The translations under genes and the position numbers were made by a program. From the NCBI RefSeq assembly GCF_027319265.1, contig NZ_DAHVNP010000003.1, forward strand, positions 1 through 34,173: DNA of 34,173 bases, in the 5' to 3' direction. The notes beneath the pieces were generated by a model. The model did not search any database. It was not told where the DNA came from and saw nothing but the letters and a program-made list of their open reading frames with translations. This stretch comes from Ferrimicrobium sp. Lineage in GTDB: Bacteria; Actinomycetota; Acidimicrobiia; Acidimicrobiales; Acidimicrobiaceae. Shown here one piece after another: positions 1 through 34,173 of this stretch (within the stretch, counting starts at the first letter, position 1; each line of letters starts with the position of its first letter).

Positions 1-57
1 CAAGTGTCGCCTCCTTCTCGGTAGTTTTGATGGTGTCATGGAGTCTCGTCCGCGGAC

Positions 58-796
58 TTAGCCACCTTGGACTTCTTGGCTCTCATGGATGTTAACGGTC
101 ATCGAGAGGATGTGCGCGTTGCACAAGAGACGATCGAGTACCGCATCAGAGATTGTCGGGTCTCGGAGTGCCTCGTGCCACGAATCGATGGGCAGCTGTG
201 AGGTGACGATGGTTGACTTGCGCTCAGATCGATCCTCGAGCACTTCGAGTAGATCCGAGGCTTCGTTCCCCTTGAGTGCCGAGAGACCGAAGTCGTCAAT
301 GACGAGTATCTTAAGCACGTGAAAGAGTCCCGAGTACCCTGAGGTATCTCCCGTCACCTCTGGCAAGAGCGAGATCGCTAAGGAGTGCCGGTGCCCTCCG
401 GTACGCTGCGCTATGACCCGATCGAATCCCAGCAAAGGCCAGTGCACACGCGAGGTAACTCTTACCAACTCCGGTTGGACCGGTGACCGAGATGTTCTGG
501 TGTGCATCGATCCAGTGTGATGAGCTAAAGCTCATGATGGTAGAACGGTCAAGTCCTCTCGGGGTGCGAAAGTCGAGGTCCTCAAGACTGGCTTGATGCC
601 TGAGCTTGGCAGCTCTCAGGCGGGTGGTGAGCCTCCTAGCCTCCCGGTCCATCGCCTCTCGGTCTACTAGCATCCCAAAGCGTTCTTCGAAGCTGAGCTC
701 GAGGTAGCCGACGCTATCAAGCTGTTCACCAAATGCGTCTGCCATCCCTCGTAACCCAAGGTCTGTCAGGGTTGTCATGGTCTGGTTGTTTAACAT
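58..796 (-). pseudogene. istB: IS21-family helper ATPase IstB, frameshifted remnant
   Basis: IstB is the AAA+ ATPase partner of the IS21 transposase IstA. The N-terminal part reads from 796 and contains the Walker A motif GPTGVGKSYL followed by the family stretch ALLSDLALARGDGRY. It runs into a stop at 311. The rest continues in another frame from about 320 with the Walker B motif ILVIDDFGLSAL and the C-terminal region of the family (IVTSQLPIDSWHEAL, then AVLDRLL), ending at a TAA at 58-60. Joining the frames gives about 246 residues, the usual IstB length. One extra base near 315-322 explains the break (SRV-KILVIDD if one base is removed). istA should lie upstream, to the right of 796, but 797-937 shows no IstA-like reading and a plus-strand gene starts at 938. 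This is therefore an isolated, inactive remnant. Terminal inverted repeats of the element could not be defined within the window. Confidence 0.88.
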
Positions 797-937
797 CCGC
801 TAATGTGCCCAGAAGGTTTAGGGGTAGAGTGATACAGTATTGAAAACGTATCGCAGGGGATGGTGGCAGAAAGAAATTGGTGTCAGAGTGTTCTCGAAAA
901 AGCTTTCGGTCAGTTTTGATATCATAGACCTTTCTGT

Positions 938-1978
938 ATGATGACCTTAAAAACCCGTCTACGTTCCTATCTCCGCAAGATCGTGCTGATCGTACTGCTG
1001 ATTCAGGTGGTTGTGGTTGTCGTTCCTGAGGCAGCTGGGGCGACCTCTCTTCCTTTACGCGGTACGTACCTTGCGCTTGGTGACTCTATTGCTTTCGGAT
1101 ACGTGCCGGTGCAGGCGCTGCCGACCTATCCGAGTACGTCGTGGTATAACGACCCCGCTCATTTTCGGAGCTACGCGAACGATGTCGCTAGCGCATTGCA
1201 TCTCCAACTCGTGAACGCCTCTTGCCCCGGTGAGACGAGTGCATCAATGATTGATCCACATGCTCCGAGTAATCGGTGCGAGAATTACATGGGTCATGGA
1301 GGGGGGTATCGGCGCTTCTGGCCGCTTCATATCCGCTACTCAGGCTCTCAGCTGGGCTTTGCCGTGAACTATCTTAGGTCGCATCCCCAAACTAAACTCG
1401 TGTCGATCGACATCGGTGCTAATGATCTTCGGCTCTGCCAGCTCACTACGAAGGCGCAGTGTCGTAGTGCCAGTGAGGAAGAGCGTCTCGATGCATCATT
1501 GCGGAAGAATCTCGGGGTAATCTTTCATGCCATTCGGATCGAAGCCGGGTATCGGGGGCCTATCGTTGCACTGGAATATTATCCGCTTTTGATCAATGGC
1601 CGCATTGCCATGCACAGTACGGAAGGGATCAACGCTGTTGTTCGTCGAGCTACGCTAGCTGCGGGGGGTTTGACCGCTGGCGGATTTGGGGCTTTTGTCT
1701 CGGCTGCGGCGCCCTACGGCGGCAATCAATGTGCTGCAGGACTTCAGATTCGCTATCGCGTCAACAGCTCCGATGCTCGCTTCGTATGCAATATTCACCC
1801 CTCTCCTCTTGGAGATCGAGTGATCGCCAAGACCATTCTTGCGGCCCTTCTTCAATACCACGCGGTCACTGAGCGAAGAGTTGCGTCCTCGGAGATTGTC
1901 ATGTACGCCCTCAACGGAAAGATTCCAGTCCCCAGGTACGTACGACGCAAGGCATGCGATGATGGCGACGTCTGTTAA
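938..1978 (+). CDS. Secreted SGNH/GDSL-type hydrolase
   Basis: A 346-residue protein. Residues 1-35 form a signal peptide: basic start, a long Leu/Val-rich core, then AAGA. The mature part opens with block I YLALGDSIAFGY, where Ser50 is the expected nucleophile, and has block III IGAND at 159-163. Block V is CNIHPSPLGDRVIA with His287. In many actinobacterial relatives this block reads DIHP, so Asn285 takes the place of the usual Asp. Cysteines at about 96, 114, 167, 175, 265, 284, 338 and 346 suggest disulfides in an extracytoplasmic enzyme. The family includes esterases and lipases acting outside the membrane; the substrate cannot be read from sequence. Two ATGs in tandem (938, 941) have no clear Shine-Dalgarno. 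A TATCAT-like -10 lies just upstream, so the message may have a very short leader. The gene stands alone. Confidence 0.85.
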   Translation: MMTLKTRLRSYLRKIVLIVLLIQVVVVVVPEAAGATSLPLRGTYLALGDSIAFGYVPVQALPTYPSTSWYNDPAHFRSYANDVASALHLQLVNASCPGETSASMIDPHAPSNRCENYMGHGGGYRRFWPLHIRYSGSQLGFAVNYLRSHPQTKLVSIDIGANDLRLCQLTTKAQCRSASEEERLDASLRKNLGVIFHAIRIEAGYRGPIVALEYYPLLINGRIAMHSTEGINAVVRRATLAAGGLTAGGFGAFVSAAAPYGGNQCAAGLQIRYRVNSSDARFVCNIHPSPLGDRVIAKTILAALLQYHAVTERRVASSEIVMYALNGKIPVPRYVRRKACDDGDVC

Positions 1979-2598
1979 TGATCAGGCAGCGAGGTGGGGG
2001 ACTGAGGGTGGGGCTAAATACCTCAACTGCACCGGGGCCATATTGGTCGATTGTTTTCACCCACCAATGCCATGCAGTTTCGGTGTTTGGCACCGTGCAA
2101 TTATTTGACCACCATTGTGTAGTTTTGGTTCTCCGCCAACAAGAATCGAAGATCACGGGAGTAGCAAGCTCGCCAAAGAGCTCATGAATCAAGCGATTCC
2201 CAACGATGGGGTCGATTCCAGTCAGTTGACCATACATGCCGAATCAGAGAGCGCTTCGAGGTCATCACCGAGGGCTTCTTGGATGCGAAGAGCTAGCTCC
2301 TGGCCCTCGTCCTTGAATTCACAGGCGGATTTGTCCGAGTCGAGATCGCCCGTCCTGTTGTCGTTCCGACGATGGAGTTGTTCGCGGAGTTCGGCTGGGG
2401 GTGGTAGTGGGTCTGACATAGGTATCTGGTCGCGGCGCGGAGGGCGTGCGAGTCATCGGCGACTTAGCGATTGCCTGCCGTATCTATTATGGCCGGTCCT
2501 CTCGCATTCGAGGTGGTTCATCCGCGGCGGATCATTCCACGATCAAGTCCGTCAGGGGCCTTGCCCTCGCTGGCCCGGATTTTTCCCTTGCGTAGGGC
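1979..2598. other. Gene-poor stretch with probable coding debris
   Basis: No intact gene is convincing here. Several overlapping short frames on both strands lack ribosome binding sites and recognisable motifs. The most protein-like is a minus-strand frame at 2222-2419, listed separately, whose possible continuation lies in another frame at about 2000-2237. Together with the TetR pseudogene that follows, the stretch looks like decaying DNA. Confidence 0.5.
2222..2419 (-). CDS. Possible small hypothetical protein, perhaps truncated
   Basis: A 65-residue frame starting MSDPLPPPAELREQLHRR. It is hydrophilic and acidic, with a helical stretch DEGQELALRIQEALGDDLEAL. This resembles the style of short actinobacterial proteins carrying an EGRELA-x-RLQ-x-ELG pattern, but I cannot name a family. 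There is no Shine-Dalgarno sequence before the ATG at 2419. It ends soon after the helix, and an overlapping minus-strand frame continues with a protein-like sequence (GNRLIHELFGELATPVIF), which suggests a frameshift near 2225-2237. It may be a remnant rather than a working gene. Confidence 0.3.
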   Translation of the reverse strand: MSDPLPPPAELREQLHRRNDNRTGDLDSDKSACEFKDEGQELALRIQEALGDDLEALSDSACMVN

Positions 2599-2610
2599 TG
2601 GCCCCGGATC

Positions 2611-3135
2611 AGCTTCGGTCGCTGGGCAGGTGCCGTGTTGGCTGCTGAGATCGGAGTGGGGCGACTCAGTATGGGGCTTGTGGCAGAGCGTGTTGGAGTG
2701 ACGACCCTGGCGCTCGACAAGCCTGTCGATAGTCTCGCTGATCTGACCCACCGGATCGCCGTTCTTGCAATGGACCTTCCACTAGCTTCGCGACTGCGTG
2801 CGCGATGCAGCCCAAAGGAGAGTTGAATCAGATGCACTGATGGCTGTTGCACGCGCTATGCGTGCCTACGTCAACGAACATCCGGGCCGCTTTCAGACCA
2901 GGAACACCGTTACGCCGGGTGACTTTTCTTATATCCCTGAACCAACGATTCGCGTCACTCTGGACCGGAGATTCATGCACTCCGGATGTTGCATGGGTTT
3001 GTAATCATCGAGCTTGCAGACAGATTCCGACTCGAAGGCGACGCAAGCGAGAGTTTTGACTGGATGATCAACACGATTGATCACGCATTACAGTTCACTC
3101 CTGATCGCGATGGCGCACCAGCTCGGTTGAAGTAA
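2611..3135 (+). pseudogene. TetR/AcrR-family regulator pseudogene (WHG-type C-terminus)
   Basis: The pieces fit a TetR regulator spread over two frames. Frame 1 from about 2611 reads an HTH region with LSMGLVAERVGV, then TTLALDKPVDSLADLTHR, matching the recognition-helix region where TetR proteins usually have ALYKHV. It stops at 2824-2826. The next part is in frame 2 from about 2798 (RAMRAYVNEHPGRFQ). From about 2966 frame 1 resumes (IHALRMLHGFVIIELADRF, then FDWMINTIDHALQ) and ends at a TAA at 3133-3135. That last segment carries the HGF signature of the WHG C-terminal domain. The two shifts cancel each other. The N-terminus before residue ~10 is not recognisable and no start codon or ribosome binding site is evident. 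Neither shift has a recoding signal that I can see, so it is called a pseudogene. Confidence 0.75.
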
Positions 3136-3204
3136 ATGAAACGCATACCACCGATAGCCACCCGTAACAATCGCTGAAAGGCCATAAGGTACTGGGAAAC
3201 CCAG

Positions 3205-3894
3205 CTATGAAGCAGCTCTCGTGATGGGATCAACAACAAGGAGGGCTGCGGATTTGATGGCGAGCGTGACGGAGTGTCCCTGGTGGTCAATAGTGAGCGA
3301 TCGTGCATCTTGACGATGAACGCACAGTTCACTTCCCGGGAAGATCTCGTTGTCGACGAGGGTTGCCATGAGGACCTCGTCCTCCTCTAGCTCCTCGGTG
3401 ATGCGCTGGAGCTTAAGTGGCACCCCGATACCAGCTTCGTTGAGGCGAATGCCTGGCGAGCCGATGGCGAGGCTAGCATCCGTTCCGTAGGGGATCGGGT
3501 TGCCATGAGGACAACGAAGAGGGTTGCCGAGCAGCGTCGTGATCAGGTTTTCAACCTCATCGGAGATGGCGTGCTCCCAACGGCCAGCTTCAATGTGCAG
3601 CTTCACGTAGGAAAGGCCGATCACTTGGTAGAGCAGGCATTCGGCGAGTCGATGCTTTCGCACGACTCCTTCGGCAAGTTTTTGTCCTTGTTGGGTGAAT
3701 TCGAGCTGCTTGCCGGAGGGACGAGCGAGGTAACCTTCGGCGACCAAACGATCGAGCCGTTGGGTGACCGTGGGAAGAGAGCGCCCAAGACGTTCGGCGA
3801 GGCGCGTCGGAATCACTTCGATCGAGTCTTCTCTCAAGTACCAGATGGTCTCAAGATACTCTTCTAGAGGAGGGTGGGACTCGATGGTCATCAC
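3205..3894 (-). CDS. DtxR/MntR-family metal-dependent transcriptional repressor
   Basis: A 229-residue protein with the three-domain layout of DtxR/IdeR: N-terminal winged helix (about 8-65, VIPTRLAERLGRSLPTVTQRL), dimerisation/metal domain (about 70-145) and C-terminal SH3-like FeoA domain (about 158-225). Metal ligands of the family are partly visible: His81 and Glu85 in KHRLAE, His100, and Glu107-His108 in RWEH, matching DtxR His79, Glu83, His98, Glu105 and His106. Two primary-site positions differ. The DtxR Met10 position is Glu12 (LEEYL), as in acidic MntR-type proteins, and the DtxR Cys102 position is Gly104. Metal preference is therefore uncertain. It is divergent from the NRAMP-related transporter at 4533, which has an iron-box operator, so a local repressor role is likely but not proven. 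No iron box precedes this gene itself. Confidence 0.93.
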   Translation of the reverse strand: MMTIESHPPLEEYLETIWYLREDSIEVIPTRLAERLGRSLPTVTQRLDRLVAEGYLARPSGKQLEFTQQGQKLAEGVVRKHRLAECLLYQVIGLSYVKLHIEAGRWEHAISDEVENLITTLLGNPLRCPHGNPIPYGTDASLAIGSPGIRLNEAGIGVPLKLQRITEELEEDEVLMATLVDNEIFPGSELCVHRQDARSLTIDHQGHSVTLAIKSAALLVVDPITRAAS

Positions 3895-3934
3895 TGTACT
3901 TTATTAGCGCCAACCACGACGTGCTGCTTTAACC

Positions 3935-3961
3935 GTGCGAGCCACCGATAGTGGCTCGCAC
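3935..3961. repeat. Perfect 11-bp inverted repeat (hairpin or operator)
   Basis: The arms GTGCGAGCCAC (3935-3945) and GTGGCTCGCAC (3951-3961) are perfect complements around a 5-nt loop. No T-run follows on either strand and no gene converges here, so a classical terminator is unlikely. It lies 40 bp upstream of the DtxR-family start and could be an operator for that gene. Confidence 0.6.
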
Positions 3962-4291
3962 TCGCCGCTTGAGCAGAAGAAGATCTCGATCGTTGCTGGG
4001 GATATGTTTGGGTTGACCGCTACATACGGTTGTCACTTTGGCTGGTTACGGGGTTGCAAAACTTGCGTGGAGTCAGGTAAGGGTTAACGGACGACCTCAA
4101 CGTGAGTAGTTTCAGCCTGTTGGGTGGGCTGCAAGCCGTGTTCCCTTCCCACCCTGGAAAAGCGACAGTACGCAGTGCAGAGCTTTCGCTATCTCCTCGA
4201 GTCAAGCCATTGTGTGGTAGGCGTGCGTCAGATACCCAGTTAAATCTACCTTGCTGGCAAAATGTGAAGCCTTGTCGTCCGCATCGCGATT

Positions 4292-4360
4292 GCTGGCTGC
4301 CGACGCTAGGCCAGTGATGTCATCGACGAGTCCATACTTGGCCGCTCGTCGGCAGCCAGC
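4292..4360. repeat. 14-bp inverted repeat with 41-nt spacer
   Basis: The arm GCTGGCTGCCGACG (4292-4305) is the exact reverse complement of CGTCGGCAGCCAGC (4347-4360). The spacer also holds a weaker GGCCA/TGGCC pairing. It sits about 170 bp upstream of the transporter gene. It could be a leader structure, a remnant of a small transposable element or a protein site; no target duplication is obvious. Confidence 0.6.
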
Positions 4361-4509
4361 TAGTTGTTGAAAGGCTCCAACAGAGCTCCTTGCACTTGGG
4401 GAGCTGCTCGCACCCTACGTCTCGACAGACGTCATGTGACGGGAGGTGAGGGATCGCCAAAAGTGCCAAGAGCTGTGAGGTGGAGACGAGCATGTGGCCG
4501 GTGGTGAAC

Positions 4510-4528
4510 TTAGGATAGGCTAACCTAA
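4510..4528. promoter_or_regulatory. IdeR/DtxR-type iron box
   Basis: TTAGGATAGGCTAACCTAA matches the mycobacterial IdeR consensus TTAGGTTAGGCTAACCTAA at 18 of 19 positions. The palindrome extends one more base on each side (C4509/G4529). It ends 4 bp before the ATG at 4533, so it must overlap the promoter or transcription start. A bound repressor there would block transcription directly. Confidence 0.9.
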
Positions 4529-4532
4529 GTCT

Positions 4533-5804
4533 ATGAAATTCGCTGAGGGCGCCTCTCCGTATGTATCTCGAAGGAGCAACTTTCGGCATCGGGATCTGTG
4601 GATTGGATTTCTTGTCGTGTGGGGTCCCGGCCTTCTTGTCATGCTTGCTGACACTGATGTCGGCAGTCTTGTGACAGCTGCGCAGTCCGGTACCCAATTT
4701 GGCTACAGGATGGTACTACCGAATCTGATTCTTATGCCGATTCTCTATTTTGTACAGGAGATCACCGTTCGGCTGGGAATCGTCACTGGCAAGGGGCATG
4801 GTGCGCTGATTCGTGAGCGTTTTGGCAAGAGATGGGCGTTACTTTCAGCTGGTACGCTCTTTCTGACTGCAGTAGGTGCGCTACTGACAGAGTTTGTTGG
4901 TGTTGCTGGGGTAGGGGACCTTTTTGGGGTTTCACGCGTCATCTCTGTCCCGGTCGCTGCAGCCTTTCTCATTGGAATTGCAATGACAGGCAAGTACCCA
5001 AGGGCGGAGCGCGTTGGTATCGCCCTGGGTCTTGCTGAGCTCGTTTTTATTCCAGTGATGGTCATGGCACACCCTAGCTTTTCGGCCATTGCCGATGGTT
5101 TTGGGCATATGCCGCTTCACAATGGCGGATTTATCTTGCTCTTGGCCGCAAACGTCGGTGCGGTCATCATGCCATGGATGATCTTCTATCAGCAAGGTGC
5201 GATGGTCGACAAAGGCTTGACGCGAGCCCACATTGCGGCCGCTCGGAGAGACACGGCCTTCGGTTCAGTGCTCACCCAGCTCATCATGGTGGTGATGATA
5301 GTGACGTTCGCGGCGACCATCGGGATCGCACGTCCCGGGACGGCATTGAACACAATCGGTGAGATGTCGTTGGCGCTTCGTCCGTATGTGGGGGTGGTGG
5401 GAGGCAAGGTGCTCCTTGGCATCGCTATGCTCGGTGCTGGGCTCGTTGCTGCTCTCGTGGCGTCGCTGGCCGGTGCTTGGGGCTTGAGCGAAGCATTTGG
5501 TTGGAAGCACACGCTCAATACCAAACCCGATCGTGATTCAGCGAAATTCTACACTACGTACACTCTGGCCCATGTGTTTGGAGCCATCATTGTGCTGCTG
5601 AGCCTCGATTTGATCAGGTTAGTAATCTACGTGGAGGTGATGAACGCGCTGCTCTTGCCGATCGTGTTAGGATTTCTGCTGGCACTGGAGGCAAAAGCGT
5701 TACCGGACGCATTCAGGATGCGCGGCCTGTACCGTTTGGTGGTCACGGCTCTCTGTGTTGTCGTGATGGGATTTGGACTCTACGTCATTCGAACACTTCT
5801 ATAG
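4533..5804 (+). CDS. NRAMP-related divalent metal transporter
   Basis: A 423-residue polytopic membrane protein of about 11 helices. Helix 1 carries the NRAMP signature in variant form: GPGLLVMLADTDVGS, where Asp42 is kept but canonical DPGN has become DVGS, with Ser45 for Asn. Helix 6 has IMPWMIFYQQG, keeping Met213 of the MPH motif and replacing His with Trp215. It therefore belongs to a divergent NRAMP-related clade, not the canonical MntH group; members are expected to be proton- or gradient-driven importers of Mn, Fe or Mg. The IdeR-type box ending 4 bp upstream implies repression when metal is replete, which favours Fe or Mn. No Shine-Dalgarno fits before the ATG, so a leaderless message is likely. 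Its TAG stop overlaps the stop codon of the convergent gene. Confidence 0.92.
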   Translation: MKFAEGASPYVSRRSNFRHRDLWIGFLVVWGPGLLVMLADTDVGSLVTAAQSGTQFGYRMVLPNLILMPILYFVQEITVRLGIVTGKGHGALIRERFGKRWALLSAGTLFLTAVGALLTEFVGVAGVGDLFGVSRVISVPVAAAFLIGIAMTGKYPRAERVGIALGLAELVFIPVMVMAHPSFSAIADGFGHMPLHNGGFILLLAANVGAVIMPWMIFYQQGAMVDKGLTRAHIAAARRDTAFGSVLTQLIMVVMIVTFAATIGIARPGTALNTIGEMSLALRPYVGVVGGKVLLGIAMLGAGLVAALVASLAGAWGLSEAFGWKHTLNTKPDRDSAKFYTTYTLAHVFGAIIVLLSLDLIRLVIYVEVMNALLLPIVLGFLLALEAKALPDAFRMRGLYRLVVTALCVVVMGFGLYVIRTLL

Positions 5805-6981
5805 GCTACCCATCGTAGTATAAGCACTTGGTAGGTAATTGATCGCTCCGAACTGAACGGGGGTGCCGGACCAGGTGATTGGATCGAGCGATACGGGGCG
5901 GCCCGGATTGGTGGCCTCCACAACCTGTCCGTTGCCAACGTAGATCGCTACGTGATCGATGCTCGTGGCGCCTTCAGTATCGTAGAATACCAAATCTCCC
6001 GGCTAGAGCTGAGAATAGCTTACTGGCGTTGTGTCGTTTGCTTGATCCGCTGCCGAATGAGGAAAGTCGACTCCCAGCTTGGCGTAGGTAAACATGACGA
6101 GCCCCGAACAATCGAAGATCTGTAACCCATTTTCCCATTGACCAGAACCTCCCCACACATAGGTCGTGTCGTAAGCGTTCACTATCTGAAGAGCCATTTG
6201 TGCCGCTTGTGCCGACACGGGATTGGCGATATCGGGGCTAGGAGCCGGTGTGGGGCTAGGAGTGCTGGCCTGATTCGGTTGAGTCGCGTTGTGTGGTGAG
6301 CCGCCGACCGCCGCCTGTGCCTGTGCCTGTGCCGCCGCCTGTGCCTGTTCGGCGGCAAGAGCGGCAGTCGCCTGCGCTTCGCGTTGTTGGATGACTGCTT
6401 GTTGTTGCTGATAAACCAATTGTTGAATCTGCTGATTGACTTGACTGAGCGTGTTGACAGCCTGCGCCTGCGCCGACTGCGCACGGTTGCGATCTGTGCC
6501 GAGCAGTATGACGGTTGTGGCTTCTTGTCGGTTTTGTGTACTCAACTCCTTCTCTTGTTGCTGGAGCACTTGTTGAGCAGCCTGATACTGTTGGACATCT
6601 TGTTCCTGGACATCGGTTGCGGTATTGATTTCTTCTTGCGTGAGCGCGGTGGCATCAGGATTGGTCTGCACAAGCGTGACGAAGTTGCTGTTTGTCCCGT
6701 CTTGCATGAATAGCGTGTCCGCTTCGGTGATCACCTCCGCGTGCAGGACCTTGAGATGTTCTTGTTCAGCTGAGATTGCACGTTTCGTAGTGACCACTGA
6801 GCTCTGCAGTTGCCCAAGCTTGGTCGTACTCTTCTGCATAGACCTGTACTGCATTATCGAGGACACTGATCTGGTTGGTAATTGTCTTGGCTTGCGCTTG
6901 GGCGGTCTGCAATGAATCTGCAAAGGCCACAGAGGGGAGGGCAATGCCGGCACCGGTCACGACGAGTACTATCGCGACCAC
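5799..6981 (-). pseudogene. Secreted NlpC/P60 peptidoglycan hydrolase, disrupted
   Basis: Reading from the right, a signal sequence (VAIVLVVTGAGIALPSVAFA) leads into a coiled-coil (ITNQISVLDNAVQVYAEEYD). Near 6810 the frame shifts, consistent with a 2-bp loss in YDQAWA-QLQSSV, and continues as a long Gln/Ala-rich coiled coil and a Pro/Ser linker. The NlpC/P60 domain follows, with Cys in FDCSGLVMFTYAKLG. At 6003-6005 an in-frame TAG interrupts VSYSQL-stop-PGDLVFYD, where relatives usually have Gln before PGD. The catalytic-His motif DHVAIYVGNG lies after the stop, and the frame then runs to 5799. Intact relatives are RipA-like endopeptidases that cleave peptidoglycan stem peptides. With both a frameshift and a nonsense codon, no active enzyme should be made. 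The GTG at 6981 is only a nominal start: the natural one upstream is also unclear, since the basic n-region KPPITRQR lies in frame before it without a start codon. Confidence 0.85.
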
Positions 6982-7059
6982 GCCGATGATCGCAGCGTGA
7001 GTCCGTTGCCTGGTTATCGGAGGCTTCGATATGAATTTTGCATCGGTATCTTCACTTGC

Positions 7060-7078
7060 TTAGTTTAGACTTTCCTAA
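7060..7078. promoter_or_regulatory. Weak iron-box-like palindrome
   Basis: TTAGTTTAGACTTTCCTAA matches the IdeR/DtxR consensus at about 15 of 19 positions and keeps outer arms CTTAG/CTAAG. It lies about 80 bp upstream of the NlpC/P60 pseudogene on the minus strand. It is weaker than the box at 4510 and may be decayed or fortuitous. Confidence 0.4.
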
Positions 7079-7079
7079 G

Positions 7080-7581
7080 AAACTAATCGGGGAGGATGTG
7101 GCTGAGGTCGTTTGTGGTGGTGTTTTGTCAGAAGTTACCTGAGTTGGCTGCTGAATGGCAAACTCCTATCTCCTCGTGGGTGGGAGTCCTCTGTGGTGCA
7201 GTTGTTCCCATGGAGACCGCTAGGCGCCGTTGCGTTGTCAGCCACGGACGAACTGTGATAAAACGCACGTTAGCAACCAAGCTTTGCGAACGTTACCGCT
7301 TATTTCCGAAGATCCTCTTTGCTTCGCAGGCAAAAGTACTTCTGGCTTTGTGATGCCGGGCACGGTCTATGGGTGCAACGAAAGAGCGAGTGCAGGTTTG
7401 CTAATGCGTACCCGATGAGAAGGTTGGTAACGATCGAGCCGATGGATTGTCACTCCATTGATATGCTGAGCGGGTGGCCGCCGAACCCGACCAACATCGG
7501 CAGACGTAGGTGATAGCTGCGTGAGCATCGCTCGCGTCTGTCTTCGCTGAAGCCACCGGCAAAGCCCTAGGCTAGGGGGTA
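7080..7581. other. About 500 bp without a recognisable gene
   Basis: Short plus-strand frames at 7096-7353 and 7230-7513 have Arg/Cys-rich, low-complexity translations without motifs. The only ribosome-binding-like sequence directly abuts its ATG. A 13-bp near-palindrome CCCTAGGCTAGGG at 7565-7577 sits just before the next gene and may be part of its promoter or operator. Confidence 0.5.
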
Positions 7582-8175
7582 GTGCGCAGTAGGTTCCAAA
7601 GAGAGAGCAGCGGCGTCAAGCAGCATGGCTCGCCGCGGTGGCGGGGCTTGCCCGGGTTCATGGTACGCCACGCGTTGCGCGGTTCCCTCGCTGTGTCAGG
7701 CCTGCTCTTCGCTTGGTGGGAAGGCTCTCATCCCTGGCCGAGTGAAGCAGCCCATTTGAGTATCATTGCCGCCATAGGCGTCATATTCGCATTGGCGATC
7801 ATGGAGGGTCGTCACCGCCAACGTCTATCCAACCGGGCCTGGCTGTCACGAATATGGGCTGGAATCAGACGACCAACACAACGCTCATGGTGCTTTCTCT
7901 TTGGTGCGGTGGTGTGGGTGATCCTTGTGTTGGCGGTCGCCGGCTGGGATTTCCGTAGCTTTCTCTTGGAGGTACCTTCGTTGCCGACGTTGAGCTATCT
8001 GATCGGACGGGTGAGCCGCTTTGCAACGGGCCGGTCACTGCTCGTTGCTGCTTGGCTGGCTCTCGGTGTCTTCTTTGTCCTGGCAAATCGTGTGCATATC
8101 ACCCGAAACGATAAGAGGACATCCGCGAATCTAGGTGATCAACCACTTCCCCCAAACCGAGGACAGCAGCCATGA
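7582..8175 (+). CDS. Hypothetical membrane protein, first of a coupled pair
   Basis: A 197-residue protein with about four hydrophobic segments (roughly residues 33-45, 57-73, 105-121 and 152-170) and basic loops. The C-terminal part has the pattern LPTLSYLIGR, then GRSLLVAAWLALGVFF, which recurs in the next gene (LPTLK, then GRVLLLCGWAEMGWHLF). The two may be diverged relatives of a short actinobacterial membrane family; I recall DUF6186-like proteins with this pattern but cannot verify it. The GTG start at 7582 has only a G-run in front of it, and the natural start may be the internal ATG of the segment MVRHALRG. Its TGA overlaps the next ATG in an ATGA arrangement, which implies translational coupling. 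Confidence 0.65.
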   Translation: MRSRFQRESSGVKQHGSPRWRGLPGFMVRHALRGSLAVSGLLFAWWEGSHPWPSEAAHLSIIAAIGVIFALAIMEGRHRQRLSNRAWLSRIWAGIRRPTQRSWCFLFGAVVWVILVLAVAGWDFRSFLLEVPSLPTLSYLIGRVSRFATGRSLLVAAWLALGVFFVLANRVHITRNDKRTSANLGDQPLPPNRGQQP

Positions 8176-8369
8176 ATATCGGACAAATAGTATGGCTCAG
8201 CTTGGCGGTGACGATCCTTGTTTGGGTCAGCGTAACTCAGTTGTGGTCGGATCGGCTGCCGACCCTGAAATCGATCGCCTTTGGCTTCCTTGACTCCTGG
8301 TTGGGACGGGTTCTTTTGTTGTGCGGTTGGGCGGAGATGGGTTGGCATCTGTTTTGCCAACATCCTTGA
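8172..8369 (+). CDS. Small membrane protein (DUF6186-like), second of the pair
   Basis: A 65-residue protein with two hydrophobic helices. Residues 5-22 form the first; the second lies in WLGRVLLLCGWAEMGWHLF. The ATG overlaps the stop of the preceding gene by ATGA, so the two are co-translated. The arrangement of LPTL, then a GR pair, then a Trp-rich helix ending GWHLF resembles short actinobacterial membrane proteins of unknown function. The TGA at 8367-8369 is followed in the same frame by 44 sense codons with a plausible helix (TTAVAIAVVSHLVANRERQ), ending at TAG 8502-8504. Either the gene was once longer or a separate small frame follows. The function is unknown. Confidence 0.7.
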   Translation: MNIGQIVWLSLAVTILVWVSVTQLWSDRLPTLKSIAFGFLDSWLGRVLLLCGWAEMGWHLFCQHP

Positions 8370-8495
8370 GGAAGCGTCGCCAACCCGCTGAGGTCCGACG
8401 ACGGCTTCGAACAGTTGATGACAACGGCGGTAGCGATAGCAGTGGTCAGTCATTTGGTGGCGAATCGAGAACGTCAGGTCATCGAGATGGAGTTG

Positions 8496-9566
8496 TTACG
8501 TTAGGTGGCCGCGCGCGTCGATCCTGATTGGATCAGAGTCCAGTACGATAAATTGGTCATAGAGATTGACAACGGTGCAGATATGGTTGGGTAGCACGTG
8601 GAGCAGCGTACCCTCGGGTGGTGGTTTGCTTTGGTAGGAGACGACGCCGTGATGTTCTGATACTCTGGTCACGATCGCCCCGTCGAGTTCTCGCACGGAG
8701 CCAAAACCGTCGACGAGAGAACTCGACTCCGCGGTGAGCGCTTTACTGCCAGCATCGACGACAAATTGACCGGGTACGGCGGTACTCATTACCCGGGTCG
8801 CCACGACGGCAGCCACCTGGTCGGGGGTGGCGACTCCCAAGGCAATTTGTTGGCGATCGTTCAGAAGGTAGGTGCCAGGACGGGCTTCGGTAACGACACC
8901 ACCGAGCTTGCGTGCCGTTGGGGAGGATCCGGCACTGAGGACTGTTGCTGTGATTCCGTGATCGCAGAGGCTCAAGCGTGCGACCTCAAGAGCCTCACTC
9001 TCTTGTGTTGCCGCCCGGCTGGTCACTCCGACGCCAGCATAACTATGCCCACCATGGGTAAAGACGCCAGCGATGCGTAGCCCGAGGGATTGGCAGCGGG
9101 CGGCGAGGGGGCCGGCCTGATCTGGTTGAACACCGGTGCGATGTTGCCCGCTGTCGATCTCTATCATCACCTCGACCCCGTCCGGGGTGTGCAACTGCTC
9201 GGCCAGGTTCTGTGCACCACGCGCTGAATCGATACCAATGCGAAGCTTGGCAGAGAGGGAGAGTCGGTCTAGTCGTGCGGCGGAGTGGGGCGTGATCCAG
9301 AGAGGAAGCGCGATGAATACATCATCGAACCCAGCGGCACTAAACACTTCTGCCTCTCCGACCGTAGCGACGGTGACACCATCAGCACCCAGTGATTGCT
9401 GTAGTCGTGCAAGGCTGGTGGATTTATGGGTTTTGACGTGCGGGCGTAGCGAGATACCGCGATCGCGCAGTGCGTCCGCCATCGCTTTCGCGTTTGTTGT
9501 GGCCACATCGAGGTCAATAAGGAGATATGGCGTCGCGATATGCTGTGGTTCCTGAATGGTTCGCAT
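8496..9566 (-). CDS. D-threonine aldolase / D-serine dehydratase-like PLP enzyme
   Basis: A 356-residue protein of the fold-type III (alanine racemase-like) family. The N-terminal TIM barrel begins TPYLLIDLDVATTN and carries the PLP-lysine motif RPHVKTHK with Lys45. Later parts include GGHSYAG, the phosphate-binding AGSSPT, and near the C-terminus the metal motif PNHICTVVN with His328 and Cys330, which in this family binds zinc or manganese. Such enzymes cleave D-threonine or related beta-hydroxy D-amino acids to glycine and an aldehyde, or deaminate D-serine; sequence alone does not separate these. The ATG at 9566 is chosen because GAAAGG lies 7-8 nt upstream, whereas the longer frame to 9599 has none. 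It converges on the small membrane gene and appears monocistronic. Confidence 0.88.
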   Translation of the reverse strand: MRTIQEPQHIATPYLLIDLDVATTNAKAMADALRDRGISLRPHVKTHKSTSLARLQQSLGADGVTVATVGEAEVFSAAGFDDVFIALPLWITPHSAARLDRLSLSAKLRIGIDSARGAQNLAEQLHTPDGVEVMIEIDSGQHRTGVQPDQAGPLAARCQSLGLRIAGVFTHGGHSYAGVGVTSRAATQESEALEVARLSLCDHGITATVLSAGSSPTARKLGGVVTEARPGTYLLNDRQQIALGVATPDQVAAVVATRVMSTAVPGQFVVDAGSKALTAESSSLVDGFGSVRELDGAIVTRVSEHHGVVSYQSKPPPEGTLLHVLPNHICTVVNLYDQFIVLDSDPIRIDARGHLT

Positions 9567-10189
9567 GTACTTGACCTTTCGGTGCCAAAGTCCGATCATA
9601 GTCTCAGTGAGGAGCTACTCGATGCTGGGACGACACACCTTGCTTTGTCGCGGCGTGATCACCTGCTCATGAGGCAGACGTCCATCTCGATGACGGGGAG
9701 AAGGGTGATGAACGGGCACTCGCGCCCTCAAGGGCGACGCCAACGGTGAAGCCTGATCGGTGATATGGCCTTGTCGTGGTGGAGTAGGCAAAGGCCTAGC
9801 TTCTCGGTAGGGATAGTGACGCGAGCTGGCGGCGGATCAGCTAGTGGATGATGCGAGAGATTGGACGGACTCGCCGATACGAGGAGAGTTACTGATGTGT
9901 ATTGTCCTCGGTGGTGAACCAGTAGCGAGGGCTCAGCGCGAACAGTGTCAAGCAGGTGGTTGTGTGGCGTGTGGCACGAACGAGGGTGAGTCAGAGGCCG
10001 TGGCATCCGGCGCTGCTCATTCGCTCATGAGGCGTAGCGATGCCGCCGTTTGACCCTCCTCTTCGCTGTGGGTAATGCATACGAGTCGGATCGTCGCGCG
10101 ATATATTCAGTCCATTTTCGGGCCGATGGTATAACGAAGCTCTCTGCTGGCGCAATCGAGCTGGCTCGCGTGGCAGGAGGATAGCTCCG
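9567..10189. other. About 620 bp without a recognisable gene
   Basis: Frames on both strands lack ribosome binding sites and motifs. A short GC-rich inverted repeat, CGCCCT-ca-AGGGCG, lies near 9724-9737. No tRNA or terminator with a T-run was seen. Confidence 0.5.
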
Positions 10190-10627
10190 CTAATCGGCAA
10201 TTACCGCTTGGTCGGGGCTGCCTCGCCCATCGGAGCGGTCCTGTTGCAACTCCAATACATACTTTCTGAGCCGTGTAATCTCGGTGAGAAGATCTGCAAC
10301 TTGACCGGTAGTCGTCGTAATCCATTGCTCGGATGGATCGCTTACACCATGGCGTTTGTGAACGACCCATGCGTAGTGAGCCTGCGCATTTTCGCACTCC
10401 CTCAAGGCCTCGCGCCACCATTGTGTCAGCGAGAGGGTACGACAGTTCTTCGCCTCGAAGACGTGATCGGGGGCAAGCTCAACCTTGACATCTCCCTTGT
10501 CATGCGATCCCTGCAGTCCTAGGCGGTGGGCGGAGAGGCCATGTTGGCGAAAGACCTCGACGAGGTCGTTCTCTAACGACCTGCCAGCCGCCTTTGCTGC
10601 GGCTTTTGATCGCTTTCTAGCCTCCAT
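10190..10627 (-). CDS. PD-(D/E)XK nuclease, Holliday-junction-resolvase-like
   Basis: A 145-residue protein. The start ATG at 10627 follows AGGAAGGGAG by about 8 nt; a longer frame to 10846 runs through repeats and is not used. The N-terminus is basic (MEARKRSKAAAKAAGR). The core fits the PD-(D/E)XK fold: an acidic residue in the first helix (SLENDLVEVFRQHG, Glu19 or Glu24), Asp46 in KGDVKV, and the E-x-K pair Glu58/Lys60 in VFEAKN. A C-terminal helix is coiled-coil-like (LTEITRLRKYVLELQQ). Proteins of this size and motif order occur as phage or plasmid resolvases and as stand-alone nucleases. There are no phage structural genes nearby, so it may be a relic of a mobile element. Whether it cleaves Holliday junctions is an inference. 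Confidence 0.7.
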   Translation of the reverse strand: MEARKRSKAAAKAAGRSLENDLVEVFRQHGLSAHRLGLQGSHDKGDVKVELAPDHVFEAKNCRTLSLTQWWREALRECENAQAHYAWVVHKRHGVSDPSEQWITTTTGQVADLLTEITRLRKYVLELQQDRSDGRGSPDQAVIAD

Positions 10628-10681
10628 TCGGTGAACTCCCTTCCTGTGTGTTGTGCAAGCTACCTGAACGGAGTGCCGTTT

Positions 10682-10717
10682 TGGTAGAACTGGTGGTAGA
10701 ACTGGTGGTAGAACTTG
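10682..10717. repeat. Three 12-bp tandem repeats
   Basis: The unit TGGTAGAACTGG occurs at 10682-10693 and 10694-10705, with a third copy TGGTAGAACTTG at 10706-10717. They lie 55 bp upstream of the nuclease start in a 335-bp divergent intergenic region. They may be replication slippage or spaced sites for a DNA-binding protein. Confidence 0.85.
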
Positions 10718-10894
10718 ATAATATTGGGCCGTACCTGTCGGTATCGTTTCTCTTGACTCGCCGACGTGGCGCATCGAAAACGAAGAAGAGATGGTGACCC
10801 GGTCGTCATGTATCGACAACACGTTGGTTGTGTCCGCTACGAGCACTGTTCGCTCTTCGGTAAATGGAACCCATTATTAGATCGTATATCGGTA

Positions 10895-10908
10895 GGGACT
10901 AAAGTCCT
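10895..10908. promoter_or_regulatory. DosR (DevR)-type box before the CoA-disulfide reductase gene
   Basis: GGGACTAAAGTCCT matches the mycobacterial DosR core GGGACTWWAGTCCC at 13 of 14 positions. It ends 54 bp before the ATG at 10963, a normal position for an activator overlapping or just upstream of the -35 region. A possible -10 lies near 10947-10955. A matching site precedes the SQR gene at 32474. Confidence 0.75.
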
Positions 10909-10962
10909 TTGTCTGACGGGAAGCGACGCCCCCTCAATCGGCCGTCAGATACGCTGGGGGGT

Positions 10963-12654
10963 ATGGAAAAACGCTCGCAGCAACCCGGTTTAACTACTCC
11001 CTCACCACGAAAAGTCATCGTCATCGGTGGCGTGGCCGGCGGTATGTCAGCGGCGACCAGGCTCCGGCGTCTTGATGGGCACGCTTCGATTACCGTGCTC
11101 GAACGTTCCGGTCATGTCTCCTATGCCAACTGCGGACTGCCGTATTTTGTTGGTGCCGTGATCGAAGAGGAAGAGGAACTACTACTGCAGACGCCTGAGC
11201 GGCTGCATGATCGATTTCGGCTTGATGTACGCGTTGATAGTGAAGTGGTAGGCATCGACCGCGAACGTCACCAGGTCCGGGTGCGGTCGACGGGTGGAGG
11301 TGATCCTGAGGTTCTTGAGTACGATAAATTGATCCTTAGCCCAGGAGCGTCGCCGATACGGTTGAACATCCCAGGAGCCGAACGGATGCGCGTGCTGCGC
11401 ACGGTCGAGGATGCTCAGCGGATCGTCGGCGATGTCGCCAAGACGCCGAGGACAGCGGTTGTCGTGGGGGCGGGTTTCGTGGGGTTGGAGACTGCGGAGA
11501 ACCTCTCGCATCATGGTATTGCCGTTACCGTCGTCGAGGCAGCTCCACAGGTGTTGCCAGCACTCGATCCTGAGCTGGCGGTGATGGTCGAGGAGGAGTT
11601 GATCCGACATCACATCACCGTCATCACCGGTGCTTCGGTGGTAGAGGTGCATGCTTGGGGGGTGACGCTCAGCGACGGTCGCGAAGTCGAGGGTGAGTTG
11701 GTGGTGGCGTCGGTTGGCGTACGACCCGATGTGAGACTTGCGAAGTTGGCTGGGCTTGCCATTGGGCCCCATGGTGGCATCGTGGTTGACGAGTCGAACG
11801 TGACAAGTGATCCAGATATCTATTCCGTTGGCGATGCGGTCGAGAAGTTCGATAGTGTCAGTGAGGGGCCATCGTTGATTGCGCTGGCCAACGTGGCCAA
11901 TCGCCATGGGCGTAGGGTTGCCGATCATATCTGTGGGCTCAGTGCTCGTCACGTGCCGTCGATCGGGACCGCCGTTGTGCGGGTGTTCGAGACCGTAGCT
12001 GCGACCACCGGTTGGAATGAGCGTCGTCTCCGAGAGGCAGGGAGGCCATATCAAGTGGTGCGTGCGCATCCAATGAACCACGCTAGTTATTACCCAGGCG
12101 CAGAACCGATGTCGCTGAAGTTGCTCTTTGATCCGGAGGATGGCATGATTCTTGGTGCACAGGCCGTTGGTGGAGGAGGGGTCGACAAACGTATCGATGT
12201 GTTAGCGACGGCGATGTCTGCGGGCCTGCCAGTTGAGGAGCTCGCGAATCTCGAACTCGCCTACGCTCCACCCTTCTCGTCTGCGAAGGATCCGGTCAAC
12301 ATGCTCGGTTATATCGCCGAAAACGTCCGATTTGGCGACTGTGACGTTGTCGAACCAGATGAGGTGCAATCCTTGGTGGAAGCTGGCTGGACCCTGCTCG
12401 ATGTACGAACGCCAGCAGAGCATCTATCCGGTTCTGTTCCGGGCAGTGTCTCTGCGCCAGTTGATGAGCTGAGAGGTGCCATCGACCATCTTGGCGATGG
12501 TCCATTCCTCGTCTATTGTGCGGTGGGGCTTCGTGGTCATGTTGCCACTATGTTGCTTGGCGAGCTCGGTTATCAGGCTCGCAACCTCAATGGCGGTTAC
12601 CGCACCTACACCGCCTTTCATGCCGCTCGTCGAGTCGAGTCGGCACTGGCCTGA
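10963..12654 (+). CDS. CoA-disulfide / persulfide reductase with rhodanese domain
   Basis: A 563-residue fusion. Residues 16-450 form a pyridine-nucleotide disulfide oxidoreductase with the FAD motif VIGGVAGGMSAA. The single redox Cys57 in SYANCGLPYF is typical of CoA-disulfide reductases. The NAD(P) motif is VVGAGFVGLETAE and the C-terminal FAD motif is IYSVGDAVE. The last ~100 residues are a rhodanese domain with LLDVRTPAEH and catalytic Cys519 in VYCAVGLRG. Characterised fusions of this type reduce CoA disulfide, CoA persulfide or polysulfide with NAD(P)H and release sulfide. The ATG at 10963 is chosen: a longer frame from TTG at 10909 begins within 1 bp of the DosR-type box and would make it part of the transcript. 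A G-run abuts the ATG, so initiation may be near-leaderless. No second gene follows in the operon. Confidence 0.92.
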   Translation: MEKRSQQPGLTTPSPRKVIVIGGVAGGMSAATRLRRLDGHASITVLERSGHVSYANCGLPYFVGAVIEEEEELLLQTPERLHDRFRLDVRVDSEVVGIDRERHQVRVRSTGGGDPEVLEYDKLILSPGASPIRLNIPGAERMRVLRTVEDAQRIVGDVAKTPRTAVVVGAGFVGLETAENLSHHGIAVTVVEAAPQVLPALDPELAVMVEEELIRHHITVITGASVVEVHAWGVTLSDGREVEGELVVASVGVRPDVRLAKLAGLAIGPHGGIVVDESNVTSDPDIYSVGDAVEKFDSVSEGPSLIALANVANRHGRRVADHICGLSARHVPSIGTAVVRVFETVAATTGWNERRLREAGRPYQVVRAHPMNHASYYPGAEPMSLKLLFDPEDGMILGAQAVGGGGVDKRIDVLATAMSAGLPVEELANLELAYAPPFSSAKDPVNMLGYIAENVRFGDCDVVEPDEVQSLVEAGWTLLDVRTPAEHLSGSVPGSVSAPVDELRGAIDHLGDGPFLVYCAVGLRGHVATMLLGELGYQARNLNGGYRTYTAFHAARRVESALA

Positions 12655-13240
12655 CGCTGAGGGAGGGCCCCCACTGTGAGGCCTTGCGGCGGGGCTTTGC
12701 TCTTGTGCCAGCCCAACCGCGTTCGACACCGAGCTGGGCTCCCGTTCTGGAGCTCTCTAGTCTTCCTGTCTCGATGGTTGTACAACATCTGCGGTCGTTG
12801 GATGTCGTTGAGGCTGATCCTTTGTGTCGATGTACGGATCCGTGCGTGCCCGCATGGTAGCTGATGGCAATGCTTATGCTGCGATGGAGAGTGGCGTGGT
12901 GACTCCATCTCTCCAGGCTTTGCACTGGCATGAGTCTTTTCGAGGACGGTCTCTGTATGGTGCGACCGTCACCGAAGAGATCCCGCATCGGATCGATCGA
13001 CCCGGTCCATAGGGACGGGGCTTGTTCTCTCGGGTTTGCTTGGGGGTCAAAGGTGAAGGTCTAGAGTTGGTGTCGAAGATTGGACGCTGTGACGGTCCGC
13101 TGTACCGGCATTGAGGTCGGGCGGACACGCACAACAACGCCGAAGACACTGGCGCTTGGGCGCGTGTCTTCGGCGTTGTCATCTGCCGATGTCAGTGGCT
13201 TGGTCTCGATGATCACCATGGCACCTGACCGACAGCTTGG
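12655..13240. other. About 590-bp convergent intergenic region with a strong hairpin
   Basis: Short frames such as 12824-13012 have no ribosome binding site and no motifs, and none is accepted. The only clear element is the long hairpin at 13134-13179 between the convergent flavoprotein transcripts. Confidence 0.5.
13134..13179. terminator. Likely bidirectional terminator hairpin
   Basis: Perfect 16-bp arms ACAACGCCGAAGACAC (13134-13149) and GTGTCTTCGGCGTTGT (13164-13179) enclose a 14-nt loop that can pair further (GCGC-ttgg-GCGC). It lies between the plus-strand gene ending at 12654 and the minus-strand unit ending at 13241. There is no T-run, which is common for GC-rich actinobacterial terminators. 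Confidence 0.65.
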
Positions 13241-13387
13241 CTAATCGTGACCCTTCCCTACCATTTTGAGCATTCGTAGGTTAAAGAGTGCGAATCGGAT
13301 CAACTGATAGGCCATGTTTTGGCGTGTCCGTAGTGTTCTCCGCGTGGGAAGCGGAGCATCAGCGATGTCCTGGTTAGCGGTATCCAT
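13241..13387 (-). CDS. 48-residue basic protein in the SQR-like operon
   Basis: This small gene lies 48 bp downstream of the SQR-like flavoprotein on the same strand. It has an excellent ribosome binding site: GAAGGAG precedes the ATG at 13387 by about 6 nt. The 48-residue product starts MDTANQDIADAPLPTRRT. It ends in a basic amphipathic or weakly hydrophobic helix (MAYQLIRFALFNLRMLKMVG) and then KGHD. There are no cysteines. I do not recognise a family. The position suggests a peripheral membrane partner or small accessory subunit of the flavoprotein, which itself ends in a hydrophobic/aromatic tail. That role is inference; the call as a real gene rests on the ribosome binding site, spacing and protein-like composition. 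Confidence 0.65.
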   Translation of the reverse strand: MDTANQDIADAPLPTRRTLRTRQNMAYQLIRFALFNLRMLKMVGKGHD

Positions 13388-13435
13388 CAAGTTCTCCTTC
13401 AAGAGTATTGGTTATCGGTGATTGTAGCATGGTGG

Positions 13436-14893
13436 CTACTCAGGAATGAGGTGCCAGCCAGGAAGACCACGAGCTTTATAGATGAACAAGTAGTGCAAGA
13501 GGAGCTTTGTCCAGTGACCGCTCCGTCCGATTTCTCCGGTGGTTGCTTTGTCATCTCGGCCTGTCAATGGGTATTTCTGGTAGTCGGGCACGATGGGGAA
13601 CATTGTCATGGCGGCGGCTGACCCTGTTCGCAGGTTGGCTCCGGCGGAGGCGATACACGCCGCTCCCATCGTCGCCATCGAGGCAGTCTTGGGTCCTTGG
13701 GTCGCGCCCGTTGTGAGCCGGTGGGTGATGTTCTCGGCGACAACTCTTCCCATGACGCCAGAGGGCATCCCAGTTCGAGGAGGTGCTGGCGAGATTGGTG
13801 TTCCATTCACACTGGTACGTGGACGTGAGACGGGATGGGGAGGCGCAAAGGCGATACCGATGCCAAAGAGATTGTCATAGGTTGGGCTCTGATAGGTGTT
13901 TGGCCAATCCTGTGCCGTCCATTGTTCGTAGGGCTTCGCCGTATAATCGGCGTCAACTTTTAGAAACCCATTAGGGGCGAAGAGATCGCTGGTGATGTCG
14001 GTGCCGGTTCGGTCAAAGGCTTGGAGGTCGACACCGCGAAATGGCGGTAACAGCATGGCAAAGTCGTACTCGAGTGAGCCTTTAGTGCCGTCGAGCTGCT
14101 CGTAGTGAACGACCCCTGGGTCAACACGTTCAACATGCGCCTGTAGGATGGCACGAACGTTGCGCTCGCGAAAGAGCGACTCCGTCCAGATCTTCGATGT
14201 CGTAAGGTAACCACTCTGCGAGAATCGCATCCCATCGACACCGAAATCGCCGAGCTCATACTCGTTGGAGAGGTACACGATCTCCGCATTGTCGCGGACG
14301 CCTGCCTCTCGGAGTTCGTGCTCAACATTGAAGGCGTACTCAAAGGCAGCTCCTTCGCAGGTACATGCTCCATGTCCCATGCCAACAACCAGTGTCTTTT
14401 TTTCACCCCGGCGAAGCTCTTCTACGATCTTGGCAAAGGCTTCTGACGTCTTTGCCGCGTGGTCGGCCGTACATACAGACCAGGAGTTGTGGTCAGGTCC
14501 GAGACCCGGTGTCGCTTCAAAATTGAGTTTTGGACCGGTGGCGTTGATCAGGAAATCATACCGGAGACGCTCCGTCTCGCCCTCTCTCTTCGGGTCGGTA
14601 TAGACGATGTCAACAGCACCCATCGGATCACCTTCGTCACCCTCTGGCCAGATAGCGACCGCACGAGCTTGGTGGAACTCGATCCGTTTGCGGCGGTAGA
14701 TGGGGGCCAAAGGGAAGAGCACTTGGGAGGTCTTCATTTTCCCAACACCGACCCAGATGTTGGACGGAATCCAGTTCCAGTCAGCGTTAGGAGAAACGAC
14801 GATTACCTCGTGATTCTGTTTTAGCTGACGCTTGAGGTGCAAGGCTGCGGTATGACCCGAGACTCCAGCACCCAGTATTACTATCTTCGCCAC
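13436..14893 (-). CDS. Sulfide:quinone oxidoreductase-like flavoprotein
   Basis: A 485-residue FAD enzyme. It starts with a dinucleotide-binding motif VILGAGVSGHTAALHL and has the aromatic segment NADWNWIPSNIWVGVGKM seen in SQR-type flavoproteins. The second nucleotide-binding region is VVGMGHGACTCEGAAFEY with Cys177 and Cys179; Cys141 precedes it and another Cys lies in GAACIASAG near the C-terminus. These are candidates for the redox cysteines of SQR. The tail (TKLLLHYLFIYKARGLPGWHL) is aromatic and amphipathic, suiting monotopic membrane attachment near quinone. SQRs oxidise sulfide to polysulfide or sulfane sulfur and pass electrons to quinone. The subtype is uncertain and clearly differs from the type II enzyme at 31275. 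The GTG start follows GAAAGG by 9 nt. No DosR-type box was found upstream. It forms a unit with the 48-residue gene. Confidence 0.82.
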   Translation of the reverse strand: MAKIVILGAGVSGHTAALHLKRQLKQNHEVIVVSPNADWNWIPSNIWVGVGKMKTSQVLFPLAPIYRRKRIEFHQARAVAIWPEGDEGDPMGAVDIVYTDPKREGETERLRYDFLINATGPKLNFEATPGLGPDHNSWSVCTADHAAKTSEAFAKIVEELRRGEKKTLVVGMGHGACTCEGAAFEYAFNVEHELREAGVRDNAEIVYLSNEYELGDFGVDGMRFSQSGYLTTSKIWTESLFRERNVRAILQAHVERVDPGVVHYEQLDGTKGSLEYDFAMLLPPFRGVDLQAFDRTGTDITSDLFAPNGFLKVDADYTAKPYEQWTAQDWPNTYQSPTYDNLFGIGIAFAPPHPVSRPRTSVNGTPISPAPPRTGMPSGVMGRVVAENITHRLTTGATQGPKTASMATMGAACIASAGANLRTGSAAAMTMFPIVPDYQKYPLTGRDDKATTGEIGRSGHWTKLLLHYLFIYKARGLPGWHLIPE

Positions 14894-15645
14894 TGTTTAT
14901 CGCCTTTCGTGAAGTGTGCCCGAGGGGTTCGTGGAGCGGTCAAACCACGGGTCGATGGCTAGCGCAACAGTGTCTCCACTGGGGGCAAGCGTACCTACCA
15001 TACTCTGTTCGCCACCGTGTCTTCACTCAATCAACCCTCTTCCGCACATACCTATTAGGGTATCAGTGAATTCCCTTCGCACCCTACGTTTGCGCTCCAT
15101 TAGGGGCTTTTGGCCCTGAGGAAGGTGACGTTTGAACTATGCGTGGGTCGCTTCCGTGCCTGCTCGGACTCAGGACGACAGCACCTGGTCCTCGGAGGTT
15201 ATCACAACGGATGAGAGCCGGCCACCGCGGATGGGTCGTGAACAGCCCGTGCCAAGAATCTTGCGTGCAGAATAGGCAACATGGTCGGTGTCGCCAGAAC
15301 CTGTCGTAATCTGCTGCATGGGTGGGCCTATGAAGGCGGCAGGAGACTGTGCACGATGGCAGAGCACGGATAACAGAGCACCAACCAGCAGAGAGGGCGT
15401 GCTAGCCCTCCGATGCGCGCTTCTGCCTGTCGAGTGCGCACGGTGCGTTCAGAGGTAGACAAGATCTGTCGACGGACGCCTGTCCGTTACGTAGCAGCCT
15501 CCATCAGCAACTGTGGCCAGCGCGGTGGCGAACTCCAACGCTTGTGAGGACATGCGCTCTGGCGTGGTGAGTGGCAGAACCTCTCATCGTTGGCGTCGAA
15601 GCATGCCCACTTTGGCGGAGAGTTTGCGACGGCGCCTATGGATCA
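14894..15645. other. About 750 bp without a recognisable gene
   Basis: Frames here (for example minus 15170-15367) show no motifs and no ribosome binding site. A weak hairpin is visible at about 15102-15118 (AGGGGC-ttttg-GCCCT) and another, ACGGAC-gcct-GTCCGT, near 15473-15488. No RNA gene was seen. Confidence 0.45.
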
Positions 15646-17625
15646 TTAGGACGGTGTAGTCAGGAAACGCTGGTACCAAGCCACGATCTCGTCGAGACGA
15701 TGGATCCGGTTCCATGGTTTACCGTTTCGACTCATGCCGTGAAATTCATCTGGGTACCGAACAAAACGAACGGGTACTTGATTGAGAAAACGCAGCGCCG
15801 TGTAGTACTCCATCGCCTGCTCAATTGGACAGCGGAGATCGCCTTCTTGTGCTTCGATGAGCACCGGCGTGTGCACGTTGTGCACATAGGTCAGCGGACT
15901 CTGCTCTCGATACCAGCTGTCGTCCTCCCAGGGATGTTTGCCTCCGGCTCGTCGAGCTTCATCCCAGCCAACATCGCTTGAACCGACCATGGAAACCCAA
16001 TCGGTCACGGGTCGCCCCACGACGGCAGCGCGGTAGCGATCGCTGTGTCCGATGATCCAGGCGGTCATGTAGCCCCCATAGGATCCACCACCGATGCCCA
16101 GGGACTCACGATCGATGCTTGGGTGACGTTCACAGGCAGCATCGACAGCTGTTTCAATGTCAGCCCAATCTCGATCTCCCCACCGATCAAAGATTGCAGC
16201 ACAGAAGGTCGATCCGTACCCTCGGGACCCGCGAGGGTTCGAGGCGATGACGGCAAAGCCTTGCGCGGCGAGCAACTGGAATTCGAAGAAGAAGGCATGG
16301 GCGTACATCGCCATCGGTCCACCATGGATCTCTACGATGCCCGGGACTCGTTCCGTGTAGGTTTTGGGTGGGAGATAGACCCAAGTATCGACGGCATGTC
16401 CTTCAGGAGATGGGGCCTGAAAATAGTCGGGCGTGACGAAGGTGATGGTACTCATCAGCTCCGCGTTCACACTGGTGAGTTGCTCCTGGTTGCCGTCGCC
16501 AAGGCGATAGACCTCGCTCGGCTGATTCGAGGTGGTGATGACGGCGTAGAGATCATTGGACGCTATGGACCGGGCGAAAGAGGAGATGACGTGGTGTCCG
16601 GTGGTGACCTTCACGAGGGTGTCGGAGGCTAGCGAGATGTGAGCGATTTCGACGGAACCCTGCTCCGAGACGAGCGCAAAAAAACTCTCGCCAGGCTGGT
16701 CCCAAACTAGTGTATCGCCGGCGGGGCTGAGGACATCGTTGATGGCCTCATTTCCGATGGGGTAGGCAAAGGTCGCGACAACTGGCTGCGCCTCGGTCTC
16801 GTCAGGTGCGCGTCGGTACAACCTCGGTTGGTCATAGCCGATGGCGCTCGGGTCTTCCCACGAGTAAACGAGCGAGCCATCTGGAGCGAGAAGAAAAGCT
16901 TGCACTCCAGGCAGCACCAGTTCGGTGATGGTAGCGCTAGTCAGATCGACCAAATAGAGGCCTTCATCACTGGCGCGATCATAGTCCTCGCCACGGCGGG
17001 AGCGAAAGACGATACCCATGCCGTCAGGTGTGAACTGTGCCTCACTGACTCGATACGGATGCTCGGTGAGCTGATCTGATCGGTTGTTGTCGCCAAGGGA
17101 GATCGTGAACAGACATGGGCGGTAGGGGTCGAAGTAGCCGTCGCCATCGTACTTGTGGAGGAGTTCGGTGATGACCTTTACGTTGCTCGTGTGTCGTTCG
17201 CGGGGTGACAGAAGTGCGGTATCGACCTTCGCAAGCGCGCCGTCCTTGGTGACGCGCGCCGTGACCGCAAGCGCTGATCCATCAGGGGACCAAGCAAAGC
17301 TGTCCACGCCGCCAGGGTAACGGGTCACCTGTCGTGCTTCGCCACCGCCGAGTGGGAGGATCCATACCTGGGCGACATCGTCGACCTTGCGAAGAAATGC
17401 GAGTTCGGCTCCGTCGGGGCGAAAACGCGGGTGGGTGTCTGAGGTGCCTTGGGTGAGATCAACGGGAGCCGAGTGCTCCACGATGGTACGGATTCGCCGG
17501 CAATACGCGTTGTGTTCGGGGTCGATCCACTCTTCTACAAAAACGACACGATCCTCGATCGGTGAAGTTCGGACATCTCCAACACTGTGAAGTTTTAGTA
17601 GGTCTTCTGCCTGTAATTCTCTCAT
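15646..17625 (-). CDS. S9-family prolyl-oligopeptidase-like serine peptidase
   Basis: A 659-residue protein with the two-part layout of S9 acylaminoacyl-peptidase/dipeptidyl-peptidase relatives. The N-terminal beta-propeller spans roughly residues 1-380, with repeated WD40-like strands such as FRPDGAELAFLRKV, WSPDGSALAV and FTPDGMGIVFRSR. The C-terminal alpha/beta hydrolase follows. The nucleophile is Ser515 in GGGSYGGYMTAW, an Asp lies in EGDLRCP, and His629 is in DEFHGMSR. There is no signal peptide, so it is cytoplasmic and probably trims short or N-blocked peptides. The ATG at 17625 is preferred because AAGGGGAG lies 6-7 nt upstream; a longer frame to 17658 lacks a site. Neighbours give no functional link. 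Confidence 0.93.
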   Translation of the reverse strand: MRELQAEDLLKLHSVGDVRTSPIEDRVVFVEEWIDPEHNAYCRRIRTIVEHSAPVDLTQGTSDTHPRFRPDGAELAFLRKVDDVAQVWILPLGGGEARQVTRYPGGVDSFAWSPDGSALAVTARVTKDGALAKVDTALLSPRERHTSNVKVITELLHKYDGDGYFDPYRPCLFTISLGDNNRSDQLTEHPYRVSEAQFTPDGMGIVFRSRRGEDYDRASDEGLYLVDLTSATITELVLPGVQAFLLAPDGSLVYSWEDPSAIGYDQPRLYRRAPDETEAQPVVATFAYPIGNEAINDVLSPAGDTLVWDQPGESFFALVSEQGSVEIAHISLASDTLVKVTTGHHVISSFARSIASNDLYAVITTSNQPSEVYRLGDGNQEQLTSVNAELMSTITFVTPDYFQAPSPEGHAVDTWVYLPPKTYTERVPGIVEIHGGPMAMYAHAFFFEFQLLAAQGFAVIASNPRGSRGYGSTFCAAIFDRWGDRDWADIETAVDAACERHPSIDRESLGIGGGSYGGYMTAWIIGHSDRYRAAVVGRPVTDWVSMVGSSDVGWDEARRAGGKHPWEDDSWYREQSPLTYVHNVHTPVLIEAQEGDLRCPIEQAMEYYTALRFLNQVPVRFVRYPDEFHGMSRNGKPWNRIHRLDEIVAWYQRFLTTPS

Positions 17626-18298
17626 ATGAGTCTCCCCTTCCCGCGCATTAGCCGTCACCTCACTCTCGCCTCGACGAGCAGCTATCGACCCCTCCCAGCG
17701 TAGGAGGACGCCTTAAGTCGACCGGTACCAGAGCAAAGCTTGGCCTTTCAACACGAACCCGCCGCTGTCATGGAGCCACTGTCGTGGGAAGGTATGCCAC
17801 AACAGCGATCATCGTGAGCTCGATCGGGGTCGACATGTCCTGATGTCCAGAACCGATCGGTGATGGTGGCCGAGGGGTAGGCGGTGGTGATCGATATCGG
17901 CGCGTCAGCGCCGACTCTGAGCAGGGCTAGAGTGCCATCCGTCGTCGATGCGCTAGTCAGCGTCTTGAAATGCGGTGCTGGCGCCAAGATGGGTACGCGT
18001 CGTGGAGGAGAGGGTCCGAGCACCATGAGAGTTCGTTACAAAGATGGGCAGGGCATAGCACCAGCGTGTGGTCGACCGCTGGAGATCGCCACGTCGGGAT
18101 GGAAGTGACTCCATTCGTATCGCCCAGATCTGCTCTGATAACTATGGTGCTGGTACGGCTCTCGAGGGCAAGCGGATACCTTGGTGATGGCGGCTCCTAG
18201 GTTTGCCCATCGCGATACCTGTGGAGTGGCATGCTCGGTGCAGATGAGATGGCCCGACTTGGGTGGTCGATGCATCGCGTACGCCAACGGTAGGTTCG
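17626..18298. other. About 670 bp without a recognisable gene
   Basis: A minus-strand frame at 17748-18026 and overlapping plus frames lack ribosome binding sites and motifs. No terminator or RNA gene is evident. Confidence 0.45.
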
Positions 18299-20011
18299 CT
18301 AGTCGACGACCGCTTCGGAGGGCGAAGGTGCCTGTGTCGCTTGGCCATGAACGTACTTCTTACCGCGCATCAGCGAGGCGATGCCAGCCAAGACGCAAGC
18401 AAGAGCACCAAAAGTGAAGGCGAGATTCAACCCGTCGGAGAAGGGTTTGCTCAGCAGTGTTGGGAAGAACCGACGACCACTCAAGACCGCTGCCGAGTGG
18501 GCAGGGAGATGACTGAGGAAGGCGGCACCAAGAATGCTTTTAATCGGGTCATAGCCGAGAAGCGCGGCGAAGAGGCTCGAGATCGGGGGAAGGTGCGAGA
18601 CCTTTGTGGCGACTTGACTCGGTACGTTGTTGATGACCAACCCGTGATAGAGCGCGGCAGGGAGATCTGAAGCAATACCAGAGATCATCAGGGTAAAGAA
18701 GATACCCATTGAGAGCACCATGGCTGCGTTCTGGAATACACCTGACATGCCAGCTCCCGCTCCGCGCTGCTCCGGCGGAAGGCTGTTCATGATGGCGGCC
18801 CGATTTGGTGATGCGAAGAGGCCCATCGCAAGCCCGTTACCTAACATCAACAGCGCGAACGGCAGATAGGAGAAGTTGATGGGCAAGAAGTCAAAACCAA
18901 CGAAGGTGAGTGCCGCCAGTGCCATGCCGGTGGTGGCGAAGGGGCGAGCGCCAAACTTGTCGGAGAGGACTCCGGAGGCGGGACCTGCGATAAGGAACCC
19001 CAGCGTCAACGGCAGCATGTAGATACCAGCCCAGAGCGGCGTAACGGAGAAGTGATAGCCGTGGAGCGGCAACCAAATGCCCTGGAGCCACATCACGAAG
19101 ATGAACATCAGCCCACCACGTCCAATCGCGGCAAGGAGTGACGCAAAGTTGCCAGCGGAGAAGGCCCGAATCTTAAAGAGCTGAATCCGAAACATTGGGT
19201 ACTTGACCTTGGTCTCTGCGATGACGAAGGCGATCAAGAGCACGACACCGATGATGAGCTCGGAGAGAACCCGCGGGCTTGCCCACCCCATCGGCGAACT
19301 GCCGTAGGGCTCGATGCCATAGGTGATCCCGACTAGGAGGACCGTGAGCCCAACGGCGAAGAGAATGTTGCCCAGCCAGTCGATCTTGGCTGGCGTGCGA
19401 ATCCCGTTGTCACGCAGCTTGAGATAGGCCCAGATGGTGCCGGCAAGCCCGATCGGTGCTGAGACGATGAAGACCAACCTCCAATCGATGGGAGCTAACA
19501 GCCCGCCGACGACGAGCCCGATGAAGGCACCAGCGATACCGGCGATATTGTTGATCCCAAGAGCAAGGCCGCGTTGGTTATTGGGAAATGCGTCGGTGAG
19601 GATGGCTGAGGAGTTTGCGAAGAGGAAGGCACCGCCGACACCCTGGCCAAGCCGCATGCCAATGATGAAGGCACCCCCAGATTGGCCATGCAACCAATTG
19701 ATAGAGAGCAGAATCGAGAAGACAGTGAAGATGGCGAAACCCAGGTTGTACATCCGAACGCGTCCGTAGATGTCGCCGATGCGTCCGAGAGTAACTACCA
19801 AGACCGCGGTCACCAGCATGAACCCAAGCAGGATCCACAACAGGTAGAAAGAGTTCGATGGAATCAGCGGATTGAGTTTGATGCCTCGAAAGATTGCTGG
19901 TAACGCGATGATGAGAATCGATTCGTTGATCGCGACGAGCAGAACGCCAAGCGTCGTGTTGCTGAGTGCAATCCACTTGTAGCGGTCCTCATGTGGTTTC
20001 ATAGAATTCAT
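18299..20011 (-). CDS. MFS exporter, DHA2 (14-TM) drug-resistance type
   Basis: A 570-residue protein with about 14 hydrophobic helices. Motif A between helices 2 and 3 is present (LGRIGDIYGRVRMY). The antiporter motif C of exporters is in helix 5 (GINNIAGIAGAFIGLVVGG) followed by DWRLVFIVSAPIG, typical of EmrB/QacA-like proton-coupled efflux pumps. The extra loop near residues 470-530 (HLPPISSLFAALLGYDPI and beyond) is usual for actinobacterial members. Substrates could be toxic organics or antibiotics; no specificity can be read. GAGGAGGGG lies 3-4 nt before the ATG at 20011; a second in-frame ATG three codons on gives a longer spacing. No regulator gene adjoins it. Confidence 0.93.
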   Translation of the reverse strand: MNSMKPHEDRYKWIALSNTTLGVLLVAINESILIIALPAIFRGIKLNPLIPSNSFYLLWILLGFMLVTAVLVVTLGRIGDIYGRVRMYNLGFAIFTVFSILLSINWLHGQSGGAFIIGMRLGQGVGGAFLFANSSAILTDAFPNNQRGLALGINNIAGIAGAFIGLVVGGLLAPIDWRLVFIVSAPIGLAGTIWAYLKLRDNGIRTPAKIDWLGNILFAVGLTVLLVGITYGIEPYGSSPMGWASPRVLSELIIGVVLLIAFVIAETKVKYPMFRIQLFKIRAFSAGNFASLLAAIGRGGLMFIFVMWLQGIWLPLHGYHFSVTPLWAGIYMLPLTLGFLIAGPASGVLSDKFGARPFATTGMALAALTFVGFDFLPINFSYLPFALLMLGNGLAMGLFASPNRAAIMNSLPPEQRGAGAGMSGVFQNAAMVLSMGIFFTLMISGIASDLPAALYHGLVINNVPSQVATKVSHLPPISSLFAALLGYDPIKSILGAAFLSHLPAHSAAVLSGRRFFPTLLSKPFSDGLNLAFTFGALACVLAGIASLMRGKKYVHGQATQAPSPSEAVVD

Positions 20012-20173
20012 GACCCCTCCTCTACACTGCTCAGTTTAGTTGCTTGTACCAAGTAATTGTTTGTAGGTGGGGGAGATTCTTCTGGCGTGCCCTACCTGTC
20101 ACTGCAAAGGGGCGGGGTCGAGAGACAACGATCTGGGGGTTCGGATAGGCTTGGGGCCCTTTAGCCTAATGGT

Positions 20174-22552
20174 ATGCCTGGATCAATACTTGGAACGTCT
20201 GTCGTTCGCGTAGAGGACCCAGCCCTACTCACTGGGGCCGGTACCTATGTCGACACTATGCTGCCTGAGGGCACCGCACACCTCGTTTTTGTTCGCTCTC
20301 CTTACGCTCACGCCAAGGTGCTAACGGTCGACGTCAGTGATGCAGCGCAAGCTCCTGGGGTCCTCGGAGTCTTCACCGCTCAAACCCTTGGGCTGCCACC
20401 ATTTCATGGTTTCGCCGCTCTGAACAAAGATGTCCCTCGTCCGCCATTGGCGAGCGGGGTGGTGCAATTTGTCGGAGATCCGGTGGTGGCGGTGGTTGCC
20501 AACACGCGAGTTGAAGCGCTCGATGCCGCAGAGTTGGTGGCGATTGACTACGAACCCATTCCCGCTGCGGTAGACATGGAGTATGCACTGACATCTCACG
20601 CTCCGCAACTCTATGAAGGCGTCACTCGTAACATCGCAGCAGGGTATCGTGACCCGGCAGACGACGATGTTCTTGGAGATGCTGAGGTCATTGTCCGTGG
20701 CCGTTTTGAGAATCAACGAGTGGCGGTCGTGCCGATGGAGGGCAATGCCATTTTGGTGCTGCCAAACGCACCTGCCAGCGACCGCCCTTGGACGGTCTAC
20801 ATATCGACACAGATGCCCCATGCGGTGGCTGACTTGCTCGCTGGAGTTTTTGGGATTGAGGCATCCTCAATCCGGGTCGTTGCTCCTCATGTCGGAGGTG
20901 CTTTCGGCGGGAAGGCAGGCATCGTCGCTGAGCATGCTGTCGCATTTGCTTTGGCCGGTCGGTTAGCCCGACCAATCAAGTGGGTTGAGAGCCGGAGCGA
21001 AAATATGGTTGCTATGCCCCAAGGCAGGGGACAGGTGCAATACGCCGAACTCGGTCTGAGGCGCGACGGGACTTTTGTGGGACTTCGTTGTCGTATGGTC
21101 GGTGACGGTGGTGCTTACGGTGGGTTTGGCGGCGGCCTGGTGCTGGGTCCAACCCGCACCATGGCCCAAGGCGTCTATCGGATCCCAAAGGTCTCCTATA
21201 GTGCGGTGGCGGCATTCACCAACACCTCCCCTGTGGGAGCTTTTCGTGGAGCAGGTCGCCCTGAGGCGGCCGCCTTCCTTGAGCGGATTATTGATATGGC
21301 AGCGGATGAGCTCGACATCGACCCCGTGGAGATTCGCCGTCGTAATCTGATACCCGCTGATGCTTTTCCAGTCACCACTCAGGTGGGCACCACCTATGAC
21401 AGTGGCGACTATCAAGGAGCCCTTGACAAACTCCTTGCTGTTGTTGACTATCCAGAACTGCGGCGAGAGCAGACCAGACGGAGGGAACACGGCGAGGTGA
21501 TCCAGCTCGGGATCGGGGTTTCAACCTATGTGGAGATCACCGCGGGAGGGGGACAGAATGAATACTCTCGTGTGGAGGTCCACCCTGATGGCTCTGCGAC
21601 GATCGATGTCGGTACCTCTGCTCACGGTCAAGGGCATGCAACCTCTTTTGCGATGATCGTTGCGGATCGCCTGGGTATTCCATTGGAGCAGATCAAGTTT
21701 CGACAATCCGATACCGCCATCATTCCGCGTGGTGGCGGCACCGGAGGTTCGCGATCACTGCAGATCGGTGGCTCTGCGGTAGCGGGCGCTGCAGAGCTGG
21801 TCCTTGATGCGGCGAAAAAATTGGCGGCACACCATCTGGAGGCCGCGGAAGATGACATTGTGGTTGCTGCCACTGGAGGATTGGAGGTAGCTGGTGTCCC
21901 GAGCGCGCATTTGAGCTGGACCCAGCTCGCTGATATCGCTGCTCAGCAAGATCGATCCCTGTTTGCCACGTTCGATTTTCAACAGGAGAGTGCAACCTTC
22001 CCCTTTGGAGCACACCTCTCAGTCGTCGAGGTCGACACCGATACAGGCAAGGTCACCCCCATTCGTCACGTTGCTGTCGATGACTGTGGTCGAATCGTCA
22101 ACCCGTTGATTGTCAATGGTCAACAGCATGGGGGTATCACTCAAGGGATCGCCCAGGCTCTGTGGGAGGAGGCGGTCTATGACCCAGATGGCAATCCCCT
22201 CACAGCAACGTTGGCGGAGTATGCTATGCCGTCCGCCGCCGAGCTACCCTCTTTTGAGATCTTCAACACCGAAACCCCCACTCCTTACAACGAACTCGGT
22301 GCAAAAGGGATTGGAGAGTCGGGAACGATTGGTTCGATGCCTGCGGTACAGAACGCGGTCGTCGATGCATTGTCGTACCTCGGTGTGCGCCATATCGATA
22401 TGCCGTGTACTCCTGAGCGGGTTTGGAGGGCCATCGCTAGTGCCGACGTACCCTCGAAGCAGCAAGACTGGGCAGAACCAGGTGATGTCTTTGCAATCTT
22501 GCCCATCCGAGGTGCCAGTTCGAGTTCGGACGCTGAGGCGGTCGATATCTAG
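20174..22552 (+). CDS. Molybdenum hydroxylase large subunit (CoxL-like, form II)
   Basis: A 792-residue protein of the xanthine dehydrogenase/CO dehydrogenase large-subunit family, which binds the molybdopterin-cytosine-dinucleotide cofactor. Landmarks: N-terminal G-x-S-V-x-R-x-EDPALLTGAGTYVDT; GGAFGGK at about 237-243; the active-site loop AFRGAGR at 356-362; the Gln/Gly-rich cofactor region TSAHGQGHATSFAMIVADRL; GGGTGGSRS; and catalytic Glu715 in GAKGIGESGTIG. True form I CO dehydrogenases have AYxCSFR in the loop; AFRGAGR places this in form II, so aldehyde, heterocycle or another hydroxylation is more likely than CO oxidation. The FAD (CoxM) and 2Fe-2S (CoxS) subunits normally adjoin, but no gene for either lies within reach. 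No Shine-Dalgarno precedes the ATG. Confidence 0.92.
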   Translation: MPGSILGTSVVRVEDPALLTGAGTYVDTMLPEGTAHLVFVRSPYAHAKVLTVDVSDAAQAPGVLGVFTAQTLGLPPFHGFAALNKDVPRPPLASGVVQFVGDPVVAVVANTRVEALDAAELVAIDYEPIPAAVDMEYALTSHAPQLYEGVTRNIAAGYRDPADDDVLGDAEVIVRGRFENQRVAVVPMEGNAILVLPNAPASDRPWTVYISTQMPHAVADLLAGVFGIEASSIRVVAPHVGGAFGGKAGIVAEHAVAFALAGRLARPIKWVESRSENMVAMPQGRGQVQYAELGLRRDGTFVGLRCRMVGDGGAYGGFGGGLVLGPTRTMAQGVYRIPKVSYSAVAAFTNTSPVGAFRGAGRPEAAAFLERIIDMAADELDIDPVEIRRRNLIPADAFPVTTQVGTTYDSGDYQGALDKLLAVVDYPELRREQTRRREHGEVIQLGIGVSTYVEITAGGGQNEYSRVEVHPDGSATIDVGTSAHGQGHATSFAMIVADRLGIPLEQIKFRQSDTAIIPRGGGTGGSRSLQIGGSAVAGAAELVLDAAKKLAAHHLEAAEDDIVVAATGGLEVAGVPSAHLSWTQLADIAAQQDRSLFATFDFQQESATFPFGAHLSVVEVDTDTGKVTPIRHVAVDDCGRIVNPLIVNGQQHGGITQGIAQALWEEAVYDPDGNPLTATLAEYAMPSAAELPSFEIFNTETPTPYNELGAKGIGESGTIGSMPAVQNAVVDALSYLGVRHIDMPCTPERVWRAIASADVPSKQQDWAEPGDVFAILPIRGASSSSDAEAVDI

Positions 22553-22952
22553 GCACATCGCTCGTGCAAATATTGGTCCAGACCCTCCGTCGATGGTCGA
22601 CTATCTGTCCGTCGCTCGTGGGACGGGATGGTGGGGTGCCGCGGTTGCGACTTGTCTGAAAGGTTCCAGCAATGTTTGGAGCCGGTGATCAGCGCGACAG
22701 TGGACCGTCACAACCTACCACGTTGAACTAGGGACTGACTGTAGGGGGTGTGGCGATCGATCGAGAGCAAGTGGATCGCGTGGTTGGTGGGGTGCTAAAC
22801 CATGACGCACCTCCGAGGATGGACGCGTGGCGTCACCCACAGTAACCCTCAGAGAGGTGCGCATGGTCCCTCTTTATGAGGCGCACCCGTTCGCGGCTGG
22901 AGTCTGAAAGGCGCCCTTTTTGCCTCTCCACGAGTGGATTAGAGTGATAGGT
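22553..22952. other. 400 bp without a recognisable gene
   Basis: Overlapping frames are shadows or lack ribosome binding sites. An inverted repeat GGTGCGC / GCGCACC (about 22856-22862 and 22882-22888) lies 65 bp before the next gene and could form a weak hairpin. Neither CoxM- nor CoxS-like coding was seen. Confidence 0.45.
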
Positions 22953-23396
22953 ATGCGAACTCGAGTACAGCGTTGGGTGGTTGGCGTATTGGTTACGTCC
23001 GTGTTGCTGGCAGCGTGTGGCAACACGAAGGTGCAATCGAAACCGTCGCATCCAGTGGACACCGCGACGGAGTCTCCCACACAGTTGGCGAAGCTCCCGA
23101 AGACCTTTCCGGTGGCGGTGGTGCCGTTGCCCAAGGGTTCTCCGTTGATCAATATCGTCAACGACTCCACCAAGCGACGCAAACAGTTTCAGATGACCTA
23201 TGCACCTGCCTCTTCTTCCCAGGCAGCCTTCATGGAACGATATGTCCATACACTCCGGGATCTCGGGTATGCGCTCAAGCAGCACTCCTATCCAGGTACC
23301 CCTAATGCCCTCTACAGTCTTGAGGACTCCAAGTGGGAGGTCCTTGTGGAGGGAAGTTCATCGACCGTAGGCATCTCGGTGGTCGCACTCAGTTAG
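22953..23396 (+). CDS. Hypothetical lipoprotein
   Basis: A 147-residue protein. The ATG at 22953 gives a classic lipoprotein signal: MRTRVQRW, a hydrophobic core, then the lipobox LLAAC with Cys22 as the lipidated residue. A weak purine-rich site (AGAGTGATAGG) precedes it; a longer frame from 22920 adds nothing recognisable. The mature part starts with a Ser/Pro/Thr-rich tether and continues as a small soluble domain (about 50-147) with an alternating strand/helix pattern, for example FMERYVHTLRDLGYALKQ and KWEVLVEGSSSTVGISVVAL. I do not recognise a family. It would be anchored to the outer face of the cytoplasmic membrane. It is monocistronic. Confidence 0.72.
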   Translation: MRTRVQRWVVGVLVTSVLLAACGNTKVQSKPSHPVDTATESPTQLAKLPKTFPVAVVPLPKGSPLINIVNDSTKRRKQFQMTYAPASSSQAAFMERYVHTLRDLGYALKQHSYPGTPNALYSLEDSKWEVLVEGSSSTVGISVVALS

Positions 23397-23792
23397 CAGT
23401 GCCCCTCATCTGCCGTTACCCCGCGTGGGTCAGGTGTCGTCAGATGGCCTGTCGCGGCGTCATGGTCGTATTGAAAAGGGGTGGGTCCCTTGCCACAGAA
23501 CCGTGTGACGATGTCAGGCGAGTGCAACTGTTGGAAGTGGCGTAGGTGATAGCGCCGGGATAATCGATGAGAACGTTTGCTCGGCGTAGCAACCCTGGTC
23601 GGCAAGTGATCCTTGGAGCTCGTTGCCGTTGCCTACGTTGAACGCGCGTAGCTGACATAGCAAGACCAGAGGCGACCCCTCCTCGTTAGATCCATTACTC
23701 AAAGGGGGTTGTGTTGACTTTGGGGACAGCTGCAGGATGCGTACGAGAGTCGCTATACTGTACTTAACGATATAACGTTAAAGGAGCGAAAA
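23397..23792. other. 396-bp intergenic region with the PadR-gene promoter
   Basis: No gene is supported. At the right end are a TATACT -10-like hexamer (23754-23759) with a poor -35 region, and the palindrome at 23764-23781 directly before the ribosome binding site of the PadR gene. Confidence 0.55.
23764..23781. promoter_or_regulatory. 18-bp palindromic operator before the padR-like gene
   Basis: TTAACGATATAACGTTAA has perfect 6-bp arms TTAACG/CGTTAA around ATATAA. It lies immediately after a TATACT -10 and just before AAAGGAG, so it covers the expected transcription start. That is the usual place for an autoregulatory PadR operator. Confidence 0.7.
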
Positions 23793-24443
23793 ATGTATCA
23801 AGATGGTATGAACGGACGCGGCAGACATCAGCGCGGCATGCATGGTGGTTGTGGTTGCGGAGGTAGCAAAATGAGAGAGGGATCAGAGATGATGAATGAA
23901 GAAGATGGTATGAACGGACGCGGCAGACATCAGCGCGGCATGCATGGTGGCTGTGGAGGTCCAGGAATGCATGGAGGCGGTTGTGAAGGACAGGGGATGC
24001 GTCGACGGAGGTCCCCACGAGGTAGGGTTCGTCGCGAGATTCTCTCCCTCCTCACCGGCGGTCCGAAACACGGTTATGAACTCATGCAGTTGATTGCGGA
24101 GCGCAACGGTGGGGTTTGGCAACCAAGCCCAGGCTCGATCTACCCGACCTTGTCGATGTTAGAGGACGCTGGCTTCATTGTCGGCCAGGAGGATGACGGC
24201 CGAAAGGTTTACACACTGACCGATGCCGGACGAGCTGAGGCTGAAGGACTTGCGTCTGACGCTGAAGACATTGGTTTTGGTCGAGAGTTGGATCTTGGTC
24301 GAGAGGTCCGCGCCACCTTCCAGGCACTGCGACAGGTGGACATTGTGGGCACTGCTGAACAACGGCAGCGTGCACAGCAGCTGCTTGCCAGCCTGCGACG
24401 CGATGTCTACCAAATGCTCGCTGAGGATCCGACAAACCAGTAA
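23793..24443 (+). CDS. PadR-family regulator with Cys/His/Met/Gly-rich duplicated N-terminus
   Basis: A 216-residue protein. Residues 1-75 are an unusual Gly/Met/His/Cys-rich extension in which DGMNGRGRHQRGMHGGCG occurs twice (4-21 and 38-55), with Cys20, Cys22, Cys54 and Cys64 plus His12, 17, 46, 51 and 60. Residues 79-150 are a PadR winged helix: REILSLLTGGPKHGYELMQLI, then PSPGSIYPTLSMLEDAGFI and DDGRKVYTLTDAGR. The C-terminal helix (ATFQALRQV to the end) is the PadR dimerisation arm. The strong site AAAGGAG lies 6 nt before the ATG, so the extension is translated. PadR proteins usually repress efflux or detoxification genes and their own gene. The extension could bind metal ions, making this a candidate metal-responsive member; that is inference. 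A terminator follows directly. Confidence 0.88.
   Translation: MYQDGMNGRGRHQRGMHGGCGCGGSKMREGSEMMNEEDGMNGRGRHQRGMHGGCGGPGMHGGGCEGQGMRRRRSPRGRVRREILSLLTGGPKHGYELMQLIAERNGGVWQPSPGSIYPTLSMLEDAGFIVGQEDDGRKVYTLTDAGRAEAEGLASDAEDIGFGRELDLGREVRATFQALRQVDIVGTAEQRQRAQQLLASLRRDVYQMLAEDPTNQ
23800..23950. repeat. 49-bp perfect direct repeat inside the padR-like gene
   Basis: Bases 23800-23848 are repeated exactly at 23902-23950, an offset of 102 bp (34 codons, frame kept). One mismatch (T/C) follows, then identity resumes for five bases. The identity at synonymous positions points to a recent in-frame duplication, or to recombination keeping the copies alike. Confidence 0.9.
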
Positions 24444-24467
24444 CAACGCTGGATTTGAGATGTGTAG

Positions 24468-24490
24468 AAGCCCCCTTCTTGGGGGCTTTT
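24468..24490. terminator. Rho-independent terminator
   Basis: Arms AAGCCCCC (24468-24475) and GGGGGCTT (24481-24488) around TTCTT are followed by a short T-run to 24490. It lies 25 bp after the padR-like stop and overlaps the end of the convergent lipoprotein gene. Confidence 0.9.
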
Positions 24491-25592
24491 ACGCATCTAA
24501 GGGTGCTTGATGAGCCTCAGTGCCTCCGAGCAGGGGACCCCAGTACGACCCAACGACGCGAGGGGCTAGTTTACTCATTGCAACAGGAGGGTCATAGACG
24601 GCAATGTCGAACAGTAGTGGGATTTGGATGTTGTGGAGTCCTGTGGCCGCTGGTAGCAAGTAGGAGTCAGGATCGGTTGCACGGTGGCTCCAAGTGAAGG
24701 CGGCGTTCTTGCCACTTGAACTGATGAGATCAACATGGAGGGTAAAAACGGCGAGTGCTCCGCCGTTCGCGGTGGTGAGGGCAACCATGTGGGGACTCGG
24801 TGCGGTCACCGTGGCACTGGTGGCCAGCTGCTGAGACGAACTTGGCGAGACATACGGGTTGGTCGAGAGTTGAGGAAGGGACCAGCACTTGGCCGACGTC
24901 GAGAAGTCGGCCTGTTTCAAACCTCGGGACACGATGCCCTGTTGAAAGTAGGTGGTCAGGGCCAACGCATAGTACTTAGGCAGTCTTGTAAGCGGAATTG
25001 CCAGGTTTGCGGATTGCGAGGGAACAAGACCTTGGTTGTGATCGGTGACCTTGACCGCAGGTAGTAGGGACTTGGTGACGGTTGGTTCGTCGGTGACGCG
25101 CCACGGTGCATGGGGTGAGTTCTTAGCGAATACTCCAAGAAACCGACAAGCTGAGTTATTCGCCGTCGTCGGATCGTTGGTGTACTGAGCGTCGACTGTG
25201 ACGAGCAGCTTCGGATAAGGCTTTTTTGGAGAATCGATGACGACCGCTCGATCCAACTCTTCGTAGAAGGGTTGGTAGCTTGTTCCTTGCGCCGTTTGAT
25301 AACCGGCTTCGCGAGAAAGGTGGAAATCGGTATCGTCGATGGCGGCTGCTGTTCCCTGTTCGTCATCGTTTTGCCGTGCGACGCTGAGGGTTTCATTGGC
25401 TCGATTGTTTGCCTTGGAATACTTGTCGACGATGCCCGAGAAACTTCGTTGTCCTACGTTGGTTGCAGTGAGGGTAACGGAGGTGGAAGATGTTTGGCCA
25501 CAGGCTGCCAAACACCATGCACCTAGTGAGATGAGGGTCGCGGGAAAGAGGACCTTCGATCGATGGGGAGAACCAAGGTGCGAGGTGGTCAT
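24489..25592 (-). CDS. Hypothetical secreted lipoprotein
   Basis: A 367-residue protein. The N-terminus MTTSHLGSPHRSK is basic, followed by a hydrophobic core LFPATLISLGAWCLAAC with a lipobox at LAAC (Cys31) and a Ser/Thr-rich tether. The mature region has two parts. Residues about 45-240 include FYEELDRAVVIDSPKKPYPKLLVTVDAQY, and the C-terminal part has beta-strand-like segments (GGALAVFTLHVDLISSSG, then IPLLFDIAVYDPP). I recognise no family or catalytic motif. The start has no clear Shine-Dalgarno. A 17-bp perfect palindrome lies 147 bp upstream (25739-25755) and could be an operator. It converges on the padR-like gene and shares its terminator region. Confidence 0.75.
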   Translation of the reverse strand: MTTSHLGSPHRSKVLFPATLISLGAWCLAACGQTSSTSVTLTATNVGQRSFSGIVDKYSKANNRANETLSVARQNDDEQGTAAAIDDTDFHLSREAGYQTAQGTSYQPFYEELDRAVVIDSPKKPYPKLLVTVDAQYTNDPTTANNSACRFLGVFAKNSPHAPWRVTDEPTVTKSLLPAVKVTDHNQGLVPSQSANLAIPLTRLPKYYALALTTYFQQGIVSRGLKQADFSTSAKCWSLPQLSTNPYVSPSSSQQLATSATVTAPSPHMVALTTANGGALAVFTLHVDLISSSGKNAAFTWSHRATDPDSYLLPAATGLHNIQIPLLFDIAVYDPPVAMSKLAPRVVGSYWGPLLGGTEAHQAPLDA

Positions 25593-25738
25593 TTACTGGT
25601 TGGACTCGCTGAACTCACGAGAGGTCGGGGGCCTCATAAGGAAGAGATCCACCGTTGGCCGAGGCGAACACTATTGAGAGGCCAGCTGCTGACCATCATT
25701 TCCATACCACCACGCTAGCGGCGCCGGTCGCGTTTTTG

Positions 25739-25755
25739 GACCGAACCGTTCGGTC
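25739..25755. promoter_or_regulatory. 17-bp perfect palindrome, TetR-type operator candidate
   Basis: GACCGAACCGTTCGGTC has perfect 8-bp arms around a central C. The shape and ACCGAAC/GTTCGGT arms resemble many TetR-family operators. It lies in the 219-bp gap between two minus-strand genes, upstream of the lipoprotein at 24489-25592. No intact tetR gene is in the window. Confidence 0.6.
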
Positions 25756-25811
25756 TGAGTCTCAGGATTGAGTGTCGGAGTTTTTGCCCACGTCGCTGGC
25801 CCGTGGGTCGC

Positions 25812-26954
25812 TCAGAGATTCTCTGGAAAATACGAGGTATGCGCGGTGCCTTCGGGATCCTCTGGTGTTCGATTTTTCAAGCGTCGGAACGGGACGAGCG
25901 TCTGCCCGGAGAGGCGTTTGCCGCTCCATGGAGCAGGAACAGCATCGGTGCGACTGGCGAGAAAATAGGCAGCTTCCTCATAATTGACGCGCCAGGCATG
26001 GAAGTGGACCCAGGCCTCATCACGATCGCGTTCCATGGCAAATCCGGCGGCGGCGAGTCGGTCGAAACCACGGTTAAATTCGGCGCTTGTGAGCATGATC
26101 TGATCACTTGGCCCGGGGTCCTCGTTGACTTCGTGCCCAAGCGCTGAGCTGAGTCGTCGAAAGCAGAGGTACCCCATCCTGAGTGCTAGCCGAGCCTCGA
26201 TTGGCGTGCTTTCTGGAGCTACGGCGTGAAAGAGCGCCGCTGAGTCGCAGACGGCAAGGAGGGCGATGACCCACGACGAGTAGGCACTTGGAGAACGGAA
26301 CAACATGAGCGCCGGATAGCTTGCGTGACTCTCCTGGACGTCTGCTGCCCATCGTTCCCATTGGCGGTAGAAGTCTGGCAGGTCGTCAACCAAGGATGTC
26401 AGTTGGGCGCGGGCGAGGATCTCCGGTCCCCAAGTGGGTTCGCCGGCGCGAGCAACCAGCATCGTCACCTCTGTTTCGCGTCGGTTGTAGGCGCCATACA
26501 GCGTCGGCAGGTAGGCGATCTGCAGCGCGACAATGAACAGCCCAGTGAGGCCTGCCAGAATATCGATCGCTTGGGCCCATCCCTGTGCAGAGCTGACAAT
26601 TCCGAGAGTGACCAGAGAGGATCCGGCCTGCGCGAGCGCCGCCAACGGGTTTCGCACGGCTGGGAGTAACAGCATGCCCAAGGAGAGCAGGTAGCCGATT
26701 ACCCATACCCCGAGCAGGACGAGTAGTGAGATAGGGCCCTCAAAGGCCAGTATCCGGTCCCGTACCTCGTAGTTGTGAATGCGCCGTCGTGCCACCTGTC
26801 CAGGAATAGTCAGCGTTCTAATCACGAGCCGTAACAGACTCGAGCGATCGATCCTCGGCACGAGGAGCGACCGAATGACGTTGAGGGACAAGACGAGGTA
26901 GATGGCGCCGCCGACGATTGCTAGCAGCACTCTGACTAGATGCAAGGTTGGCAC
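25812..26954 (-). CDS. Hypothetical membrane protein with channel-pore-like segment
   Basis: About 380 residues if started at the GTG at 26954; the frame stays open to 27110 and no ribosome binding site decides the start. The N-terminal half has four hydrophobic segments: HLVRVLLAIVGGAIYLVLSL, then ISLLVLLGVWVIGYLLSLGMLLL, then a re-entrant-like AALAQAGSSLVTLGIVSS, then AIDILAGLTGLFIVALQIAYL. The GSSLVTLG segment sits where two-helix potassium-channel-like proteins have their pore loop (TTLGFGD-like), but the GFGD filter is missing. The C-terminal half is soluble and helical (DLPDFYRQWERWAADVQESH, later GFDRLAAAGFAMERDRDEAW). I can assign only a general resemblance to actinobacterial channel-like membrane proteins. 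It is divergent from the aldo/keto reductase gene. Confidence 0.65.
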   Translation of the reverse strand: MPTLHLVRVLLAIVGGAIYLVLSLNVIRSLLVPRIDRSSLLRLVIRTLTIPGQVARRRIHNYEVRDRILAFEGPISLLVLLGVWVIGYLLSLGMLLLPAVRNPLAALAQAGSSLVTLGIVSSAQGWAQAIDILAGLTGLFIVALQIAYLPTLYGAYNRRETEVTMLVARAGEPTWGPEILARAQLTSLVDDLPDFYRQWERWAADVQESHASYPALMLFRSPSAYSSWVIALLAVCDSAALFHAVAPESTPIEARLALRMGYLCFRRLSSALGHEVNEDPGPSDQIMLTSAEFNRGFDRLAAAGFAMERDRDEAWVHFHAWRVNYEEAAYFLASRTDAVPAPWSGKRLSGQTLVPFRRLKNRTPEDPEGTAHTSYFPENL

Positions 26955-27170
26955 CGAACGTGATGCGGATGGTCGAGGATGTCGACCGTTTGCTCCATCA
27001 GACCTCCTTCGATCAATGCAGTTGGGCTCTATGTGGTGATAACAACATCCAACCATGCTACTCAGGTTTTGATGATCGAAGTGGTGGGAGTACTGCCGAC
27101 ACTTGCTCACCCGTCCAGGAGCGCAGCGGCCGTATCAACTAGCCTGGTAGGCAAAAGAGAGGAGCAAGAC

Positions 27171-28151
27171 ATGGAGCGACGTGAACTAGGTTCGCAGGAT
27201 TTGACGGTTTCGATGGTGGGACTTGGCTGCATGGGGATGAGCGAGTTCTACGGGCCAGCCAATGACACCCAATCCATCAACGTGATCCACCAGGCGATTG
27301 AACTCGGTGTGACCTTTCTTGACACCGCGGACATGTATGGACCCTTCACGAATGAGCAGTTGGTCGGTCGTGCGTTGGTCGGACGGCGAGATGAGGTCAC
27401 GCTGGCGACCAAGTTCGGTAACGTGCGAGGAGAACACGGGGAGTTTCAGGGGATCAGTGGAGATCCTGACTACGTCCGCCATGCCTGCGATGCGTCGCTG
27501 CGCCGACTTGGTGTTGACGTTATTGATCTCTACTATCAGCACCGAGTTGATCCCAAGGTGCCGATTGAGGAGACGGTAGGCGCGATGGCAAACCTCGTGA
27601 CGGCCGGTAAAGTGCGTTACCTCGGACTCTCCGAGGCGTCAGCGGCTACGATTCGTCGTGCCCATCGAGTGCACCCAATCAGCGCATTGCAGAGCGAGTA
27701 TTCGCTCTGGACGAGAGATCCAGAACCAGAGATCTTGCCAACGCTTCGGGAGCTAGGGGTCGGTCTTGTCGCTTACTCTCCGTTGGGCCGTGGGTTCCTT
27801 ACTGGAGCCATTACGTCGATGGACGATCTCGACGAGGGCGATACCCGCAGAAAGCACCCCCGGTTTCAAGGTGATAATTTCGAAAAGAACCTCAATCTTG
27901 TGGCTACTATACGAGGCATCGCTATGCGTAAGAGCTGCACGCCAGCGCAGATTGCACTTGCTTGGCTACTTGCACAGGGACAGGACATCGCGGTCATCCC
28001 CGGGACAAGGAGCCTGGACCGTTTGGCCGAGAATGCAGCGAGTGCCGACATCACACTGGCCAATGAGGAGCTCCTTGAGATCGACCAGGCGTTCCCATTC
28101 GGCGTGACAGCTGGTGACCGATACCCGGATATGTCGACGGTCAACCGATAG
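27171..28151 (+). CDS. Aldo/keto reductase
   Basis: A 326-residue NADPH-dependent (beta/alpha)8 oxidoreductase of the family that includes YajO/AKR13-like proteins. The catalytic tetrad is visible: Asp51 and Tyr56 in FLDTADMYG, Lys81 in LATKFGN and His124 in DLYYQHRVD. Later motifs are [34 protein letters not shown] and the cofactor segment [15 protein letters not shown]. It is cytoplasmic and reduces aldehydes or ketones; the substrate is unknown. The ATG at 27171 follows GAGAGGAG by about 7 nt; a longer upstream frame to 26979 has no such site. The intergenic region with the divergent membrane gene is about 216 bp. Confidence 0.94.
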
Positions 28152-28193
28152 CGATCCGAGTCATCCAAGCCCTCTCTCGCGAAGTCGTTCGTC

Positions 28194-29024
28194 TTAGCGA
28201 AGTTGTGCGAGCGCATCTTTTGCGTGAGCGGCGCTCCGCTCGCCAGCAGCAAGAAGGACAGCACTGTGACCAAAGTCGAGTGCCTCGACTGAGTCGGCGG
28301 CGTCGCACGCTAGGACGACGATGCGTACCGAGTCGGGAAGGTGTGCCAACTCTCGTTTCGTGAAGGCTAGCTGTGTCAGCGAGTAACCCATCAGCAAGGT
28401 ACTCAAGGGACGGCCTTTGCTGTGGTAGACGGGAGTTAACGATCCGCATAGGAGTAGAACGATCCTCGTGGCACCTAGTTCGACGGCGCGGGTGATGGGG
28501 TTCGGGTCCACCATGCCTCCGTCGATGTAGCGGTGGCCATCGTATCGCAAGGGAGGCAGCACTCCTGGGATGGCGGCTGAACCATAGAGGAGATCGACGA
28601 TTGGGCCATGGTCGAACCAGGCTTCATCCCCAGATTCAGCGTCGGTGAGCAGCACGTGCAGTGGGACCTTGCCATCCGCTACGTCTCTCATGGAGAGATT
28701 GTTGCGAATCAGCTGGCGCAAAGGTTCCCCAGGATGGACCGATTCGCGGTTGGAGAGAAAGCGCAGGGTGTGGCGACGAGGGAACAGTGATTGCAGGTGA
28801 GCTCCTGACCAAAGTGTGGTCAATCGAGTTAATCCGTCAAGGTTTGGCTCCTCCGCGAAGACTGCGCCGTTGAGTGCGCCAACGGAGACGCCGAGGATAA
28901 GGTCGGGAATGAGGCCAAGCCTAAGGAGTCCACGGAGCATTCCGACTTGGCAGGCACCCCTCGCCCCACCTCCACCAAAGACGAAGGCGAGCGTGTCGTC
29001 AGTCGGCAGCTCCTCAGGATTCAG
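28194..29024 (-). CDS. Patatin-like phospholipase, apparently without an AUG/GUG/UUG start
   Basis: A patatin/RssA-type lipase. The oxyanion motif GGGGARGA lies at 28953-28976 in frame, the serine elbow GVSVG follows (Ser19 counted from ATG 28940), and the dyad Asp is in YIDGGMVDP. The family hydrolyses acyl esters of phospholipids or related lipids at the membrane face. The first ATG in frame (28940) lies after the oxyanion motif, so translation must start earlier. Between an upstream TGA and that ATG there are only CTG candidates (29024, 29009). CTG 29024 has AGGGCGAG about 8 nt upstream and overlaps the end of the MarR gene (TGA 29014-29016), so coupled initiation at CTG is my choice. An undetected frameshift is the alternative. 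The rest of the protein is full length and intact. Confidence 0.78.
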   Translation of the reverse strand: MNPEELPTDDTLAFVFGGGGARGACQVGMLRGLLRLGLIPDLILGVSVGALNGAVFAEEPNLDGLTRLTTLWSGAHLQSLFPRRHTLRFLSNRESVHPGEPLRQLIRNNLSMRDVADGKVPLHVLLTDAESGDEAWFDHGPIVDLLYGSAAIPGVLPPLRYDGHRYIDGGMVDPNPITRAVELGATRIVLLLCGSLTPVYHSKGRPLSTLLMGYSLTQLAFTKRELAHLPDSVRIVVLACDAADSVEALDFGHSAVLLAAGERSAAHAKDALAQLR

Positions 29025-29517
29025 GGTTCTCGCCCTGAGCGGAGACCGAACAGATATCGGGGTCAGTCAATGAGCTACCAAGATCACGTGAGAACCGATC
29101 GAGGAGGGTGATGAGTGCATCGACGTCCGTCTTGTTCCACGAACTCAGCGCGTCGTTGATCACGGCGAGTCGCGCCTGTACGAGTTGATGCAAGACACCT
29201 CGACCGAGGTCTGTCAACCGCACTTTGGAGACGCGGCCATCCGATTTATCCGGGGCCCGTTCGATAAGACCACGCGACTCGAGGAGTTTGAGCTGGCGTG
29301 ACACCGTGGAGATATCCAAGTTGAGGGAGGATGCAATCTCGGAGACCCGCTCCTCACCTCGCTCACCAAGCAGCACAAGCTGCCAAAACCCTGAACCAAT
29401 CGCATAGGCAAAGTCGGATTCATCACCGATGGAGATGCGAAGTCGGCGAAGCGACTGTCCGAGCGTGAACAGCACCTCATCGAGTGCACCAGAACTTGTG
29501 GGGGTTGAGGCGGGCAT
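29014..29517 (-). CDS. MarR-family transcriptional regulator
   Basis: A 167-residue winged-helix protein. The wHTH covers about residues 40-115: WQLVLLGERGEERVSEIASSL, the recognition helix ISTVSRQLKLLESRG, and the wing ERAPDKSDGRVSKVRLTDLGR, which has the D-x-R-x-S/K-x-V-x-L-T pattern of MarR. Helices at both ends form the dimer. AAGGAG lies 5 nt upstream of the ATG at 29517; a longer frame to 29712 is ignored. It overlaps the downstream patatin reading frame, so the two form one unit. It is divergent from the PLP decarboxylase gene (127 bp between starts), so it may control that promoter as well. The ligand is unknown. Confidence 0.92.
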   Translation of the reverse strand: MPASTPTSSGALDEVLFTLGQSLRRLRISIGDESDFAYAIGSGFWQLVLLGERGEERVSEIASSLNLDISTVSRQLKLLESRGLIERAPDKSDGRVSKVRLTDLGRGVLHQLVQARLAVINDALSSWNKTDVDALITLLDRFSRDLGSSLTDPDICSVSAQGENPES

Positions 29518-29644
29518 CGGAACTCCTTGGTCGGGTCCACCTGGTTTGTCTAACTGATTGTAATAGCGGTGGAGGACAACTAGGAGCCCATTCAGGTTTG
29601 GTATAAACTCATCTCCTGACTGTTTGTTCGCAGAGGAGGACCCA

Positions 29645-31018
29645 GTGCACCGTCTTGATGAAGAGACGCTCCGGCTTGAGAAGGCTATTGTCCAGTATGC
29701 GTTGGGACGCATAGCCCTGCAGCCACCACCTCTTGATGGTCCGAAAAGTGAAGCAGAGCTCGCTGCGATGTACGGTGCGAACGTGACCGAGGATGGGATC
29801 GGTGGCGAGGAGGCTCTGCGCCGCTTCGTCGAAGGATACGCGCCTGCGACGTTGTCGAGCGATCACCCCCGGTTCCTTGCCTTCGTTCCTGTCGCCCCTA
29901 CAAAGGCATCCGTCCTCTTTGATATGGTCGTCTCTGCCTCGTGTATCTCGGGCACCTCCTGGCTTGAGGCAGCTGGCGCCGTTCACTGTGAGAATGAGGC
30001 GTTGCGCTGGTTAGCCGACCTTGCAGGCTTGCCATCCTCTGCTGGTGGAACCTTCGTTTCAGGTGGCTCATTGGCGAACCTGTCCGGTCTGCACGCTGCC
30101 CGTCAACGCCTCAAGGAGCGGCGTGATTTTCAGCGCCCCGATCGTTGGCGAGTGTTGTCCTCGCACGAAGCACACTCCTCGATAGCCTCAGCGGCAAGTC
30201 TGATGGATCTTGAGGTGATCTATGTCCCTACTGGTGAGGACCAGAAGTTGACTGGTGAGAATCTCGCCAGCGTGTGGTCGGAGCTGACCGAGGAGGTGCG
30301 CACATCTGTCGTCGCCGTAGTGGCGACGGCTGGCACAACGAATGCAGGATTGGTCGATGATCTCCGGTCGGTGAGTGCGTTTACGCAGGAGAACGATCTT
30401 TGGCTCCACGTCGATGGCGCCTATGGGGGGGCTGCCCTCGCCTCAAAGGAACGTTGGCGTTTTGACGGCATTGAATATGCAGATTCCCTCGTCATCGATC
30501 CGCACAAGTGGCTGTTCGCTCCCTTTGATGCGGCGGCTATTCTCTATCGCGAGCCCAAGTATGCCAAGCATGCGCTGACGCAAGAGGCGGCGTATCTGGA
30601 CGATATCAATAAGGCTGAGGAGTGGAATCCATCGAGTTATGGTTACCATCTGAGCCGTCGTGTTCGAGGGCTTCCCTTCTGGTTTTCACTTGCGACCAAC
30701 GGTACGCGCCGCTATCAAGAGGGAATTCAAGCCTCGATCGATCTCTCACGCTCGACCGTGACCGAGATTGAACAACGTGACTACCTTGAGATGGTGATGG
30801 AGCCAGAGCTATCGGTGGTTCTCTTTCGAAGGCTTGGATGGGATGCGCATCTCTATGACCGATGGTCTACCCAGGCCCTGCACGATGGAGTCGGGTTTGT
30901 CCTGCCCACGGAGCATCGGGGTGAAAAGGTGCTTCGCTTCTGCTTTGTGAACCCACTGACGACCCTCGATGATGTCCGGGCGATTCTTGACTCGCTCGCA
31001 TGGGAGCCGCGAGGGTAG
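29645..31018 (+). CDS. Group II pyridoxal-dependent amino acid decarboxylase
   Basis: A 457-residue enzyme of the aromatic-amino-acid/glutamate/diaminobutyrate decarboxylase group. Landmarks: HPRFLAFVP near residue 65; TFVSGGSLANLSGLHAAR; SHEAHSS, whose His stacks on PLP; AGTTNAGLVDDL; LHVDGAYGG, whose Asp binds the PLP nitrogen; and Lys288 in VIDPHKWLF, the Schiff-base lysine. The C-terminal small domain ends LRFCFVNPLTTLDDVRAIL. The substrate could be aromatic L-amino acids, glutamate or 2,4-diaminobutyrate; glutamate decarboxylation would fit acid resistance but is not shown by sequence. The GTG at 29645 follows AGAGGAGG by 6 nt. It is divergent from the MarR-patatin unit. Confidence 0.93.
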   Translation: MHRLDEETLRLEKAIVQYALGRIALQPPPLDGPKSEAELAAMYGANVTEDGIGGEEALRRFVEGYAPATLSSDHPRFLAFVPVAPTKASVLFDMVVSASCISGTSWLEAAGAVHCENEALRWLADLAGLPSSAGGTFVSGGSLANLSGLHAARQRLKERRDFQRPDRWRVLSSHEAHSSIASAASLMDLEVIYVPTGEDQKLTGENLASVWSELTEEVRTSVVAVVATAGTTNAGLVDDLRSVSAFTQENDLWLHVDGAYGGAALASKERWRFDGIEYADSLVIDPHKWLFAPFDAAAILYREPKYAKHALTQEAAYLDDINKAEEWNPSSYGYHLSRRVRGLPFWFSLATNGTRRYQEGIQASIDLSRSTVTEIEQRDYLEMVMEPELSVVLFRRLGWDAHLYDRWSTQALHDGVGFVLPTEHRGEKVLRFCFVNPLTTLDDVRAILDSLAWEPRG

Positions 31019-31274
31019 GAGACGGGCGTATCTCGTCCGTGTTGTTGGGCGGTCAAAGGCGGTTGGGGTGATCGTCAGGGTCGTTGGCCTGGTAATGGCT
31101 CATTGGCGACACCTGCACGTGTCCTTCGGGCCGTTGTCTGTTCTGCCGGGTGGCGCATCCAGAGCCCTAGAGCCGATGGCTGATGCCAACGGCCCTATCG
31201 GAGGTTCTATGGTCCTCGGCGGGTTTGTAGTCGTTCACGCAGCGAACATGCTGCCAGCACGAACGCACCTTGAC

Positions 31275-32474
31275 TTATGCTCGGCCCTTTAACATCATGT
31301 TCCAGTACATCAATGGCAAGCCATAGCGCTTGAGAAGCCACATGTCATAGCGCTCCTTCTGGGTGTTGATCACAGGGATCGTCGGGTGTGGCTTCATGGT
31401 GTAATCAAACTCCGCTAGCAGCATGCGGTTGTGTGAGGTCACCAGGGGGCACGAGGCGTAGCCATCGTACTGGGCAGAGAGCGCCTGTCCACGCATCTCA
31501 GCGAGGAGGTTTGCAACCACGACTGGCGCCTGCTTGCGGATGGCCGCACCCGTCTTGGAGTTAGGGGTGTTCCCCGCATCGCCCAGCGCGAAGATGTTGT
31601 GATAGGTCGGGTGTTGGTGGGAGTTTTTGCCAACGTCGACGTAGCCGTTCGGGGTTTTATCGCTGATGGGCGATCGTTTGATCCAATCGGGTGCGCTCTG
31701 CGGAGGAACCGCGTGCAAGAAGTCATACTTGATGGTTGTGGTCGAATCCTCTTTGTTATCTTTGATGACGACCTCTCGCTTGTTGCCGTCGATCTCGATC
31801 ATCTCGCTTTGGAAACGGACATCGATGTTGTAACGTTTGACCACTTCGTCGAGGACGTTGGAGAACTCAGGCACCCCAAACATGCCAGGTGTCGGCAGGA
31901 CAAGGATCAGGTGGATGTCGTTCAGGACCCCTCGCCTTTGCCAGTGGTCGGCGGCAAGATAGGCGATCTTCTGGGGTGCCCCCGCGCATTTGATGGGACC
32001 AGACGGCATGGTGAAGACCGCAGTACCCGAGGTCATGTCTCGAAAGAACTCATGCGTTCTCGGTGCGAGGTCGATGCGATAGTTGCTTGAGACTCCGTTC
32101 TTGCCGAGTGTCTCAACGAGCCCAGGGATCTTATCGTAGTCGAGTTGGATCCCGGGACAGACAACGAGGTAGTCATAGTTCACGAGGACACCAGCTGCGG
32201 TGGTGACGGTTTGGGTATCGGGATCGATCTCAGTGGCGGCGTCGCGAATCCATTTCACACCTCTTGGCATCACCGACGCCTCGCTACGCAAGGTCTCTGC
32301 CGGTTTGGCCAGACCTGCCCCCACGATCGTCCAGAGTGGCTGATAGTAGTGGTCTTCAGATGGTTCGATGATGGCTACATCGGACTCGCCAGCGTTTCTT
32401 AGCCGAGCGGCCACTGTAATACCAGCGGTCCCTCCTCCAATGATTACTACCCTGTGGTGAAGCCCATCTGGCAT
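31275..32474 (-). CDS. sqr: Type II sulfide:quinone oxidoreductase
   Basis: A 399-residue FAD enzyme resembling the type II SQR group that includes mitochondrial SQOR. The FAD motif VVIIGGGTAGITVAARL is at the N-terminus, followed by HYYQPLWTIVGAG. The redox cysteines are Cys163 in IKCAGAPQKIAYL and Cys342 in SCPLVTSHNRMLLAEFDY, both highly typical of type II. The second FAD motif is IFALGDAGNTP. The C-terminus (YGLPLMYWNMMLKG) is the membrane/quinone-contact segment. It oxidises sulfide to sulfane sulfur (persulfide on an acceptor) and reduces quinone. A strong site AGGGGGG lies about 7 nt before the ATG at 32474; a longer frame to 32765 runs through the promoter. Two DosR-type palindromes lie upstream at 32522-32558. 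Confidence 0.95.
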   Translation of the reverse strand: MPDGLHHRVVIIGGGTAGITVAARLRNAGESDVAIIEPSEDHYYQPLWTIVGAGLAKPAETLRSEASVMPRGVKWIRDAATEIDPDTQTVTTAAGVLVNYDYLVVCPGIQLDYDKIPGLVETLGKNGVSSNYRIDLAPRTHEFFRDMTSGTAVFTMPSGPIKCAGAPQKIAYLAADHWQRRGVLNDIHLILVLPTPGMFGVPEFSNVLDEVVKRYNIDVRFQSEMIEIDGNKREVVIKDNKEDSTTTIKYDFLHAVPPQSAPDWIKRSPISDKTPNGYVDVGKNSHQHPTYHNIFALGDAGNTPNSKTGAAIRKQAPVVVANLLAEMRGQALSAQYDGYASCPLVTSHNRMLLAEFDYTMKPHPTIPVINTQKERYDMWLLKRYGLPLMYWNMMLKGRA

Positions 32475-32521
32475 AGTAATCCCCCCTTTCTTGGCACATA
32501 GTCGTGAGTCGCCCCACAAAG

Positions 32522-32535
32522 AGGACTTTAGTCCT
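32522..32535. promoter_or_regulatory. DosR (DevR)-type box, proximal to sqr
   Basis: AGGACTTTAGTCCT has perfect 6-bp arms around TT and matches the DosR core GGGACTWWAGTCCC at 12 of 14 positions. It lies 48 bp upstream of the sqr start. It is nearly the same as the box before the CoA-disulfide reductase gene (10895-10908). Confidence 0.75.
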
Positions 32536-32544
32536 ATTTTTTGG

Positions 32545-32558
32545 ATGACTTCAGTCCC
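32545..32558. promoter_or_regulatory. DosR (DevR)-type box, distal to sqr
   Basis: ATGACTTCAGTCCC matches the DosR core at 11 of 14 positions. Its centre is 23 bp from that of the proximal box, about two helical turns. Paired boxes at such spacing are common in the mycobacterial DosR regulon. Confidence 0.55.
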
Positions 32559-32806
32559 CTGACTCATGAATTGGAGTGCACATGGAGATGCCGTGACTGG
32601 AGATGGACCGGCAATGCTACTTCGAGCGCTGAGGCAGACGAACCGCCCACGAGCCGGGAGAGTGACTGTTTTATGGGTTTGAGCTGCCCCAATAGATATC
32701 GAGACGGTTGGTGAAAACTGCGGTTGACTGGTCGAGAGGTACGGCAAGTACCTCGTGTCGATCACCCCGGACTCCCAATGCAGGATCGAGGGAATCTATT
32801 GAGGGC

Positions 32807-32822
32807 GTTATATCGATATAAC
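32807..32822. repeat. Perfect 16-bp palindrome
   Basis: GTTATATCGATATAAC is fully self-complementary. It lies between the end of the hydroxyacid dehydrogenase gene and the sqr promoter region, about 330 bp from the sqr start. It shares CGATATAAC with the padR-like operator at 23764-23781. Confidence 0.7.
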
Positions 32823-32979
32823 CAAAGCGCTCAACAGCTGGCTGCCGTTGTCGGAACCTAGGTGGATATGGTGCGATGACATCACCTGATCCGGTGCGAT
32901 GTTGTTGGACACCCGCGCCGTCATCGAGTGTCGAGGCGAGCCCAATAGCGAAGAGAGGATGAGTGTGCGGTGGCTGGTA

Positions 32980-33891
32980 TCAGTACTCGCCCTTGATAAC
33001 GTTCAAGAGTGGCAGGCCCCTGCGGTAGCGTTCGATGTTGCGGGTCAGGAGTTCGAGGGCACGCGGATAAAAGGCGTCAGTGTCGCCACCGACATGTGGT
33101 GTGATGAGACAGTTATCCAGACGCCAGAGCGGCGAGTCTGATGGGAGCGGCTCCGGATCAGTCACGTCGAGCGCTGCCGTGATCCGTCGGTCTGCTAATG
33201 CCCCAACGAGTGCATCGGTGTCGACGACCGGACCACGGGCTACGTTGACGAGAAGTGCGCCGTCGTGCATGAGACTAAGAAAATGGGCATTGACCATTCC
33301 CCTGGTCTGCTGGGTCAACGGGACAATCACAATGATGACATCGGCCTCGGGGATCAGTTGGTCAAGCTCGTCGTAGCCAAAAACCCGCGGTGTGACCCGG
33401 CCAACCCTTGCCACCCGGGTGATGTGGGCTTCGAACCCGCTCAGGCGTGCCTCAATAGCGGTGCCAATCGAGCCGTAGCCGATCAGCAGCACTCGACGAT
33501 CAGCCAGCGAGGCATAACTGCGGTTGTCCCAACGCCGGTCGTGCTGGAGATCCCGAAAGTGGCCGAGACCTCGCAAGGAGGCGAGCGTTAAGGTGATAGC
33601 CATCTCGGCTGTGGCGGCGTCGTGTACGCCCTTGGCATTGCAGAGGGTCACACCATCGGGAATCAGATCCTTCACGCTGTCGACACCGGCGCTGAGGATC
33701 TGTACAACCTCGACCTTTGGCATCCGAGAAAGATTGGCAACGCCTGCCCGACCCGACATATAGTCAGGGATAAAAAAGGTCGTTCCCGCGAGTCGCTCGT
33801 CCCATGGTTGATCGGGTTGTTGAACGACGATCGGCAACCCAGGAAATCGATCGACTAGGAGCGAGAAACGTTCGGGCACGGTGATCTGCAT
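32980..33891 (-). CDS. D-isomer-specific 2-hydroxyacid dehydrogenase
   Basis: A 303-residue NAD(P)-dependent enzyme. The cofactor motif is VLLIGYGSIGTAIEARL. The catalytic residues are Arg in LLVNVARGPVVDTDAL, Glu in DVTDPEPLP and His in LITPHVGG. An N-terminal substrate domain of about 95 residues contains LSAGVDSVKDLIP. It reduces 2-keto acids to D-2-hydroxy acids or the reverse; hydroxypyruvate/glyoxylate reductase is possible but not proven. The ATG at 33891 is chosen over a longer frame to 34029. A TACTAT -10-like hexamer lies at 33899-33904, 7 bp upstream, with only a weak AGGT between, which suggests a leaderless message. The tRNA-Ser gene lies upstream on the other strand. Confidence 0.92.
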   Translation of the reverse strand: MQITVPERFSLLVDRFPGLPIVVQQPDQPWDERLAGTTFFIPDYMSGRAGVANLSRMPKVEVVQILSAGVDSVKDLIPDGVTLCNAKGVHDAATAEMAITLTLASLRGLGHFRDLQHDRRWDNRSYASLADRRVLLIGYGSIGTAIEARLSGFEAHITRVARVGRVTPRVFGYDELDQLIPEADVIIVIVPLTQQTRGMVNAHFLSLMHDGALLVNVARGPVVDTDALVGALADRRITAALDVTDPEPLPSDSPLWRLDNCLITPHVGGDTDAFYPRALELLTRNIERYRRGLPLLNVIKGEY

Positions 33892-33898
33892 ACCTACG

Positions 33899-33904
33899 AT
33901 AGTA
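33899..33904 (-). promoter_or_regulatory. Probable -10 element of a leaderless promoter
   Basis: On the minus strand TACTAT ends 7 bp before the ATG at 33891. A start site 7 bp downstream of a -10 would fall on the A of the ATG. No good -35 is visible. Confidence 0.45.
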
Positions 33905-34052
33905 GCGAGTGAGGTTGCCTGCCTTGTTCGGTGGCCAGTTGCGTGGCACAAGGTGATCCGCTGCAGCGATCGATGGGAACGAACGAGCGTTGACGAATTT
34001 TTGTGCAACTGATCACGGAGACCAAGCATCGTGCTCTACAATGGTGGGTTAC

Positions 34053-34144
34053 GGAGAGGTGCCAGAGAGGCCGAATGGGACTCACTGCTAATGAGTTGAC
34101 CTGGTAATGCGGGTCCGAGGGTTCAAATCCCTCCCTCTCCGCCA
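34053..34144 (+). tRNA. tRNA-Ser(GCU)
   Basis: The acceptor arms GGAGAGG (34053-34059) and CCTCTCC (34134-34140) pair, followed by discriminator G and an encoded CCA (34142-34144). The anticodon stem ACTCA/TGAGT holds the loop CTGCTAA, anticodon GCT, reading AGC/AGU serine codons. A long variable arm and the T-loop GGTTCAAATCC are present, as expected for a class II tRNA. Confidence 0.97.
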
Positions 34145-34173
34145 CTCCCCCCTCAGTGCCACAAGTCCCACCC

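Follow-up and report, generated by a model that had tools for sequence, protein, structure and literature searches.

A PadR-type regulator of Ferrimicrobium with a conserved Cys/His/Met-rich extension and two repeat copies that evolve in concert

The padR locus and its product

The window analysed in this study is a stretch of 34,173 nucleotides, contig C3 of the 2.88 Mb genome G000 of Ferrimicrobium sp. Members of Ferrimicrobium are iron-oxidising acidophiles, and the host of the gene described here is an iron-associated, probably acid-living bacterium. The window carries a padR-like gene, the features of which are collected in Table 1. Its product scored 75.3 bits against PF03551 (cut-off 27) and thus belongs to the PadR family; in the NCBIfam search no specific model was found above its cut-off. 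The initial annotation had described a Gly-rich N-terminus of 75 residues with two motif copies and four Cys before the PadR domain, and this was confirmed in the ORF. The Cys residues are located at positions 20, 22, 54 and 64, all N-terminal of the domain, and the Met residues of the extension (10) are roughly equal in number to Cys and His together (4+5). A MHGGGC stretch follows the second motif copy inside the extension, and the conserved RGRVR comes after the 75 residues. The Shine-Dalgarno string AAAGGAG, a good ribosome-binding site, is found in identical form before padR of G019 and G017. The AlphaFold model of the protein was unusable (mean pLDDT 44, alignment of 4 rows), and the terminator scan reported no terminator, which leaves the hairpin downstream of padR a weak candidate.

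Table 1. Features of the padR locus, in window coordinates
Feature	Position	Strand	Basis or remark
padR-like gene, 216 aa	23793..24443	+	ORF, ATG start; PF03551 E 3.8e-21
Shine-Dalgarno AAAGGAG	23780..23786	+	read in sequence; duplex energy -7.2
N-terminal extension, residues 1-75	23793..24017	+	24 Gly, 10 Met, 5 His, 4 Cys
PadR winged-helix domain, residues 83-150	24039..24242	+	PF03551; 38% identity over 106 aa to NfeR
Repeat copy 1, 55 nt	23800..23854	+	CxC motif encoded at its end and in the codons that follow
Repeat copy 2, 55 nt	23902..23956	+	54/55 nt (98%) identical to copy 1
Palindrome TAACGATATAACGTTA, putative autoregulatory operator	23765..23780	+	sequence pattern before padR
GC-rich hairpin between padR and convergent gene, possible terminator	24468..24488	+	seen in sequence; weak

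Several other genes of the window were also recognised. The large subunit of a molybdenum hydroxylase of the glyceraldehyde/CO dehydrogenase type is encoded at 20174-22552; in the scanned subset of window ORFs, neither a medium nor a small subunit was recognised. The model for seleno-type III sulfide quinone reductases was matched by the ORFs at 13436-14893 (E 1.3e-14) and 31275-32765 (E 4.7e-75), neither of which reached the cut-off. A CoA-disulfide-reductase-like protein (10909-12654) has about 110 extra C-terminal residues past the matched region.

Conservation of the tail and concerted evolution of its copies

The family search gave matches in 30 of the 42 genomes at E 1e-8. These were placed in 31 loci (L001-L031), of which 27 were parsed; L002 has the same CDS as L003, L024 is cut by a contig end, and L029 and L030 are weak and tail-free. 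Nine further weak matches without loci stand outside the family counts. Starts were picked from in-frame start codons with a Shine-Dalgarno-like sequence, and those of L008, L027 and L028 are uncertain. The tails of the 27 orthologues are 32-83 residues long, and a tailed orthologue is present in all seven Ferrimicrobium-group genomes; close orthologues that start near residue 69 and lack the extension, named beforehand as the case against it, were not found. L029 and L030 align over the PadR domain alone (37% and 34% identity), and this weak, restricted alignment makes them look like paralogues.

The 27 tails are enriched in potential metal ligands as compared to the rest of the protein, the mean fractions in tail and remainder being 0.031 and 0.001 for Cys, 0.092 and 0.009 for His and 0.067 and 0.019 for Met, along with 0.331 and 0.099 for Gly. 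Cys is present in the tail of 22 members and in the remaining protein of two, five tails have none, and 14 tails hold two Cys within five residues. All seven Ferrimicrobium sequences share Cys 22 in the alignment and keep G-C-x-C, counting the CC of G017; the pair reads CGC, CGC, CC, CNC, CRC, CNC and CSC. The extension is a real, conserved coding sequence.

In a wider sample of the phylum, 59 of 296 genomes (G000 and G001 included) matched at 1e-20, and 30 loci were taken from them, the window's own among these. The other 29 (L085-L113) yielded 27 parsed loci, L103 and L108 being left out and L086 being G001 again. By the starts that the script chose, Cys occurs in the tail of six and is lacking in 21; among the six, L088, L094 and L107 start clearly too early and one is L086. 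Three or more His are found in 23 of the 27 tails. As the phylum tails are His-rich and mostly free of Cys, the Gly/His tail is the wider phylum feature, and the Cys/Met-rich form is seen at its strongest in Ferrimicrobium.

In the window protein, the 18-residue motif DGMNGRGRHQRGMHGGCG is found at residues 4-21 and again at 38-55, and the underlying repeat copies are 102 nt apart. A 47-nt pattern taken from the repeat, searched with up to two mismatches, gave two matches in the window, both exact, and none in 100 shuffles. Of the 54 tails scanned, three have a repeat of at least 50 nt (G000, G019 and G017). G018, G015 and G020b have a shorter second module which resembles the first mainly at the protein level, and the tail of G016 consists of one module. 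None of the 27 parsed Actinomycetota tails has a spaced DNA repeat of at least 20 nt at 90% identity with copies at least 45 nt apart.

The comparison of the three species with the long repeat, one of them (G017) a MAG, showed concerted evolution of the copies. Within a genome, 0 (G000), 1 (G019) and 0 (G017) of the 45 nt compared (15 codons) differ between the two copies, as against 8-14 between genomes. Sites changed in parallel in both copies as against otherwise numbered 9 and 1 for G000-G019, 8 and 0 for G000-G017 and 13 and 1 for G019-G017; the codons altered in both copies were synonymous in 6, 4 and 5 cases and non-synonymous in 2, 3 and 5 cases for the same pairs. Had the copies been independent since the species split, the binomial probabilities of 0, 1 and 0 differences would be 1.5e-4, 5.3e-4 and 1.5e-4. 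With equal amino acids and independent codon choice, based on the codon usage of 11 window ORFs, 6.4-6.8 of the 15 codons are expected to match, whereas 15, 14 and 15 were seen (P 4.2e-7 to 1.1e-6), and selection on the protein alone is therefore insufficient as an explanation. The spacer and both flanks of the repeat align between species, and an independent duplication in each was rejected on this ground. It follows that the duplication predates the split; the simplest explanation for the likeness of the copies, with good support from the sequences, is gene conversion. G017 and G020 are MAGs, and repeats may in principle be blended by assembly, yet the copies have distinct flanks. Further, the G020 MAG has two padR genes (L002 and L031), one sharing its whole CDS with G019 and the other similar to the gene of G015, and is probably a mixed bin.

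The palindrome before padR and the search for other targets

TAACGATATAACGTTA runs into the AAAGGAG string by one base, at 23780. Sites with at most one mismatch to TAACGATATATCGTTA number seven in the Ferrimicrobium genomes and all of them lie before padR, one each in G000, G015, G017, G018 and G019, two in G020 and none in G016; the reversed pattern gave none. There are six independent sites at most, because one G020 padR copy is identical to the G019 gene. When two mismatches are allowed, G020 gains two places, and G000 and G019 gain one each. The Ferrimicrobium sites read CGATATAACG, and the core ends 15 nt upstream of the ATG in all six genes measured (L002, with the CDS of L003, left out).

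Outside Ferrimicrobium, near-perfect sites were found before padR of G004 and in G010, the perfect site of the latter lying inside an ORF. Among the matches listed, with G022-G041 set aside from this placement, G001 (a single-contig genome), G005, G007 and G013 have a single exact core CGATATATCG each, before padR; G002, G003, G004, G006, G010 and G014 have it before padR and also elsewhere; and in G008, G011 and G012 the variant AAGATATATCGTGATATAG stands before padR instead. The core also turned up, among these matches, in genomes that gave no tailed orthologue, and it is thus not specific to padR everywhere. In the upstream regions of the family, the core was present in 25 of 27 by the loose and 21 of 27 by the strict pattern, and in those of the phylum loci in 20 and 19 of 27, as compared to none in 200 letter shuffles. 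Across the phylum it is the palindrome that goes with the gene, while a nearest neighbour is common to two genera at most; as evidence from sequence only, this gives good support to the reading that padR may well be autoregulated through the palindrome at its own promoter.

The nearest ORF on each side, within about 1.5 kb, was compared across genera. An HD-domain phosphohydrolase lies upstream of padR in two genera (g2 and g7), and in g4 and g6 padR stands between an unassigned ORF on its upstream side and the gene of a LeuA-type synthase on the other; no nearest neighbour is common to Ferrimicrobium and any other genus. The initial annotation had proposed listing the relatives with such extensions together with their neighbours; the tailed relatives were found, and no metal gene was seen in the ten nearest-neighbour proteins scanned across genera or recognised among any of the scanned padR neighbours, window ORFs included.

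Candidates for a second target were also considered. The arm-only pattern gave 12 sites in seven genomes, as compared to three for the reversed control; apart from those before padR and the MoxR-type operon, they are located in G015:C11, G016:C144 and G019:C2. The site TAACGATATCACGTTA before a 68-aa ORF and the MoxR-type operon (content judged by eye from translations) in G000 and G019 was rejected as a conserved target, one arm having a mismatch in G017 and both arms being altered in G015, G016, G018 and G020; it may still have a role within the G000-G019-G017 group. Upstream of the same ORF and operon, the core-promoter-like TGATATC.TTAC is kept in five of the seven genomes. A three-mismatch site in G000:C37 was discarded as lying inside an apparent coding sequence, as judged by eye. 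MacAB-type efflux genes (HlyD, ABC, MacB, DUF5666, HlyD) are found upstream of padR in G017, G018 and G019, and were rejected as a target because they are absent at padR in G000, G015 and G020b and have no site with up to two mismatches before the cluster. There is apparently no conserved target other than padR itself.

Two observations on these regions may be recorded in their own right. In the promoter region of the conserved 68-aa ORF/MoxR operon, GGTAACG-N6-CGTTACC is found at L044 9662-9681 and L045 9487-9506; G000 and G019 have it intact and G017 almost so, unlike the other four congeners. The five-gene MacAB-type cluster of G017, G018 and G019 is missing before padR at window 23397-23764, and a MacB relative with 65% identity is encoded elsewhere in the G000 genome.

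Comparison with NfeR and possible function of the tail

NfeR (YqjI) of E. coli is the closest characterised relative found (E 8e-16 in one comparison; identity in Table 1). Like the window protein, it has a Cys/His-rich N-terminal tail before the PadR domain and a palindrome at its own promoter, a likeness read from the sequences only; the NfeR palindrome TTAGATATATCTAA is AT-centred and lies directly before the Shine-Dalgarno sequence of its own gene, and the arms differ between the two. A repeated ligand unit is also shared, since the NfeR tail has HEGCCK twice, but 5 of the 18 nt are not the same in the two units, which are alike at the protein level only (L052 11780-12403), unlike the window repeat. 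The window tail has more Met and fewer Cys than that of NfeR. In E. coli nfeF is divergent from nfeR, whereas no nfeF-type ferric reductase was found among the window ORFs scanned. PF08021, the NfeF family, was detected in none of the seven Ferrimicrobium-group genomes as against three of 14 control genomes, E. coli among them, and in view of this absence of the NfeR target family the window protein is not classed as an NfeR orthologue.

To our knowledge, metal-sensing PadR proteins with a Cys/His tail are known mainly from NfeR. PMC7981267 describes NfeR as repressing nfeF, with excess nickel relieving the repression; further information on NfeR is given in PMC9508795, and the main text of a nickel review (PMC7055735) has no mention of YqjI, NfeR or PadR. 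PMC11237479 concerns PadR proteins of another kind, those in envelope stress that are paired with HAAS domains. The literature search, with subscription papers mostly outside it, gave no paper on Ferrimicrobium and PadR and none on the window protein. The structures 5x11, a PadR of Bacillus, and 5zhc (Rv3488) matched the winged helix with E 1.1e-6 and 6.3e-6; they align from chain residues 6 and 8, over the PadR part alone, and have no comparable tail. The Gly/His-tailed Actinomycetota proteins share the domain order, and 19 of the 27 parsed loci carry the strict core CGATATATCG upstream of the gene itself; most of the proteins are without Cys, unlike the window protein.

To the initial annotation, no PadR of this type was known to be characterised, which does not hold: nickel-responsive NfeR, with its Cys/His-rich N-terminus, is one. 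An NfeR-like PadR with such a tail therefore has a precedent, and the new element is the concerted evolution of the two tail copies. The other proposal of that annotation, a metal- or redox-sensing PadR, is retained as the most economical reading, given the enrichment of Cys, His and Met in the 27 tails and the kept G-C-x-C; the metal part of it we infer, as no metal gene was recognised among the scanned neighbours. The window padR is conserved and probably self-regulated, its tail is likely to bind metal, and by analogy the protein probably works like NfeR.

We give an even chance to a solitary, autorepressing, metal-responsive PadR whose tail modules bind metal in the NfeR mode. In this mechanism, a PadR dimer on TAACGATATAACGTTA, before the ribosome-binding site of its gene, would keep its own synthesis low. 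The two near-identical Met/His/Cys modules, together with the short further stretch, may bind a soft or borderline metal ion, the candidates being Cu(I), Ni(II), Fe(II) and Zn(II) and the possible ligands CxC and nearby His or Met. The metal-filled repressor would loosen from the DNA, more protein would be made and more metal bound, as in NfeR, though no NfeF-type target was found. In the three Ferrimicrobium species the module is doubled, and gene conversion probably keeps the copies alike. Against this metal-sensor reading stand the lack of any target found but padR itself, which is odd for a sensor; G016, without a near-perfect operator and without a second module; the scanned neighbours, in which no metal gene was seen; and the Actinomycetota relatives, most of which are without tail Cys.

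The same data were weighed under other explanations. A disordered Gly/Arg/His tail could act by charge or condensation, in DNA contact or oligomerisation, while the PadR part senses otherwise. The phylum relatives, with Gly/His-rich, mostly Cys-free tails and the same operator, would suit such a tail, and the poor model predicts no secondary structure in it; we consider it unlikely all the same, as it leaves unexplained both the CxC/CC in seven of seven Ferrimicrobium sequences and the confinement of Cys to the tail. That confinement, with every Cys of the window protein in the extension and none in the PadR part, speaks for a thiol or redox sensor, in which the four Cys per monomer (eight per dimer) form disulfides on oxidation that switch the repressor and metal is incidental, and CxC and the spaced Cys are compatible with disulfides. 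A thiol switch, however, does not need the Met (6.7%) and His (9.2%) of the extensions, is difficult to reconcile with the 21 of 27 parsed phylum relatives without tail Cys, and departs from NfeR, which is nickel-responsive; this sensor is judged rather unlikely.

The repeat itself could be neutral, produced by recombination or slippage in Gly-rich sequence, tolerated because the tail is disordered, and homogenised without functional meaning. Tail lengths vary, short GFGPG-type repeats occur in other genera, and spaced repeats of 22-26 nt are found in L021, L022 and L005, but the reading frame, the spacing of 33-35 codons and the Cys pair are kept in three diverged species, and the spacer is homologous while the copies are homogenised, which together make a neutral origin highly unlikely. 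Least credible of all is a second translation start at module 2, giving long (two-module) and short (one-module) isoforms: in-frame ATGs there have Shine-Dalgarno-like energies of -8.3, -7.4, -7.3, -12.6 and -9.8 (G000, G019, G017, G018 and G020b), but that of G015 is -3.0, the Gly codons GGA and GGT yield such strings by chance, and other internal ATGs have stronger energies (-10.9 and -10.5 at codons 27 and 59 of G000).

Returning to the metal-responsive PadR, it is surprising that two putative sensor modules are alike down to the DNA and that a conserved target except padR is apparently absent. The actinobacterial set, in which the NfeR layout is combined with an operator of its own and in which no neighbour is widely shared, would point to a little-studied self-regulated class, perhaps metal-binding, and the parallel drift of two intragenic copies offers a clean case for gene conversion on a putative sensor segment. 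As a bolder and doubtful extension, the gene could be a one-gene metal homeostat, in which the tail is carried on the repressor, the sole strong operator is at its own promoter and the product is itself the metal sponge; conversion would match both sites, so that the ligands of the sensor would drift together from one species to the next, and the Gly/His-tailed Actinomycetota members might be the same device for other metals.
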